DNA of 64,000 bases from Halomonas sp. BDJS001 (GTDB lineage Bacteria; Pseudomonadota; Gammaproteobacteria; Pseudomonadales; Halomonadaceae), in assembly GCF_026104355.1 (NCBI RefSeq), contig NZ_CP110535.1, forward strand, positions 1,488,001 through 1,552,000. Reading direction: 5' to 3'. Shown piece by piece: positions 1 to 64,000 of the stretch; position 1 is the stretch's first letter, and every line of letters begins with the position of its first letter. The translations under genes and the position numbers were made by a program. The notes beneath the pieces were generated by a model, which saw nothing but the letters and a program-made list of their open reading frames with translations, did no database searches and was not told the DNA's origin.

Positions 1-360
1 GTCGGGGTTAACTTCCCGGTAGTGGATGACCGAGAAACCGTCATCGCTGCTCCAGGGAAAGAAGGGCAGTACGTGCACGCCGCTGATACGATCACCTAAC
101 CGCTTTTGAAGAAAATCGCTAAGTACGGCCAGCGGCGGCACACTATCTTCGATAATGGAGTCACCATAGCTGATCACCCACTGATCTTTTTCGCTCCAAG
201 AAGGTGCATGCTTGGCGCTGTTTTCTATCTGGGCGGATGGAAATAGGGCAAGCGACTGGAAATGCGCTAGCCGCTGGTTCAAGCGGCGCTGCACTTCGCT
301 TGCTCTGGGCCCGTAAAGGTGGGTGAGGTAGTGGTGAACGATCTGCTCAAAGGGGGACAT
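1..360 (-). CDS. GH13 sucrose-phosphorylase-like sugar phosphorylase (N-terminal part, cut by window edge)
   Basis: Reading the reverse strand from the ATG at 358-360 gives 120 uninterrupted codons that run off the left edge. The stretch VHVLPFFPWSSDDGFSV followed by HYREVNP is the N-terminal signature of the GH13_18 subfamily (sucrose phosphorylase and relatives such as glucosylglycerate phosphorylase), which use phosphate to split an alpha-glucoside and release glucose 1-phosphate. AGGAGT lies at a good distance before the ATG, which supports this start. The substrate cannot be decided from the N-terminus; in a halophile a glucosyl compatible solute is as plausible as sucrose. It is transcribed divergently from nrdR across a gap of about 210 bp. 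Confidence 0.75.
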   Translation of the reverse strand, partial: MSPFEQIVHHYLTHLYGPRASEVQRRLNQRLAHFQSLALFPSAQIENSAKHAPSWSEKDQWVISYGDSIIEDSVPPLAVLSDFLQKRLGDRISGVHVLPFFPWSSDDGFSVIHYREVNPD

Positions 361-572
361 GGAGTGACTCCTGATAAACAATCTGCCACAAACGCTGCAG
401 CTTGTGTGCCAAATCGTTACAATACGAAGTTGATACCGCGTTTAAACGCTAAGATACATTAGCTTATGGCAGTGGATACTGCTAAAACGCTACTAATAGC
501 ACACATATTGACAGGTTATAACACGCTAACTCGTGCGGCACGCTGACACGAGCTGACAACAGGTTGACCGCT

Positions 573-1052
573 ATGCATTGCCCTTTTTGTGGTGCAAACG
601 ATACTCGAGTGACCGATTCGCGGTTGGTCGCTGATGGTGACCAGGTACGCCGTCGCCGCCAGTGTGCGAGCTGCCAAGAGCGCTTTACCACCTATGAAAC
701 CGCTGAATTAGTCATGCCGCGGGTGGTGAAGTCCGACGGCTCCCGTGAGAGCTTTAATGAAGCCAAGCTGCGGGCTGGCATGCTGCGCGCGTTGGAAAAG
801 CGCCCGGTCAGTGCTGAAGCCATTGAGGCAGCGGTCGAGCGCATTCGTCAAACCCTTCGTGCTCGAGGCGATCGTGAGATCAACGCTCGTGATATCGGCG
901 AAGCGGTGATGCATACGCTTAAAACCCTCGATCATGTGGCCTATATCCGCTTCGCGTCGGTGTATCGCAAGTTCCAGGATCTGGATGAGTTTCGCGCTGA
1001 GATAGATCGGCTTTCCCAAGAGCCCTCAAACAAAAGCGTGCCGTCAAAATGA
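573..1052 (+). CDS. nrdR: Transcriptional repressor NrdR
   Basis: The 159-residue product begins MHCPFCG and has the zinc ribbon pair CPFC...CASC (residues 3-34) followed by an ATP-cone domain with [12 protein letters not shown]. This is the full length and layout of NrdR, the nucleotide-sensing repressor of ribonucleotide reductase genes. The ATG at 573 is chosen because every NrdR starts directly with the M-x-CPFC motif; an upstream TTG at 564 would add three residues. The stop codon overlaps the ribD start (ATGA), so it heads the riboflavin operon, as in many gammaproteobacteria. Confidence 0.95.
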
Positions 1053-2224
1053 GCACCGATTTTAGCCAGGCTGACCACCGCTACATGGCCCGGGCGCTGC
1101 AGCTGGCGCAAAAAGGCTTATACACTACGAATCCCAACCCACGGGTAGGCTGCGTCATTGTGCGCGACGAGGAGATAGTCGGCGAAGGCTTTCACCTGCG
1201 TGCCGGTGAACCTCATGCTGAGATCCACGCTTTAAACGCCGCAGGAGCACGCGCCCAGGGGGCCACCGCCTACGTCACCCTGGAGCCCTGCTCTCACACT
1301 GGGCGCACCGGCCCCTGCGCAGTAGCGCTTCGCGAAGCCCGGGTCTCGCGGGTCGTCGTGGCGATGATAGATCCTAACCCCGAGGTTAGCGGCCGCGGTA
1401 TTCGAATACTCGAACAGGCCGGTATCGACGTCGCGGTGGGCTTGCTGGAAAGCGAAGTGCGCACGTTGAACCCCGGTTTTATTAAGCGCATGGCCCTAAA
1501 GCGCCCCTTTGTGCGCCTGAAAATGGCGATGAGTTTAGATGGTCGCACTGCCATGGGGTCGGGGGAGTCCCAGTGGATCACCGGGCCTGAAGCGCGCACT
1601 CAAGTGCAGCGGCTACGGGCACGCTCCAGCGCGATATTAAGCGGCGTAGAGTCGCTGATCATGGACGACTCTCGGCTGACGCTACGGGCAGAGCAGCTAC
1701 AGCTCGATAACGCTGACGATGTGATTCGCCGCCAGCCTTTGCGGGTGATTTTAGATACGCATTTGCGCTTACCCCTAGCGGCGGCCTGTTTACGCGAGCC
1801 AGGGCGTACACTAGTACTCACCACACCAGACCACGTGGAAGAGAAGCGCCATCGGCTAACCCAGGCGGGGGCCGAAGTGCTGGTACTACCGGCCGGTAGC
1901 GATGGGCGGATCGATCTGGTGGCAATGCTACAGTGGTTAGCCGAAAATGAGCAGGTTAACGAACTGTTAGTGGAAACCGGCGCGACCCTGGCGGGCGCTA
2001 TGCTCAATGCGGGGCTGATTGATGAACTGCAGCTATTTGTCGCCCCCACGCTGTTAGGCGGCGAAGCCCGACCGCTTTTTGCGCTGCCAGGGCTCTCACG
2101 TATGGCGGATCAACGGCGGTTAACCATTCACGATATGCGAGCAGTGGGGCGTGATTGGCGTATTATTGCGTCCCCTCAGCCGATGAGTGCATCTGGCGCA
2201 TTCAGCGAGAGCAAGGTACCCTGA
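1049..2224 (+). CDS. ribD: Bifunctional diaminohydroxyphosphoribosylaminopyrimidine deaminase / 5-amino-6-(5-phosphoribosylamino)uracil reductase
   Basis: The 391-residue protein carries out the second and third steps of riboflavin synthesis in the cytoplasm. The N-terminal deaminase domain (about 1-145) has the zinc motif HAEIHAL and the later [11 protein letters not shown]. The C-terminal reductase domain (about 150-370) begins with [14 protein letters not shown] and ends with the ATLAGAML and [10 protein letters not shown] segments typical of the NADPH-binding half. Its start overlaps the nrdR stop by four bases, so the two are translationally coupled. Confidence 0.96.
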
Positions 2225-2334
2225 CGCGCAAAATCGTGACTAACAGACGCGACCTTTTTCGTGAAAAATGGCACGAAAACCGTTCGTGATAAACGTTCGT
2301 GGCAACCGCTTGCAAAAAATACATTGGAGATACC

Positions 2335-3501
2335 ATGGCGCACCCCACCTCTAGAGGCTTAGCCCCTATCGCCGAGCTGGTGGACGATATCCGCCAGGGC
2401 AAAATGGTGATTCTCATGGACGACGAGGATCGCGAAAATGAGGGTGATATCATCATGGCCGCCGAAAAGGTGCAGGCCGAACATATCAACTTTATGGCCC
2501 GTTTCGCCCGTGGTTTGATCTGTATGCCGATGACCCGCGCCCGCTGCGAGCAGCTTAATCTGCCGCTGATGGTGCGCGATAACGGCTCCGGTTTTGGCAC
2601 CAAATTTACGCTTTCGATTGAGGCAACCGAAGGGGTCACGACCGGTATTTCCGCCGCGGATCGAGCGCGCACTGTACAGGCGGCGGTAGCGCCCCATGCC
2701 AAACCCTCTGATATCGTTCAGCCTGGGCATATCTTTCCGCTGATGGCTGAGCCGGGTGGCGTGCTGCGCCGTGCTGGTCACACGGAAGCGGCTTGCGACC
2801 TGGCTGCACTGGCAGGCTGTGACCCTAGCGGTGTGATCTGCGAAATCATGAACGATGATGGCAGCATGGCGCGTCGTCCGGAGCTGGAAGCCTTTGCCCA
2901 GGAGCACGGCATTAAAATCGGTACCATCGCGGATCTGATTCACTACCGTATCGTCAATGAGCAAACCATTGACCATCTGGAAGCGTCAACGGTAATGACC
3001 TCCCATGGCGAGCTCACGCTGCACGTTTTCCGTGATCGTATCCAGGGCGCCCATCACCTGGCATTGGTGAAGGGCCAGCCTACGCCTGAGCAAGCCACCA
3101 CGGTGCGCGTGCATCTTAGCGATACGCTCCGAGATGTGATGGGTTTAATGAAAGATGAGCAGTGCCGCTGGGATGCTCACCGCGCGCTGGAGGAAATTGC
3201 CGGTGCCGCGGCAGGCGTGTTTGTGCTGATCGATGATGGCCGTCCTCATCAGGATTTAAAAGATCAGCTCGATATCTTTTTGGATCGCGTGCGTCAGCCG
3301 CGTACCAGTGATTCCGACGGTGCCGGTAACTACTTAACCATTGGCACCGGCTCGCAGATTCTGCGCTATTTAGGCGTAGGTAAAATGCGTTTACTGAGTT
3401 CACCGTGGAAGTTCTCCGCGCTGTCCGGCTTTGACCTTGAAGTCGTCGAGCGACTAGGGCCTAACGACACGGCGTACGAGCCAACTTCTCAGCAAGACTA
3501 A
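2335..3501 (+). CDS. ribB: 3,4-dihydroxy-2-butanone 4-phosphate synthase with a degenerate GTP cyclohydrolase II-like domain (RibBX type)
   Basis: 388 residues from the ATG at 2335, which follows TTGGAGATACC; in-frame codons further upstream lack a ribosome site. Residues 1-205 are a full RibB domain ([20 protein letters not shown]) making the four-carbon unit of riboflavin from ribulose 5-phosphate. The second half is laid out like GTP cyclohydrolase II, but the zinc motif is lost: where the family has CLTGD...RCDCG this protein reads [17 protein letters not shown], and the RQEGRGIGL segment is [10 protein letters not shown]. It is therefore expected to supply only RibB activity, as described for RibBX proteins. 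No FMN riboswitch is visible in the 110 bp upstream. Confidence 0.9.
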
Positions 3502-3520
3502 TTTTAGCAGGAATAATTTG

Positions 3521-4009
3521 ATGCACTCCCTCACTCAAGTTGAAGGTACCTTTGTTGACGTCGATGGTCGCTATGTCATCGTTGTTGGCCGTTTTAACCA
3601 TCACGTGGTGGATAGCCTGGTAGAGGGCGCCGTCGACAGCTTGACTCGCCACGGCGTAGACGCCGAACATATTCATATTGTTCATGTGCCGGGCGCCTGG
3701 GAACTGCCACTGGCGGTAAAGCGCGTGCTCAAGGTGATGAAGCCCGATGCAGTGATTGCCCTGGGCGCGGTCATCCGCGGCGGAACGCCTCACTTTGAAT
3801 ACGTGGCAGGTGGCTGCAATACGGCGATTAATCACTTACAGCTTGAGTTCGACACTCCAGTGGCAAACGGTGTGTTGACCGTTGAAACCATCGAGCAAGC
3901 GATCGAGCGTGCGGGCACCAAAGCCGGTAACAAAGGCACCGAAGCTGCCATGGCCGCCATGGAAATGGTCTCTCTGCTCCGCGCACTGCCGGCAGGAGAT
4001 ACCCAATGA
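3521..4009 (+). CDS. ribH: 6,7-dimethyl-8-ribityllumazine synthase
   Basis: A 162-residue lumazine synthase that condenses the RibB and RibD products. The family landmarks [23 protein letters not shown] and [16 protein letters not shown] are present; the usual threonine/aspartate after IRG is replaced by GTPHFE in the normal position. ATG 3521 has AGGA nine bases upstream; an adjacent TTG at 3518 would add one residue. It overlaps nusB by four bases. Confidence 0.95.
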
Positions 4010-4500
4010 GCGAGCGCAAACCCTCTGCTGCTCAGCAGGGCCGCCACGCTGCGCGCGAGTTAACCGTGCAAGGGCTTTATCAGTGGCACATGACGGGAAA
4101 ATCCATCACCACCATTGAAGCCGAGTTTCGTAGCCAAGTGGCTGACGATGACCTGGAAGATCATGAAAACTGGGTAAAGGTAATGGAGATCGCCGATAAG
4201 GCGCTGTTTCACGAACTGCTCCATAACACCGTGCGTTTTAAGGCGGAACTGGATCGTGAAATCTCTCCCCTGCTAGACCGCCGTCTGGAAGATCTGGATG
4301 CAGTCGAGTTGGCAATACTACGGTTGGGCGCTTACGAGCTTTCACGGCGCATGGAAGTACCCTATCGTGTAGTGATTAACGAAGGCGTTGAGCTGGCTAA
4401 GTCATTTGGCGCCACCGACGGCCATAAATACGTGAACGGCATTCTCGACAAGCTAGCGATACGCTTGCGTAGTGCCGAGGTCAGCGCTCGTCGTCTCTGA
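4006..4500 (+). CDS. nusB: Transcription antitermination factor NusB
   Basis: The 164-residue all-helical protein has the family segments [19 protein letters not shown] near the start, [22 protein letters not shown] in the middle, and [13 protein letters not shown] followed by [11 protein letters not shown] near the end. NusB binds boxA RNA with NusE (S10) and supports rRNA antitermination. Position between ribH and thiL is the standard gammaproteobacterial arrangement, and the four-base overlap with ribH indicates cotranscription. Confidence 0.95.
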
Positions 4501-4536
4501 ACGCGAGCGGTATGACAATGCGTTTAAGGGGCCTTT

Positions 4537-5526
4537 GTGCTTGCCGAATTTGATTTGATTCGACGCTACTTTATGTCGTCGCAGGAGGCGTCGACCGCGT
4601 CAAATGGCGTCGCACTGGGATGTGGAGACGATGCCACGCTGCTGCTACCGCAAGCAGGCCAACAGCTGTCTGTGAGCGTTGATACCTCGGTAGTGGATGT
4701 ACACTTTCCCCGCGAAGCCCCGGCATTTGCGATAGGTCACCGTGCGTTGGCCGTTGCGCTGAGCGACTTGGCTGCCATGGGGGCGACATCACGCTGGTGT
4801 TTAATGGCGTTGACGCTGGATCAGCGCCAGTTTGCCGATGACGAAGCTATCCATGCTTGGCTGGCAGACTATGCGCGTGGCTTTCATGCCCTTAGCCAGC
4901 TGCACGCCACAACGCTGGTGGGGGGCGATGTCACGTCTGGTGCGCTCTCCATAGGGGTTACCGTAATGGGCGAAGTGCCGGTAGGCGAAGCCCTGACCCG
5001 TGGCGGTGCCCAGGTAGGCGATGTGATCGCCGTCACTGGCGCACTTGGTGGCGGGGCCGGCGGGCTGGCGCTTTGGCAGCAGGGCGAGCGCGATTTGACG
5101 CATCCGCTGCTAAGTCGCTATCTATTGCCACAACCTCGCTTAGCGGCGGGCTTGGCGTTGCGTGGTTTAGCCACCGCTGCGCTGGATATTTCCGACGGGC
5201 TGCTGGCTGACTTGGCGCATATTCGTGACGCCTCGCAGGTGGGAGCCGTCATCGCGTTAGACGCTTTGCCTCTGGCCGATGCGCTGGAAAGCTCCTTAGG
5301 CCGGGAAGCTGCACTAAAGGCGGCACTTTCCGGTGGGGATGATTACGAATTACTGGTTACCCTCGGTGCTGACGGTGTCGCAGAGGCGCAACAGCGTTTA
5401 GCGCCATTGGGGCTCTCGCTAACCGTCATCGGCCACTGTTGTGAAGCACTAGGTGTTAGTGCCTCTGACCAGAGTGACCTCAGTGACTACGCCGGTTGGC
5501 AGCATTTTAGTGGGGAAGCGCCATGA
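4537..5526 (+). CDS. thiL: Thiamine-monophosphate kinase
   Basis: The 329-residue product phosphorylates thiamine monophosphate to the diphosphate cofactor. Visible landmarks are LGCGDDATLL (metal-binding aspartates), VDTSVVDVHFP, ALSDLAAMGA, VGGDVTSG, and DISDGLLADLAH, in the order of the PurM/ThiL fold. GTG at 4537 is the likely start because LAEFDLIRRYF matches the usual ThiL N-terminus. It sits 36 bp after nusB and overlaps pgpA by four bases. Confidence 0.94.
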   Translation: MLAEFDLIRRYFMSSQEASTASNGVALGCGDDATLLLPQAGQQLSVSVDTSVVDVHFPREAPAFAIGHRALAVALSDLAAMGATSRWCLMALTLDQRQFADDEAIHAWLADYARGFHALSQLHATTLVGGDVTSGALSIGVTVMGEVPVGEALTRGGAQVGDVIAVTGALGGGAGGLALWQQGERDLTHPLLSRYLLPQPRLAAGLALRGLATAALDISDGLLADLAHIRDASQVGAVIALDALPLADALESSLGREAALKAALSGGDDYELLVTLGADGVAEAQQRLAPLGLSLTVIGHCCEALGVSASDQSDLSDYAGWQHFSGEAP

Positions 5527-5996
5527 ATCGTGCACCAAAAAGTGTCTGGCGTCGCCCAACGCATTTTTTTGCCTTTGGTTTAGGTAGTGGTACGGTGCCT
5601 TGGGCACCGGGCACCTTCGGCACGCTAGCGGCAATTCCGTTTTACTGGATGATGGCGGAATTGCCCCTGGGATGGTACCTGAGCATCTGTTTTGTCACTT
5701 TCGTGGTGGGGGTTTGGTTATGCGACAAAACGTCTCACGACTTAGGTGTCCATGACCACTCAGGCATCGTGTGGGATGAGTTTGTCGGTTATTGGCTGAC
5801 CATGGCGGCGGTGCCTTTTTCGTGGGAAGCTGCGTTGTGGGGCTTTATTGTATTTCGCATCTTCGATGTCTTTAAACCCTGGCCGATACGTTGGGCAGAT
5901 CGCCGTGTAGCGGGCGGTTTTGGCATTATGATTGATGATGTGATGGCAGGGATCTACGCCTGGAGTACTATGCACCTGTGGTTCTGGCTGCACTAA
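5523..5996 (+). CDS. pgpA: Phosphatidylglycerophosphatase A
   Basis: A 157-residue inner-membrane enzyme that dephosphorylates phosphatidylglycerophosphate to phosphatidylglycerol. It shows GLGSGTVPWAPGTFGTLAA, then D-HDHSGIVWDEFVGY with the acidic residues of the active site, and several hydrophobic segments. It closes the nrdR-to-pgpA run and starts inside the thiL stop region. Three perfect GAGTGGT heptamers follow seven bases after its stop codon. Confidence 0.93.
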   Translation: MNRAPKSVWRRPTHFFAFGLGSGTVPWAPGTFGTLAAIPFYWMMAELPLGWYLSICFVTFVVGVWLCDKTSHDLGVHDHSGIVWDEFVGYWLTMAAVPFSWEAALWGFIVFRIFDVFKPWPIRWADRRVAGGFGIMIDDVMAGIYAWSTMHLWFWLH

Positions 5997-6003
5997 GCTG
6001 ATT

Positions 6004-6024
6004 GAGTGGTGAGTGGTGAGTGGT
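6004..6024 (+). repeat. Tandem heptamer tract (GAGTGGT x3) after pgpA
   Basis: Three perfect copies of GAGTGGT stand end to end, beginning seven bases after the pgpA stop. Tracts of the related heptamer GTGAGGN occur at 17841 and 62881, also just after stop codons and in the same orientation relative to the gene. Confidence 0.8.
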
Positions 6025-6098
6025 AAATAGAGCTCAGGAGCGGTTGATAACTTTTTTCGAGAGCATTGGCTGCAAGGCGTTGGCTTCAAGGAGGTAGC

Positions 6099-7355
6099 AT
6101 GCGCAAGGAACGTCTGATTGTCCCCACACTGGCGATCATCGCCATCGTGTGGGCGGCCGCGCAGCTTCTCTCAAGCGTGCTTTTTGAGCGTAGCTTGCGC
6201 CAAGCGCTTGAGGACCTGGAAGCGCGGGGGGAGTGGCGCGTCAACCGTACTGAGAACCACCAAGGCTGGTTAAGTTCCCAGGGTAGGTTGATTTTGTCAC
6301 CACTGCTGGGTCGCCCCTGGCGGCTCGAGCTCACCTATAGCGCACGTCACGGTATTTTAAGCACGGATGTTGAAGGCACGGTGCTACCTCGCCTTGATAC
6401 CGTATTGCAGCAAGCGGTGGGTGAAGTCACTGCGCCCTCGGTGCCGCGCTGGCAAGGGCGCTATCATACCCTTAGCGGCCATAGCGAAGTGCGCCTTGCC
6501 CTTGCCCCCTTCGTTATCCAACAAAATGGTCGCGAGTTAGCCGTCCGCGGCGGTCGGCTGCGCCTGGAAGGTGTTTTTGGTGATTGGCGACTACGTGCGC
6601 TGTTTGACCAGCTCACCCTGATGGATGGCATGGCCCAACTCGCACTAGGCCCCACAGAGCTGGAGAGCCGCTATACCTATATTGATGATGCTTACAATTT
6701 TGCTCAACGCGACCACCTGCATATTGAAACGCTGACGTTGAGCTACCCCTCCTATGATATCCAGCTGTCTCCCCTCGATTTGAATAGCCACATGGTGCTG
6801 GATGAGAGCGAGCTGCGTATTAAAGGCGACCTGACAATAGGCGACGTGATGGTACCTTCTGAAGCGCCGGACATGCCACTACTAAACGGCCGTATAGCGT
6901 TGGAGCTCTCCCGGCTGAATGCCGATGCGGTTCGTAATGTGATTCGTCGTTTGCGCCAGGAAGCTGCCTGGGGAGACGCGACGCTACCCATGGCGGAAGG
7001 GCTGCTAGCCCGCCTTGAGCCGGATTTGCGCAAAGTCCTTAGCGACTCGCCGCGTTTAGATGTCACGACGGTTGCTATGGATAGCCCGCTGTTGGGTATT
7101 CGCCTGGATGCGGATGGCGCGCTGTTTTTTGATGCCCGTCAGTTGGATGAGCTCAGCGTGATTCATCTCGACAAAGAGAAAGAGCAGGCGAAATGGCTGG
7201 AGCGTATCGATGGCGACTTCACCTGGCACGACGCGCCCACCGTCGCCGCGCTATGGTTAGGGCTGCCGCTGGGAACGCGGGAGCTGCAGTTTGATGTAGT
7301 TCGCGGCGTATGGCGAGTCAACGGCCGCCCAATGCCCGAGCTCTGGCCTCAATAA
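6099..7355 (+). CDS. DUF945 (YdgA-like) family protein
   Basis: 418 residues from the ATG at 6099, which has AAGGAGG at ideal spacing. It begins with a short basic stretch and a hydrophobic segment (about residues 8-28, IVPTLAIIAIVWAAAQLL), so it is likely anchored in the inner membrane with a large periplasmic part. The body has the beta-rich pattern of the DUF945/YdgA family (SRGRLILSPLLG-like start, repeated short strands). No catalytic motif is visible and the function is unknown. It stands alone between pgpA and lon. Confidence 0.7.
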   Translation: MRKERLIVPTLAIIAIVWAAAQLLSSVLFERSLRQALEDLEARGEWRVNRTENHQGWLSSQGRLILSPLLGRPWRLELTYSARHGILSTDVEGTVLPRLDTVLQQAVGEVTAPSVPRWQGRYHTLSGHSEVRLALAPFVIQQNGRELAVRGGRLRLEGVFGDWRLRALFDQLTLMDGMAQLALGPTELESRYTYIDDAYNFAQRDHLHIETLTLSYPSYDIQLSPLDLNSHMVLDESELRIKGDLTIGDVMVPSEAPDMPLLNGRIALELSRLNADAVRNVIRRLRQEAAWGDATLPMAEGLLARLEPDLRKVLSDSPRLDVTTVAMDSPLLGIRLDADGALFFDARQLDELSVIHLDKEKEQAKWLERIDGDFTWHDAPTVAALWLGLPLGTRELQFDVVRGVWRVNGRPMPELWPQ

Positions 7356-7413
7356 CGTTAAAGGCTTAAGACCGTCGGGAGCGCGGTTAAATCGACTGTT
7401 CTACTTACGAAGG

Positions 7414-7441
7414 GTTGAAGTTTTAGCTCACTGCCCACATT
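7414..7441 (+). promoter_or_regulatory. Candidate sigma-32 heat-shock promoter of lon
   Basis: GTTGAAG (7414-7420) and CCCACATT (7434-7441) separated by 13 bases match the sigma-32 pattern CTTGAAA-N13-15-CCCCATNT in most positions. It lies 54 bp before the lon start, and lon is a known heat-shock gene. This is a by-eye match, not a scored one. Confidence 0.5.
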
Positions 7442-7495
7442 CCATGAACAACACTTGGCGGTGTTCACCGCCGGTATCGGTTCATTGGAGGACGC

Positions 7496-10036
7496 ATGAG
7501 CGACCAGGATTACGAACACGACGCTGAACATCTTGATTGGCAACTTGACGATGAACAGTCATCAACCAGTGATGATGCCCCCGGTAGTGAAGAGAATAAC
7601 GAAAAGAGCAGTAAAGAGAGTCGCGAAAAGAGCGCTCAAAAGCAGGCTAGCCAGCCGGAGGGCAGTGATTACCGCTCCGACGGCGAACGGGTAAACTCTC
7701 TGGTGCCCGCCAGCGAAATGCTGCCCGAGCGCATCTACCTTCTGCCTATTCATAACCGTCCTTTTTTCCCTGCCCAGGTGCAGCCGCTGGTGGTTAACCG
7801 CGAACGCTGGGAAGAGACCATGCGCCGAGTGGGTAACACGCCGCACCACACCCTAGGCGTTGCCTTTGTGGGGGAGCAGGGCGTTACCTCCCTGGATCAC
7901 GAAGGTTTTCCAGAGATCGGCACCGCGGTTAAAGTGCATAAACTCAAGGGTGAGGATGACCAGATCCAGTTTATCGCCCAGGGACTGCAGCGCTTCAAGA
8001 TTACCCGCTGGCTCTCTAAAGAGCCGCCCTACCTTGTTGAAGTGACTTACCCTAAAGAGCCGGTGGATGCGGAAAACGAAGAGACCCGCGCCTACGCCAT
8101 GGCGATTATCAACGGCATTAAAGAGCTGCTGCCGATCAATCCGCTGTATGGGGAAGAGCTCAAGCACTACCTTAACCGCTTTAGTCCACATCAGCCGGGG
8201 CCGTTGACTGACTTTGCCGCCGCAATCACCTCTGCCAAAGGCCCAGAGCTGCAGGATGTGCTGGCCACCCTGTCGGTGGAGGAGCGGATGCAGAAAGTCC
8301 TGCCGCTGCTGCGTAAAGAGATTGATGTGGCCCTGCTGCAAGGTGAGATCAGCGAGCAGGTCAACGCGCAAATGCAGGATCGCCAGCGCGAGTTCTTCCT
8401 GCGGGAGCAGCTAAAGGTCATTCAGCGTGAGTTGGGTATCTCCAAAGATGATCGTGAAAACGATGTGGATACCTTCAGGGCGCGCTTGGAATCGCTGGTG
8501 GTGCCTGAGCGTGTTCAATCGCGTATTGACGACGAGCTCAATAAACTCAGTGTGTTGGAAACCGGCTCGCCGGAGTATGGCACCACGCGTAACTACCTGG
8601 ATTGGCTAACATCGCTGCCCTGGGGAGTGACCAGTCAGGATCAGTTGGATCTACCCCATGCCCGTAAGGTGCTGGATCGAGACCACGACGGCCTGAAAGA
8701 TGTGAAAGAGCGCATTATCGAGTTTCTCGCCGAGGGCAAGTTTAAAGGCGATGTAGGCGGCTCGATTGTGCTGTTGGTAGGCCCACCGGGGGTAGGTAAA
8801 ACCTCCATCGGGCGTTCTATTGCTGAGGCGTTGGGTCGGCAGTTTTACCGCTTCTCGGTTGGCGGTATGCGCGACGAAGCGGAAATCAAGGGGCATCGGC
8901 GCACCTATGTAGGCGCTATGCCCGGCAAACTGGTGCAAGCCTTTAAGGAAGTCGAGGTCGAAAACCCGGTTATCATGCTGGATGAGATCGACAAGCTGGG
9001 ACAGTCCTTCCAGGGCGACCCCGCTTCGGCGCTGCTGGAAGTGCTCGACCCCGAGCAGAATGTCGATTTCCTCGATCACTATCTTGATGTGCGCATGGAT
9101 CTCTCCAAGGTGCTGTTTATCTGCACCGCCAACACCCTGGATTCAATTCCTGGGCCGCTGTTGGATCGTATGGAGCAGATCCGTCTTTCGGGCTATATCG
9201 CCGAAGAGAAGCTGGCAATTGCCAAACACCACCTGTGGCCAAAGCTGCTCAAACGCGACAACCTGACTAAAAAACGTATCAGCCTTTCTGATGCGGCCTT
9301 GAAGCAGGTGATAGAAGGCTACGCCCGTGAAGCCGGGGTGCGTCAGTTGGAGAAACAGCTCCACCGTATTGTGCGTAAGTCGGCGGTTAAGCTGCTGGAA
9401 GAAGAGGCCGAAACCGTCAAGATATCGGTTAAAAATCTTGAAGAGTTCCTGGGGGCGCCGATCTTCCGTAAAGAGAAAGTGCTCACCGGGGAAGGGGTAG
9501 TGACAGGCCTGGCGTGGACATCCATGGGCGGGGCAACGCTGCCCATTGAAGCGGGCAAAGTGCACTCGCTGGATCGCGGCTTTAAGCTTACCGGCAAGCT
9601 TGGTGAGGTGATGCAGGAGTCTGCCAATATCGCTTACAGCTATACCCTGGGGCACCTACAGGAGTATGGCGCCGATGCGGACTTCTTCGACTCGGCCTTT
9701 GTGCACTTGCACGTACCCGAGGGCGCTACGCCGAAAGATGGTCCTTCAGCCGGTGTCACCATGACCACTGCGTTGCTGTCATTGGCCAAGCACCATGCGA
9801 TTGACCGGCCCTTGGCGATGACCGGCGAGCTGACCCTAACCGGACAGGTGCTGCCGGTAGGGGGGATTCGCGAGAAAGTGATTGCCGCGCGGCGCAGTGA
9901 TATTTTTGAATTGATTCTGCCCGATGCCAATAAGCGCGACTACGAAGAGTTGCCGGACTATCTGAAAGAGGGCATGACGGTGCACTTTGCCAAGCGCTAC
10001 CGTGATGTATCAGACGTGGTTTTCGGCCAAAAATAG
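7496..10036 (+). CDS. lon: ATP-dependent endopeptidase Lon
   Basis: An 846-residue LonA protease that degrades misfolded and regulatory proteins in the cytoplasm. Residues 1-65 are an acidic, Ser/Glu-rich extension not found in E. coli Lon (784 aa). The LON substrate-binding domain starts near 75 (RIYLLPIHNRPFFPAQ). The AAA+ module has Walker A GPPGVGKTS near residue 428 and Walker B VIMLDEIDKLG. The protease domain carries the catalytic serine in PKDGPSAGV (about 750) and lysine in GGIREKV (about 793). GGAGG precedes the ATG. The extension could mark the second Lon type found in some proteobacteria, so a further lon copy elsewhere is possible. Confidence 0.95.
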   Translation: MSDQDYEHDAEHLDWQLDDEQSSTSDDAPGSEENNEKSSKESREKSAQKQASQPEGSDYRSDGERVNSLVPASEMLPERIYLLPIHNRPFFPAQVQPLVVNRERWEETMRRVGNTPHHTLGVAFVGEQGVTSLDHEGFPEIGTAVKVHKLKGEDDQIQFIAQGLQRFKITRWLSKEPPYLVEVTYPKEPVDAENEETRAYAMAIINGIKELLPINPLYGEELKHYLNRFSPHQPGPLTDFAAAITSAKGPELQDVLATLSVEERMQKVLPLLRKEIDVALLQGEISEQVNAQMQDRQREFFLREQLKVIQRELGISKDDRENDVDTFRARLESLVVPERVQSRIDDELNKLSVLETGSPEYGTTRNYLDWLTSLPWGVTSQDQLDLPHARKVLDRDHDGLKDVKERIIEFLAEGKFKGDVGGSIVLLVGPPGVGKTSIGRSIAEALGRQFYRFSVGGMRDEAEIKGHRRTYVGAMPGKLVQAFKEVEVENPVIMLDEIDKLGQSFQGDPASALLEVLDPEQNVDFLDHYLDVRMDLSKVLFICTANTLDSIPGPLLDRMEQIRLSGYIAEEKLAIAKHHLWPKLLKRDNLTKKRISLSDAALKQVIEGYAREAGVRQLEKQLHRIVRKSAVKLLEEEAETVKISVKNLEEFLGAPIFRKEKVLTGEGVVTGLAWTSMGGATLPIEAGKVHSLDRGFKLTGKLGEVMQESANIAYSYTLGHLQEYGADADFFDSAFVHLHVPEGATPKDGPSAGVTMTTALLSLAKHHAIDRPLAMTGELTLTGQVLPVGGIREKVIAARRSDIFELILPDANKRDYEELPDYLKEGMTVHFAKRYRDVSDVVFGQK

Positions 10037-10079
10037 AGCGTTGATTCTATTTGCAGCAACGGCTGTTTAACCTTTTAAA

Positions 10080-10108
10080 GCGTCTTACGAGAGTAAGGCG
10101 CTTTTTTT
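10080..10108 (+). terminator. Rho-independent terminator after lon
   Basis: GCGTCTTAC (10080-10088), loop GAGA, GTAAGGCGC (10093-10101), then seven T residues. One G-T pair interrupts an otherwise full 9-bp stem. Confidence 0.85.
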
Positions 10109-10198
10109 ATATTTGTTCACTGGTTTGCCGAGATGATCTATAGCGATAATGACCTCTGCTTTAATAAAAATTAAGAATATCTAATTCTCGGAGAACTA

Positions 10199-12366
10199 AT
10201 GCGTAATAATCAGCCCGTCACCCAGCGCGAGTATGTCCTGAGCGAGGAGACAGTACTTATCTCTCGCTCGGATTTAAAGGGCAATGTGACCTATGCCAAC
10301 TCCACCTTTGTTGAGGTCAGCGGCTACAGTCGCGACGAGCTGATCGGCGCGCCCCACAACCTCCTTCGCCACCCGGATATGCCTGAAGCGGCTTACGCAG
10401 ATTTCTGGAAAACCATCCAAGCCGGGGAAACCTGGCAAGGCGTGGTCAAAAACCGCCGTAAAAATGGCGACCACTACTGGGTGCATGCCACTGTCGCCCC
10501 GCTGCGGGACGGGGAGCGTATCGTTGGCTATACCTCTGTGCGTCGCAAAGCTGCTGGGCAAGCGGTGGCCCGTGCAGAAAAGATCTACGCTGAAATTCGT
10601 GAAAAAGGTAAGTCCCGCCACTACGCGCTAGCCCACGGCACGCTGCGGCGTAAAGGCTTGACCGGTATACTGTCGCGCTTTCAGTTCTCCAGTCTAAAAG
10701 CCAAGCTCATCAGTATGGTGGTAGCCTCTTTGCTACTGCTCTGCTTTTCGGGCGGGCTGGGGGTGTACGCGGTGATGGTTTCTGGCGAGCGGCTGGAAAC
10801 ACTTAACCGGTCAGGGTTGAATGACGTTGCCTCACTGCAACATATCGAGCGCTACGTGGGGCAAACGATTGAGACACTGGAGCCTGCGGTGCGCAGTCCC
10901 CGCCGGGCTGACATGGAGGCCGTCAATGCAGAGATTGGTCAATATACCAATGCCATGCAAACCCTGTGGGCGGATTACTATGTCGATGATGCCGTCAATC
11001 TTGAAGCCGCCCAGGCCTTTGATAATGCGCTGACTACCTGGACAACCGGGGTACAAACCAGCCTGGTGGCGATTGAGGAGGGGAATGGATTCGCGGCCTT
11101 TGAGGCCTTTAATGACGTGGTGGTGCCGACCACTGACTCACTACGCGAGATGAATGGCACCCTGGTCGAGCTGGTGCGCGCTGATGCCGAAGCACTGGTT
11201 ACTCAAGCGCAAGGCGGGCGTCAACAGCTGCTAATTACCCAACTGGTGCTACTGGCTATTGGCTTTTTGGTCATGATCGGCTTAAGCGTGATGATTCTGA
11301 GATCGGTGTTTCGCAGCCTGTCCGGCGCACGCTATATCACCTTTCAAATTGCCGCTGGCAACCTGGCCGCCCGTGAGCGGCGCCAAACCCGCGATGAGTT
11401 TGGCGAGCTGCTTTACTCCCTGGACACCATGCGTTTTAGCCTTTCCAGCATCGTGGGCGATGTGGAGAGCCGGGTATCCGTCGTCACTCCGGCCATTCAA
11501 CAGATCGCCGCTGAAAACGAAGAGCTCTCTTCGCGTACCGAGCAGCAGGCATCGTCGCTTCAACAGACCGCTTCCAGTATGGAGGAGATGACCTCGACGG
11601 TTCAGCAGAACACCGATAATGCCCGTCAAGCCACCGACCTGGCGGTACAAAATGCGACCAGCACCCGGGAAACAGGCAAGCAGATGCAGCAGTTGGTCGA
11701 GCGTATGCAGCGTATCGCCCAGAGTGCTGAAAAGATGACCGAGATGATCAGTGTGATCGACGGCATCGCTTTTCAAACCAATATTTTGGCACTCAACGCT
11801 TCAGTAGAGGCTGCCCGCGCGGTGAGCATGGCCGTGGCTTTGCGGTCGTGGCCAGTGAAGTGCGCAATCTGGCCGGTCGCAGCGCAGATGCCGCCCAGGA
11901 AATCCGGAAGATGATTGATAGCACCACCCAGGAAGTGAGCGGCGGTCGAAGTGCGGTGGATCAGGCTGAGCGGGCGATCAAGGAGGTCTCACAGCAGGTG
12001 AGCCGGGTCAGTGAGCTGATGGAGTCGATCAGCACAGCGTCCAGCGAACAGAGCAGCGGGATCGGGCAAATTAACTCGGCGATTGCCGAAATGGATACTG
12101 TGACCCAGCAGAACGCCTCCAAAGTACAGTCAATTGCGGCCTCAGCGGATAACCTTTCCCTTGAAGCGTTTGAACTCGCCAATGTGGTCGATGCGTTCCG
12201 TTTGGAGGGGGCACAAGATGAGAGCATTAAAGAGGCGCGGGCGAAGTTGCAACGTGCTAACCATGCACTCAGTAAAGCCGCCCAGCGTTTACCTGCTCCG
12301 ACTGAGCAGCGTGCTAAGTCAGCCTCAACACAGCCGCGCCCAACTGATCAGTGGGAAGCGTTCTAG
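10199..12366 (+). pseudogene. PAS-containing methyl-accepting chemotaxis protein, one-base frameshift
   Basis: Two reading frames (10199-11914 and on to 12366) together encode a 722-residue Aer-type receptor. It has a PAS domain (about 10-120, LISRSDLKGNVTYAN, RNGDHYWVHATV-like), two membrane segments (about 170-192 and 345-368), a HAMP linker, and a signalling hairpin. Around 11820 the conserved tip should read VEAARAGEHGRGFAVV, but GCGGTGAG has one G fewer than required, so the frame is lost at the tip. Restoring one G joins the frames exactly. The end, DQWEAF, resembles the NWETF pentapeptide that tethers CheR/CheB. It is a close paralogue of the next gene. The break may be real or an assembly error. 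Confidence 0.85.
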
Positions 12367-12418
12367 GCCGTCAGGCAACGCCTTAGGTGCTTGATTTTTC
12401 TTTATTCGATTTAATCAC

Positions 12419-12440
12419 ATGCCACCCTCTGCGGTGGCAT
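12419..12440 (+). terminator. Hairpin after the first chemoreceptor gene
   Basis: ATGCCACC (12419-12426) pairs perfectly with GGTGGCAT (12433-12440) across a six-base loop. Only a short T-containing tail (ATTTC) follows, so termination is possible but weak. Confidence 0.45.
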
Positions 12441-12534
12441 ATTTCATGCATTACCTCTAATTGAAAAGGCTTGGTGCTAGGGAACCGAAGCCTAATGATG
12501 GCGCAAGCCTTCAATAAAAAAATAGGGGGACTAA

Positions 12535-14694
12535 ATGCATAATGCCGAACAAGCAGTATCCGCTGTTTATGAATTAGCCGATGACGAGGTGTTGATCTCA
12601 CGCTCGGATTTGCAAGGTAGGATCACCTATGCCAACCAGACCTTCGTAGACGTGAGCGGCTACTCGTTGGACGAGATCATGGGCGAACCCCATAGCCTGT
12701 TTCGCCATCCCAGCATGCCCAAAGCGGTTTTTAAAAACTTATGGGAAACCATTGAGGCGGGTAAAACCTGGCAAGGCCTGATCAAGAATCGCCGTCAGAC
12801 GGGTGAAGCGTACTGGATGTATACCACTGTTGCGCCGCTGCTCGATGGCGAACGCGTAGTGGGCTATACCTCTATCCGGCGCAAAGCCTCGACTAAGGCG
12901 ATTATCCGAGCAGAGCGCGTATACGCTGCTATGCAACAGGGCAGAGTACGTGGCTTTAAGCTTCATTATGGTGCGTTACGTCGCACTGGGTTATGGGGTT
13001 GGGTGCAACGCTTTAGTTTCAGCAGCATCCAGGCCAAGCTCATCGGGATGGTGTTGGCGTCTATTATCTTATTGATGATGGCGGCAGCGGCGGGGGTTTA
13101 TGGTTTAACCAGTTCCGCAGAACGTCTACGAACGCTAAATCAAACTGGCCTGGAAGGGATTTCCGACCTGCAGCAGATTGATCAGCGAGTGAGCCAGGCT
13201 ATCCAGGCATTAGAACCAGCGGTGCGCAATCCTCGTCGGGCCGATCTTGAGGCCCTTGAAAGCCAACTAACCACCATGAGTGCCGACATCGAACAGTCGT
13301 GGCAGGAGTTCACTGAGCTGCGCACAACGGGCGGCGGCGTTCAGGAAGGTCTGGCGGCGCACCTCGGCAACTTTATAGCGGCTTCAGATACAGCGTTTGT
13401 AGCTATTCGCGATGGCAACGGCTTCGCGGCGTTCGAAGCGTTTAATGATATCGTGCAGCCTACTTCTGCCAGCATTAGTGCCACGATTAATTTGCTCGTT
13501 GAGCAAGAGCGTGCAGCAGCCCATATATTGATGGAGAACGCTGAGCAGCAGCAGAAGGTACTGCTATACGGGCAACTTGGTGTGCTGCTAATGGGCATCG
13601 TGCTGATGGTTGGGTTGAGCATGGCGGTACTCAAATCGTTAATCAAATCACTCAATGAAGCGCGTCGGGTGACGTTCCAAATTGCCGCTGGCAACTTGGC
13701 CAATCGGGTAACGCTAAAGCGTAACGATGAACTGGGTGAGCTGCTTAACTCACTCGAAACGATGCGTTCAAGCTTGTCGGGTCTGATCACCGAAGTGGGC
13801 AACAAAGTCGATGTGGTCACGCCTGCGTCTGAGCATATCAAACAGCAGAACGAAGACTTGGCAACGCGCACTGAGCAGCAGGCCTCCTCGTTACAGCAAA
13901 CCGCCTCTAGCATGGATCAAATGACCGCCACCGTTCAGCAAAACAGCGAAAACGCCCGCCAGGCAAATCAACTGGCCATGCAAAATGCCACCACCAGCCG
14001 AGAAACCGGCGAGCAGATGCAGGCGCTAGTCGAACGAATGGAACGCATCGCTGCCAGTGCCAATAAGATGACCGATATCATCAGCGTGATTGACGGTATC
14101 GCTTTTCAAACCAATATTCTGGCGCTGAATGCTTCGGTAGAAGCTGCCCGAGCGGGTGAGCAGGGGCGTGGTTTTGCCGTGGTGGCGAATGAGGTGCGCA
14201 ATTTGGCCGGGCGCAGCGCTGACGCCGCTGGCGAGATTCGCCGCTTAATTGATGCATCCTCTCAGGAGATCAGCGGTGGTGCCCAGGCGGTGAGAGAGGC
14301 CGAAGCCGCCATTGATCAGGTCGTCAACCAGGTCATGAAAGTCAGCGGTATTATGGAAGAGATCAGCACCGCCTCCGATGAACAGAGCAATGGCATCGCC
14401 CAGATTAATACCGCTGTTGCTGAAATGGATCATGTCACCCAGCAGAATGCCTCCAAGGTACAGTCGATTTCCAGCGCTGCTCAAGACCTCACCCGCGAAG
14501 CACTTAGCCTTGCCAACGTTATTGCCGCCTTTCGCTTGGAAGGTGCTGCCGAGGAGAGCAGCGAGACTGCCCGTGAACGCTTGCTCAAACAGGCAGGGCT
14601 TGCGCCCATGCCATCCTTATCCTCAGCGTCCCAGGCGTTAGGCTCGCCTCAAGTGCGCCCGTCTCTACCTGAAACGCTTGCTCAGCCAGCCTAA
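12535..14694 (+). CDS. PAS-containing methyl-accepting chemotaxis protein
   Basis: An intact 719-residue receptor in tandem with the preceding broken paralogue. It has an N-terminal PAS domain (about 15-120), of the type that in Aer binds FAD and reports redox or energy state. Two hydrophobic segments (about 168-190 and 342-365) flank a short four-helix region, followed by HAMP (RRVTFQIAAGNLANRV). The cytoplasmic hairpin tip is IAFQTNILALNASVEAARAG followed by EQGRGFAVV (about 520-550), which contacts CheA and CheW. It lacks the C-terminal pentapeptide seen in its neighbour. The ligand is unknown. GGGGG precedes the ATG. Confidence 0.9.
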   Translation: MHNAEQAVSAVYELADDEVLISRSDLQGRITYANQTFVDVSGYSLDEIMGEPHSLFRHPSMPKAVFKNLWETIEAGKTWQGLIKNRRQTGEAYWMYTTVAPLLDGERVVGYTSIRRKASTKAIIRAERVYAAMQQGRVRGFKLHYGALRRTGLWGWVQRFSFSSIQAKLIGMVLASIILLMMAAAAGVYGLTSSAERLRTLNQTGLEGISDLQQIDQRVSQAIQALEPAVRNPRRADLEALESQLTTMSADIEQSWQEFTELRTTGGGVQEGLAAHLGNFIAASDTAFVAIRDGNGFAAFEAFNDIVQPTSASISATINLLVEQERAAAHILMENAEQQQKVLLYGQLGVLLMGIVLMVGLSMAVLKSLIKSLNEARRVTFQIAAGNLANRVTLKRNDELGELLNSLETMRSSLSGLITEVGNKVDVVTPASEHIKQQNEDLATRTEQQASSLQQTASSMDQMTATVQQNSENARQANQLAMQNATTSRETGEQMQALVERMERIAASANKMTDIISVIDGIAFQTNILALNASVEAARAGEQGRGFAVVANEVRNLAGRSADAAGEIRRLIDASSQEISGGAQAVREAEAAIDQVVNQVMKVSGIMEEISTASDEQSNGIAQINTAVAEMDHVTQQNASKVQSISSAAQDLTREALSLANVIAAFRLEGAAEESSETARERLLKQAGLAPMPSLSSASQALGSPQVRPSLPETLAQPA

Positions 14695-14896
14695 ACGCCA
14701 AGGCAACCAGTGCTGAATCCGCGCCATGGAGGGCGCCCCTCTCTTATTACATCTAGCCTCTTCATCTAATCCTGCATCTAGTCTCTACGCATCGCTCATG
14801 CCACAATCTAAGGCCGCTGGATTGACACCAGCTCCCGCCTTTTATGCGGTGGGCTGATAAATAATAGAGAGTAAAAAGTAGAGAGTAGAGGAAGCC

Positions 14897-16741
14897 ATGC
14901 CAGAGTATCTCTCACGTACCACCACCGCTGGCCGCAATATGGCCGGCGCCCGCGCGTTATGGCGCGCAACCGGTATGCAGGACGGTGATTTTCAAAAGCC
15001 GATTATTGCGGTCGCCAACTCCTTTACCCAGTTTGTGCCGGGCCATGTTCACTTAAAAGATATGGGCCAACTGGTGGCGCGGGAGATTGAGAAAGCCGGG
15101 GGGGTGGCCAAAGAGTTCAATACCATCGCGGTGGATGACGGCATCGCCATGGGTCATGACGGCATGCTCTACTCGCTGCCTAGCCGCGACCTGATCGCCG
15201 ACAGCGTCGAGTATATGTGCAATGCCCACTGCGCTGATGCGCTGGTGTGTATTTCCAACTGCGACAAGATTACCCCTGGAATGCTGATGGCCGCTCTGCG
15301 CCTCAATATTCCGGTTATCTTTGTCTCCGGCGGCCCCATGGAAGCGGGTAAAACCAAGCTGCTCAACCACGGACTGGATCTCGTCGATGCCATGGTGATG
15401 GCTGCCGACGACAGCGTAGACGATGAAACCCTGGCGGAAGTCGAGCGCAGCGCCTGCCCCACCTGTGGCAGCTGTTCGGGAATGTTTACCGCCAACTCAA
15501 TGAACTGCCTGACGGAAGCACTGGGGCTGGCGCTGCCAGGTAACGGCACGGTGCTGGCTACCCACTCGGATCGCCGTCGCCTGTTTGAAACGGCGGGGCA
15601 CCGTATTGTCGAGCTGGCCAAACGTTACTACGAAGGTAACGAGACGCACCTGCTACCCCGCGCCATTGCCTCCAAGGCGGCGTTTAAAAACGCCATGACC
15701 CTGGATATCGCTATGGGTGGCTCTACCAACACCATCCTGCACTTCCTCGCGGCAGCCCAAGAGGCCGAAGTGGACTTCACCATGGCGGATATCGACCGCC
15801 TCTCTCGTGAAGTACCCCAGCTATGCAAAGTGGCGCCCAATACCCAGAAGTACCATATCGAAGACGTTCACCGGGCCGGCGGCATTATGGCCATTCTCGG
15901 TGAACTGGATCGTGCCCGAGTGCTGGATACTTCGGTGCCCACGGTGTATGGCGACAGCCTGAAAGCTGCGCTGGATGAGTGGGATATCATGCGCTCGCCA
16001 AGCGCTGAAGTGGTCGAGTTCTTTAAAGCCGGGCCAGGGGGCATCCCGACCCAAACGGCGTTCTCTCAAAGTGCCCGCTGGCCGAGCCTGGATGGTGACC
16101 GCGCTACCGGCTGTATTCGCGACCTTGAACACGCCTTCTCCCAGCAGGGCGGCTTGGCCGTGCTTTACGGCAATATCGCGTTGGATGGCTGCGTGGTTAA
16201 AACCGCCGGAGTCGATGACTCGATCCTGGTGTTTGAAGGCCCCGCCCATGTGGTGGAGTCTCAGGATCAAGCCGTCGCCGATGTGCTGGCGGATAAGGTC
16301 AAAGAGGGCGATGTAGTGGTGATCCGCTACGAAGGCCCCAAAGGCGGCCCGGGCATGCAAGAGATGCTCTATCCCACCTCCTATCTTAAATCCAAGGGGC
16401 TAGGCAAAGCCTGTGCGCTACTGACTGACGGGCGCTTCTCTGGCGGCACTTCAGGGCTTTCGATTGGTCATGTTTCCCCTGAAGCAGCGGCAGGTGGCGC
16501 CATTGGGTTGATCGAGCAAGGGGATCTGATCTGCATCGATATCCCCAACCGGGCAATCAACGTCAAACTGACGGATGCCGAACTGGCGGCTCGCCGGGAA
16601 GCGATGGAAGCCAAGGGCGCCTCGGCCTGGAAGCCAGTCGAACAGCGCCCCCGCAAGATCACCCCAGCGCTTAAGGCCTATGCGCTGTTGGCGACCTCCG
16701 CCGACAAAGGAGCTGTTCGGGATCTAAGCAAGCTTGATTGA
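14897..16741 (+). CDS. ilvD: Dihydroxy-acid dehydratase
   Basis: The 614-residue iron-sulfur enzyme dehydrates dihydroxy-isovalerate and dihydroxy-methylvalerate in valine/isoleucine synthesis. Cluster and metal ligands are visible in [13 protein letters not shown] (about 117-130) and [19 protein letters not shown] (about 192-210). The active-site serine region [20 protein letters not shown] is near 515-535. Length equals E. coli IlvD (616 aa), so it is the [4Fe-4S]-type form. A purine-rich AGAGAGGAAGCC precedes the ATG. The gene appears to be transcribed alone or with the following oxidoreductase (42 bp gap). Confidence 0.96.
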
Positions 16742-16783
16742 TACACGCAATCGACATTCGCAACAGTCCAAGTAAGGAATCAA

Positions 16784-17839
16784 ATGAAGGCGATTATAAA
16801 CGTTGGATTAGTTGGCTACGGTTTCGCTAGCCAAACGTTCCACGCTCCGCTCATCCAGGCCACGGAAGGCCTGGATTTAGTCGCAGTCTCTTCAAGCGAT
16901 GCGGCCAAGGTTCAGGCGTCACTGCCTGAGGTTGAGGTAGAAGCTCAGGCATCAGCGCTTTGTCAGCGTAGCGATATTGATTTGATCGTTATCCCTACGC
17001 CTAACGACACCCACTTTTCGATTGCTAAAGCGGCTCTGTCGGCGGGTAAACACGTGGTGGTCGACAAACCCTTTACGGTCACGCTGTCAGAAGCCAAGCT
17101 GCTCAAAAAGTTGGCGGATGACAAAGAGTGCCTATTGTCGGTGTTTCACAACCGCCGTTGGGACAGCGATTTCCTGACTGTTAAGGCGCTGCTTGAGGCG
17201 GGAACACTAGGGCGACTGGTTAATTTTGAATCCCATTTTGACCGCTTTCGCCCGGAAGTGCGCGACCGCTGGCGCGAGAAAGCTACCCCCGGTGGTGGTG
17301 TCTGGTACGACCTGGGCCCACACCTGCTAGATCAAGCCTGCGAGCTGTTCGGCATGCCCCACGCTATTCTGCTGGAACTAGGGACATTGCGAGATGGCGC
17401 CAAAGCCGACGATGACTTTCTGGCGCTGCTCGATTACGAAAGCTTTCGCGTTACCCTGGCAGCGGGGACGCTGGTGGCCGAACCGACACCACGCTTTCGG
17501 ATCAATGGCACCCAGGGCAGCTTTATTAAATACGGCTTAGACCCTCAAGAGGAGCGCTTAAAAGCAGGCGAAGTGCCGACACCCCAGTGGGGCGAAGACA
17601 CCCAGCATGGCACCCTGACGCTGCGTGAAAGGGAGGGGGAAAACGCCCTGCTAACGCGGCGTGAACTCCCGACCCTGCCGGGGGACTACTTGGCCTATTA
17701 CCAAGGCGTCACCGACGCTATCCGTGATAAAGCACCGCTCCCGGTAAGTGTCGACGACGCCCTGCGCTCAATGACCCTGCTGGAAGCAGGCCTGGACAGC
17801 CACCGTCAACGGCGCTGGATTGCGTTGAAGAACCATTGA
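16784..17839 (+). CDS. Gfo/Idh/MocA family NAD(P)-dependent oxidoreductase
   Basis: 351 residues with the Rossmann start VGLVGYGFASQTFHAP (about 7-22), the central VVVDKPFTVTLSEAK (EKP-type substrate/cofactor motif, here DKP) near 95, and GGVWYDLGPHLLDQA near 175, where the histidine is the usual catalytic residue. It most resembles the YdgJ/YvaA branch of the family, which oxidises inositols or reduces keto-sugars. The substrate cannot be told from sequence. AAGGAATCAA lies before the ATG. Heptamer repeats start one base after its stop codon. Confidence 0.85.
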   Translation: MKAIINVGLVGYGFASQTFHAPLIQATEGLDLVAVSSSDAAKVQASLPEVEVEAQASALCQRSDIDLIVIPTPNDTHFSIAKAALSAGKHVVVDKPFTVTLSEAKLLKKLADDKECLLSVFHNRRWDSDFLTVKALLEAGTLGRLVNFESHFDRFRPEVRDRWREKATPGGGVWYDLGPHLLDQACELFGMPHAILLELGTLRDGAKADDDFLALLDYESFRVTLAAGTLVAEPTPRFRINGTQGSFIKYGLDPQEERLKAGEVPTPQWGEDTQHGTLTLREREGENALLTRRELPTLPGDYLAYYQGVTDAIRDKAPLPVSVDDALRSMTLLEAGLDSHRQRRWIALKNH

Positions 17840-17840
17840 T

Positions 17841-17861
17841 GTGAGGGGTGAGGGGTGAGTG
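17841..17861 (+). repeat. Tandem heptamer tract (GTGAGGG, GTGAGGG, GTGAGTG)
   Basis: Three seven-base units begin one base after the oxidoreductase stop. Eight bases beyond the tract starts the dispersed repeat at 17869. The same two-part arrangement is seen on the opposite strand at 62908-62772. Confidence 0.75.
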
Positions 17862-17868
17862 GGTTTCC

Positions 17869-17928
17869 GTAGCGCGGCGTAAGCGTCAGCGCACCCGCGA
17901 AAGCAGCGCGAAGCGGTGCCGGGGTTGG
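17869..17928 (+). repeat. Dispersed intergenic repeat, copy 1
   Basis: The first 30 bases, starting GTAGCGCGGCGTAAGCGTCA, recur exactly at 24095-24124 (plus) and 62803-62832 (minus). Homology with the third copy continues over a further ~30 bases (GCAGCGCG, AGCGGTGC, TTGG blocks). The element is not palindromic and has no ORF. It is directional, non-coding, and lies after gene ends. Confidence 0.8.
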
Positions 17929-18001
17929 GGTGGCAATGCCACTGGGCGGCTTGCTACCCCGCGCACTATTCACTCCTTTCTTCTCACGCTTCACTACCCA
18001 A

Positions 18002-18643
18002 TCAAAGCAAATCCGTCACACTATTGCGCTTCTCTTCCCGTAACCTGTCCCGGGCGATATAAAGCGCGGCGATAGCGCGGGCTTCGTGAAAATCCTCGCG
18101 CAGTAGCAGGGTGGGTAGCTCCTCAAGGGCGTGAGTCTCTACAATTAATGGCTCCGGTTCATCCCCTGGCAGTCGCTTGGGATAAAGATCAGTGGCGAGC
18201 AGCACCTGCATCCGGTGTCGCATATAGTTGGGCGCCAACGAAAGCTCGACCAGCGGCTCAATACGGTGAGCACCAACGCCACACTCCTCCATTAACTCGC
18301 GGTTAGCCGCGGTAATGATATCTTCGCCAGGATCGACCAACCCTTTCGGCAGGGTGAGCACATAATCTTCAAACCCCGCGGCGTATTCGCGGATCAGCAA
18401 CACGTGGTCGGGGTCGGGCATCGCCACCATCATCACCGCACCGCGGTCAGCGCCGGTCAAACGCTCAAACTGGCGCTCTTCGCCGTTAGAAAAGCGCAAA
18501 TCAAGCGACTCAACCTGAAATAAACGGCTTTGGGCAACGCACTTACGCGCCAAAATTTGGGGTTTTTGCTGATAATTAGAGCGCTTAGCACGGCTACCCT
18601 CAGGGGGATTGAAGGTGTCATGCGTAGGGGGAGAGGTAGACAT
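18002..18643 (-). CDS. nudE: ADP compounds hydrolase NudE
   Basis: A 213-residue Nudix hydrolase. The Nudix box GLVDPGEDIITAANRELMEE followed by CGV fits GX5EX7REUXEEXGU exactly. The surrounding sequence (LLIREYAAGFEDYVLTLPKG, LAPNYMRHRMQVLLATDLYP) matches NudE, which cleaves ADP-ribose, Ap3A and NADH. GGAGG lies nine bases before the ATG. It is divergent from yrfG, the same pairing of nudE with the yrfG-hslR-hslO block as in enterobacteria. Confidence 0.9.
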   Translation of the reverse strand: MSTSPPTHDTFNPPEGSRAKRSNYQQKPQILARKCVAQSRLFQVESLDLRFSNGEERQFERLTGADRGAVMMVAMPDPDHVLLIREYAAGFEDYVLTLPKGLVDPGEDIITAANRELMEECGVGAHRIEPLVELSLAPNYMRHRMQVLLATDLYPKRLPGDEPEPLIVETHALEELPTLLLREDFHEARAIAALYIARDRLREEKRNSVTDLL

Positions 18644-18720
18644 TAAAGAGGGCCTCCATGGCTGGAAAAAGGCGGTTACGCTACAATAGCACGCTTACTC
18701 CTAACGTGACTGGAGCGGCA

Positions 18721-19413
18721 ATGATTGATTGGCGCGAGATAGATACCGTCCTCTTGGATATGGACGGCACGCTGTTGGATTTACACTTCGACAGCCACTT
18801 TTGGCTCGAGCACTTGCCAAGGCGCTACCGCGAAATGCACCAACTGGATGAGGCCTCCCAAGAAGCGCTGCGCGCGCGCATTATCGGCGAGCAGGGTACT
18901 TTAAACTGGTACAGCTTAGCGTACTGGAGCCGTGAGCTGGGCGTGGATATTGTTGCGTTAAAGCGCGAAGTCCAGCACCTGATTGGTCTGCGTAGCGACG
19001 CGCTGGATTTTCTCAAATGGCTTAAACAGGCGCATCCAAGGGTCGTGCTTGCCACTAACGCGGATCGTGCGAGCCTAGCCCTAAAGCTGCCGCTTACCGG
19101 TTTGGAGGGTTATCTAGACGCAATCGTCTCTTCCGAGGACGTGGGCGCCGCCAAAGAGGAGCAGGCGTTTTGGTTTGCGCTACAAGAGATTGAAGCTTTT
19201 GATCCTGCGCGCACGCTGTTTATCGATGACAACGCCCGCGTGCTAGAGAGCGCTCGTGAGTTTGGTATTAAGCATTTGCTAGGCATAAAACAGCCCGATA
19301 GTCAGCGGCCTGAAAAAGAGCTGCAAGAATTTATAGCCCTCGACCGCTTTGCCCACCTGCTACCCGAACAGCTTCCGGAACAGGTGTCAGCAACCCAAGG
19401 AGTGCCTAAATGA
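18721..19413 (+). CDS. yrfG: GMP/IMP nucleotidase (HAD family, YrfG)
   Basis: 230 residues from the ATG at 18721 (GGAGCGGCA before it); the open frame extends upstream but the family starts with the W-x-x-I-D segment seen here. HAD motif I is DMDGTLLDL (D at about 17), motif II is LATNADR, motif III a lysine near KEEQAF, and motif IV LFIDDNARVLESA. YrfG hydrolyses purine nucleoside monophosphates. Its stop overlaps the hslR start by four bases, as expected from the conserved operon order. Confidence 0.9.
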   Translation: MIDWREIDTVLLDMDGTLLDLHFDSHFWLEHLPRRYREMHQLDEASQEALRARIIGEQGTLNWYSLAYWSRELGVDIVALKREVQHLIGLRSDALDFLKWLKQAHPRVVLATNADRASLALKLPLTGLEGYLDAIVSSEDVGAAKEEQAFWFALQEIEAFDPARTLFIDDNARVLESAREFGIKHLLGIKQPDSQRPEKELQEFIALDRFAHLLPEQLPEQVSATQGVPK

Positions 19414-19799
19414 GTGAGAGCGTACGCTTGGATAAATGGCTATGGGCCGCACGCTTTTTTAAGACCCGCGCACTGGCTAAAAAAGCCATCGAAGGCGGGA
19501 AGGTGAATTACGACGGCGGTCGCGCTAAAACCAGCAAGCAGGTAGAGGTCGGTGCGCTTATACGCGTGCCCCAGGGCTGGGAAATATTGGAGGTAGAGGT
19601 CTTATCGCTTTCGGATCAACGCCGCGGGGCTCCAGAAGCGCGTACGCTCTATGCGGAAACCGAAGAGAGCGTCCAGAGGCGTGCCAAAGAGGCCGAAGCA
19701 AGACGCCTCACTAACGAAGCGATGCAGCATCCGCTCAAGCGCCCCGACAAAAAGCAGCGCCGCGATATCCAGCGCCTTCAGCGTAACCAGGGCGAATAG
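19410..19799 (+). CDS. hslR: Ribosome-associated heat shock protein Hsp15
   Basis: A 129-residue RNA-binding protein with an N-terminal S4 domain (VRLDKWLWAARFFKTRALAK followed by KAIEGGKVNYDG) and a basic, helical C-terminal tail (KRPDKKQRRDIQRLQRNQGE). Hsp15 rescues stalled 50S subunits that carry a nascent chain. Translation is coupled to yrfG through ATGA. Confidence 0.94.
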   Translation: MSESVRLDKWLWAARFFKTRALAKKAIEGGKVNYDGGRAKTSKQVEVGALIRVPQGWEILEVEVLSLSDQRRGAPEARTLYAETEESVQRRAKEAEARRLTNEAMQHPLKRPDKKQRRDIQRLQRNQGE

Positions 19800-19853
19800 C
19801 CCCGCTTTACCTCGCTACAGTCAATGTCTTAATTAATTTCAGGTTGCCAAATT

Positions 19854-20729
19854 ATGCCCGATCAAATTCAACGTTTTATGTTCGATCACACCAATGTCCG
19901 CGGCGAGATCGTCACTCTGGCGGCCGCCTACCACGAAGTGTTGGATCGCCATGCCTACCCACCGGCGGTGAATGAGCTGCTGGGCGAGCTATTAGCCGCT
20001 GTGGCACTGCTTACTGACACCGTGAAGTTAGATGGCACGTTGAGTATCGAAGTGCGTGGACGCGGCGTTCTGTCACTGTTGATGGCTGAATCGAACCCCG
20101 GTGGTGAGCTTCGCGCGATTGCCCGCATAGCAGAAGACGCCGCCCTGCCCAGCGAACACGCCAGCTTCCGTGAGCTGGTGGGCGAAGGCCAAATCGTGAT
20201 TACCCTCGATCCCCGTGAGGGCCACCGCTATCAAGGTATTGTGGCGTTGGATCAAGAGACCCTGGGCGGCTGTCTGGAAGCCTATTTCAGCCAATCCGAG
20301 CAGTTGCCAACTCGCCTCTGGCTGGCTGCCGATAAGGAGAGGGCGGGCGGGTTACTGCTACAGCGGTTACCAGAAGAGTCACAAAACCAGGATGTGGATG
20401 CCTGGGATCGCAGCGTACAGCTGGCTGATACGATCAAAACAGAAGAGCTGCTCGGCCTGGAGCAGCGCGAGGTACTGCATCGACTCTACCACGAAGAGAC
20501 CGTGCGCGTTTTTGAACCCAAAGCGCTGCGCTTTGGCTGCACCTGTTCACGGGAACGTATGAGTTACGCACTGCACTCTCTGGGCAAGGAGGAACTGCGC
20601 GATATTTTGCACGAGCAGGGGACTATTGATACTCAATGCCACTTTTGCCACACGAAATATCACTACACAGCAGCAGATATTGAAACTTTGTTGGACGACC
20701 CTGAAGCCCCATCGCCCACTATTCACTAA
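19854..20729 (+). CDS. hslO: Redox-regulated molecular chaperone Hsp33
   Basis: The 291-residue chaperone is activated by oxidation. The zinc-binding cysteines are in the correct arrangement near the C-terminus: FGCTCS (about 232-237) and [10 protein letters not shown] (about 266-275), i.e. CxC plus CxxC with about 30 residues between. The N-terminal folding domain starts [18 protein letters not shown]. It follows hslR after 54 bp, is probably cotranscribed, and is closed by the hairpin at 20896. Confidence 0.96.
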
Positions 20730-20861
20730 CTATGTAGTCGAAAGCGTATGCCAGGGCGACTAACAGCTGTACTAGGAGCGCCATTGTATTCAATGATTTT
20801 GACGGTTCTTGCAAACGGCTGTTTGAATTCTTACTGCGCTGCAACACAAAATGTAGTGCCT

Positions 20862-20881
20862 TTGTAGTAGTTTAACTACAA
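20862..20881. promoter_or_regulatory. Inverted repeat upstream of pckA
   Basis: TTGTAGT (20862-20868) and ACTACAA (20875-20881) are perfect inverted arms around AGTTTA. ATGTAGT occurs again 12 bases upstream. The site is AT-rich and lies between hslO and pckA, so it could be an operator. No regulator can be named. The rest of the 300-bp gap holds only the terminator at 20896. Confidence 0.35.
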
Positions 20882-20895
20882 GATATTTGATCTTC

Positions 20896-20923
20896 GCCCC
20901 CGTTTCCTGGGGGCTTTCTTTTT
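20896..20923 (+). terminator. Rho-independent terminator after hslO
   Basis: GCCCCC (20896-20901), seven-base loop, GGGGGC (20909-20914), then TTTCTTTTT. It separates the hslR-hslO unit from pckA, so pckA should have its own promoter in 20924-21030. Confidence 0.75.
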
Positions 20924-21030
20924 GCCATAATGCGCCGGACTTCAGCGCGCCCAGCCGGTTTTTCAGTGGTTGGGATGAACATTAAGGCGTCGGTGACGCC
21001 CGGTAAATCGAGAGAAGCCCAGGAATCGAC

Positions 21031-22587
21031 ATGACCACGACTCAAGCCGCTCCCCAATCCCACGTTAATCTCAGCAGTGCCGAACTGATCGAGCGCGCAG
21101 TGGCACGTGGCGAAGGCCGCCTCTCAGCCAACGGCGCCTTGGTAGTCAATACCGGCCTGCGTACCGGCCGCTCACCGAAAGACCGCTATATCGTTGACGA
21201 GCCCTCCACTAGCAGTCAAATCGATTGGGGCAACGTTAACCAACCCTTCGATGCCGGTAAATTCAACGCCTTGTGGGAGCGGGTCAATGAATACCTGACC
21301 AGTCAGGAGCATTTTGTCTCTGAACTGCATGTGGGCAGTGATTCCACTCACTATCTACCGGTGCGCGTCACCACTGAAACTGCATGGCAAAACCTGTTTG
21401 GCCGTACCATGTTTGTGCGCCCTCAGGCCTATAATTCAGCGGTTAAAGACGAGTGGACAATTCTCAATGCCGCGGGCTTTGAGTGTGACCCTGCTCGCGA
21501 TGGCACCAACTCTGATGGCTGTGTGATCATCAACTTCGCCGACAAAAAAGTGCTGATCGCAGGCATGCGCTACGCCGGCGAAATGAAAAAAGCCATGTTC
21601 TCGGTGCAGAACTTCCTGCTGCCAGCCGCTGACGTACTGCCCATGCACTGCTCGGCGAACGTGGGTGAAGATGGCGAAACCTGTCTCTTCTTCGGTCTCT
21701 CTGGCACCGGTAAAACCACGCTCTCTGCGGATCAGGCGCGCTTCTTGATCGGTGACGACGAGCACGCTTGGGGTGACGGCATTGTCTTCAATATGGAAGG
21801 CGGCTGTTACGCCAAGTGTATCGACCTCTCCGAGAAGAACGAGCCGGTCATCTGGAACGCCATCAAGTTTGGCACCGTGCTGGAAAACGTAGTGCTGGAT
21901 GACCGCCGTGAGCCTGACTACGCTGACGATAGCCTGACCCAAAACTCCCGCGCCGCGTACCCGCTAGAGCACGTTGAGAAGCGCGTAGCGGAGAATCTGG
22001 CTGGCGAGCCGAATGCCATCGTGTTCCTGACCTGCGATATGTCCGGCGTACTGCCCCCAGTGTCGATTCTTTCCAAGGAAGCCGCGGCGTACCACTTCCT
22101 ATCAGGCTACACCGCCAAAGTGGGCTCTACTGAAATGGGCTCCTCTGAAGGCCTGGCCGCCACATTCTCTACCTGTTTTGGCGCGCCGTTCTTCCCGCGC
22201 CCGGCCCGTGAGTATGCTGACCTGCTGATCAAGCGCGTCGAGAAGAAAGACGCCCAGGTATACCTGGTTAACACCGGCTGGACAGGCGGCGCTTATGGCG
22301 AAGGCGGCGCACGCTTCTCCATTCCGACCACCCGCGCCATCATTAGCGCCATTCAATCCGGCGTACTGCGTGACATCGATACCAAACACATCGACGGTCT
22401 CAATCTGCAAGTGCCGGTAGCCGTGCCAGGCGTTGACTCCAGCCTGCTCGACCCACGCGAGACCTGGCAAGACCGTGACGCCTATGACCGCCATCTAAAA
22501 GAGCTGGCGACCAAATTCGTCGATAACTTCAAAAAGTTTGAAGGTGTCAACGAAGCGATCATTAAGGCAGGCCCTCAGCTAGGCTAA
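21031..22587 (+). CDS. pckA: Phosphoenolpyruvate carboxykinase (ATP)
   Basis: The 518-residue enzyme converts oxaloacetate to PEP in gluconeogenesis. [18 protein letters not shown] is near residue 45, the P-loop [13 protein letters not shown] near 223-235, the metal-binding [20 protein letters not shown] near 240-258, and [20 protein letters not shown] near 365-385. These identify the ATP-using rather than the GTP-using type. Length is slightly below E. coli PckA (540 aa). Adjacent to hslO as in enterobacteria. Confidence 0.96.
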
Positions 22588-22629
22588 GATTCAGCTGAAC
22601 TAGGTTTATAAAAATAAGTGCCTATAAAG

Positions 22630-22662
22630 GGGGCAGTGCCAAGGCACTGCCCCTCTTTTTTT
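22630..22662 (+). terminator. Rho-independent terminator after pckA
   Basis: A perfect 11-bp stem, GGGGCAGTGCC (22630-22640) with GGCACTGCCCC (22643-22653), is followed by TC and seven T residues. Confidence 0.92.
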
Positions 22663-22721
22663 GACGGCGTTTTTTGACTACTGACGGTATGTTGGTGGTT
22701 AAAAAGGCTAAGGAGCCAAAC

Positions 22722-23942
22722 GTGAATTTCTGGACTCAAAAAAAACTCGCCAATATTCATAATCTGCACGATGTTGAGCGGCTGGCACGGCGCAAGCTGC
22801 CCAGGCCCATTTTTGGCTATATCGACCATGTGGCCGAGGATGGGCGTACCCAGCGCGCGAACCTGAGCGCTTTTGATGAGTACCACTTTTTGCCCAAAGC
22901 GTTTGTTAATGTCTCGCAAATTGATCTGCACACTGAGCTGTATGGCAAACGCTACGCCGTGCCTTTCGGCATCGCCCCCATGGGGATCAGTGCGCTTTCG
23001 ACTTACCAGGGGGACATAGTGCTGGCGCGGGCAGCGGCGAAGCGCAACCTGCCAATGATTATGAGCGGGTCGTCTCTGGTACCTATGGAAGAGGTGGCCA
23101 AGGTCGAGGGCGCCGACTGGTTTCAGGCGTATCTACCGGGAACCCCGGAAGGTATCGAAGCCCTGCTGGCAAGGATCCAGCGGGCTGGCTTTAGAAAGCT
23201 GGTGGTAACACTCGATTACCCGGTACCCCCCAATCCGGATAATTTCCGCCGTTCGGGGTTTTCCTCACCGTTGGAGCCAAGCCTGCGCCTCGCCTTCGAT
23301 GGCTTAATGCGTCCAGGCTGGCTGTGCAACACCTTTCTGCGCACCCTGTGGAAGCATGGCATGCCACACTTTGAAAATAACCATGCCGAGCGAGGGGCAC
23401 CAGTAATCTCCCGTGAAGCCGCGCGAGACTTCTCTGGTCGCCGCCATTTTGACTGGGGCTATCTCGACCTGGTGCGGCGCCTATGGCCCGGCACCTTGAT
23501 CGTTAAAGGAGTCCTCAACCCTGATGATGCGGTACGTGCTCAGCAGGCGGGGGTTGATGGCATTATTCTTTCCAATCATGGCGCTCGCCAATTAGATTGC
23601 ACTATCTCCCCGCTCCAGGTGCTGCCAGAGATTAAGCGCCGGGTCAGCGATATTCCGATAATGATCGACAGCGGCTTCCGACGTGGCACGGACGTGATCA
23701 AGGCGCTGGCCCTGGGGGCCGATTTTGTCTTTGTGGGGCGCCCCTTCAACTACGCCGCTGCCTGCGCGGGGCAGGCTGGTGTAGAGCATGTTGCCGATCT
23801 CCTACAGCGTGAAGTTGAACGCAATATGGCGCTGCTGGGGCTGACCAGCCTTTCACAGCTAGACCGTACCTGCCTCTACCAACCAACAGCCGGTGAAGTA
23901 CCGCAGTCATTGTCGTCCATGCACAAAAACATCAGCGGATGA
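22722..23942 (+). CDS. FMN-dependent alpha-hydroxyacid oxidoreductase (LldD/lactate oxidase family)
   Basis: 406 residues from the GTG at 22722, which has AAGGAG six bases upstream; an ATG at 22689 has no such site. The family's FMN and active-site elements are present: PFGIAPMG (about 84), FQAYLPG (about 128), and the signature SNHGARQLD with the catalytic histidine (about 285), then IDSGFRRGTDVIKALALGAD. The segment TLDYPVPPNPDN replaces the usual TVDTP-x-x-G-x-R, so the substrate may not be L-lactate. Mandelate or another 2-hydroxyacid is possible. It stands alone between a strong terminator and the aminophosphonate operon. Confidence 0.8.
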   Translation: MNFWTQKKLANIHNLHDVERLARRKLPRPIFGYIDHVAEDGRTQRANLSAFDEYHFLPKAFVNVSQIDLHTELYGKRYAVPFGIAPMGISALSTYQGDIVLARAAAKRNLPMIMSGSSLVPMEEVAKVEGADWFQAYLPGTPEGIEALLARIQRAGFRKLVVTLDYPVPPNPDNFRRSGFSSPLEPSLRLAFDGLMRPGWLCNTFLRTLWKHGMPHFENNHAERGAPVISREAARDFSGRRHFDWGYLDLVRRLWPGTLIVKGVLNPDDAVRAQQAGVDGIILSNHGARQLDCTISPLQVLPEIKRRVSDIPIMIDSGFRRGTDVIKALALGADFVFVGRPFNYAAACAGQAGVEHVADLLQREVERNMALLGLTSLSQLDRTCLYQPTAGEVPQSLSSMHKNISG

Positions 23943-24094
23943 AACTGAATCACGGTGCAGATCCGTACAACCCCCACTTTTAGTGCCACCGGGCGTCGTT
24001 CCGCCGCCCCCGCGGGTGCCTCAAACGCTCGCTGAACTCGCATTTTCGTTACCACGCGCTACGGGATATGCACGGAGCTGGATCGGAGGTTTTC

Positions 24095-24124
24095 GTAGCG
24101 CGGCGTAAGCGTCAGCGCACCCGC
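24095..24124 (+). repeat. Dispersed intergenic repeat, copy 2 (core only)
   Basis: Exact 30-base match to 17869-17898. Homology stops right after ACCCGC, whereas copies 1 and 3 continue. No heptamer tract adjoins it. Confidence 0.8.
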
Positions 24125-24232
24125 AGCGGCTAATTTCTGATTTTCTAATATTTTAACTTGCGCTGATCGCGAAAAAAACTTGCGTGTCTCTCTGCTTTGT
24201 GTTTTTAATAAAAGCATAAAAAAACACAAAAC

Positions 24233-24263
24233 CACATAAAAACAACAAGCACATAAAAACAAC
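24233..24263 (+). promoter_or_regulatory. Direct repeats upstream of the aminophosphonate-type operon
   Basis: CACATAAAAACAAC occurs perfectly twice (24233-24246 and 24250-24263), start to start 17 bases. A weaker third unit, GCATAAAAAAACAC, begins at 24214. A-rich direct repeats of this kind are a common operator form for DeoR-family repressors, and a DeoR gene lies in the operon; the link is inference. Confidence 0.45.
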
Positions 24264-24319
24264 TAAGCAATACGCTCGCCATCATCACACTCGATTCCAT
24301 GTTATGAGGAGAGATTGCG

Positions 24320-25321
24320 ATGCGACCTATAAAAACGAAATTAGCCTTTGCCGTACTGCTAGGTGCAGTGAGCTCAATAGCTCATGCCGACTCCATCACC
24401 GTCTATAGCGCACTGGAACAGGATGAAATTAATACTTATCTCCAGCAGCTTAGCGTTGACCATCCAGACCTTGAGGTAAATGTTTTACGCCTTTCGACAG
24501 GCGATTTAGCTGCCCGGTTGATTGCTGAGGCTGGTCGCCCTCAGGTAGATGTTATCTGGGGTTTGGCGCTCAGCAATATGATTGACCCTCAGATCCTCAG
24601 CCAGCTGGCTCCCTATAGCCCTGAAGGGGTTGATGTCCTGTCGGCACCTTACAAGGATGAAGAAGGGCGGTGGTTTGCGGCCACAGGTTACCTAGGTGCC
24701 CTATGCACCAATGAGCCAATGCTAGAGCGGCTAGGCCTACCGACCCCTACCTCCTGGGAAGATCTTGCCGACCCCGTCTACAAAGGCGAGATCGTTATGC
24801 CTAACCCGGCCTCTTCGGGAACCGGCTATATGCAAATGGTGGCGATTGAACAAGGTATGCCGGATGGCTGGGCGTTGATTGAGCAGATCAATGACAATGT
24901 GGCGCAGTACACCAGCTCGGGCTCCAGGCCCTGCCAAATGGCGCGAACAGGGGAGTACGCCATCGGCGCCTCGTTCGCCTTTGTCGCGATGCGCTCTATT
25001 GCCGAAGGTTACCCGATCAAAATGGTGATTCCTGAGGATTTTGCAGGCTATGAGCTGGAAGCATCAGCCATGTTGAGCACTTCCGAAAACAAAGAGGCAG
25101 CGCAAAAGTTCCTCGATTGGACGCTGTCTGATGCAGTCGCCGACATGTATGGGGAATACAAAGAGATCGTTACCACGCCAGGAGCAAGCCGCCCAGAAGG
25201 TGCCGACGAAGCGGGTCTCCCGGAAAACGTCGAAGAGATCCTCTTTCCCATGGACTTCGCCCAGTCCGCAAGTGATAGAGCTAATTTTCTGGCCGAATGG
25301 CAGCAGCGTATAGGACGTTAA
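24320..25321 (+). CDS. ABC transporter substrate-binding protein, 2-aminoethylphosphonate type
   Basis: 333 residues with a signal peptide (basic MRPIKTK, hydrophobic core, cleavage after AHA near residue 23). The mature protein starts DSITVYSALEQDEI and shows the extracellular solute-binding (iron/AEP) fold: DVIWGLALSNMID, GYLGALCTNEP, NPASSGTGYMQM. It most resembles the putative 2-aminoethylphosphonate-binding group (PhnS2-like) rather than ferric-binding proteins. The partner ATPase and a fused permease follow. GAGGAGAG lies before the ATG. The ligand is an inference from family and neighbours. Confidence 0.7.
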   Translation: MRPIKTKLAFAVLLGAVSSIAHADSITVYSALEQDEINTYLQQLSVDHPDLEVNVLRLSTGDLAARLIAEAGRPQVDVIWGLALSNMIDPQILSQLAPYSPEGVDVLSAPYKDEEGRWFAATGYLGALCTNEPMLERLGLPTPTSWEDLADPVYKGEIVMPNPASSGTGYMQMVAIEQGMPDGWALIEQINDNVAQYTSSGSRPCQMARTGEYAIGASFAFVAMRSIAEGYPIKMVIPEDFAGYELEASAMLSTSENKEAAQKFLDWTLSDAVADMYGEYKEIVTTPGASRPEGADEAGLPENVEEILFPMDFAQSASDRANFLAEWQQRIGR

Positions 25322-25326
25322 GAAAC

Positions 25327-25355
25327 AGGCGGCTTATGTGTGATAAGCCGCCTTT
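25327..25355 (+). terminator. Intercistronic hairpin after the binding-protein gene
   Basis: AGGCGGCTTA (25327-25336) pairs perfectly with TAAGCCGCCT (25344-25353), followed by TTTCTT. It lies six bases after the binding-protein stop and 41 bp before the ATPase start. Such a hairpin would terminate part of transcription and stabilise the upstream message, giving excess binding protein over membrane parts. Confidence 0.75.
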
Positions 25356-25396
25356 CTTGCCTTTTTCGAATTGGCTCCCACTCGGCTGGATGAAGC

Positions 25397-26404
25397 ATGT
25401 ATTTAGAAATTGATAATTTACATAAGATATTTGGCGACAATATCGTTCTCGATCGAATTAATCTCAAGATTGATAGTGGTGATTTCGTTTGCTTGCTAGG
25501 CCCCAGTGGCTGTGGAAAAACCACGCTGCTAAGAATCATTGCAGGTCTTCTACCGTCTGATGGTGGCAAACTAACGCTGGAAGGTAAAAACCTGATCACA
25601 CTGCCGGCCCGAGAGCGTAATTTCGGCATAGTCTTTCAGTCCTACTCTTTATTTCCCCATATGACCGCCAAAGAGAATGTGGGCTATGGACTAAAGCTAA
25701 GAGGGTGGAGCAAAAAGGCTATCATCCAGCGTGCAGACGAGATGCTGGAACTCATCAATCTAGCCGATATGGCGAACCGTTACCCGCATCAACTTTCAGG
25801 GGGACAGCAGCAGAGAATTGCGCTGGCGCGCGCCTTGGCGATAGACCCTTCCATCATCCTGCTCGATGAGCCGCTATCTGCATTGGACGCGAAAGTGCGC
25901 GAGAAGATGCGGATGGAGATAAAAGATGTACAGCAGCGGCTGGGGATTCCCATTCTGATGGTGACCCATGACCAGGAGGAGGCGCTGGCCCTTGCCGATA
26001 AGGTTGTATGTATGAATAACGGCATGATCGAACAGATAGGGCGCCCTGATGAACTCTACTTACAGCCCAAAACACGCTTTGTTGCCGACTTTATCGGGGC
26101 AAGCAACCTATTCCCGCTGGCGTGGGTAAAACAGCATTTACCCGAGGCGTTGGCGACACTGCCTGCCCAAGACCGAATCGAGCATTTCCTATGCATTAGG
26201 CCTGAGTTCATCACCATTGATCAGGACAGGCAACGGCAAGCCAAGGTCAAAAGCAGTACCTTTCATGGCAGCTTCAACCGCGTGTGCGTTGAGTATGCTG
26301 GCATGGAGCTTACCATCGAGGCTCACAACCATATTCAGTGCCGTCCAGGAGCCCGTGTTGGTGTGTCATTTGATGCCAACGGGTTTGTTTGGGTGACATC
26401 ATGA
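25397..26404 (+). CDS. ABC transporter ATP-binding protein, 2-aminoethylphosphonate type
   Basis: 335 residues. Walker A is GPSGCGKTT (about 35-43), the Q-loop FQSYSLFPHMT, the signature LSGGQQQRIALARAL (about 135), Walker B IILLDEPLSALD, and the switch histidine VTHDQEEA. A C-terminal TOBE-like extension (about 240-335, IRPEFITID) marks the CUT1/spermidine/iron/AEP type. The stop overlaps the permease start (ATGA), so the two are translated together. Confidence 0.82.
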   Translation: MYLEIDNLHKIFGDNIVLDRINLKIDSGDFVCLLGPSGCGKTTLLRIIAGLLPSDGGKLTLEGKNLITLPARERNFGIVFQSYSLFPHMTAKENVGYGLKLRGWSKKAIIQRADEMLELINLADMANRYPHQLSGGQQQRIALARALAIDPSIILLDEPLSALDAKVREKMRMEIKDVQQRLGIPILMVTHDQEEALALADKVVCMNNGMIEQIGRPDELYLQPKTRFVADFIGASNLFPLAWVKQHLPEALATLPAQDRIEHFLCIRPEFITIDQDRQRQAKVKSSTFHGSFNRVCVEYAGMELTIEAHNHIQCRPGARVGVSFDANGFVWVTS

Positions 26405-28089
26405 ATAGTATTTTCTCCCATAGAGATCAACGCCGGGTGTCTCTCCCCATCACGTACCTCAATTTCGATAAGATGCTGGTGATTGCCTCCACGCTTATTC
26501 CCCTTATCTGTCTTTTGCTGTTCTTTGGCTATCCACTCTATATTGTGCTGATTCGAAGTCTCACCACGCCGGATGGCACAGTGGGGCTGGCGAACTACGT
26601 TCAGGTATTCAACAATCCCACCTTGATCGCAGCAACCCTCAATAGCTTGTTGCTCAGCTTTATGACGATGTTGATTGCGCTGTTGCTGGGGTTTGCCATC
26701 GCTTACCGATTAGAGAGAACCAGTACCAGGGGGCGAGCTTTCATTACGGTGGCACTTGCCCTGCCATTATTGGCCCCTTCGTTAGTGCAGGGCCTAGGAC
26801 TTATTTTTATCTTTGGCAGAAACGGGCTCATCAGCCAGTGGTTTGGTATCAGTATCAATCCGTATGGATTCTACGGACTACTGATGGCAAATGTGCTCTA
26901 TGCGTTGCCACAGGTGGTGTTGATCATACAGGCGGCGCTAAGGCAGTCAGACGCGCGACTCTATGAAGCCGCAGAGGTAATGGGTGCGAACGGTTGGGAA
27001 AAGTTTCGCGATATTACCCTCCCAAACGCGAAGTTCGGGCTAGTCAGTGCCGGTTTTGTGGCTTTTACCGTCACTATCACCGACTTTGGCAACGCGGCGG
27101 TTATTGGAGGTAATTTCAGAGTATTGGCTACTGAAATTTATAACCAAGTCGCAGGGCAGATGAACTTCAGTATGGGGGCCGTGGTTGGCATACTGCTGCT
27201 GATTCCTACCGTGGTGGCTGTCAGCATCGAACGATTTGCCGCGCGTAAGCAGTCCGCTTCCGCCAGCGAAAGTGCCATTCAGGTGACACCCGACCGTAAC
27301 CTCAAGCGTGATCTCATATTAGGAGCCTTGACCCACTCCTGTGCCTTCGTTATCTACATGGTCATTGGGGTAACGGTGTTCGCCAGCTTTATCGATCTCT
27401 GGCCCTATCGCATGGAGCTCACCTTACGCCACTACAATATCAGTATGGCAGGGGGTTACCGGCCCTTATGGATGTCGCTATGGATATCGCTGCTCGCCGC
27501 CTCCGTGGGTGTAGTGCTGATCTTCCTGATGACCATCTCGATGAAAAAGTTGCCTACCCAGATAAGACGTATCGTTAATTTTATTGCCATCATGCCGGTA
27601 GGTGTGCCCGGGCTGGTGCTCGGTTTGGCCTATATCCTCGCCTTTAATACCGGCGGGCCGCTAACGTTACTGTATGGAACGTCGCTTCTGATTGGTTTAT
27701 GCAATCTGTACCACTACCACTCGCAAGGCTTTCTAACCATGATGACGGGATTAAGAGGCGTGCCTGCGTCACTGGAAGACACTTGTACCTGTTTTGGTGG
27801 TGGCATGAAGGAAACACTACGCGATGCCATCGTACCTTTCATGATGACAACTTGCATTGCAGTGTTTTTCTTCGTGTTTATGCGCTCAATGGTGTCATTG
27901 TCCGCAGTCATTTTCCTCATTACGCCGAGCATCAATGTGGCGCCTGTTGCCATTATGCAACTTAGCGATGCAGGTAGAATTTCTGAAGCAGCTGCCTTTT
28001 CGACATGCCTGATGATGGTGGTGGTGACGGCGATGCTATTACTGCGTTGGCTGATTAAAAAAGTGCCATCACCGGAAAAAAGGAGTTAA
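26401..28089 (+). CDS. Fused two-domain ABC transporter permease, 2-aminoethylphosphonate type
   Basis: 562 residues containing two BinPDT1 permease units in one chain, each with about six membrane segments (first about 20-280, second about 305-555). The first EAA-like loop is YEAAEVMGANGWEKFRDITLP (about 190-210). The second is SLEDTCTCFGGGMKETLRDA (about 457-477), where the usual EAA alanines are replaced. Fused permeases of this length are found in the PhnU2 and ferric uptake families. ATG 26401 is chosen because it overlaps the ATPase stop by four bases. Confidence 0.82.
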   Translation: MNSIFSHRDQRRVSLPITYLNFDKMLVIASTLIPLICLLLFFGYPLYIVLIRSLTTPDGTVGLANYVQVFNNPTLIAATLNSLLLSFMTMLIALLLGFAIAYRLERTSTRGRAFITVALALPLLAPSLVQGLGLIFIFGRNGLISQWFGISINPYGFYGLLMANVLYALPQVVLIIQAALRQSDARLYEAAEVMGANGWEKFRDITLPNAKFGLVSAGFVAFTVTITDFGNAAVIGGNFRVLATEIYNQVAGQMNFSMGAVVGILLLIPTVVAVSIERFAARKQSASASESAIQVTPDRNLKRDLILGALTHSCAFVIYMVIGVTVFASFIDLWPYRMELTLRHYNISMAGGYRPLWMSLWISLLAASVGVVLIFLMTISMKKLPTQIRRIVNFIAIMPVGVPGLVLGLAYILAFNTGGPLTLLYGTSLLIGLCNLYHYHSQGFLTMMTGLRGVPASLEDTCTCFGGGMKETLRDAIVPFMMTTCIAVFFFVFMRSMVSLSAVIFLITPSINVAPVAIMQLSDAGRISEAAAFSTCLMMVVVTAMLLLRWLIKKVPSPEKRS

Positions 28090-28092
28090 TCC

Positions 28093-28872
28093 ATGTGGCA
28101 TCATGAGCGTCACCAGCGTATCTGCTCGCTTATCAATACGTTCAATCAACTCTCCACAGAAAGGCTTGTGGAGGAATTGGGGGTGTCGAAAGAAACGATA
28201 AGACGAGATTTATTACATTTAGAGAAAACAGGCGAGTTAAAGCGTATACATGGTGGAGCGCTCTCTATTAATAAAGAAGAGCCGCCGATCAATGTGCGCG
28301 AAAAGCTCAATGTTAATGAAAAAAAATCGATGGTTAAACGGGCGCGCAATGAAATAAAAAGCGGCCAAACGCTATTTATTGATGCAGGCAGTACCACGAC
28401 ACTACTAGCAGAAGAGCTGAAAAAACTATCGGGCCTCATCATTATTACCAACTCCTGGGAAGTAGCCTACCTTCTGGAGACCTGCAATCAGGAGGAGGGG
28501 GTCTCCGGTTCCAATCAAGTGGTTCTCCTTGGGGGGAAAATAAACCCACAATTGAAGTCCACCTTTGGCCAGCACACCATCAGTGAAATCCATAAATATC
28601 GCGCAGATATGGCCTTGCTGTCTCCCGTAGGTCTTGATGCACACTTCGGGGCGAGCAGCTTTGACCATGATGAGGCTGCGATCGCCGAGGCGATGGTGAA
28701 TAACGCCGACAAAGTGCTCCTGCTGGCCGACCACTCAAAAATAGGCAAAGTCAGCCGAGTCAGTTACTGCCCTATTAAAAGTATAGATTTCCTGATTACG
28801 GATAAGACGATAGAAGACCCATTAATTCTCGATGCTATGAAGAAGAATGCAGTGCTTATTACCAGTGAGTAG
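28093..28872 (+). CDS. DeoR-family transcriptional regulator
   Basis: 259 residues. The N-terminal helix-turn-helix is LSTERLVEELGVSKETIRRD (about 20-40), followed by KRIHGGA. The C-terminal DeoR sensor domain has FIDAGSTTTLLAEEL (about 95-110), ITNSWEVA, LLGGKINP, and ADHSKIGKVS, which fits binding of a phosphorylated small molecule. It starts three bases after the permease stop, so it is in the transport operon and probably autoregulates it through the A-rich repeats at 24233. Confidence 0.88.
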   Translation: MWHHERHQRICSLINTFNQLSTERLVEELGVSKETIRRDLLHLEKTGELKRIHGGALSINKEEPPINVREKLNVNEKKSMVKRARNEIKSGQTLFIDAGSTTTLLAEELKKLSGLIIITNSWEVAYLLETCNQEEGVSGSNQVVLLGGKINPQLKSTFGQHTISEIHKYRADMALLSPVGLDAHFGASSFDHDEAAIAEAMVNNADKVLLLADHSKIGKVSRVSYCPIKSIDFLITDKTIEDPLILDAMKKNAVLITSE

Positions 28873-28979
28873 TCGATGGGTTAATAGCGAGCCGGATTTT
28901 ACATGGTTTTTTATATTTGAAATTTAAGTGAACTGACTTTTAAATTAACAGGCAGTACTTCGGTCTGCAGGAGAGTTAT

Positions 28980-30317
28980 ATGGCAAGGCGTTCCACGATT
29001 ATGGATACCAATAGTTTTCGTAAAGAGAACTCAGCGTTTCTGCATTCCTCAATACGCGCAATGACAAATAAAAGAGCCACCGTGTTAGGGGGTTCGTATC
29101 GGATTTTTTATCAAAATCCTGTTCATCTTGTAAGGGGGCGTGGTCAATATGTATGGGATGCGCAAGGCACACAATATCTCGACGCCTATAACAATGTTGC
29201 GAGTATAGGCCATTGTCATCCTGAGGTTATCGCCGCAGTGACAAAGCAAATGCAGCTGATTAATACCCATACCCGCTATCTGCATGAAGGCATCCTTGAT
29301 TACACCGACTCAATTCTGGCCACGGTGCCTAACACCATTAATCGTGCGATGTATATGTGTACCGGTTCAGAGGCTAATGATCTAGCTATCCGTGTGGCCA
29401 GAGCCTGGAGCGGTGGCACCGGCATTATCGTCACCAATGAGGCCTATCATGGCACCAGCGAACTAACCTCTGGCGCTTCTCCTGCGCTGGGTAGCGGCCA
29501 AGTGCTTGCGCCCACCACGTTTTTAGTCCCGTCACCCGATCAGTATCGAATAGGTTCAGCTGCACTGGGCGACTGGTTTGCCAGTGAGATACAGCAGGCT
29601 ATTGACCGGATGTCTGCTCAGGGGATTAAGTTTGCTGGCTTCTTGGCGGACTCTATTTTTTCTTCAGATGGTGTGATGCCGGGAACGCCAGGCTTTTTGC
29701 AACAGGCCATCGATGTCGTACATGCCAATGGCGGTATCTTTATCGCGGACGAGGTGCAGCCAGGGTTTGGCCGAACGGGAGATACCTTCTGGGGGTTCGC
29801 TCGCCATAATCTGGTACCGGACATCGTGACGATGGGAAAACCAATGGGCAATGGAATACCCGTGTCTGGCCTATTGGCCAAAAGTGACGTCTTAGCGGCC
29901 TTTAGCGATCAGATACCTTACTTCAATACCTTTGGTGGCAACCCTGTCTCTATGGCTGCCGCCCAGGCAGTCTTAAATGTGATCCACGAGGAAAAACTGC
30001 AGGCGCATAGCTTGCGGGTAGGGCAGGCCTTGCGGACAGAGTTGCTGAGCCTGAAAGATAAGTATGAGTGTGTTGGTGATGTGCGAGGGGCTGGCTTGTT
30101 CATTGGTTTCGAACTAGTCACCGACAAGCAGACTAAAGCACCTGATAAAGCGCTAGCGCTAAGCGTTATCGAAGCTTTACGAGAAGAGCGTGTACTTACT
30201 TCAGTGGCTGGGCCACATGGCAATGTATTGAAGCTACGGCCACCACTAGCGTTTCAAGAGCATAATATTGACTGGTTGGTTGGTGCTCTTGATAGGAGTC
30301 TTGATAAACTTGCTTAA
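28980..30317 (+). CDS. Class-III PLP-dependent aminotransferase-fold enzyme (AGXT2L/PbfA-like lyase candidate)
   Basis: 445 residues of aminotransferase fold type I. The cofactor residues are clear: D257 in FIADEVQPGFGRTG and K287 in TMGKPMGNGIP, which forms the internal aldimine. The segment LDAYNNVASIGHCHPEVI with NTHTRYLHEGI is characteristic of the branch that contains ethanolamine-phosphate phospho-lyase (AGXT2L1) and the hydroxy-aminoethylphosphonate ammonia-lyase PbfA. With the aminophosphonate-type transporter in front, a role in releasing nitrogen or phosphate from an imported amino-phosphonate or phospho-amine is likely. An ordinary transaminase cannot be excluded. No phnW, phnX or phnY is in the window. 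GGAGAG precedes the ATG. Confidence 0.75.
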   Translation: MARRSTIMDTNSFRKENSAFLHSSIRAMTNKRATVLGGSYRIFYQNPVHLVRGRGQYVWDAQGTQYLDAYNNVASIGHCHPEVIAAVTKQMQLINTHTRYLHEGILDYTDSILATVPNTINRAMYMCTGSEANDLAIRVARAWSGGTGIIVTNEAYHGTSELTSGASPALGSGQVLAPTTFLVPSPDQYRIGSAALGDWFASEIQQAIDRMSAQGIKFAGFLADSIFSSDGVMPGTPGFLQQAIDVVHANGGIFIADEVQPGFGRTGDTFWGFARHNLVPDIVTMGKPMGNGIPVSGLLAKSDVLAAFSDQIPYFNTFGGNPVSMAAAQAVLNVIHEEKLQAHSLRVGQALRTELLSLKDKYECVGDVRGAGLFIGFELVTDKQTKAPDKALALSVIEALREERVLTSVAGPHGNVLKLRPPLAFQEHNIDWLVGALDRSLDKLA

Positions 30318-30424
30318 TGGTTTTAATAGGAAAATGTCTGGCAAGTTTGGGCAAATAGCGGAATCGATGGGTATTTGTAGCTTCGCTTAGGTTAGTTCTC
30401 CCGCAACCTTGGGGAGGTACGGTA

Positions 30425-30959
30425 TCATGGGGCGGTATCTTCGGTATCTTCGGTGTGTTCGATCAACCGATCGGCCGCATCGTATCTGTATTGCTGATCC
30501 CAGTCAACGGGCGTTGCCCAGAGCACTTCACTCCCGCTGGTGGGTAGCACCCACCGCATCGGTGACGGTGGTAGGGTGGTAGGGCAGGTCGGCATTGTCA
30601 TAGGCAAAAGCGGTGGTGCCTTCCGGCCCAGTGACCGCCAGCGGATGACCGAGGTCGTTGCGCGTGATCTGCCAGCGCTGATTCTCAGGGCCTTCAATGC
30701 TCACAGGTTGCCCCAGGGCATCCCGCTCAATGGCCCAACGCGTGCCGTCCGGGCCGGTCTGGGCAATCACTTGACCGTGGTCGTCCCGCTCAATCAGCGT
30801 CTCGTGACCCAGCGGATCTACCGTCGCCACCTTGAGACCCGCACGGTCATAGCGGGACTCAATGCGCGAGCCGTCGGCGCGGGTGTGGGCCGTCCAGCGG
30901 CGGCCAGGGCCACTGCCCACAAAGTGGTAGCGCTCCTCCCGGCCAAGTATGTTTAACAC
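30425..30959 (-). pseudogene. Rhs core remnant
   Basis: On the minus strand, 30959-30528 encodes about 140 residues nearly identical to the middle of the VgrG-Rhs protein (GREERYHFVGSGPGRRW through GATHQRE). The frame then breaks near 30530 and continues in another frame as DWDQQYRYDAADRLIE to a stop at 30425. It has no start, no VgrG part and no complete tip, so it is debris from an earlier Rhs copy at the far end of the island. Confidence 0.85.
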
Positions 30960-30969
30960 AGACCTGTGA

Positions 30970-31204
30970 TTAACTTCTTATTACTGATCCTTTTTTTGTA
31001 AGAAAAATTAGAATAGCAACCCCTAAAGCTATTAATAAAATGGAGTAAATTTTTTTTAGATTTTCATCTTGTAACACACCCCCTCGCCCTATTTCTCCTG
31101 TGAAAAAACATTGATACCAGCAGCTATTGACAGCACTCCAAGAAGCAAAAAACAAAATTAATTTTTTTAGCTTTTCTTAGTAGTTTTTTTTGATATTTCT
31201 TCAT
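30970..31204 (-). pseudogene. Candidate immunity gene of the distal Rhs tip, apparently frameshifted
   Basis: An ATG at 31204 overlaps the stop of the orphan Rhs tip by four bases (ATGA), the coupling expected of an immunity gene. It reads MKKYQKKLLRKAKKINFVF and then meets a stop after 26 codons. The other frames continue as hydrophobic stretches, first LLLGVLSIAAGINVFSQEK and then IYSILLIALGVAILIFLTKK to a stop at 30970. Two indels, one in a T-run near 31150 and one near 31085, would join them into a two-helix membrane protein of about 75 residues. A 61-residue frame from a TTG at 31155 is the longest single ORF. Strongly A/T-rich compared with neighbours. Confidence 0.4.
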
Positions 31205-32376
31205 CTCAAGGCCTCTTTGGGGCTTGAGATGAAGTCTATTAAAAAACCGCCAGCACCATAAAAGTCCGGAGTAGGACTAGTTCCTCCCACAGCGCTATCA
31301 ATGAAATCAATAGCCCTTTGCTGAACTACTGGATTAGCCATCCCTACTGCTGCACCCGGCGATACAGTCGCAACGCTGCACATCGCATGTAGGCTGAACT
31401 GATTGGCGCTTGCGGCAGCAGCGCTACCAGTTCCTAACGCCGTTTTTATAGCAAAGGGTGCGGCGGCTAATACCTTTGGCCCTTCAGCAGCAATGGCTGC
31501 TGCGGGGATGGTTGCATTGCGTGTTCCTCCTTGGTATCTCAGTGCTTCTGCGTATTGTGGATCTTTCACAAAGGCTGACATGCTGGATGGGAATAATGCA
31601 CCAATACCGGGACGGTAATCCCCACCTGTCATGTGCTGTCCCGCAGGTTCTGGTGTAGGAGCTGGCATATTAGCACCATAGGCTTCACCCGCTGGAATGC
31701 TAAGCGGTTCTAAATGATGGAAGCCATAGCCACTCAACCCCAACGGATCCACCATGCTTATTGGGTTAGTGACATAGCCATACAAATTCATACCACCGTT
31801 GAGTCCAATCGGATCCTGGCTAATATACCTACCTTGCTGCGGGTCATAATAACGGTGGCGGTTGTAGTAAAGCCCACTCTCTTCATCGTGCCACTGCCCC
31901 TGGAACCGGATCGGTTGGGTGACGTTGCGCACGGCGCGCTGGTTTTTGACCGCTGCCCAGTCGTCGGGTTCGGCTAACCAGCGGGGTTGGCCGTTGGGGG
32001 TGACCAGTTGCATGGGCGTGCCCAGGGCATCGGTGATATAGGCGCTGAGTACTTGGCCTTGTTCAGTATCATCAATACGCAGCATGGGCACAAAACTTCC
32101 CGGCTCGTAGACCACAGTGGTGCGCTGATTGTCGGTTTCTTCCCTAACGATGCGATCACCGTCCCAGCCGTAGTGGGTGGTGGCGGTGGTGCCGTTGGTA
32201 TGGCGCACGGTTTTGCTGATGCGTCTTCCCAGGCCGTCGTAGCGGGTGCCGTTGAGTTGGGTGAGGCGGTTATCTGTTAGCCCTTGCTGCTTGTCTTGCT
32301 GCTGCTCTAACCGACTACCTGCCGCGTCCACTGAGTAGCGGTAGACGGCTAGTATTTGGTCGATAGTGTGAGTCAT
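31201..32376 (-). CDS. Orphan Rhs C-terminal tip with toxin domain (distal)
   Basis: 391 residues. The first ~210 are Rhs core nearly identical to the large protein upstream and end at the hyperconserved DPIGLNGGMNLYGY...DPLGL. Behind it lies a different tail of about 175 residues (SGYGFHHLEPLSIPAG...) with an alanine-rich hydrophobic centre (AAAIAAEGPKVLAAAPFAIK). I do not recognise the tail. The core has an internal deletion: TQLNGTRYDGLGRRISK joins two RYDG copies and skips about 48 residues. It lacks the VgrG part, so it is probably silent until recombined onto the full-length gene. Confidence 0.75.
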   Translation of the reverse strand: MTHTIDQILAVYRYSVDAAGSRLEQQQDKQQGLTDNRLTQLNGTRYDGLGRRISKTVRHTNGTTATTHYGWDGDRIVREETDNQRTTVVYEPGSFVPMLRIDDTEQGQVLSAYITDALGTPMQLVTPNGQPRWLAEPDDWAAVKNQRAVRNVTQPIRFQGQWHDEESGLYYNRHRYYDPQQGRYISQDPIGLNGGMNLYGYVTNPISMVDPLGLSGYGFHHLEPLSIPAGEAYGANMPAPTPEPAGQHMTGGDYRPGIGALFPSSMSAFVKDPQYAEALRYQGGTRNATIPAAAIAAEGPKVLAAAPFAIKTALGTGSAAAASANQFSLHAMCSVATVSPGAAVGMANPVVQQRAIDFIDSAVGGTSPTPDFYGAGGFLIDFISSPKEALR

Positions 32377-32500
32377 GGTGCTAGGGTAATTTGGCTTTTA
32401 GGCAGATTACCGTTTGGTAAGGTGAAAGGAAGGCTTTCCCAGGCGGTCAAGCTACAGTGCTTCGTGCTGCTATTATTTATTTCATAGTCTCAGGAGCGAC

Positions 32501-32749
32501 TTATCGGCGATTCTTTTTATCCCTTTTTACATCTTTTCCTTTTTGATGTTTATCTAGGTAGTCACCGAAGCCTTGTATAAGAAGTATGAATGTGGTGCCA
32601 ATCGCTATTACGCCAGAGATCCTTAACACCCACATCAGTAGCTCCCACTTCTCCACTACGAAACTCTTATCAGATCCAAGCGCGAGTATGGCGCCACTCG
32701 CAAAAAAAATCATAAAAGATGAGAGTCGGATTTTATTGATTAATTTCAT
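32501..32749 (-). CDS. Candidate immunity protein, two-helix membrane protein
   Basis: 82 residues with two clear membrane segments (about 11-28, SFMIFFASGAILALGS; about 40-62, WVLRISGVIAIGTTFILLIQ) and a very basic tail (KHQKGKDVKRDKKNRR). Its ATG is one base after the TGA of the preceding orphan Rhs tip. I do not recognise a family. Position directly after a polymorphic Rhs tail, small size, low G+C and membrane location all fit an immunity protein against a membrane-acting toxin. Confidence 0.65.
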   Translation of the reverse strand: MKLINKIRLSSFMIFFASGAILALGSDKSFVVEKWELLMWVLRISGVIAIGTTFILLIQGFGDYLDKHQKGKDVKRDKKNRR

Positions 32750-32750
32750 A

Positions 32751-34067
32751 TCATTTCTCCCTATCTCCCTTTCTTAAAACCGTAGTGGTTGTTTTACAGT
32801 GCTGAATTCCACCTGCTAGGCCAAAACTAGGCCCAAGCCAACCGCTTGCTCCAGCTAAAGCCCCTCCACCAACATCAATAGATGCACCGCCTCCTTTAAT
32901 AACAGCACCGCGCACAAAAGGCCCCCAAGTTTCTGAAACGCCATCTTCAAGGGGAGCGGAGCCAACACTCGCATTTCCTCCAACGCCTGTCCCTCTAAAT
33001 ATACCTAGGCCATGCTGTTGGCATTCAGTCATGACCCAGGCAGCGTTACCAACATTGTCGAACTTTAAGCCCGTCGACACTGTTTGGCCGAATACACCGC
33101 CGAATGTTTCTGCAGAAGCGTTTCCTTCACCGGTTATAACAATATTTTCAGCAGCCCTACTCACAGTGTTGGATTGACTATAAGGCCCGCCTCCCAGGCC
33201 ATAGACTCCACTGAGCCCTTGTGGGTCTACTTCGATGCTTGGTGCAACCGAATATTGATACATGTTCATCCCGCCCCTTAACCCAATCGGATCCTGACTA
33301 ATATACCTGCCTTGCTGCGGGTCATAATACCGATGACGGTTGTAGTAGAGCCCACTCTCTTCATCGTGCCACTGCCCCTGGAACCGTATCGGTTGGGTGA
33401 GGTTGCGCACGGCGCGTTGGTTCTTGACCGCCGCCCAGTCGTCGGGTTCGGCGAGCCAGCGGGGTTGGCCGTTGGGGGTGACCAACTGCATGGGTGTGCC
33501 CAGGGCGTCGGTGATGTAGGCACTGAGCACTTGGCCTTGCTGGGTATCATCAATTCTGAGCATGGGCACAAAACTGCCCGGCTCGTAGACCACTGTCGTG
33601 CGCTGGTTGTCCGTTTCTTCGCGGACGATGCGATCACCGTCCCAGCCGTAGTGGGTGGTGGCGGTGGTGCCGTTGGTATGGCGCACGGTTTTGCTGATGC
33701 GTCTTCCCAGGCCGTCATAACGGTAAGTGGCTTCGCGGGTCGCCCCCAGCTCGCTGGCGTGGATCAGGTGCACTAAGCGATTGGCGCCGTCGTAGCCCAG
33801 GGTAAGGCGTTCGCCGTTGGGCTGTTGGCGCTCAATCAGGTTGCCTGCACCGTCGTAGCGGTAGCGCGCACCGTTAAGCTGAGTGAGGCGGTTATCCGTC
33901 AGTCCTTGCTGCTTGTCGACACCCTGTTCTAACCGATTACCTGCCGCGTCCACGCTGTAGCGGTGGGCGTGGTCGCCGTGCTGGCTGCCGATTAAACGAC
34001 CGGCAGCATCGTAGCTGTAGGCGATGACTTTGGAGGCGGGATCACCTTCCAGGCTGCGGAAGCTCAT
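32751..34067 (-). CDS. Orphan Rhs C-terminal tip with glycine-rich toxin domain (middle)
   Basis: 438 residues from the first in-frame ATG. Homology to the large Rhs core continues upstream in the same frame to about 34168 (WHTYGSAHLH), with a deletion joining DALHRET directly to LGRMSFR. The core ends DPIGLRGGMNMYQY...DPQGL. The remaining ~154 residues are new: glycine-rich, with FGQTVSTGLKFDNVGNAAW and GGASIDVGGGALAGASGWLG. I do not recognise this domain. There is no ribosome site before the ATG, so expression as it stands is doubtful. Confidence 0.72.
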   Translation of the reverse strand: MSFRSLEGDPASKVIAYSYDAAGRLIGSQHGDHAHRYSVDAAGNRLEQGVDKQQGLTDNRLTQLNGARYRYDGAGNLIERQQPNGERLTLGYDGANRLVHLIHASELGATREATYRYDGLGRRISKTVRHTNGTTATTHYGWDGDRIVREETDNQRTTVVYEPGSFVPMLRIDDTQQGQVLSAYITDALGTPMQLVTPNGQPRWLAEPDDWAAVKNQRAVRNLTQPIRFQGQWHDEESGLYYNRHRYYDPQQGRYISQDPIGLRGGMNMYQYSVAPSIEVDPQGLSGVYGLGGGPYSQSNTVSRAAENIVITGEGNASAETFGGVFGQTVSTGLKFDNVGNAAWVMTECQQHGLGIFRGTGVGGNASVGSAPLEDGVSETWGPFVRGAVIKGGGASIDVGGGALAGASGWLGPSFGLAGGIQHCKTTTTVLRKGDREK

Positions 34068-34168
34068 CCGGCCCAGGGTTTCCCGGTGTAGGGCATCGCG
34101 CTCTAGGGCCCATGCTGGGGCGCCTATGTCGTGTAGGTGGGCGCTGCCGTAGGTGTGCCAACTGATAA

Positions 34169-34327
34169 TGGTGATAAAGGCGACGACTATTGAAGTAAGA
34201 CGATTATTACGCTTTCTACAACGCTACCGCCGAGGAAGACAGCTAGATGACTTCCTTGGCAAGTGTTTAATAAGGCAACTTCCATGTTGCGGTTACAGGT
34301 TGAATTCAGAAATCCAAAGTGCTGCGT
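34169..34327. other. Junction DNA between the Sel1-like gene and the middle orphan tip
   Basis: No gene is seen. Upstream of the Rhs homology the minus-strand frame stays open for about 20 codons with a short hydrophobic stretch (RLTSIVVAFITIIS), but I cannot assign it. This is the left edge of a past recombination. Confidence 0.4.
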
Positions 34328-35032
34328 TTATTCTATGAATTCAGGAGAATAAATTATTTTTAGTTTATTTTTTGCGAAATATCCTAGTGCATGCCCACAG
34401 CCTTCAGCAAGTCTAACTGCTGGAGGTCTAAATGCTTCTAAGTCACGATAGCACCACCATCTTTCAGGCCCACCTAAGCTTTTTCTAGCTAGGAGGTAGC
34501 CTACAAGCATTAAGAAATATTTATAAATGTGATAGGTTCGAGTGCCCGTTCGACAAAATACATGGAAGTTTAAGCTAGTGGCATGGCCTCTCTTAGCAGC
34601 TTTTTCAAAAAATAATCTTGCTTTCTTGAGGTCGCTTACAGTACCCCCCTGATAGAAGTATCGGTTAAAGTGCATGTAGCCTTTCTGGTAACTGGCTTTG
34701 CGTGGGCATATTTTTTCCGCTTGATCAAAATAAGATAAAGCAATAGCTTCGTTTGGCTCTCCATAGTACCCTCGCAGGAAGCCGAGTCCTGCTGCACATA
34801 GAGATCCTGCATTTAACTGTACTGTAGAAGTTTCCAAAAGCTTAATTGCGGTAGAAATATCTCTTTTGCATCCTTTGCCTAGGCTAAGATACCAACTTTG
34901 CAAAACGAGAAAATCTGGATCATTGCTCTGAGCTCTTGAAACTATTTTTTTGTAAATGTCGGCGTCACTTAATTTGCTCTCCCACGAGCAGGTTTTTAAA
35001 TAAAAAACAGAGTCATGATAAAGATCTTTCAT
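34328..35032 (-). CDS. Sel1-like repeat protein, candidate immunity protein of the VgrG-Rhs toxin
   Basis: 234 residues from the ATG at 35032, which lies four bases after the VgrG-Rhs stop; the open frame extends back into the Rhs gene, but that part is only overlap. The middle has Sel1/TPR-like units (SWYLSLGKGCKRDISTAIKL, GYYGEPNEAIALSYFDQAEK, YQGGTVSDLKKARLFFEKAA). A hydrophobic stretch follows (YKYFLMLVGYLLA, about 175-187). Sel1-type proteins are a recurrent form of immunity or adaptor protein beside type VI effectors. A/T-rich relative to the Rhs core. The function is inferred from position. Confidence 0.72.
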   Translation of the reverse strand: MKDLYHDSVFYLKTCSWESKLSDADIYKKIVSRAQSNDPDFLVLQSWYLSLGKGCKRDISTAIKLLETSTVQLNAGSLCAAGLGFLRGYYGEPNEAIALSYFDQAEKICPRKASYQKGYMHFNRYFYQGGTVSDLKKARLFFEKAAKRGHATSLNFHVFCRTGTRTYHIYKYFLMLVGYLLARKSLGGPERWWCYRDLEAFRPPAVRLAEGCGHALGYFAKNKLKIIYSPEFIE

Positions 35033-35036
35033 TAGT

Positions 35037-38000
35037 TCACCTTTTGCAAATAAGCACGTCAGGTATTCTAACTCGTGGGCGAGTATCTCGTTGTACTTGT
35101 TCTGTGCGGTTACGCATATTTTCCTCTGCCAGAGTTTTAGCATCGGGTACGCTTGGTGATGGATCATCCATATTGGTAACTGCTTCGAAAATCACGTTTT
35201 GCGAAATTTCTTTTATACACTGGCCTACGGGCGATCGGTAGCCAGCATAGCCAGCAGAAACCACAGAGGGGCCGCTAATAACTGCACCTGCTAAAACAGA
35301 AGGAGCGTAAGCTGCTGTAACCGCTGCTCCTCTATTAAATTCCTGTATATCTGCCATTTGCTCAAGTGTGTCGCGGTCGCTCTCATGGATAGCAAAACCT
35401 GACATGGTGCGTGGAGCAATCAGGCCCATAAGTCCAAAGCCACCGTTCCCTTGACGAGGCTGGTTATCATACAACCCCAGCGGATCCACCATCTCCGTCG
35501 GATTAGTTACGTAACCATACAGGTTCGTGCCGCCATTAAGACCAATCGGATCCTGGCTGATATACCGCCCCTGCAGCGGGTCATAATAACGGTGGCGGTT
35601 GTAGTAGAGCCCACTCTCTTCATCGTGCCACTGGCCCTGGAACCGGATCGGTTGGGTGAGGTTGCGCACGGCGCGTTGGTTTTTGACCGCCGCCCAGTCG
35701 TCGGGTTCGGCGAGCCAGCGGGGTTGGCCGTTGGGGGTGACCAGCTGCATCGGGGTGCCCAGGGCATCGGTGATGTAAGCGCTGACTAGCTGGCCTTGCT
35801 GGGTATCATCAATTCTGAGCATGGGCACAAAACTGCCCGGCTCGTAGACCACGGTAGTGCGCCGGTTGTCGGTTTCTTCCCTAACGATGCGGTCGCCGTC
35901 CCAGCCGTAGTGGGTGGTGGCGGTGGTGCCGTTGGTGTGGCGCACGGTTTTGCTGATGCGTCTTCCCAGGCCGTCGTAACGGTAGGTGGCTTCGCGGGTC
36001 GCCCCCAGCTCGCTGGCGTGGATCAGGTGGACTAAGCGATTCGCACCGTCGTAGCCCAGGGTTAGGCGTTCACCGTTGGGCTGTTGGCGTTCGATCAGGT
36101 TGCCTGCACCGTCGTAGCGGTAACGCGCCCCGTTGAGTTGGGTGAGGCGGTTATCGGTCAGTCCTTGTTGCTTGTCTACCCCCTGCTCTAACCGATTGCC
36201 CGCCGCGTCCACGCTGTAGCGGTGGGCGTGGTCGCCGTGTTGGCTGCCGATTAAGCGACCGGCTGCGTCATAACTGTAGGCGATGACCTTGGAGGACTGA
36301 TCGCCTTGTAGCGCGCGGAAGCTCATGCGCCCCAGGGCGTCGTACTGGTACTGCTGTTCACTGGCGGCGCTGTTGGCACCGCGCAGGGTAAGGTGGTCTA
36401 ACTGGCCGAGGTGGGTGTAACCGCGTTCTAAAATTAATGGCTGGGCTTGATCGCTACTGTTAAGACGGCGCTGGGTCTCCCGGTGCAGGGCATCGGGTTC
36501 CAGGGCGATTTCCAGATCCAGGCCGGGGGCGCTCATACCGTGGAGGTGGCCGCTGCCGTAGGTGTGCCAGTTAAGCGCGGGTAGGTCGCCGAACTGGCTG
36601 GCCTGGGGCGCGCCGTTGGCGGTGAGCGTGTGCTGGTGCTGCCACTGCCAGCCACTCTCACCTGCTAGGCCCGCATGGCGCTGCTGTTCGCCGATTAACC
36701 GCTGGGCGTCGTCGTAGCTAAAAGTCACTTCACCGTGATCGTTGGTGACGCTAAGTAGCTGACCATTGGCACCCCACTGGTACTGCTCCGTGCTGGCCGG
36801 GGCGTGTTCCGTGGCAGGCAGATGGCGGGCAGTCAGTCGACCGGCTTCGTCATAGTCGTACCGGGTCACCAGTGGCTGGCCGTCCGGGCCTGGGCGGTTG
36901 GCTTCGATACGTTCGATCAGTCGTCCGGCGTCATCGTAGCGGTACTGCTGCTCGCGGCCATCGGGGCCGGTCTCGCTGGCTAAGCGATCCATCTCGTCAT
37001 AGGCAAAACGGTACACCGCGCCGTTGCCCAGGGTCAGTTCGCTCAAGCGGCCCACGTCATCGTAAGCGGTAAACTGCTGGCTGCCGTCGGCCTCGATGCG
37101 CTGCGCTGGGCGGCCGTGGTCATCAAAGAAGAACTGCTGCCTAAACCCTTGGGGGCCTTCCAGCTCCACCAAGCGTCCTAGGGAGTCCACATGGTGGTGC
37201 CAGTAGAGCCCGTCGGGAAGCTGGGTGGCGATACGTCGGCCCATCTCGTCGTGCTGGGTGCGGGTGGTTTCCCTCAGGGCGTTGGTGACGCTGGCCAGAT
37301 AGCCGTGGCGGTCGTAGGCGTACTCGGTACGCTGCTGTGAGCAGTCGATCTGGGCGGTGACCTGGCCTAGGGCGTTCCACTCGCGCTGGTGGGTGGCGCC
37401 GCCCGCATCGGTGACGGTGGTAGGGCGGTCGGGCAGGTCGGCATTGTCGTAGGCGAAGGCGGTAGTGCCTTCCGGCCCGGTGACTTCCAACGGATGGCCG
37501 AGGTCGTTACGCGTGATCTGCCAGCGCTGATCGTCAGGGCCTTCGATACTCACCGGCTGCCCGAGCGCATCGCGCTCAATGGCCCAGCGGGTACCGTCCG
37601 GGCCGGTCTGGGCAATCACTTGCCCATGCTCATCCCGCTCGATCAGCGTCTCGTGACCCAGCGGATCTACCGTCGCCACCTTGAGACCCGCACGGTCATA
37701 GCGGAACTCGATCCGCGAGCCGTCGGCGCGGGTGTGGGCCGTCCAGCGGCGGCCGGGGCCGCTGCCCACAAAGTGGTAGCGCTCCTCCCGGCCCAGGCTG
37801 TCGGTGACCAGGGTGTGATCCACGTGATAGGTATAAGAGCGCGCCAGGCCACCAGCTTCCTGCTGGCCGACCACGCGGCCATCCGGGGCGTGGCGATCCC
37901 AGGTATAGTGCGCTTCCATGCCCCCAGGTACCCGGTGGGCGGTCAGCATATGCGCCTGCCACTCAAACTCGCGCACTACCTCGCCGTGGCGGTGGCGCAC

Positions 38001-40826
38001 CGCAATCAAATCCCCCACGGGGCTATAGGAGTAGCGTACCAACCACTCATCCGCCGACTCACTATCGTGCTCTTGCACCAGCTTAACGCCGGTTAAGCGT
38101 TGCCCGGTATCACCCTGCATGGCGGGTAACAGACCATCGTAAACCATCTGGTAGTGGCGCTGGGCGCTGTCGATCACCGTGACCAGCAGACCGGATTCCC
38201 AGCGGTACTGGGTGGTGTAGCCGTTGCGGTCACGCTCTTCGATTAAGGGCCAGCGGCCGGCATCGGTGGCGGCTTTTTCTGTCGCAGAAGCAGCATTATC
38301 CGCGAAGACATAATACAAGCCGCTGGCATCGCTAAGGACGATACGCTCAGGATCACTGCGCAACGTCTCGTCTAACGCTTGCCAGCGAGGCGCGTTACTC
38401 TCTTCATCGATTGAGGCGCCCCCACGACGTATCCATAGCTGCTCGGTAGGCGAAAAGCGCGCCTGACCGGGGGCCAGTGCACCAAAGGTAATTCGACGGC
38501 CCTGGGCATCGTGAACAATGCAGGCGTTGTCTTTAAGGCTGATGGCCAGGGACTCGCCGGGTACCGACCAGCCTTGACCCAGGGCGCCTATTTGTTCGTT
38601 GCTGGAGAGGTAACCCCGGCTAAACACAAACGGCCGTGGCGCCGGTAGCGCAAAATCGGTCTCCGCGGGCAGCAGTTTGGCGCCCAGCAGCGGGTTGACT
38701 GGGCTACCCACCGCCGGCTCACAGGCACTGCAGTCGTCGGCCAGGCCATCGGTGATATCAATATCGTCCAGCGCTAGCGGCGTGGCCGCGGTGATATCGC
38801 TGCTGAGCAGCGGGGTCTGGTGCGGTTCGAGGGTAACGTCCTCGCTCTCCTCGGGCTCGGCTTCTCCCGGTAAGCGGGGTAGCACAATGGCGTGGCCCTG
38901 GCCACGCCCAGGGCTGCCGCCGGAGTTGATCTTGACCTGAGGGCCGACAATAGTCACACCGCCGGGGTCGAGCTTGATAAAGCTGCCGCCCGCTTTCAGG
39001 GTAATCTCACTGCCCGCTTCCAACACGATTTGGCTGCCCGCCTTGTGGTGCAGCTCGCGGCCGGTCTCCACCAGTTGGGCTTCACCGTAGACCTCATGGC
39101 GGGTTTGATCGACCTGAAGGTGGTCATCGCCCTTGATCTGGGTGTAGCGCTTGCCGTGGACGGTGAGGTGGTCGTCGTTGTGGATCTCGCTCAAACGGTT
39201 GCGATGGAGCTTAAGGTGGCTATCCCGGCGGATCTCCTCGGTGCGGTCGTTAAGGGTGAGCAGCTCCAGATCTTTTTGAGCGTGGAGCCAGATCTGCTCT
39301 TCGCCGGTGGCATCCTCAAAGCGCAGTTCGTTAAAGCCGGCCGATTTATGGCTCTGGGTACGAATCACCGTGCGGGTTTTGTGCTCCGGTAGCGGGTAGG
39401 GCGGGATATTCACCGCGTGGTAGGTGCGCCCGGTAATCAACGGCTGATCCGGGTCACCCTCCAAATGTGATATTATAACTTCATGCCCGATCCTAGGGAT
39501 CGCCATGCTGCCATAGCCACCGCCTGCCCAGCCCTGGGCCACCCGTACCCAACAGCTCGCCGTCTCGTTGGGTTCGGCGTAGCGATCCCAGGGGAACTGC
39601 ACCTTCACCCGGCCGTGTTCGTCGCAGTAGATCTCCTCGCCTTCCGGGCCGACCACAAAGGCCACCTGGGGGCCATCGACCCGCGGCTTGGGGTTGGGCA
39701 CCGGGCGGAAGGTCTGATCTCGGGGCATGATCACCACATCGTTGTGGTAACGGGTCATTAGCTCGCCTGACTGGGCCGAACTGGCTCCACTCCCATTACC
39801 ACCCCGCGCCATACCGTCCTCTTCCAACGCCTGTGGCTGCTCGCCGTGGTGCACCACCGAGACCACCTGCCACGCCTGGTTAAGGCTATCGATATCGTGG
39901 TCGGTGAGGGTAAAGCAGAGGCCGGGAGCCAGTTCGGGGAGATCGCTCTCCGCCTCGGCGGTGAGGGCATCGGCGCGCAGAGACTCTAAGCGGTGGCGGG
40001 TAAAGGGCTTGCCGGAGGCATCCTTCTTATAACGCCCAGGGTAATCAAAGTGTTCGTAATCCTCCCGCTGGGCATGCTCCCCCAATCCTGGCGCGAGGTG
40101 CTCGTGAATCTGGGCGTAGGGCGGGTTCTTAAAAGTATAGTCTTTAAGCATCGCCGAGGCGGGGCGCACCCGGCTGGCCTGGCGGAGTTTACGGATATGG
40201 CGTCGGGGCGGGGTGCCCCCGGCGCGGCCGTGGTAGACGCGCTCGCCGACGCTGGGCAGCACCACGGTGGCATCGGCAAACACCAGCTCGTGTTTACCGC
40301 CTTCGGCGTTCTCAAACTCATGGAAATAGAAACAGCCCTCTTCGGCGGCCACGCGCTCGATAAAGGCCAGATCGGTCTCCCGGTACTGCACCAGATACTC
40401 ACGATCCAGGGGCGTGCGGGTCGTAGCAAAGCCGATATCGGTCAGGCCACGCTCGCTGGCCAGGGTGGTGATGGCGTCAAAAGGTGAGGTGTCCTGAAAG
40501 ATGCGCGAATTATGGCGCAGCGATAACCGCCACAGCGCAGGGCGAATCTCCACCCGATAGAAGCTGCGCCGGTGTCCGCGATCGCCCCGATGCAGCTCTG
40601 CGACTATCCCATGCACCCGGCGCAGCGGCTCACCGTCCTGCCAAATGCTGAGCGTCGCCTCCTGATCCAAACAGTCGCTGGGCGATAGGGTGTGAGTACG
40701 GCTGGCAAAATCGACGGAGAGGGTAAACGGCTCAGAGAGCGCTTCGCGATGGGTAAAGCGAACCACGGCGGTATCATCGGCCCCGGGTAAAGTCAGGGTA
40801 AATTGCAGGCCCGTGCTATCTGCCAT
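35037..40826 (-). CDS. VgrG-Rhs fusion effector (type VI spike plus Rhs cocoon plus C-terminal toxin)
   Basis: 1929 residues. About 1-640 are a complete VgrG spike: gp27-like part (FTLTLPGADDTAVVRF, ETDLAFIERVAAEEGCFYF), gp5 OB-fold (DEHGRVKVQFPWDRY near 403, CWVRVAQGWAGGGYG), and a DUF2345-like needle (LTLNDRTEEI to IVGPQVKINSGG). A linker leads to an Rhs start at about 700 (SPVNPLLGAKLLPAETDFAL). Long YD repeats follow, and the core ends DPIGLNGGTNLYGY...DPLGL at about 1785. The last 144 residues are an unrecognised toxin with a hydrophobic centre (APSVLAGAVISGPSVVSAGY). I see no PAAR or EagR-binding segment. The immunity candidate is immediately downstream. Confidence 0.9.
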   Translation of the reverse strand: MADSTGLQFTLTLPGADDTAVVRFTHREALSEPFTLSVDFASRTHTLSPSDCLDQEATLSIWQDGEPLRRVHGIVAELHRGDRGHRRSFYRVEIRPALWRLSLRHNSRIFQDTSPFDAITTLASERGLTDIGFATTRTPLDREYLVQYRETDLAFIERVAAEEGCFYFHEFENAEGGKHELVFADATVVLPSVGERVYHGRAGGTPPRRHIRKLRQASRVRPASAMLKDYTFKNPPYAQIHEHLAPGLGEHAQREDYEHFDYPGRYKKDASGKPFTRHRLESLRADALTAEAESDLPELAPGLCFTLTDHDIDSLNQAWQVVSVVHHGEQPQALEEDGMARGGNGSGASSAQSGELMTRYHNDVVIMPRDQTFRPVPNPKPRVDGPQVAFVVGPEGEEIYCDEHGRVKVQFPWDRYAEPNETASCWVRVAQGWAGGGYGSMAIPRIGHEVIISHLEGDPDQPLITGRTYHAVNIPPYPLPEHKTRTVIRTQSHKSAGFNELRFEDATGEEQIWLHAQKDLELLTLNDRTEEIRRDSHLKLHRNRLSEIHNDDHLTVHGKRYTQIKGDDHLQVDQTRHEVYGEAQLVETGRELHHKAGSQIVLEAGSEITLKAGGSFIKLDPGGVTIVGPQVKINSGGSPGRGQGHAIVLPRLPGEAEPEESEDVTLEPHQTPLLSSDITAATPLALDDIDITDGLADDCSACEPAVGSPVNPLLGAKLLPAETDFALPAPRPFVFSRGYLSSNEQIGALGQGWSVPGESLAISLKDNACIVHDAQGRRITFGALAPGQARFSPTEQLWIRRGGASIDEESNAPRWQALDETLRSDPERIVLSDASGLYYVFADNAASATEKAATDAGRWPLIEERDRNGYTTQYRWESGLLVTVIDSAQRHYQMVYDGLLPAMQGDTGQRLTGVKLVQEHDSESADEWLVRYSYSPVGDLIAVRHRHGEVVREFEWQAHMLTAHRVPGGMEAHYTWDRHAPDGRVVGQQEAGGLARSYTYHVDHTLVTDSLGREERYHFVGSGPGRRWTAHTRADGSRIEFRYDRAGLKVATVDPLGHETLIERDEHGQVIAQTGPDGTRWAIERDALGQPVSIEGPDDQRWQITRNDLGHPLEVTGPEGTTAFAYDNADLPDRPTTVTDAGGATHQREWNALGQVTAQIDCSQQRTEYAYDRHGYLASVTNALRETTRTQHDEMGRRIATQLPDGLYWHHHVDSLGRLVELEGPQGFRQQFFFDDHGRPAQRIEADGSQQFTAYDDVGRLSELTLGNGAVYRFAYDEMDRLASETGPDGREQQYRYDDAGRLIERIEANRPGPDGQPLVTRYDYDEAGRLTARHLPATEHAPASTEQYQWGANGQLLSVTNDHGEVTFSYDDAQRLIGEQQRHAGLAGESGWQWQHQHTLTANGAPQASQFGDLPALNWHTYGSGHLHGMSAPGLDLEIALEPDALHRETQRRLNSSDQAQPLILERGYTHLGQLDHLTLRGANSAASEQQYQYDALGRMSFRALQGDQSSKVIAYSYDAAGRLIGSQHGDHAHRYSVDAAGNRLEQGVDKQQGLTDNRLTQLNGARYRYDGAGNLIERQQPNGERLTLGYDGANRLVHLIHASELGATREATYRYDGLGRRISKTVRHTNGTTATTHYGWDGDRIVREETDNRRTTVVYEPGSFVPMLRIDDTQQGQLVSAYITDALGTPMQLVTPNGQPRWLAEPDDWAAVKNQRAVRNLTQPIRFQGQWHDEESGLYYNRHRYYDPLQGRYISQDPIGLNGGTNLYGYVTNPTEMVDPLGLYDNQPRQGNGGFGLMGLIAPRTMSGFAIHESDRDTLEQMADIQEFNRGAAVTAAYAPSVLAGAVISGPSVVSAGYAGYRSPVGQCIKEISQNVIFEAVTNMDDPSPSVPDAKTLAEENMRNRTEQVQRDTRPRVRIPDVLICKR

Positions 40827-41049
40827 TTCTCCGCTCCTTGGATTGTCATCTGAGAATAATAGGAAATTAGGGTAGCGATGCTAATGCGAATAGCAACCCT
40901 TAATAGGGCATATTTAGGGCCATTTTAAGGCAATTTACAGCGATCTCTTAATAGGCTTAATATACGTTTTGACGCATTTTATACGTTATAATTCAATTGG
41001 TTATAAGTAAGGTGTGATTGTTTGTTTTTTGCGCAACCAGTTACACGCT

Positions 41050-41129
41050 TGTAAGATATGGCTTACATACGTACGAAATCTCTTACAAAATTTTAATCCA
41101 TGGCTTACAGCAAAAAAGTTAAGCCATGG
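41050..41129. promoter_or_regulatory. CTTACA repeat cluster and inverted repeat upstream of the Myb-like gene
   Basis: TGTAAG at 41050 and CTTACA at 41062, 41082 and 41104 fall within 60 bases; the first two form an inverted pair around ATATGG. CCATGGCTTA (41098-41107) and TAAGCCATGG (41120-41129) are perfect 10-bp inverted arms. The whole gap 40827-41300 is A/T-rich and otherwise shows no gene. It lies between divergent VgrG-Rhs and the Myb-like gene, so either could be regulated here. Confidence 0.45.
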
Positions 41130-41300
41130 TTTGCTAAAAAAGAACACCTGCACAGAGATTGAGTTTTCCCTAAAAGTGCCATCTCCCTTAGAGCATGGTT
41201 ATTATATTTATTTCGGGTAGGCCATAAGTCAGAAGGTATTGGTGCCTCAACGCCATCTTCATGGAGAGCCAAGTAAGCAGCAACGTGATAGGAGGACAAT

Positions 41301-42137
41301 ATGGCAGCACCACGCTCGCGTCGGCGCCGTAGTAAAGGGGTTTACCGCGAGTGGACCCTAACAGAGATGGATCTCCTTAAGCGCCATCATGGCGAGTTGA
41401 CGTTTAAAGAGCTTCAGGCCCAGCATCTGCCCCATCGTCCGATTGGAGGTATAAAGCGGATGGCTTACTTACTGGGGCTGAAAAAGCTGGAATATGAACG
41501 GGAGTATGGTCAGCCACGCTGGACAGAAGAGGAGTTACGCATTGTTGCGCAGCATTTTCTGTCACTTAAAACAAGCGAGATAAGAGATCGTTTCCTGCCT
41601 CATCGTAGTATCGTAGCCATCCGTCAGGCAGGAAGGAAACTCGGTCTACGGGTGTTTTCCGTGGTTCACTGGACTGAAAAAGAGCTGGAAATCTTACGTC
41701 AAGAGTTCCCGCTGGGCGGGCCTAAGCGGGTTAACCAACGACTACCCCATCGTACGATAGATGCCATTAAGCTGCGCAGCCGAGTAGAGGGGGTCGTTTA
41801 CGTACCGCACGGTGATGGGGAGTCGGGAGATATTTGGAGCACTGAGGAGCTTGAGCTTCTAAAGGCTAACTGTGAACTACCCGCCTCAGAGCTGGCCAAA
41901 CTCTTTCCACATCGGGAAAAGAAAGCGGTAATCAACAAACGTTATAAATTGCAGTGGAACCCGGTTAAGTTCTGGTCAGCAGAGGAGGTGGAACGCTTGC
42001 GCCAGCACCTTGATGCGTCTGTGGACGAGTTATGTGTTCTCTTCCCAGATAGACCGCGGGAGGGGGTTAGACTTAAACGCAATAAGCTCCGTCGGAAAAA
42101 AGCCGCTGCTGAAGGCTTAGGAGTACGCAGGGCGTAA
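41301..42137 (+). CDS. Protein with five tandem Myb/SANT-like repeats
   Basis: 278 very basic residues; AGGAGGACAAT before the ATG is a strong start. Five units of about 45 residues repeat the pattern W-(S/T)-x-x-E-(x)2-x-L...LPHR...I-x-x-(R/K): starts at WTLTEMDLL (about 18), RWTEEELRI (about 73), HWTEKELEI (about 121), IWSTEELEL (about 176) and FWSAEEVER (about 225). Each ends with a basic recognition-helix-like segment (GIKRMAYLLGL, AIRQAGRKLGL, AIKLRSRVEGV). The form is that of Myb/SANT or phage-type homeodomain-like DNA-binding domains. I do not recognise the protein. Function as a multivalent DNA-binding protein is inference. Confidence 0.7.
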   Translation: MAAPRSRRRRSKGVYREWTLTEMDLLKRHHGELTFKELQAQHLPHRPIGGIKRMAYLLGLKKLEYEREYGQPRWTEEELRIVAQHFLSLKTSEIRDRFLPHRSIVAIRQAGRKLGLRVFSVVHWTEKELEILRQEFPLGGPKRVNQRLPHRTIDAIKLRSRVEGVVYVPHGDGESGDIWSTEELELLKANCELPASELAKLFPHREKKAVINKRYKLQWNPVKFWSAEEVERLRQHLDASVDELCVLFPDRPREGVRLKRNKLRRKKAAAEGLGVRRA

Positions 42138-42161
42138 AACTCTTTAGTTAGTGGGTATCGA

Positions 42162-42807
42162 TCAAAGCCGAAACCCTTCAACAATATGCTCCGCCAAACT
42201 ATCAATAATGGGCGATTGGGTAGAGGCGGTGCGCAATAGCACGATGGAGGATTCGGGTAATTCGGGAAAGCCCTCTTTTACACCCAGTATCTGCATGTCA
42301 GCGGTCACTAAGCTGCGCATCCAGGCAGAAACGGCCAATCCCGCTCCAACAACGGCTTGCAGCGTTGCCAGGCTGGGGCTGCTGTAGGCAATTCGATACC
42401 CTCGGCCTGCGCGGTCAAGCGCGTTGCAGGCATGGCGACGACAGAGCCTGGGAAAAGGTTTTCAGAATGCCGGGCAAAAAGCGCATTACATAATCATCTG
42501 GCACGCCCAGGCGCACACGCCCCACCATATCGGGTTGGCGCAACAGCGTTAGTGCTTCCCCCTGCAGCGATAAAATCTTGCGCGCATACCCAAGTAGTGT
42601 ATGGCCTTCACTGGTCAGCAGCAGTTGGCGGTTTTGGCGTACAAACAGCGGGCGCTGAATAACATCCTCTTCCAGCCGCTTAATTTGCATACTCACAGCC
42701 GATTGAGTGCGGTTCACCGTTTGGGCGGCACGGGTAAAGCCGCCTTGATCGACAATCGCAACAAAGGTACGCAGTAGCTCGTGATCGATGGTGGGTAGCG
42801 TGGCCAT
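42162..42807 (-). pseudogene. LysR-family regulator with internal deletion
   Basis: From the ATG at 42807 the first ~120 residues are a normal LysR N-terminus (FTRAAQTVNRTQSAVSMQIK, recognition helix and linker) and the start of the effector domain (VRLGVPDDYVMRFLPGILKTF). The frame then ends at 42415. In another frame the last ~85 residues of a LysR protein continue (ALDRAGRGYRIAYSSPSLAT to EHIVEGFRL, stop at 42162). About 95 middle residues are gone and the two parts are out of frame, so the effector domain cannot fold. It is divergent from the DUF1127 gene. Confidence 0.8.
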
Positions 42808-42929
42808 GGGTATCAATCTTTTTGATGTTTGTCATAAGGAGTATTCGTTGGATTGATTTTAGATGCTGCTCAATACTTCCTTCAACACTTATTTATGGCG
42901 TCGTTTCTGGCGGCGCAGGGAGGGTTGAA

Positions 42930-43160
42930 ATGGAACGCTCGCTACACTACTTGCAAAACCAACAGTGCCAGGCGGTTGAGGCGCCGCAATCAAGGGTCAC
43001 CTGGCGGGAAAGGTTTTATCGCTGGCGCCAGCTTAGTCGTGAGCGCAATGCCTTGCGCCATTTAAGCGATGACATGCTAAAAGATATTGGCATGAGCCGC
43101 GACGCCGTTCAGCGTGAGTCGCGCCGCCCGTTTTGGGATGATCGGGGATGGCGGCGCTAA
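42930..43160 (+). CDS. DUF1127 domain-containing protein
   Basis: 76 residues from the ATG at 42930 (GGGAGGG twelve bases upstream). The C-terminal half has the DUF1127 pattern RWRQLSRERNALRHLSDDML followed by KDIGMSRDAV. Such small arginine-rich proteins (YjiS-like) are often stress- or phosphate-related RNA-binding proteins in alphaproteobacteria; the role here is unknown. Confidence 0.8.
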   Translation: MERSLHYLQNQQCQAVEAPQSRVTWRERFYRWRQLSRERNALRHLSDDMLKDIGMSRDAVQRESRRPFWDDRGWRR

Positions 43161-43239
43161 CGCCTAAGTCATGCCAGCCATGGCGGGTTTGTGATACCTT
43201 GTTGGCACTTAAAAATGCTGCATGAGTTAGTTGCAATTT

Positions 43240-45597
43240 ATGGATGTCAATCAGCGTATTATTTCCCGCCTAGCCACTGAGCTAGGCGTACGACCCGAGC
43301 AAGTATCCGCTACAGTGGAGCTACTGGACGGTGGCGCCACCGTGCCGTTCATTGCCCGCTACCGTAAAGAAGTCACCGGCGCGCTGGACGATATCCAGCT
43401 GCGCCAGCTCGATGAACGCCTGCGCTACCTGCGTGAGTTGGAAGAGCGCCGCGCAGCGGTACTCGCTGCCATTGATGAGCAGGGCAAGCTCGATGCTACG
43501 CTGAAAGCCAGCATTGACGCCGCCGAGACCAAGCAGCGGTTGGAAGATTTATACCTGCCGTTTAAGAAAAAACGCCGCACCAAAGCGCAAATTGCCCGCG
43601 AAGCAGGGCTTGAGCCGCTGGCGGATGCGCTGCTTGCTGATCCAACGCTTAATCCGGAAAGCGAAGCGGAAAACTATCTGCGCCCAGCAGAAGGCGATAT
43701 CCCCGCCATCGAAGATGCCAAAGCCGCCCTGGATGGCGCCAAGCAGATCCTGATGGAGCGCTTCGCCGAAGACCCAGAACTGATTGGTCAGTTACGTGAA
43801 CGCCTCTGGCAAGAGGGCGAACTAAGCGCCCGCGTGCTGGAGGGCAAGCAGCAGGAGGGCGCTAAGTTCTCCGACTACTTTGAACACGATGAAAAGCTCG
43901 CCAAAGCGCCGTCACACCGCGCGCTGGCCATGTTTAGGGCGCGTAACGAAGGTGTGCTGAGTCTGTCCATTCGCCTACCCGGCGAAGAAGAAGCCCCCGT
44001 CCATCCTGCTCAAGTCGCGATTGCCAAGCAGTTTGGTATCAGTGATCAGGGTCGTCCGGCAGATAAATGGTTAGCCGAAGTCGTCCGCTGGACTTGGCGT
44101 GTGAAGCTCTACACCGCCCTGGAAACCGAGCTGCTGGGGCGCCTGCGGGAACAGGCCGAATTGACCGCGATAGAGGTGTTTGCGGCCAACCTAAAAGACC
44201 TGCTGCTGGCGGCACCGGCGGGGCAAAAAGTCACTATGGCCATCGACCCCGGCCAGCGTACTGGCTGCAAGGTTGCGGTGATTGATGCCACCGGCCAATT
44301 TGTCGATCACACCACTATCTATCCCCATGCGCCGCAAAACCAGTGGAATGAAGCCCTGAGTGTGTTGGCTAAGCTGGTAAAACAGCACGGTGTAGAGCTG
44401 ATTGCGGTGGGCAACGGCACCGCCAGTCGCGAAACCGATAAGCTGGCGGGTGAACTGCTCAAAGCACTGGCTCCCGCACACCGCTTAAGCAAAGTGATGG
44501 TCTCTGAGGCGGGCGCTTCGGTCTACTCCGCCTCTGAGTACGCCTCACGGGAAATGCCCGATTTAGATGTCACCGTACGTGGCGCGGTCTCCATCGGCCG
44601 CCGCCTGCAGGATCCGCTGGCCGAGCTGGTGAAAATCGAGCCCAAGTCGATTGGTGTGGGCCAGTACCAGCACGATGTCTCCCAGGTGCAGCTCTCCCGC
44701 AGCCTGGAAGTGGTAATAGAGGACTGTGTAAACGCCGTAGGCGTCGATCTCAATACCGCCTCCAGCGCACTGCTTTCACGAGTGGCTGGCCTTAGCACGG
44801 CCTTGGCGGAAAATATCGTTGCCCAGCGCAACCTCAAAGGCGCCTTTAAAAGCCGTAAAGAGCTGTTAGAAGTGAGCCGTCTAGGGGCTAAAACCTTTGA
44901 GCAGTGCGCGGGCTTCCTGCGTATCCACAATGCTGACAACCCTTTGGATGCCAGCGCCGTGCACCCGGAAGCCTACCCGCTGGTAGAGCGCATCGCCAAA
45001 CAGAGTGGCCGTGAGGTACGTGGCCTGATTGGTGATAGCGCCGCACTCAAAGCGTTAAAACCTGCCGATTTCGCCGATGAGCGCTTCGGCGTACCCACGG
45101 TGAACGATATCCTCAAAGAGCTGGATAAGCCGGGCCGCGACCCTCGGCCTGAGTTTAAAGCGGCCGAATTTCGTGAAGGTGTCGAAACCCTTAATGATCT
45201 CAAGCTTTCCATGGTGCTCGAAGGCACAGTCACCAACGTGACCCACTTCGGCGCTTTTGTGGATATCGGCGTTCATCAGGATGGCCTGGTACATATCTCG
45301 GCGTTATCTGATCGCTTTATTGACGACCCCCGCAGCGTGGTGAAGGCAGGTGATATCGTCACCGTTAAAGTGATGAGCATTGATATCCCCCGCAAACGGG
45401 TAGGTCTATCGATGCGCTTGGATGACCAGCCTGAGGCTGAAAACGGCGCCAATAAGCACAGTGGCTCGCCTAAAGATCAACACAATGGTGCCCGTAAACC
45501 GGCTCGGAACCAGCGCAGCAACGCCAATAAAGCGGAAGCGCCGGAGCCTATGGGTGCGCTGGGCGCCGCGTTGTTGAAAGCGCGTGGCGGCAAATAG
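43240..45597 (+). CDS. tex: Tex family RNA-binding transcription accessory protein
   Basis: 785 residues from the ATG at 43240 (an in-frame TTG at 43231 would add three). Domains in order: helical Tex N-terminus (ATVPFIARYRKEVTGALDD near 33), YqgF-like RNase H fold (MAIDPGQRTGCKVAVID near 333), helix-hairpin-helix (LNTASSALLSRVAGLSTALA near 505), and C-terminal S1 domain (GTVTNVTHFGAFVDIGVHQD near 660). A basic low-complexity tail follows. Tex binds nucleic acid and supports transcription and stress tolerance. Confidence 0.95.
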   Translation: MDVNQRIISRLATELGVRPEQVSATVELLDGGATVPFIARYRKEVTGALDDIQLRQLDERLRYLRELEERRAAVLAAIDEQGKLDATLKASIDAAETKQRLEDLYLPFKKKRRTKAQIAREAGLEPLADALLADPTLNPESEAENYLRPAEGDIPAIEDAKAALDGAKQILMERFAEDPELIGQLRERLWQEGELSARVLEGKQQEGAKFSDYFEHDEKLAKAPSHRALAMFRARNEGVLSLSIRLPGEEEAPVHPAQVAIAKQFGISDQGRPADKWLAEVVRWTWRVKLYTALETELLGRLREQAELTAIEVFAANLKDLLLAAPAGQKVTMAIDPGQRTGCKVAVIDATGQFVDHTTIYPHAPQNQWNEALSVLAKLVKQHGVELIAVGNGTASRETDKLAGELLKALAPAHRLSKVMVSEAGASVYSASEYASREMPDLDVTVRGAVSIGRRLQDPLAELVKIEPKSIGVGQYQHDVSQVQLSRSLEVVIEDCVNAVGVDLNTASSALLSRVAGLSTALAENIVAQRNLKGAFKSRKELLEVSRLGAKTFEQCAGFLRIHNADNPLDASAVHPEAYPLVERIAKQSGREVRGLIGDSAALKALKPADFADERFGVPTVNDILKELDKPGRDPRPEFKAAEFREGVETLNDLKLSMVLEGTVTNVTHFGAFVDIGVHQDGLVHISALSDRFIDDPRSVVKAGDIVTVKVMSIDIPRKRVGLSMRLDDQPEAENGANKHSGSPKDQHNGARKPARNQRSNANKAEAPEPMGALGAALLKARGGK

Positions 45598-45704
45598 TCG
45601 CGCTTCTTGAAGCGTATGCGACTTGAAAATAATATCGTTGCCGCCATATCCTGCCTTCTATTTGCAAGACAGCGATGATGGCGATGCCACCTGACTACAC
45701 CAAG

Positions 45705-45724
45705 GCCCGCTCACGGCGGGCTTT
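45705..45724 (+). terminator. Hairpin terminator after tex
   Basis: GCCCGC (45705-45710), five-base loop, GCGGGC (45716-45721), then TTT. Short T-tract, but it lies directly between tex and gshA. Confidence 0.6.
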
Positions 45725-45744
45725 ACTGACAAGGAGTGTTCACC

Positions 45745-47387
45745 TTGCCTGAACCACTCACTGTGCCATCCGCGCTGACTGCGCAAGTTGAGCGTCTGAT
45801 CCCCAGTGCGCGCCTTGGTCGGTTGGGCCGCCTACGGCGTGGGCTTGAAAAAGAGGGGCTGCGGGTTGATGCCAATGGCCACATCGCCCAAACGCCGCAT
45901 CCGCATGCATTGGGCTCTAAGTTAACCCACCCGCATATCACCACTGACTATTCAGAGTCACTGTTAGAGTACATTACGCCGGTATACTCTCAGCCGGGTG
46001 AAGCGCTCTGTTTTCTGTCTGATCTGCACACCTTTACCTACCACCACTTGGAAAACGAGTGGATCTGGCCTGGCAGCATGCCCTCTAGGCTATCCGGCAA
46101 CGACAGTGTACCGATTGCCGATTACGGCAGCTCCAACGTGGGCACCATGAAGCATGTCTACCGCAAAGGGTTGGACATGCGTTATGGCCGCATCATGCAG
46201 GCAATTGCCGGTGTTCACTACAACGTATCGCTACCGGATGATATGTGGCATGGCCTGCGTGAGCTTGAGAAAGCCACCAACATCCCGTTCAACGACTACC
46301 GCTCCACCCGCTATTTCGGCATGATTCGTCACTTCCGCCGCCATAGCTGGCTGTTGCTCTACCTGTTTGGCGCTTCCCCGGCCATCGATAAGAGCTTTTT
46401 GCCTGAGGGTAAAAAAGTACCGGAAAAGCTTCAGTCGCTGAGCGACGACACCTACTTTGCGCCCTATGCAACGACGCTGCGTATGTCGGATCTGGGTTAT
46501 CAAACAAAGTACAGTCGCAGCTAAAAATCTGTTTTAACTCGCTCTCTAACTACGTGAACACCCTGCGTCACGCCATCTCTTCGCCGTGGCCCGACTATGA
46601 AAAAATGGGCGTTAATGTTGATGGCGAGTGGCGTCAGCTAAATGCCAATATTCTGCAAATCGAAAACGAGTATTACAGCGATATTCGCCCCAAGCGAGTC
46701 GCCAAGCACAACGAAACCCCCAGCCAGGCCCTCGAAGCCCGTGGCGTGGAGTACATTGAAGTGCGCTGTTTGGACTTGAATCCCTTTGATCCTCTCGGCG
46801 TCACTGAAGAGCAGATGCGTTTTGTAGACACTTTCTTAATGTGGTGTTTACTCAGCGACAGCCCGTGGATCTCCGACGAAGAGTGCGATCGTCTGGACGA
46901 TAACCGTCGCTGGGTGGTTGAGCGTGGCCGCGATCCGGAACTGCAGTTATTCAATCACGGTGAAACCACCTCGGTGCGTGAGTGGGGCGAACAGATATTT
47001 GCCGAGATGGGCGAGGTTGCCCGCCTGCTGGACGCCGTCGAAGAGGGCACACCTCATGCCGATGCATTGGCAAGCCTAGCGCCACGCCTGGCAGACCCTT
47101 CGCTCACGCCATCTGCTCAGGTACTCGAACGTCTCAAAGCGAACGGTGGATCACTCAGCGATTTGATGCTTAGTCTGGCCAAAGAGCAGGCGGAGCAGCT
47201 AAAAGCTGCCCCCATGCAGCGCTGTCGGGAAGCACTGTTAGCTCAGCTGATCGAGACTTCTCACCAACAGCAGCACGATATCGAAGCCGCTGACCAAGAG
47301 ACCTTTGAAGAGTTCTTGCAGGTCTACTTCACCAAAGCTCGTGAGTCCCGCGCTCTTTCTGCGCTGCCATCTGAGGTTCGTCAATGA
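45745..47387 (+). pseudogene. gshA: Glutamate-cysteine ligase, one-base frameshift
   Basis: Two frames (to 46524, and 46554 onward) make one GshA of about 547 residues, the first enzyme of glutathione synthesis. The N-terminal part has RRGLEKEGLRVD, LTHPHITTDYSESLLEYITP and GSSNVGTMKHVYRKGLDMRYG. At 46505 CAAACAAAGTACAG lacks one base; with CAAAACAAAGTACAG the text becomes GYQNKVQSQLKICFNSL and joins the second frame exactly (NYVNTLRHAISS). Nothing else is missing. TTG at 45745 is the likely start, since AAGGAG is eight bases before it; the GTG at 45736 is too close. The stop overlaps dsbB by four bases. Loss of gshA would be costly, so a sequence error is a real possibility. Confidence 0.85.
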
Positions 47388-47884
47388 TTCTGCACTCCTT
47401 TCGTTCGGTGGCCCTGGCCGGTTTAGCCTTCTGCGTTCTAATGATGGCGGTAGCCCTGGGCTTGGAGCATATCGGCGGTTATGAACCTTGTCCGCTGTGT
47501 ATCTTTCAGCGCGTAGCGGTAATCGCCGCGGGTATTGTGTTTGCGATAGCCGCCATTCACAGCCCAGCAGGGCGTGTGGGCAAAGTGATTTACGGTTTGC
47601 TGTCACTGGCGGCCGTTGGAACCGGTGCCTTTATCGCTGGGCGTCACGTTTGGCTGCAAGGCTTGCCCGCCGATGAAGTACCTTCCTGCGGCCCTGGACT
47701 GGATTACATGATGGATATCCTGCCCATGCAGGACGTCGTTGCCATGGTGCTAACGGGGTCTGGCGAGTGCGCCAATATCGATTTTTCCTTGCTAGGCCTC
47801 TCACTACCTGCCTGGACGTTGATCGGTTTTGCCATTCTGGCCATCGCCCCGCTGCGTATGCTGTTGATAAAAAGTCGGGGCTAG
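47384..47884 (+). CDS. dsbB: Disulfide bond formation protein B
   Basis: 166 residues, four membrane helices. The first periplasmic cysteine pair is in YEPCPLCIFQR (about 33-43). The second pair (CGPGLDYMMD and SGECANID, about 104-130) lies in the second periplasmic loop. DsbB reoxidises DsbA with ubiquinone. It starts inside the gshA stop (ATGA), so gshA and dsbB are coupled. Confidence 0.93.
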   Translation: MILHSFRSVALAGLAFCVLMMAVALGLEHIGGYEPCPLCIFQRVAVIAAGIVFAIAAIHSPAGRVGKVIYGLLSLAAVGTGAFIAGRHVWLQGLPADEVPSCGPGLDYMMDILPMQDVVAMVLTGSGECANIDFSLLGLSLPAWTLIGFAILAIAPLRMLLIKSRG

Positions 47885-47911
47885 TAGGGCATCAGCGATA
47901 AGGAGTGCGCC

Positions 47912-48778
47912 ATGCTTTATCAACATTTTGCGACTCAAGAAGAGATCGACCGCGCCTACGACCCGATGCTGGGTCGAGACCCGGCGGCGTTGGTTAAGGC
48001 ATGGCGTGAGCGTAGCGAGACTTCTCGCGCGCGCCACCGGGTAAGTCTAGATGTCCCTTACGGGCCTTCGCTTACTGAACGCATGGATATCTTTCATGCC
48101 GATGCGCCTGATACCAATAGCACACACGCCCCCGTACACGTGTTTTTCCACGGTGGCTACTGGCGCTCACTGAGTCACCGAGAATTTAGCTTTATCGTCG
48201 ATGATTTGGTCAAAGCCGGTATCACGGTGGCAGTGGTTAATTATGCACTCTGCCCCCAGGTTCGTTTTAGTGAGCTAGTGCGTCAGGCGCAGGCAGCCGT
48301 GGCCTATGTTTACACCCATGCCGCTGAGCTAGGCGTTGACCAAGAGCAGTTGAGTATTTCGGGGCATTCGGCGGGTGGGCATCTATGCGCCATGCTGATG
48401 TCTACGGATTGGCAAGGCACCTTTGGCTTACCGAGCCAACTGATTCGTGGCGCGCTATGTGTGAGCGGGCTCTACGACTTGCGGCCTTTTCCCTGGTCGT
48501 GGCTGCAACCCAAGCTTCAGCTAACGGGTCGCGATGTACAGGAGTTCAGCCCGCTATGGCAGCCGTGCCGAGTGGCTGCACCGATAAAGTTGGTAGCAGG
48601 GGCCTTAGAGTCTGACGAGTTTGCACGGCAGATGAGTTGCTATGCTGAGCATGTGAGCGAGCAAGGCCAAACGGTCACCCAGCAGCTACTCCCCAACGAC
48701 GATCACTTCTCGATCCTTGAGTACTACCTTAATGATGGTTATTTCGTGGAGTGGATCAAAGGGTTTCACGGTTTATAA
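47912..48778 (+). CDS. Alpha/beta hydrolase, arylformamidase (kynurenine formamidase)-like
   Basis: 288 residues. HVFFHGGYWRSLSHREF (about 72) carries the HGGxW oxyanion motif of kynurenine formamidases and related esterases. The nucleophile is in ISGHSAGGHLCAML (about 150), and the histidine in PNDDHFSILEYY near the C-terminus. The same protein type hydrolyses N-formylkynurenine in kynurenine pathways, which would link to anthranilate, but here it lies across an intergenic gap from the anthranilate cluster on the opposite strand. AAGGAG precedes the ATG. Confidence 0.78.
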   Translation: MLYQHFATQEEIDRAYDPMLGRDPAALVKAWRERSETSRARHRVSLDVPYGPSLTERMDIFHADAPDTNSTHAPVHVFFHGGYWRSLSHREFSFIVDDLVKAGITVAVVNYALCPQVRFSELVRQAQAAVAYVYTHAAELGVDQEQLSISGHSAGGHLCAMLMSTDWQGTFGLPSQLIRGALCVSGLYDLRPFPWSWLQPKLQLTGRDVQEFSPLWQPCRVAAPIKLVAGALESDEFARQMSCYAEHVSEQGQTVTQQLLPNDDHFSILEYYLNDGYFVEWIKGFHGL

Positions 48779-48820
48779 CAGCGTCCAGTGAGTGGCGCTG
48801 CTAGTTGGGCTTCCAGCAAG

Positions 48821-48840
48821 GGGCAGGGGCAGGGGCAGGG
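48821..48840 (+). repeat. Hexamer tandem repeat (GGGCAG x3)
   Basis: Three perfect GGGCAG units plus GG, starting about 43 bases after the hydrolase stop and 13 bases before the folded element at 48853. Confidence 0.75.
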
Positions 48841-48852
48841 TATAGCGGGGGT

Positions 48853-48925
48853 CTTTTTCCAGGGCCGGAAAATGTTCCCGACAATTCCGGCATTTCCGCC
48901 ATCCATGGCGGTCAGATGGAAAAAG
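48853..48925. ncRNA. Structured intergenic element with three-way-junction fold
   Basis: Outer arms CTTTTTCCA (48853-48861) and TGGAAAAAG (48917-48925) are perfect complements. Inside them sit two further hairpins: CCGGAA/TTCCGG (48865-48870, 48885-48890) and CCGCCAT/ATGGCGG (48896-48902, 48905-48911). The arms nest without crossing, giving a three-way junction. It has no ORF and no clear promoter. It may be a small RNA, an RNA processing signal between converging transcripts, or a miniature mobile element. Confidence 0.5.
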
Positions 48926-49019
48926 TAGCGCCCAAGGATGGGTTCACAGCGCCCCCGCGGAAGGTTGTTTCGATCCGGCGCACCTCTTAGTACTCTGCTA
49001 GAGGCACTTTTGATTGTCC

Positions 49020-49433
49020 TTAACCAGCCGGAATCACAGCGGTCGCTTCGATTTCCACCTTAGCCTGATCCTCCACAAGCCCCGCCACCTGCACCATGGT
49101 CATCGCCGGGAAATGCTTGCCAAGTACTTCGCGATAAGCGCCGCCCACCTCCTTAAGCCGTGCCAAGTACTCCCGCTTGTCGGTCACATACCAGGTTAAG
49201 CGGACGATATGCTCAGGGCCTGCGTTGGCCTCTTTTAAGATCGCCACGATATTCTGCAGCGCCTGGTTCACTTGAACGACAAAGTCATCGCTTTCAAATA
49301 CCTGGTCGGCATTCCAACCAATCTGGCCGCCGACAAAAACCGTCTGGCCGGAAGCGAGCACCCCGTTGGCGTAGCCGATGGCCGGTTTCCAATGGGAAGG
49401 GTGAAGAAGCTGATGAAAGTTGGCGTCACTCAT
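49020..49433 (-). CDS. RidA family protein (enamine/imine deaminase-like)
   Basis: 137 residues of the YjgF/YER057c/UK114 fold: GVLASGQTVFVGGQIGWN, FVVQVNQALQNIVAILKEAN, ARG replaced region IVRLTWYVTDKREY and the end KVEIEATAVIP. RidA proteins hydrolyse reactive enamines and imines to ketones. In this cluster a likely task is removing the amino group from enamine products of the 2-aminobenzoyl-CoA pathway. Last gene but one of the transcription unit ending here. Confidence 0.8.
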   Translation of the reverse strand: MSDANFHQLLHPSHWKPAIGYANGVLASGQTVFVGGQIGWNADQVFESDDFVVQVNQALQNIVAILKEANAGPEHIVRLTWYVTDKREYLARLKEVGGAYREVLGKHFPAMTMVQVAGLVEDQAKVEIEATAVIPAG

Positions 49434-49444
49434 GATGGCTATCC

Positions 49445-49852
49445 TTATAGGTTATCAACGGTAATATGCTGGCGTATTGCCTCTGTCCATGGCATCGGCT
49501 TACCGCTACTTAAATCCACAAATACCAAGGTTGAATCACTGGTTAAGCGCTTCTGCTCTCCGCAATAAGCGACAATCTGCAGCGTTAAACTGCTACGCCC
49601 CATGGACTGCACCCTTAACTCAAAGGTCAGCCGTTCGCCTAATCGGCTAGGGGCATGAAACTGAGTGTCGATGGCGGCAGTAGGCACACCCGTCCCGGTT
49701 TCCACATGCAGTTGGTTAAAGTCGTGGTGCACGACCTCCTCAAACCAATCCTCCACTACGGAGTTAATCATCTCGAAATAGCGGGGATAAAAAACGATCC
49801 CGGCCGGGTCACAGTGCTGAAAACGCACCTTCCGCTGAGTGGTAAAGGCCAC
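49445..49852 (-). CDS. Acyl-CoA thioesterase (4-hydroxybenzoyl-CoA thioesterase-like hotdog)
   Basis: 135 residues. VRFQHCDPAGIVFYPRYFEM (about 9-28) carries the catalytic aspartate and active-site loop of the 4-HBT/YbgC type. It probably frees CoA from stalled or dead-end aryl-CoA intermediates of the pathway encoded upstream. Confidence 0.82.
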   Translation of the reverse strand: MAFTTQRKVRFQHCDPAGIVFYPRYFEMINSVVEDWFEEVVHHDFNQLHVETGTGVPTAAIDTQFHAPSRLGERLTFELRVQSMGRSSLTLQIVAYCGEQKRLTSDSTLVFVDLSSGKPMPWTEAIRQHITVDNL

Positions 49853-49866
49853 TACTTTTCTCCTCG

Positions 49867-50547
49867 CTAAACACCCAGGTAACGGTCACGCACCGAACTG
49901 TCCAGTGCCGCTGGTTCACCAACCCACACGGTGCTGCCCTTTTCAAGAATGGTGCAGCGATCAGCGATGGGTAAAATTTCGCTTAACGACTTATCCACCA
50001 GTAGCGTCGATTGCCCCTGCTCCTTAAACAGCCGAATCGCCCGCCAAATCTCCTGACGGATCACCGGCGCTAACCCCTCGGTCGCCTCATCGAGCACCAA
50101 CAGGCGCGGGTTGGTCATCAGCGCCCGGCCAATGGCCAGCATCTGCTGCTCACCGCCAGAGAGGGTTTTGGCCATTTGTGCCCGACGCTCCTCCAAGCGC
50201 GGAAACAGCGTTTCCACTTTTTCCAGCGACCACTCGCCGGGGCGAGCGGTGACCAGCAGGTTTTCGCGCACGGATAAATTGGGAAAGCAGCGGCGTCCCT
50301 CCGGTACCAAACCCAGCCCCGCTTTAGCGATACGGTAGGCGGGCAGACGGCGTAGATTATGGGACTCAAACTCAATGGTGCCGCGGCTTGCCGGGGTAAG
50401 GCCAAATATCGAGCGGATGGTGGTGGTTTTACCCATCCCGTTGCGGCCCATTAACGCCACCATTTCTCCGGCGTTTACTTCAAGGTTGACGCCAAATAGC
50501 GCCTGGGAGGGGCCATAAAATGTTTCAATGTCGGCAACCTTAAGCAT
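49867..50547 (-). CDS. Branched-chain-type ABC transporter ATP-binding protein (LivF-like)
   Basis: 226 residues from ATG 50547 (MLKVADIETFYG, the standard LivF start); the frame extends further upstream without a ribosome site. Walker A GRNGMGKTT, signature LSGGEQQMLAIGRAL, Walker B LLVLDEATEGLAP. It overlaps the LivG-like gene by eight bases and completes the five-part transporter, here placed within an aromatic catabolism cluster. Confidence 0.88.
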   Translation of the reverse strand: MLKVADIETFYGPSQALFGVNLEVNAGEMVALMGRNGMGKTTTIRSIFGLTPASRGTIEFESHNLRRLPAYRIAKAGLGLVPEGRRCFPNLSVRENLLVTARPGEWSLEKVETLFPRLEERRAQMAKTLSGGEQQMLAIGRALMTNPRLLVLDEATEGLAPVIRQEIWRAIRLFKEQGQSTLLVDKSLSEILPIADRCTILEKGSTVWVGEPAALDSSVRDRYLGV

Positions 50548-51292
50548 CGGAATCTCCCAGGTAGGCTTCACGAACACGCGGATCCTGCCTAATGACCTGG
50601 CTATCGCCGTGGGCGATAACGCTGCCGGATACCAGCACAGAGATACGATCTGCCAAGCGAAATACCGCTTCCATATCGTGCTCAATCAACAAAATGGGCA
50701 CTTCCAGCTTCAGCGCTTCCAGCAGTTCGGTCAGTTTGGCCGAGCCTTCCGGGCCCAGGCCCGCCATGGGTTCATCAAGCAGCAGGGCGCGGGGCTTTAG
50801 CGCCAAGGCGCAGGCCACTTCGACCTGACGGCGCTCCCCATGGGAAAGCTCAGATACCGGTGTCCAGGCGCGATGGCTAAGCTGCATGCGCTCCAGCGCC
50901 TGGTAAGCAGGTTCAAGCAATTGCTGATCCCGGGCGACCGGTTTCCAGAAACGGAAGCTGTGACTCTGCAGCGCTTGAACGCCCATCATCACATTACGCA
51001 TCACTGAAAGTGGCTCGGCTAACGAGGAGACCTGAAAACTACGCCCCAGGCCCAATCGGGCACGCTGGGCAATGTTCATCCCGGTGATCTCGGTGTCCGC
51101 TAGAAAAACACGGCCCTCATCTGGGCGGATATTGCCAGCGATTTGGCCGATCAAGGTCGACTTGCCCGCACCGTTTGGGCCAATCAGGGCGTGGATTTCA
51201 CCCTGTTGAAGATCCAGCGAGACATCGTGGGTGGCCTGTAGCGCGCCAAAGCGTTTATGCAGCTTTTGCAGTGAAAGAACGATATCACTCAT
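50540..51292 (-). CDS. Branched-chain-type ABC transporter ATP-binding protein (LivG-like)
   Basis: 250 residues. Walker A GPNGAGKSTLIGQIAG (about 37-52), signature LSHGERRQVEVACAL (about 150), Walker B ALLLDEPMAGLGP, and the switch IEHDMEAVFRLAD. The C-terminal VREAYLG is typical of LivG. The start overlaps the permease stop by eight bases. Confidence 0.9.
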   Translation of the reverse strand: MSDIVLSLQKLHKRFGALQATHDVSLDLQQGEIHALIGPNGAGKSTLIGQIAGNIRPDEGRVFLADTEITGMNIAQRARLGLGRSFQVSSLAEPLSVMRNVMMGVQALQSHSFRFWKPVARDQQLLEPAYQALERMQLSHRAWTPVSELSHGERRQVEVACALALKPRALLLDEPMAGLGPEGSAKLTELLEALKLEVPILLIEHDMEAVFRLADRISVLVSGSVIAHGDSQVIRQDPRVREAYLGDSDA

Positions 51293-52349
51293 TACGTTCC
51301 CTCCCGGCTAACCAGCCCATCACCCCATGTTTGGCAAACAGCACCACCCCAAGCAGCACCAAGCCTAAAAAGAGTTGCCAGTACTGAGTGATGCCACCCA
51401 ATAGGGTTTCCATCATCACAAACAGCACCGCACCTGCCAGTGGGCCATAAAGACGCCCCACGCCGCCCAGAATCACAATTACCATCAATTCACCGGAGAA
51501 GTGCCAACTGAGCATGTTGGGGCTAACAAAACCATTTAGATCCGCATAGAGCGCCCCGGCAAGGCCGGTGATCGCTGCAGAAATCACAAACGCCACCAGG
51601 CGAATGGGGTAAGGGCTGATGCCTGCGGTGGCCAAACGCACGTCGTTAAGCCGTGCCATGGTGAGGGCGGCGCCAAAGCGGGATTTCATCAACCGCGAGG
51701 TGATCGCCATGGCCAGCACCAGCCCGGTGAAGCAGATCAGGAAATAGGTCAATGAGTGGCTACTATCCACCAGCGGTAGCGTATTGCGTATATAAATGGG
51801 CAGGCCATCCTCGCCACCATAGGTCGGCCAGGAGTTGGCAAAGTAGTAAATCATCTGCGCAAAAGCGAGGGTGATCATAATGAAATAGACCCCGGTGGTA
51901 CGCAGCGAGATCGCGCCGATCACCAGCGCCAGCAGTGCACACAGCAGAGCAGCCACCAGCCACACCACCAGCAGGCTATCGCTGCCCGGTACGCTAAAAG
52001 GCCAGCTCATAAACGGCGAGTAATCAAAAGCGTGGTAAGCGCTGATGCCCGCTACGTAGCCGCCTAAGCCGAAATAGGCCGCATGACCAAAACTCACCAT
52101 GCCCCCATAGCCAATCGCCAGGTTAAGGCCTACAGCGGCCATGGCAATGATCGTCATCCGCGAGGCCAGGTTGACGTAGTAGATATGGCCCAGTAGGTAA
52201 GCCGCCACCGGTACCAAGAGCAGCAGGCCGAGCAGCGCCATCTGCACCAGCCCTTTGCGGTCAAAGTGGCTGCCAGTTTTGGGTACAAGTGCCGTGTCGG
52301 CGGTGGCGGCTTGCGGGGCACTATTAGTCAGGGAAGTGTTATTAGTCAT
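51285..52349 (-). CDS. Branched-chain-type ABC transporter permease (LivM-like)
   Basis: 354 residues, about ten hydrophobic segments after a 35-residue polar N-terminus. LNLAIGYGGMVSFGHAAYFGLG (about 75-95) and LAGALYADLNGFVSPNMLSW (about 260-280) are LivM landmarks. Partner of the LivH-like gene, with which it overlaps by eight bases. Confidence 0.9.
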   Translation of the reverse strand: MTNNTSLTNSAPQAATADTALVPKTGSHFDRKGLVQMALLGLLLLVPVAAYLLGHIYYVNLASRMTIIAMAAVGLNLAIGYGGMVSFGHAAYFGLGGYVAGISAYHAFDYSPFMSWPFSVPGSDSLLVVWLVAALLCALLALVIGAISLRTTGVYFIMITLAFAQMIYYFANSWPTYGGEDGLPIYIRNTLPLVDSSHSLTYFLICFTGLVLAMAITSRLMKSRFGAALTMARLNDVRLATAGISPYPIRLVAFVISAAITGLAGALYADLNGFVSPNMLSWHFSGELMVIVILGGVGRLYGPLAGAVLFVMMETLLGGITQYWQLFLGLVLLGVVLFAKHGVMGWLAGRERNE

Positions 52350-53271
52350 GGGCAGAGAACAGTCCCTTAGGCTTGAAGGCGAGAATGATGGCCATGAGGA
52401 TATAGATCAGCATCGCGGCCAGTGCAGCCCCAACCCCGGTCGCCTCAGAGGGCGGCATAAACGCACGGAAAAATATGGGCAAATAGACCCGCCCTAATGT
52501 ATCGACCACACCCACCAACAGGGCACCCAGTAGCGCCCCTTTGATGGAGCCGATACCACCAATGACGATGACCACGAAGGCCAGAATCAACACAGGCTCG
52601 CCCATACCTACCTGTACAGATTGCAGTGCGCCCACTAACGCCCCCGCCAAGCCTGCCAACCCTGCGCCCAAGGCAAACACGACGGTATACAGCTTTGAAA
52701 TATTGACCCCCAGCGCACCAATCATTTCGCGGTCACTTTCACCGGCGCGAATGCGCATGCCCAAGCGTGTTTTAGAGATCAAAAAGTAAAGGGCGATCGA
52801 AATAACAATGCCCACGCCAATCAGCATCAGCCGGTAGATGGGATAGCGGGTGTCGCCGGGCAGCGTGACGAATCCGGTTAACCAGGAAGGCGGGCTTAGC
52901 CGCAGAGGCGACGAGCCGAATATCCAGCGCGTGCCTTCGGAAAAAATCAAAATAAGCGCAAAGGTCGCCAATACCTGATCAAGGTGGGGGCGGTGATAGA
53001 GTCGGCGAATCACCAGCAGTTCCACCAGCGCACCGACCATTGCGGCGGCTGCCATGCCTGCGCCCAGCCCAATCATAAAAGAGCCGGTTGATGCAGTCAC
53101 GGCGGCGGTGGCATAGGCGCCCACCATATAAAAGGAGCCGTGAGCAAGATTGATCAACCCCATGACCCCGAATACCAGGGTAAGGCCGCTGGCCATCAGA
53201 AACAGCATGGTGCCAAGCTGCACGCCGTTGAGAAGTTGCTCTATTAGCAGAGTAACGGACACGTTAGGCAT
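52342..53271 (-). CDS. Branched-chain-type ABC transporter permease (LivH-like)
   Basis: 309 residues from ATG 53271 (MPNVSVTLLIEQLLNGVQLG); the frame could start at a GTG at 53310. LMASGLTLVFGVMGLINLAHGSFYM (split here around residues 20-45) and GIGSIKGALLGALLVGVVDT near 220 are LivH features. About eight membrane segments. Confidence 0.88.
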   Translation of the reverse strand: MPNVSVTLLIEQLLNGVQLGTMLFLMASGLTLVFGVMGLINLAHGSFYMVGAYATAAVTASTGSFMIGLGAGMAAAAMVGALVELLVIRRLYHRPHLDQVLATFALILIFSEGTRWIFGSSPLRLSPPSWLTGFVTLPGDTRYPIYRLMLIGVGIVISIALYFLISKTRLGMRIRAGESDREMIGALGVNISKLYTVVFALGAGLAGLAGALVGALQSVQVGMGEPVLILAFVVIVIGGIGSIKGALLGALLVGVVDTLGRVYLPIFFRAFMPPSEATGVGAALAAMLIYILMAIILAFKPKGLFSAHD

Positions 53272-53325
53272 CCTTAACAAAGGAAGAAAGCAAAGGCTGG
53301 GTGATGACACCCAGCCACGGCGACA

Positions 53326-54468
53326 TTACATCTGGCACTGTTCGAAGTAGACGTCTTGGATATCTTCAACAGCGACACCGATCAGACGATTGGTGGGCTC
53401 GCCATCGTCACCCTCCACGACTTCACGTACGTAGATGTCCTGAATAGGGTGGTGGTTAGGGCCAAAGCGGAACTCACCGCGCACGCTATCAAAGTCGGCG
53501 GCCCGCAGCGCTTCACGGAAAGCGTCTTTGTCATCGGGGTGGGCGGTTTCAAGCGCGCTAAGGATCAGGTTGGCGGTGTCGTATCCTTGCGCTGCATACA
53601 GGGTAGGAGTGCGGTCATAAGCTTCCCGGAAGCCCTCGACAAAGCGCTCATTGGCCTCATTTTCCAAATCGTAAGCCCACAGCGAGGTATTGCGTGCGCC
53701 AATGGCGGCACTGCCTACCGCTTTGATAAGAATTTCGTCAAACGAGAAGGCGGCACCAAAGATCGGCATATCAACGCCGGAGCTCTCCCACTGCTTCATA
53801 AAGGAGATGCCCATACCGCCGGGCAGGAAGAAGAACAGGCTATCGGCATCGCTGGCGCGAATCTGGGCAATTTCAGCGGCGTAGTCAGTTTGGCCCATTT
53901 GGGTGTAAAGCTCATCGACCACCTCCCCTTCATAAAGGTGCTTAAAGCCCGCTAACGCATCGGTGCCTGCGGGGTAGTTGGGGGCCATGATAATCGGTCG
54001 CTCATACCCCTCTTCACGCATATAGGCGCCCATGGCGCCGTGCAGGTTGTCGTTTTGATACGCCACGTTGAAGTAATTCTCGTGGCACATGCGTCCGGCT
54101 AGATCGGAAGGGCCAGCATTGGGGGAGAGATAGAAAGTGCCCTGGCGCGTCACAGAGGGCACCACCGCCATGGCCAGGTTGGACCATATGATACCGGTCA
54201 GGATGTCCACCTCATCGCGCTGCATAAACTCATTGGCCAGACTGCGGGCCAGATCCGGGCGGTTGGCGTCATCTTGAATCAGCACTTCCACATCGTCGCG
54301 GCCCGACTGCTCAAGCGCCAGCATAAAGCCATCGCGAACGTCCACACCTAGATGTGAACCGCCGCCAGAAAGGGTGGTGATCATACCGATCTTAACGTCG
54401 TCGGCATGAGCCGTTGCCAGGCTGGAGGAGAGCAGTAAGCCAAGGCCAAAGCGGGATATCATTTTCAT
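53326..54468 (-). CDS. Branched-chain-type ABC transporter substrate-binding protein
   Basis: 380 residues with a signal peptide (MKMISRFGLGLLLSSSLATA, cleavage after AHA near 22). The mature part starts DDVKIGMITTLSGGGSHLGV and has the type-I periplasmic binding fold of LivK/aromatic-binding proteins (GIIWSNLAMAVVPSVT, YLSPNAGPSDLAG). First gene of the transporter set and 25 bp after the ligase gene. The neighbours suggest an aromatic acid such as 2-aminobenzoate as ligand. Confidence 0.85.
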   Translation of the reverse strand: MKMISRFGLGLLLSSSLATAHADDVKIGMITTLSGGGSHLGVDVRDGFMLALEQSGRDDVEVLIQDDANRPDLARSLANEFMQRDEVDILTGIIWSNLAMAVVPSVTRQGTFYLSPNAGPSDLAGRMCHENYFNVAYQNDNLHGAMGAYMREEGYERPIIMAPNYPAGTDALAGFKHLYEGEVVDELYTQMGQTDYAAEIAQIRASDADSLFFFLPGGMGISFMKQWESSGVDMPIFGAAFSFDEILIKAVGSAAIGARNTSLWAYDLENEANERFVEGFREAYDRTPTLYAAQGYDTANLILSALETAHPDDKDAFREALRAADFDSVRGEFRFGPNHHPIQDIYVREVVEGDDGEPTNRLIGVAVEDIQDVYFEQCQM

Positions 54469-54493
54469 GGATCATTCCTCATTTTTTAATCGT

Positions 54494-56206
54494 TTATTGC
54501 TTAGAGGGGCATACGTTGGTGCTATTAGTTTTGGTGCTGTTGATGCTAGTGCTATTCACATTGATGCAAGGAGAGCCAGCGCTCGGGTAATGTTCCTGGC
54601 TCAGCCGAAAGCGCTGAACCTTACCCGTGGTTGTTTTAGGTAGCGCCTCGATAAAACGTATGGAGCGAGGGTACTTATACGGCGCGATGGTCTGCTTCAC
54701 GAAGTCCTGCAACATTTGCTGACACTCTTCATCTTGCTGAAAACCATCGTTTAGAACAACAAAAGCCTCGACAATTTGGCCGCGCTCTTCGCTTGGTGCG
54801 CCTATCACTGCGCACTCTTTAACGGCGGGGTGGGCCAGCAGCGCTGCTTCCACTTCAGGGCCCGCGATGTTGTAGCCTGCCGAGACAATCATATCGTCGT
54901 TGCGGGCGGCGAAATGGAAGTAGCCCTCTTCGTCCTGATAAAACGCGTCGCCGGTGATATTCCAGCCATCAATCACATACTTTTGCTGGCGCTTATCGGC
55001 CAAATAGCGGCAGCCGGTGGGGCCGCGCACGGCAAGCTTACCCACCGTGCCGTGAGGAACATCATTCATCTCGTCATCAACGATTCGTGCTTCGTAACCG
55101 CTCACCGGTTTGCCGGTACAGCTGGGGAGATGGTCATCCAGCCGGTTGGAGATAAAGATATGCAGCATTTCAGTGGCGCCGATCCCGTCGAGGATGGGGG
55201 TGCCGGTTTGCTTGATCCAGTCATGATAAATCGGAGCGGGCAACGTTTCGCCAGCGGAAACCGCCACGCGTAGGCTGCTTAAATCCTCATGGCGTGTGGG
55301 CGCGGAAAGCATCGCCCGGTAAGCCGTGGGGGCGGTAAACACCACCGTGGCCTGATACTCGCGGATAATGTCCATCATATTGGGCGGGGAGGCGTGTTCG
55401 AGCAGTACAGCGGTAGCGCCGAAGCGCAGCGGAAAGATCGCCAGCCCACCCAGGCCAAAGGTGAACGCCAGCGGTGGCGAACCGACGAAGATATCCTCGG
55501 GTGTTACCTGCAGCACTTCCTTGGCGTAGCCATCGGCAATCACTAATAGGTCGCGGTGAAAATGCATGGTGGCTTTGGGTGAACCGGTGGTGCCCGAGGT
55601 AAACCCCAGCAGCGCTACATCATCGGCAGCGGTATCCACGGCATCAAAGGTAGCGGGTTTGCCCAGTGCCAGGCGGTCAAGTTCTGCATCATGATTGGCG
55701 GTGCCATCAAAGCCCACAATACGCGTGAGGGTTGGGCTTAACGTCTGGCATTCACTCAGTTCATCAAGCAGGCGGGTATCACAGAGAGCAAGGCTGACTT
55801 CAGCTTTATCGATTACCTGGCATAACTCTTTAGTGCGCAGCATGGGCATGGTGTTGACCACGACAGCGCCCGCTTTCGTAGCGGCCAGCCAGCAGGCCAC
55901 CATGGCGGGGTTATTGGCCGAACGAATCAGCACCCGTTGGCCGGGAATGACTCCCAGGTCTTCCACCAGCACATGGGCAAGGCGGTTGGTCCACTCGGTG
56001 AGTTCCAGGTAAGTGCGCTGTCGGCCGTTGCCCGCCAGGGCAATGCGTTCGCCGTGCCCCTGGTCGAGCAGTCGATCGCATAACTCAACGCCTGCGTTAA
56101 GTCGCTCAGGATAATCGTAGCCCGAGAGTAGAAACTCAGGCTGACCATCAGTGGGTGGCAGGTTTTCCCGCGCAAAAGTATCAGCATGAGCCGACTGGAT
56201 GTACAT
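54494..56206 (-). CDS. Aryl-CoA ligase (benzoate/2-aminobenzoate-CoA ligase type)
   Basis: 570 residues from ATG 56206 (MYIQSAHADTFARENLPP, typical of 2-aminobenzoate-CoA ligases). The AMP-binding motif is LGFTSGTTGSPKATMHF (about 200). DGIGATEMLHIF (about 320) and the late lysine in PKTTTGKVQRFRL (about 535) are present. It activates the aromatic acid to its CoA thioester. After the family C-terminus a short low-complexity tail repeats NST (NSTSINSTKTNST). Anthranilate is favoured over benzoate because of the monooxygenase/reductase fusion in the same cluster. Confidence 0.85.
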   Translation of the reverse strand: MYIQSAHADTFARENLPPTDGQPEFLLSGYDYPERLNAGVELCDRLLDQGHGERIALAGNGRQRTYLELTEWTNRLAHVLVEDLGVIPGQRVLIRSANNPAMVACWLAATKAGAVVVNTMPMLRTKELCQVIDKAEVSLALCDTRLLDELSECQTLSPTLTRIVGFDGTANHDAELDRLALGKPATFDAVDTAADDVALLGFTSGTTGSPKATMHFHRDLLVIADGYAKEVLQVTPEDIFVGSPPLAFTFGLGGLAIFPLRFGATAVLLEHASPPNMMDIIREYQATVVFTAPTAYRAMLSAPTRHEDLSSLRVAVSAGETLPAPIYHDWIKQTGTPILDGIGATEMLHIFISNRLDDHLPSCTGKPVSGYEARIVDDEMNDVPHGTVGKLAVRGPTGCRYLADKRQQKYVIDGWNITGDAFYQDEEGYFHFAARNDDMIVSAGYNIAGPEVEAALLAHPAVKECAVIGAPSEERGQIVEAFVVLNDGFQQDEECQQMLQDFVKQTIAPYKYPRSIRFIEALPKTTTGKVQRFRLSQEHYPSAGSPCINVNSTSINSTKTNSTNVCPSKQ

Positions 56207-56332
56207 GACCAATCTCCGTATTTGGTGTCGTTGTTTATTCCTGCCCAAGGCTCAAATGAGGCGCGGGCAGGGATACGGTGTCTGGCGTTGTGTTTTATTG
56301 TTTTGGTGACTTGCTATACGGCTTTTTACTAC

Positions 56333-57466
56333 TTACTCCTCCGCGAGCATGCTGCGGGCGATGACCACTTTCTGGACGTCGGACGCGCCTTCATAAATAC
56401 GCAGCGCGCGAATTTCCCGGTAGAGGCTTTCGATGATGTGACCCTTACGAACGCCGTCACCGCCGTGGAGTTGTACCGCCTGGTCGATCACCTGTTGGGC
56501 CTGATCGGTGGCAAACAGTTTGGCCATCGCGGCTTCGCGAGTGACCCGTTCAGCGCCTTGATCTTTCGTCCAGGCAGCGCGATATACCAGCAGGGCGGCG
56601 GCATCCACATTGAGCGCCATATCGGCCAAGTGACCCTGCACCATTTGCAGATCGGAGAGGGTGGCGCCAAACAGCTCACGAGAGCGGCTGCGGGAAAGCG
56701 ACTCCTCCAGTGCACGGCGGGCGAATCCCAGCGCGGCGGCGCCGACCGTGGAGCGGAAAACGTCCAGCACTGACATGGCAATCCGAAAGCCCTGGCCCGG
56801 TTGGCCAATCAAGGCGCTGGCAGGCAGCACCATATCGTTAAAGCCCAGCCGTGCTAGCGGGTGGGGCGCCACCGACTCCAGACGTTCACGAATCTCCATC
56901 CCAGGCGTGTCAGCGGGTACCAAAAAAGCCGAAAGCCCTTTGGCGCCAGGGCCTTCACCGGTACGGGCGAAGACGGTGTAGACATCGGCAATGCCGCCGT
57001 TAGAGATCCAGGTTTTTTCGCCATTCAAACGGTAGCTGTCGCCGTCGCGCTCGGCGGTAGTATCCAGTTGGGCCACGTCGGAGCCAGAGCGGGGTTCGCT
57101 CAGGGCAAAGGCGGAAAGGGCTTCACCACTGCGGGTTCTGTCCAGCCACTGCTTCTGCTCATCGCTGCCGTATAGGCTGATAGCACCGGTGCCTAGCCCC
57201 TGCATGGCAAACGAAAAATCGGCCAGACCATCATGGCGGGCCAGGGTTTCACGAATCAGGCAGAGGCTGCGCACATCGATATGCTCGCCCGCAGTGCCTT
57301 CCAAAAAACCGGCCTTGCCTAGATCGCGTACCAGTTGAATACAGGTGGCATCCACGTCGCTGTGGTCGCGGGGAAGTTCAGTGCGGCACCACGCTTCGAG
57401 CTGCTCTGAAAGCTCGCGATGTTTAGCCTCAAAGAAGGGCCAGGCTAGAAAGCTTTTGTCGCTCAT
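56333..57466 (-). CDS. Acyl-CoA dehydrogenase
   Basis: 377 residues. [20 protein letters not shown] and [15 protein letters not shown] are the flavin/substrate loops; [20 protein letters not shown] near 345 is the C-terminal CoA-site region. It is a single-substrate FAD enzyme and probably carries out an oxidation after ring hydroxylation and reduction. Its ATG overlaps the enoyl-CoA hydratase stop by one base (TAATG), with AGGGGG as ribosome site. Confidence 0.88.
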
Positions 57467-58278
57467 TAGTCCCCCTTAAACTCAGGTGTTTGTTTGGCTA
57501 CAAAGGCGTGGTAGGCGCGTGCAAAATCGTTGGTTTGCATACAGATCGCCTGGGCCTGGGCCTCCGATTCAATGGCCTGCTCCAGGCTCATGGACCACTC
57601 CTGGTTTAACTGGGTTTTGGTAATGCTGTGGGCAAAGGTGGGGCCGTTAGCCAGCCGGGTAGCGTAGGCGATGGCATCCTCTTCAAGGGCGTCTGGTTCG
57701 ACCACCCGATTGTAAAAGCCCCACTGCAGGCCCTCTGCCGCGCTCATGCTGCGCCCACTGTAGAGCAGGTCGGCGGCACGGCCCTGGCCGATAATGCGCG
57801 GCAGCATGGCGCAGGCACCCATATCGCAGCCCGCCAAACCCACCCGGGTAAACAGAAACGCCGTGCTGGCGCGGGGAGTGGCAATGCGAATATCCGAAGA
57901 CATGGCGATAATTGCCCCGGCGCCTACGCAGATGCCGTCCACGGCGGCAATTATCGGCTTGCCGCAGTTGAGCATGGCTTTGACCAGCTCCCCGGTCATG
58001 CGGGTGAATTCGAGCAGGCCCTTCATATCCCTGCCCACCAAGGGGCCGATAATTTCATGCACATCGCCGCCGGAGCAGAAGTTCTCGCCGTTGGAGGTAA
58101 ACACCACGGCGTGCACATCGGAGGCGTAGGCTAAATCACGAAAGGTATCGCGCAGCTCGGCGTAGCTCTCAAAGGTCAGCGGGTTTTTACGCTCTGGGCG
58201 ATTGAGCCGAATAACGGCGACTCCGCCTCGCATTTTCCAGATAAAGTGCTCGGGGGTTAAGCCAGCCATACTCTTCAT
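57466..58278 (-). CDS. Enoyl-CoA hydratase/isomerase family protein
   Basis: 270 residues of the crotonase fold. [20 protein letters not shown] near 20, the oxyanion loop [14 protein letters not shown] (about 64-77) and the second loop [20 protein letters not shown] near 150 are present; the second catalytic glutamate position carries a different residue (DMGACAML). It likely hydrates a ring-derived CoA ester in the pathway. Two ATGs (58278 and 58269) are possible. Confidence 0.85.
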
Positions 58279-58302
58279 ATTGTTGTTCTCGCCTGTCGGT
58301 GA

Positions 58303-58815
58303 TTAATGGGCATCGCTAGGAGAAGCGGGTAAACGGTGGAGCAACTCGCCGATATGGTGGGCGTCCTCTTCGCTCACCCCCTCAAATAGCGCATTGATCC
58401 AGCGCTCATGCTCAACGGCCATGCCTCTAAAGGTTTCTCTCCCCGCGACGGTTAGGCAGACCCGCGTGGCGCGGCGATCGCCCTCAATGGCTATGCGCTC
58501 CACGGCGCCATCCTCCACCAGGCGATCGATAATCCCGGTGACGTTGCCGTTGGAAACCCGCAGCCGTTTGGAGAGCTCGTTCATTTTCAAACCCTCCTCA
58601 GCGGCATACAGGGCGGCCATTACATCAAAGCGCGGCAGCGTCGAGTCGTGCTCAGTACGCAAGCGTTCTCGCAGTTCCGACTCCACCTGGCGGGTAACCC
58701 GCAGCATGCGCAGCCATAGGCGCAGGCGCTCCTTGCTTAAGCTATGTTTACCCAAACTATGTTTATCCAAACTATTTTTATCCAAACTATTTTTATCCAA
58801 ACTTTCCGCCTTCAT
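58303..58815 (-). CDS. MarR-family transcriptional regulator
   Basis: 170 residues. The winged helix-turn-helix is KMNELSKRLRVSNGNVTGII followed by DRLVEDGAVERIAIEGDRRA. The N-terminus carries five pentapeptide units (SLDKN SLDKN SLDKH SLGKH SLSKE) coded by 15-bp tandem repeats, which is unusual for the family. The start overlaps the SDR stop (ATGA). MarR regulators of aryl-CoA pathways usually respond to the CoA thioester; the palindrome at 61902 is the likely operator. Confidence 0.88.
   Translation of the reverse strand: MKAESLDKNSLDKNSLDKHSLGKHSLSKERLRLWLRMLRVTRQVESELRERLRTEHDSTLPRFDVMAALYAAEEGLKMNELSKRLRVSNGNVTGIIDRLVEDGAVERIAIEGDRRATRVCLTVAGRETFRGMAVEHERWINALFEGVSEEDAHHIGELLHRLPASPSDAH
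58741..58800 (-). repeat. 15-bp tandem repeat in the MarR gene (4 units)
   Basis: Four consecutive 15-base units (plus-strand form ACTATTTTTATCCAA with one or two changes) code for the SLDKN/SLDKH/SLGKH pentapeptides. Units 3 and 4 (58771 and 58786) are identical, indicating recent expansion. Confidence 0.85.
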
Positions 58816-59555
58816 ACCTCACCCCCTGAGATTGAGATGGCTTGGCCGTTAATCGCGCCGCTGTTAGGGCCGCATAGCCATAGGGCAGTAGCGGTCACCT
58901 CGGCGGGCGTCACTAAGCGCCCGGTGGGGTTGGTAGATTGAAAGTGAGAGGTCGCCTGTTCGGCGGACTGGCCGGTTTTCGCCATAATATTGTCGACGCT
59001 GGCAGCCAATAGCGGCGTATCGGTAAAACCGGGGCAGAGTGCATTAACGGTAATATTGCGTGTGGCTGTTTCAGCCGCCAGCGAACGCACCAACCCCACC
59101 ACGCCATGTTTAGCCGCGCAGTAAGCGCCCACATAGGCGTAGCCTTTAAGGCCAGCGGTAGAGGCTACGGCGATCATCCGTCCGCCATCGTTCAACTGCT
59201 TTAAGCCTTCACGCAGGGTTAAAAATACGCCGCTTAAATTAACGTTGAGCATACGCTGCCACTGCTCACACGAGGTCTTGCCAAAAGGCGCGCTCTCGGC
59301 GGCGCCTGCGTTGGCGATAACGATGTCGACCCTGCCAATTCTTTCGAACAGCGCCACCATGGCAGCCTCATCGGTAACGTCGACCACAGCAAAATCAAGC
59401 TGACGGTGCTGATCTGCCACCGCTTGAAGGGCAACTTCCCGACGTCCGGTAATCGTGACCCTGGCGCCTGCTTCGGCAAAGGCCATGGCCATATCGGCAC
59501 CGATACCGCTGCCACCGCCGGTAATCACCACGCGCTTATCTGTGAGCTGCGTCAT
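58812..59555 (-). CDS. Short-chain dehydrogenase/reductase
   Basis: 247 residues from ATG 59555, which overlaps the monooxygenase stop by four bases. [18 protein letters not shown] (about 11-28) is the NAD(P) site; NAGAAES, then S-x12[11 protein letters not shown] with catalytic Tyr and Lys near 148-156. SDRs of this group act on 3-hydroxyacyl-CoA or cyclic hydroxy compounds; in this cluster it probably oxidises a ring-derived alcohol. Confidence 0.88.
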
Positions 59556-61837
59556 ACCCACCCCTCGCCACGTTCAGCCAGGCGCTGCAACTGATCCGCG
59601 CCTGCCCGGTAGGGGGCGGGCCACTCTACCTCCCGATCACCCAAGCCGGCGGCAACGTGCAGCGTCCAGTAAGGATCGGCCAGGTGGGGGCGGGCAATGC
59701 AGACCAAGTCAGCACGCCCAGCCATCAGAATCGAGTTCACATGGTCGGCCTGATAGATATTGCCCACCGCCATGGTGGCAATCGCTGCTTCGTTACGGAT
59801 CCGGTCAGAGAAGGGCGTTTGGAACATACGCCCATACACCGGTTTGGCCTGGGTCGAGGTTTGTCCGGCAGAGACATCAACGATATCCACCTCCGCATCC
59901 CGCAGCCGTTTAGCGATCTTCACTGCATCGTCGGGGGTGATACCTTCATCGCCACACCAGTCGTTGGCAGAAATACGCACCGAAAGCGGCTTGTGGGCGG
60001 GCCAGGCAAGGCGTACGGCATTGATCACCTCAAGCGGGTAGCGCAGGCGGTTCTCCAGCGAGCCACCATACTCATCGTCACGATGATTGGTTAGAGGAGT
60101 AATGAATGAAGAGAGCAGGTAGCCGTGGGCGGCGTGAATCTCGATCATATCGAAGCCTGCCCGGTCAGCCATCTGCGCCGCGCTGACAAATTCATCGCGG
60201 ACACGATCCATATCGTGCCGATCCATGGCCTTGGGCACTTGATTGCGCGCTGACCAGGGCATATTAGAGGCTGCCATTATCGGCCAGTTACCCTCAGCAA
60301 GCGGGGCATCCATCTCCTGCCAGCCCAGTTGAGTAGAGCCTTTTGCTCCTGAGTGGCCGATTTGGGCGCACAGCTTGGCGTTGGTTTCCGTATGCACGAA
60401 ATCACATAGCCGCTTCCACGCTGCTTCATGCTCTGGAGCATACAGTCCTGGGCAGCCGGGGGTGATCCGCCCGGTGGGGCTCACGCAGGTCATTTCGGTA
60501 TACACCAGTCCCGCCCCGCCTTTGGCCCGCTCGGCGTAGTGGCTAAAGTGCCAATCGGTAGGGCAGCCATCGACAGCTTTATACTGGGCCATGGGCGAGA
60601 ACACCACGCGATTAACCAGCGTCAAATCACGCAACCGATAGGGCGCAAACATAGGTGCGCGGGCGCTGCCCGAATTACCCGCCTGGGTTTGAAACCAGCG
60701 TTCGGCGCTCTCCAGCCACACTGGGTCGCGCACCCGTAAGTTTTCGTGGCTAATGCGCTGGGAGCGGGTCAGTAAGGAGTAGTTAAACTGCACCGGGTCG
60801 AGATCCAGGTAGCGCTCCACCTGCTCAAACCACTCAGTGGAGTTGCGCGCCGCCGACTGTAAACGTAGCACTTCGAAACGGCGCTCCTCTTCGTAGCGGG
60901 CGATGGCGGCTTCCATGCTGGGCTCACTGTGTAGCATGTTAGCCAGCGAGATTGCGCTTTCCAGGGCGAGTTTGGAGCCTGAACCAATCGAAAAGTGGGC
61001 GGTGGCGGCAGCATCGCCCATCAGCACCACGTTCTCATAGCTCCAGCGCTCGCAAAGCACTCGTGGAAAGTTGATCCACGCCGAGCCGCGGATATGGTTG
61101 GCGTTGGTCATCAAGGCATGACCATCAAGATGCTTGGCAAAGATGCGCTCGCAAACCGTGATTGATTCCTGTTGGTTCATTTCGCCAAAGCCAAACGCCT
61201 GCCAGGTGGCCTCACTGCACTCGACGATAAAGGTCGCCGTATCCTTATCGAACTGATACGCATGAGCCCACACCCAGCCGTGCTCGGTCTTCTCGAAAAT
61301 AAAGGTAAAGGCGTCGTTGAAAGTCTGGTGTGTGCCCAGCCAAACGAACTTGCATGCACGCACGTCAATATCGGGCTTGAAATGTTCGGCATAGGTTTGG
61401 CGGGTACGGGAGTTCAGTCCATCGGCGGCCAGTACCAGGTCATACTCATGTCGGTACTGCTCAATGGAGACTTCCGTTACATCGGTTTCAAAGCGCATCT
61501 CAACGCCCAGTTCCCGAGCGCGCTCTTGGAGCAGAATTAGCAGTTGGCGACGACCAATGCCGCAAAAGCCGTGGCCGGTGGAGACCGTCTTTACGCCTTT
61601 ATGAACGACGGCAATGTCATCCCAATAGGCGAAATGTTCACGAATACGCTCTGCGCTAACCGGGTCATTCGCCGCCAGGTTATCCAAGGTTTCGTCTGAC
61701 AGCACCACGCCCCAGCCAAAGGTATCGTCTGCACGATTGCGCTCAATGACCACCATCTCGTGAGAGGGATTCTGCAGCTTCATGCTGATAGCAAAATAGA
61801 GGCCGGCAGGCCCTCCACCCAGGCAGGCGATTCTCAT
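59552..61837 (-). CDS. Bifunctional flavin monooxygenase / old-yellow-enzyme fusion (2-aminobenzoyl-CoA monooxygenase/reductase type)
   Basis: 761 residues from ATG 61837 ([23 protein letters not shown] eight bases before); upstream in-frame codons have no ribosome site. Residues 1-375 are a class-A FAD monooxygenase ([23 protein letters not shown] near 285). Residues 400-761 are an old-yellow-enzyme domain ([30 protein letters not shown] near 570). This fusion is known for 2-aminobenzoyl-CoA monooxygenase/reductase, which hydroxylates and then dearomatises the ring; the N-terminal half alone resembles salicylyl-CoA 5-hydroxylase. It heads the cluster. Confidence 0.87.
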
Positions 61838-61886
61838 TATTTTTCTCCACGGGAAAATACACTCTGTTTTGAAGATAGGAGAGGTA

Positions 61887-61916
61887 GGTATAAAATTCAA
61901 GCTTAAAATGTTTAAG
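61887..61916 (-). promoter_or_regulatory. Candidate promoter and MarR operator of the aminobenzoate cluster
   Basis: On the minus strand TTAAAC (61910-61915) and TATACC (61887-61892) are separated by 17 bases, a sigma-70-like pair 50 bp before the first gene. The palindrome CTTAAA-ATG-TTTAAG (61902-61916) covers the -35 box and spacer, so a bound repressor would block it. A 12-base self-complementary stretch, AAAATATATTTT, lies just upstream at 61920-61931. The rest of 61838-62229 shows no gene. Confidence 0.55.
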
Positions 61917-62229
61917 TTTAAAATATATTTTCAGAAGCCTTTTCGGGGCTGTCGTCGCCTTTACTCACAGTAGCTATCAGAAGAAATGAACATAAATATA
62001 GTTAAAATTATTAAGGCGCTCGCCGTTGGAGGTCAGTGTTTATGCGGCGTCCTCAAAGGCGCTATGAGCGGCGAATGATAAGTACCAAAGAAACCGTACC
62101 CGCTGGGATTGACAGAGGTGGGAGGAGGCGCGAACCTAGGCCTATTGTTGTTTTAAGCGGCTATACAGAGTCGACAGTTGCGCAGTTAATGTTGCGTAGT
62201 CAAAAGGTGAGTTTTAAGGAGAAAGCCCC

Positions 62230-62718
62230 ATGCTCGAAGATTGCAAAAATGCCCTGGAGCGCTGGGGTGGCGTGCACACGTTGATCGACCGCTGGTTGGA
62301 TCAGCGTCGTCAGCTATTGATTAGCTTTATCGAGCTAAAGGAAGCGTGCGATGCTGAGCTGGAAGCCGTTAGCAAAGCGCCTATCGATACCTTCAGTGAA
62401 AAGTTAATGGACTACATCAGCGCGGGCCACTTTGAGATTTATCCCCAGCTGTCGGAAGAGGCGAAAGCCTTTGAGGATGAAAGCGCGCTGGCGATCGCTG
62501 CTAAACTGCTTGAGCGTTTAGAAATGTCCACCGAGATGGTGTTGGAGTTTGATACCGATTTTGGCTCCACGCTCAGCTGCGAGCAAAATATCGCCCGGCT
62601 GCCTGCCTGGATCGACCGCCTAGCCCGCGGGCTTACCGAACGCTTCGCGCTGGAAGACCAGTTGATTGCACGTCTACACGCCGCCCACAGCCCGCAGCAT
62701 AACAAAGCCCCCGCTTGA
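62230..62718 (+). CDS. rsd: Rsd/AlgQ anti-RNA polymerase sigma-70 factor
   Basis: 162 residues. The start MLEDCKNALERWGGVHTLID followed by RWLDQRRQLL is nearly the pattern of Pseudomonas AlgQ, and MDYISAGHFEIYPQL with EEAKAF near 60-75 matches the sigma-binding helix region. Rsd/AlgQ binds sigma-70 region 4 and shifts polymerase toward alternative sigma factors. AAGGAG precedes the ATG. Confidence 0.9.
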   Translation: MLEDCKNALERWGGVHTLIDRWLDQRRQLLISFIELKEACDAELEAVSKAPIDTFSEKLMDYISAGHFEIYPQLSEEAKAFEDESALAIAAKLLERLEMSTEMVLEFDTDFGSTLSCEQNIARLPAWIDRLARGLTERFALEDQLIARLHAAHSPQHNKAPA

Positions 62719-62732
62719 GACCTTATGAAACA

Positions 62733-62754
62733 GGCGCCGCCAAACGGCGCCTTT
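62733..62754 (+). terminator. Hairpin terminator after rsd
   Basis: GGCGCCG (62733-62739), loop CCAAA, CGGCGCC (62745-62751), then TTT. Strong stem, short T-tract. Confidence 0.65.
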
Positions 62755-62771
62755 GCCTCTTGATGATTGAT

Positions 62772-62832
62772 CCAACTCCCAGCACCGCTGCGCGCTGCTC
62801 CCGCGGGTGCGCTGACGCTTACGCCGCGCTAC
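62772..62832 (-). repeat. Dispersed intergenic repeat, copy 3
   Basis: The reverse complement starts with the exact 30-base core seen at 17869 and 24095 and continues with the same GCAGCGCG, AGCGGTGC and TTGG blocks as copy 1. It follows the RND gene in that gene's direction. Confidence 0.8.
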
Positions 62833-62880
62833 TAAATCACGCGTGCACATAAACCGGCGGATGACCAATAATCGATTCAC

Positions 62881-62908
62881 ACCTCACACCTCACACCTCA
62901 CACCTCAC
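62881..62908 (-). repeat. Tandem heptamer tract (GTGAGGT x4)
   Basis: Four perfect seven-base units (plus strand ACCTCAC) begin three bases after the stop of the RND gene and precede dispersed repeat copy 3 by about 48 bases, the same order as at 17841-17928. Confidence 0.85.
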
Positions 62909-62911
62909 CAT

Positions 62912-64000
62912 TTACCTATAACGCCGTAACTTTCCGCCTATTACCAACATACAAGGCGTAAGCAGCAGCGTAAGCGCGGTGGCGAAGGTGAGCCCGCCGG
63001 CGATGGCGCTCGACATCTGTGTCCACCACTGGGCGGAGGGGGCGTTAAAGCCCAGGGCAGGGGTGAAGAGGTCTACATTGATCCCCAGTACCATGGGCAT
63101 CAATCCCAGCACCGTGGTAATCGCCGTCAACAGCACCGGGCGAAGACGCAGGCAGCCTGCTTCAAGCGCCGCCTCGCCGGGCGTCATACCCTGACCGCGC
63201 AGCTCGTTGTAGGTATCGATCAACACGATATTGTTATTGACCACAATACCTGCCAGAGCAATCACGCCCATGCCCACCATCACAATGCCGAAAGCCTGGC
63301 CGGTAATCAGTAGCCCCATCAAAACCCCCGCGGTGGAGAATACAATCGCCGAGAGCACCAGGCCCGCTTGATAGAAGCTATTGAACTGAGTGACCAGAAT
63401 CAGCGCCATCAAGCCGATAGCAATCAAGAAGGCACTGGCTAAGAATTGCATCGACTCCTGCTGATCCTCCTGCTCGCCCGCCACATTGACCATCAGACCG
63501 TCAGGCAGGCTGCCGCTTCCCGCCACCATCAGGGCGCCGAGTCGCTCATCGGCGAGGTAACCGGGGGCAAGATCGGCATCAATGGTAATCGCCCGGCGAC
63601 CATCAATGCGGTTCAGCGTACCCACTTTAGGGGCTGGTTCCAGGGTCACAAAATGTGAGATCGGCACCTGACCCCGCTGGGTATTGATGGTCAGCCGCTC
63701 AAGCTGATCCAGCGAGCGCCAATTTTCTGGCAGACGTACGCGGATATCCACTTCATCGCTCACTTCCGGCGGGCGATAGCTCGCCACCTGAAGGCCGGTG
63801 GTGAGCAACTGTACCGCGCTACCAATGGTCGTCACATCGGTTCCCATTCGCGCCGCGGCCTCCCGATCCACGTTAACCTGCCACTCCACGCCGGGTAGGC
63901 TGCGGTTATCCTGAATATCAGTAAAGCCGCCCAGCTCGCGCATTAGTTGGGTTAGCTGGTTCACGCCCGCATCGGCGACGTCGGGGTTAGTGGCGCTCAC
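62912..64000 (-). CDS. RND family efflux permease, C-terminal part (start outside window)
   Basis: At least 362 residues; the frame is open to the right edge. FLIAIGLMALILVTQFNSFY and GIVVNNNIVLIDTYNELRGQ with AGCLRLRPVLLTAITTVLGL are the membrane helices 8-11 region of AcrB-type/HAE1 transporters, followed by the last helix (GLTFATALTLLLTPCMLV). The preceding part is the second periplasmic porter loop (VEWQVNVDREAAARMG). Proton-driven export of drugs, solvents or other amphiphiles is expected; the substrate is unknown. Confidence 0.88.
   Translation of the reverse strand: MSATNPDVADAGVNQLTQLMRELGGFTDIQDNRSLPGVEWQVNVDREAAARMGTDVTTIGSAVQLLTTGLQVASYRPPEVSDEVDIRVRLPENWRSLDQLERLTINTQRGQVPISHFVTLEPAPKVGTLNRIDGRRAITIDADLAPGYLADERLGALMVAGSGSLPDGLMVNVAGEQEDQQESMQFLASAFLIAIGLMALILVTQFNSFYQAGLVLSAIVFSTAGVLMGLLITGQAFGIVMVGMGVIALAGIVVNNNIVLIDTYNELRGQGMTPGEAALEAGCLRLRPVLLTAITTVLGLMPMVLGINVDLFTPALGFNAPSAQWWTQMSSAIAGGLTFATALTLLLTPCMLVIGGKLRRYR

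Follow-up and report, generated by a model that had tools for sequence, protein, structure and literature searches.

The EagR-type PAAR-Rhs effectors of the type VI secretion system (T6SS), such as RhsA of P. protegens and Rhs1 of P. laumondii, are described as cocoon proteins with two self-cuts and polymorphic tips, and RhsA has in addition a seal peptide (PMC8765631). The protein analyzed here resembles them in these traits, with self-cuts that are predicted, and differs from them in their prePAAR and PAAR domains, transmembrane segments and EagR chaperone, none of which was found in the chain or, for the chaperone, in the genome. Pseudomonas aeruginosa Tse5 (PDB 8CP6), a stand-alone Rhs pore former, has the closest cocoon (43% identity, TM 0.85) and the same N-terminal cut sequence, seal and DPxG...DPxG protease motif (PMC10684867); unlike the present protein it is a separate polypeptide, whose 47-residue N-terminal fragment contains a part required for secretion, termed PAAR-like in that report and named half-PAAR here. 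Fusions of VgrG to Rhs are already known as well, as the preliminary description of this DNA had allowed, PDB entry 8QJA being designated ‘Advenella mimigardefordensis VgrG-Rhs core’. The corresponding paper is presumably Kielkopf 2024. Like the present fusion, the Advenella protein is one chain (1,879 residues, VgrG match in 12-528, Rhs core match to 1013-1879) with the same cocoon fold (TM 0.78-0.79 of query), but its cocoon is only 24-25% identical and, in a weak alignment, no PVNP proline stands at the aligned site. The compared 8QJA chains hold 1,020-1,026 residues, so that the spike is not visible there. A 2026 paper names fusion to VgrG as a less common possibility for Rhs proteins (PMC13324451). 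Orphan rhs-CT/immunity arrays (e.g. in Dickeya, as described in PMC6329079) resemble the present locus in their displaced tip-immunity cassettes behind a full gene, whereas here the cassettes trail a VgrG-Rhs fusion and not a separate rhs gene. No description of a Tse5-type fusion lineage that lost the half-PAAR and kept the seal and cut site was found in the literature searched, and what is new, as judged by sequence comparison, is this anatomy of the VgrG-cocoon junction.

The window, by which is meant the whole 64,000-nucleotide stretch analyzed, comes from Halomonas sp. BDJS001, a salt-loving bacterium whose genome is a single 4.97-Mb contig. It contains a VgrG-Rhs fusion gene (frame at C1:1523040-1528826 in the genome) with the following parts, in window coordinates:

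35037-40826, minus strand: VgrG-Rhs fusion gene, a single open frame of 1,929 aa with an ATG start
38907..40826, minus strand: VgrG spike part, residues 1-640 (Pfam and NCBIfam matches)
38751..38906, minus strand: linker, residues 641-692, the variable VgrG tail (pLDDT and column conservation)
38703..38750, minus strand: seal peptide DGLADDCSACEPAVGS, residues 693-708, with CxxC at 699-702 (conservation and profile)
38700..38705, minus strand: predicted N-terminal self-cleavage bond S708/P709 (PVNPLLGAKLLPAE conservation, Tse5 alignment)
35472..38702, minus strand: Rhs cocoon, residues 709-1785 (Foldseek to Tse5 and 8qja)
35472..35552, minus strand: D1759PIGL...D1781PLGL, a C-terminal aspartyl autoprotease motif as reported from Tse5 (PMC10684867)
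35040..35471, minus strand: C-terminal toxin tip, residues 1786-1929 (144 residues, behind DPLGL 1781-1785)

The order of VgrG (1-640), linker, cocoon (709-1785) and 144-residue tip follows from Pfam and NCBIfam. On the VgrG side, Pfam recognizes Phage_GPD (27-330), an OB domain (403-469) and a gp5 trimerisation domain (487-590), NCBIfam recognizes TssI/VgrG (15-536), and PDB VgrG chains align to residues 15-638 or 27-640; the spike is thus made up of gp27-like, OB and gp5-like prism parts and a weak DUF2345-like stretch (593-629). On the Rhs side, DUF6531 (707-781) is followed by 13 Rhs-repeat stretches, and the Rhs-associated core domain of NCBIfam ends at residue 1785. With a complete VgrG and an Rhs core in one frame, the protein has the make-up of a VgrG-fused (specialised) Rhs effector. 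The preliminary description, which gave no strand, had read VgrG, cocoon and tip as one polypeptide, with residues 1-640 as VgrG and a tip of 144 unrecognised residues; a minus-strand frame of 1,929 residues bears out the first point, the agreement of Pfam, NCBIfam and PDB chain matches the second, and the third stands in that no Pfam or NCBIfam family matched the tip at E<=0.01.

The best PDB match to the fusion by sequence is Tse5 (818 bits). An AlphaFold model of residues 640-1785 (25 sequences, mean pLDDT 77.9) was compared by Foldseek to the Tse5 shell chain 8cp6_B (TM 0.85/0.90, 43% identity) and to 8qja (TM 0.78-0.79/0.87-0.88, 24-25% identity). The protein therefore has a Tse5-fold cocoon starting at the PVNP cut site, and D1759 and D1781, both in DPxGL motifs, form a putative Tse5-type aspartyl autoprotease; the N-terminal PAAR-like part of Tse5 was found neither by profile nor by Pfam.

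To survey the family, as the preliminary description had proposed, residues 560-900 were used as a query against 275 family genomes (E<=1e-20). Among the matches listed, 93 of the 275 genomes matched, mostly in the VgrG part alone, and the whole junction was matched at 27 loci in 23 genomes, the window's included. The weakest whole-junction match scored 438 bits, and the next listed match, in Terasakiispira (G192), scored 244 bits and covered the Rhs part only. One frame of 1,885-2,078 aa runs from VgrG to tip in 22 of the 27 fusions, including one that starts ~60 residues late (G252); the VgrG part is interrupted or shortened in four (G250, G203, G026, G086), which counts against the explanation preferred below, and one fusion ends at a contig end (G004). 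The cocoons of the other fusions are 70-92% identical to the window's. The genome collection yielded 33 loci, 20 of which (L081-L100) repeat the family fusions already counted and are entered as Vreelandella, Halomonas, Billgrantia and Franzmannia. An order-wide survey (390 genomes drawn evenly, those outside the family being uncounted; E<=1e-15) returned two matches (G000 and G027), both within the family.

These copies also bear on whether the long frame might stem from misassembly or misannotation, or be a dead gene, a suspicion to which the four damaged VgrG parts and the rhs remnants downstream of the fusion could give rise. With the genome in one contig, a single long frame in 22 of 27 copies from many separate assemblies, and 70-100% conservation of head, seal and cocoon, such an origin is exceedingly improbable. 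An assembly artefact was rejected on the strength of the one-contig genome and the 27 loci in 23 of the 275 family genomes; the artefactual split of which the preliminary description had warned did not appear, and the VgrG-Rhs frame is no artefact.

Within the family, head and cocoon differ in their identity to the window's fusion: 72% vs 91% (G261; L071) and 76% vs 90% (L059). In L071 and L059, heads and cocoons seem to have been exchanged near the join, and VgrG heads, as in G261, are shuffled as well as tips. At two Pasteurellaceae loci, L111 (Aggregatibacter; 3568-6414) and L112 (Muribacter; 3418-7034), a single frame combines a VgrG head (40-42% identity) with the beginning of an Rhs part (45% identity over 93 residues, 30% over 372). 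Shortly behind that beginning the L111 frame ends, and the L112 frame runs off its contig. These frames suggest that the VgrG-Rhs fusion may have happened, or spread, more than once. In both, about 120-135 residues precede the VgrG match.

The sequence around the join is conserved unevenly. The linker is predicted to be disordered to about residue 682 (pLDDT <50 over 640-682). Columns invariant across the 27 fusions number 9 of 42 in residues 641-682 and none of 10 in 683-692, then 10 of 16 in 693-708 and 24 of 27 in 709-735, and both the CxxC of the seal peptide and PVNPLLGAKLLPAE at the cut site are present in every one of the 27, the latter identically. Tse5 has counterparts of both elements: its NT fragment ends in a stretch that matches residues 693-708, and its N-terminal self-cut lies where PVNP stands at 709 in the fusion. 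The shell chain 8cp6_B starts exactly at the proline aligned with P709, because Tse5 cuts itself there (K47/P48; PMC10684867). By this match, VgrG and cocoon may not be covalently joined in the mature protein. The single joined polypeptide of the preliminary description accordingly stands for the frame as translated, but the Tse5-type seal (693-708) and the PVNP cut site at 709 had been overlooked. The CxxC pair (699-702, window 38721-38732) is also found in Terasakiispira, and some stand-alone relatives keep only one Cys; the pair might serve as a metal site or form a disulfide.

Several points count against the predicted cut and its importance. The proline is preceded by Ser in the fusion but by Lys in Tse5. 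How the N-terminal Rhs cut works chemically is reported as unknown (PMC10684867, PMC8765631). According to PMC10684867, killing by Tse5 was unchanged when the cut was blocked, which suggests that the cut may be unimportant and weighs against the preferred explanation, although Rhs1 and TseI are reported there to need it. It is conceivable that the N-terminal cut does not occur at all and that the protein is a plain specialised VgrG with a covalently attached cocoon, comparable to those with C-terminal enzyme domains. The Advenella fusion lends this some weight, as the absence of the proline at the aligned place (18.6 bits, E 0.0084, a weak alignment) implies that a VgrG-Rhs fusion can probably exist without this cut; yet PVNPLLGAKLLPAE is the reported cut site of Tse5 (PMC10684867) and, unlike the adjoining linker, is identical in all 27 fusions, so that a permanently covalent cocoon is judged improbable. 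In the AlphaFold model, block means of pLDDT are 57-74 over residues 680-699 and <50 over 701-744; plugging by the seal is therefore not demonstrated by the model, whose confidence pattern fits a flexible linker followed by a partly ordered seal.

What was lost at the join is indicated by the stand-alone relatives (Thauera, Azoarcus/Parazoarcus, Pseudomonas, Tahibacter), in which about 47-52 residues precede the cut, in the order half-PAAR, seal peptide of ~16 residues and cut site PVNP. The N-terminus of one of these (L104) matches Tse5-NT over its full length at 1e-7, and its first 28 residues match the short PDB chains 9rce_c and 4jiv_D (0.0008-0.001), the latter of which we take to be a PAAR protein. 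The Pfam family PAAR_motif matched five of six stand-alone N-termini, partially and always under the 27-bit cut-off (E 3e-5 to 0.02), the sixth being that of Pseudomonas (L107); the apparent PAAR character of these N-termini is thus drawn from sub-threshold matches, which counts against the preferred explanation. Ten stand-alone N-termini, two of which are identical, were combined into a half-PAAR/seal profile. The Tse5-NT control matches this profile over positions 1-46, whereas the best matches of all 27 fusions and of Terasakiispira lie only within positions 29-47, and none of the 27 fusions gave a significant match to positions 1-28. Additional insignificant matches were seen in L073 and L074 (positions 21-40, i-E ~0.8) and at a single position in L071.

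Other searches for a docking domain agree with the profile. PAAR is absent from the 12 Pfam families listed for the whole chain at E<=1, residues 640-720 have no Pfam match up to E=10, and for residues 640-738 (99 residues) the Tse5 shell is the sole relative in the PDB at the same limit. A search for DcrB/EagR gave no match in the host genome and, in a control of 14 genomes, gave one in E. coli. The preliminary description, which saw no PAAR or Eag-binding segment, is upheld by these results, and the protein lacks the marks of a PAAR-Rhs effector with EagR. A PAAR or EagR region hidden within residues 640-720 was rejected as a candidate, Pfam being empty there and the half-PAAR profile matching the seal part only. 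As the fusions match the profile only within 29-47, the half-PAAR is gone and the seal kept: on this comparison, all 27 fusions retain seal and cut site and lack the half-PAAR, the VgrG tail occupies the place that the half-PAAR has in stand-alone Tse5-type proteins, and the best reading is that VgrG replaced it.

Terasakiispira papahanaumokuakeensis (G192, L109) has an arrangement that suggests an intermediate toward fusion. Its rhs is a separate gene of 1,280 residues with a 40-residue N-terminus and no half-PAAR. The start codon of this gene and the stop codon of the frame before it share an ATGA, and the first residues of that earlier frame are VgrG-like by eye (from the visible ends of the frame only). 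The series from a gene with half-PAAR, through an overlapping gene without it, to the fusion suggests how a docking domain becomes dispensable. Among nine stand-alone loci compared (L101-L108 and L110), a VgrG head was found upstream of rhs in three (L102, L103, L108; E<=1e-8) and not in the other six, two of which (L101, L107) have <400 upstream bases.

Taken together, the fusion is considered probably a T6SS effector composed of a specialised VgrG and a Tse5-type cocoon, with a swappable tip and a self-cut cocoon plugged by its seal. The chain would fold with the tip enclosed in the cocoon, which would make two cuts in its own chain, one behind L1785 that releases the tip within the cocoon and one at S708/P709. 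From the second cut on, VgrG would end in the seal peptide, and this plug in the cocoon mouth would be the sole hold between VgrG and cocoon. A VgrG trimer would then carry up to three cocoons without PAAR docking of its own, adaptor or EagR, and on firing the tethered seal peptide may be pulled out, opening the cocoon. In support, Tse5 fragments are reported to stay associated after cutting, the shell anchoring the final 18 residues of NT (PMC10684867), and for RhsA, whose cocoon has an outer size of 86 x 65 A, withdrawal of the seal peptide during delivery has been proposed (PMC8765631). A cocoon might instead serve only as a folding and safety cage that is left in the producer, VgrG drawing out the seal peptide and the freed tip, as in the Tse15 model. 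The Tse15 cage of A. baumannii is indeed reported to be often not secreted, its N-terminal part staying with VgrG (PMC11461821), but secretion in E. cloacae is reported to need full-length RhsA and not PAAR alone (PMC8668125), and a cage left behind is considered doubtful here.

The seal and cut site at the join thus hint at the way in which the toxin capsule travels and is opened. To our knowledge, the number of Rhs cocoons per T6SS spike and what opens them are unsettled; a natural fusion, in which the spike:cocoon ratio is fixed, the docking part gone and the seal and cut kept, would make both measurable on one purified protein. Up to three cocoons per spike, as in the preliminary description, are possible. 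That the seal peptides of one VgrG trimer plug three cocoons loaded by covalent birth, that their withdrawal opens all three at once, and that loss of the half-PAAR is how this loading evolved, is a further and unlikely proposition; if true, covalent birth would stand in for PAAR docking or chaperones.

How many cocoons a spike holds may depend also on the other VgrGs of the host. TssC is found at one place in the genome, within a T6SS cluster in which all ten proteins scanned were recognized (TssB, C, E, F, G, J, K, L, a ClpB-like ATPase and Hcp; TssM and TssA lay outside the scan), so that the fusion shares its genome with a T6SS. Four PAAR places are present, all outside the fusion. Of four other VgrGs, three share 85-90% identity with residues 1-575 of the fusion and the fourth shares 67%, which makes mixed trimers with fewer cocoons plausible. 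The fusion might thus trimerise with plain VgrGs, one or two cocoons per spike being usual and loading close to that of standard Rhs effectors. According to PMC8668125, assembly in A. dhakensis and, by report, V. cholerae needs several effectors, with mixed spikes or hybrid VgrGs and varied tails; set against this is the distance of the fusion locus (1.52 Mb) from the T6SS cluster (~3.86 Mb), and the chance that spikes are usually mixed is put only a little short of even.

The surroundings of 28 loci (the 27 fusions and Terasakiispira; up to four ORFs per side) revealed no upstream partner or adaptor common to all, the largest cluster of upstream genes having 8 members; at one locus (G053), the gene directly upstream is Hcp-like by eye. 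A divergent 278-aa gene (window 41301-42137, plus strand) with no Pfam match over cut-off adjoins the fusion, and a close relative by eye lies beside the fusion in G259 (L060). Elsewhere in the host genome, vgrG and a three-gene module occur in two copies at two chromosomal sites (L017:4844-10253 and L018:8351-13772), the module genes (384, 523 and 151 aa) being of equal lengths and having equal first 40 residues, gene by gene.

The region behind the fusion contains putative immunity genes and displaced pieces of rhs:

34328..35032, minus strand: likely immunity gene, 234 aa, Sel1 repeat, with its ATG 4 bases behind the fusion stop
32751..34067, minus strand: displaced toxin-tip cassette 2, cocoon 3' end and 153-residue tip (90% DNA identity, 821 bases)
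32501..32749, minus strand: 82-aa gene, likely the immunity gene for the cassette 2 tip (L054, L061 and L066 have relatives directly behind the related tips)
31201..32376, minus strand: displaced toxin-tip cassette 1, shorter core piece and 177-residue tip (89% DNA identity, 511 bases)
30970..31155, minus strand: 61-aa gene with a hydrophobic stretch, candidate for immunity to the cassette 1 tip (weak relatives behind related tips in L071 and L060)
30516..30947, minus strand: cocoon-middle remnant, residues 1011-1154 (90% DNA identity, ends inside a longer match)

The fusion's own tip was also compared with a membrane-inserting pore former like Tse5-CT: its best 19-residue mean hydropathy is 1.45, and its single-sequence model is unusable (mean pLDDT 42). 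No Tse5-CT chain was among the 43 PDB matches of the fusion at E<=0.01, such a chain being possibly absent from the set. Where they can be aligned, the tips of other fusions share 0-26% identity with that of the window. In 26 other tips (25 fusions and Terasakiispira, the contig-cut copy having no tip), Pfam recognized five families at E<=0.01: DUF4225 in four tips, and RNAse_A_bac, Ntox16, TseH and DUF6279 in one each. The only relative of the window's tip in the 275 family genomes (G098, 57%) is on an orphan cassette, with core piece and tip in different frames, and directly behind it lies a 53% relative of the Sel1-repeat gene. The latter gene, whose Sel1 Pfam match came from a longer reading of its frame, is the likely, though putative, immunity gene of the fusion. 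A relative of it also lies near a different fusion in G027 (L078), in whose genome a matching tip was not found. With a variable tip, a conserved body and its own putative immunity gene, the fusion has the make-up of a polymorphic toxin.

The displaced tips have counterparts at the ends of other fusions: that of cassette 2 is 85% and 74% identical to the main tips in G250 and G235, and that of cassette 1 is 67% and 62% identical to those in G259 and G235. With orphan tips that are main tips elsewhere and core pieces 89-90% identical, the locus shows the usual rhs tip exchange, in which tips are swapped between genomes, probably through recombination where the cocoon sequence is conserved at its 3' end. 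Pieces of rhs lie downstream at 14 of the 28 loci compared.
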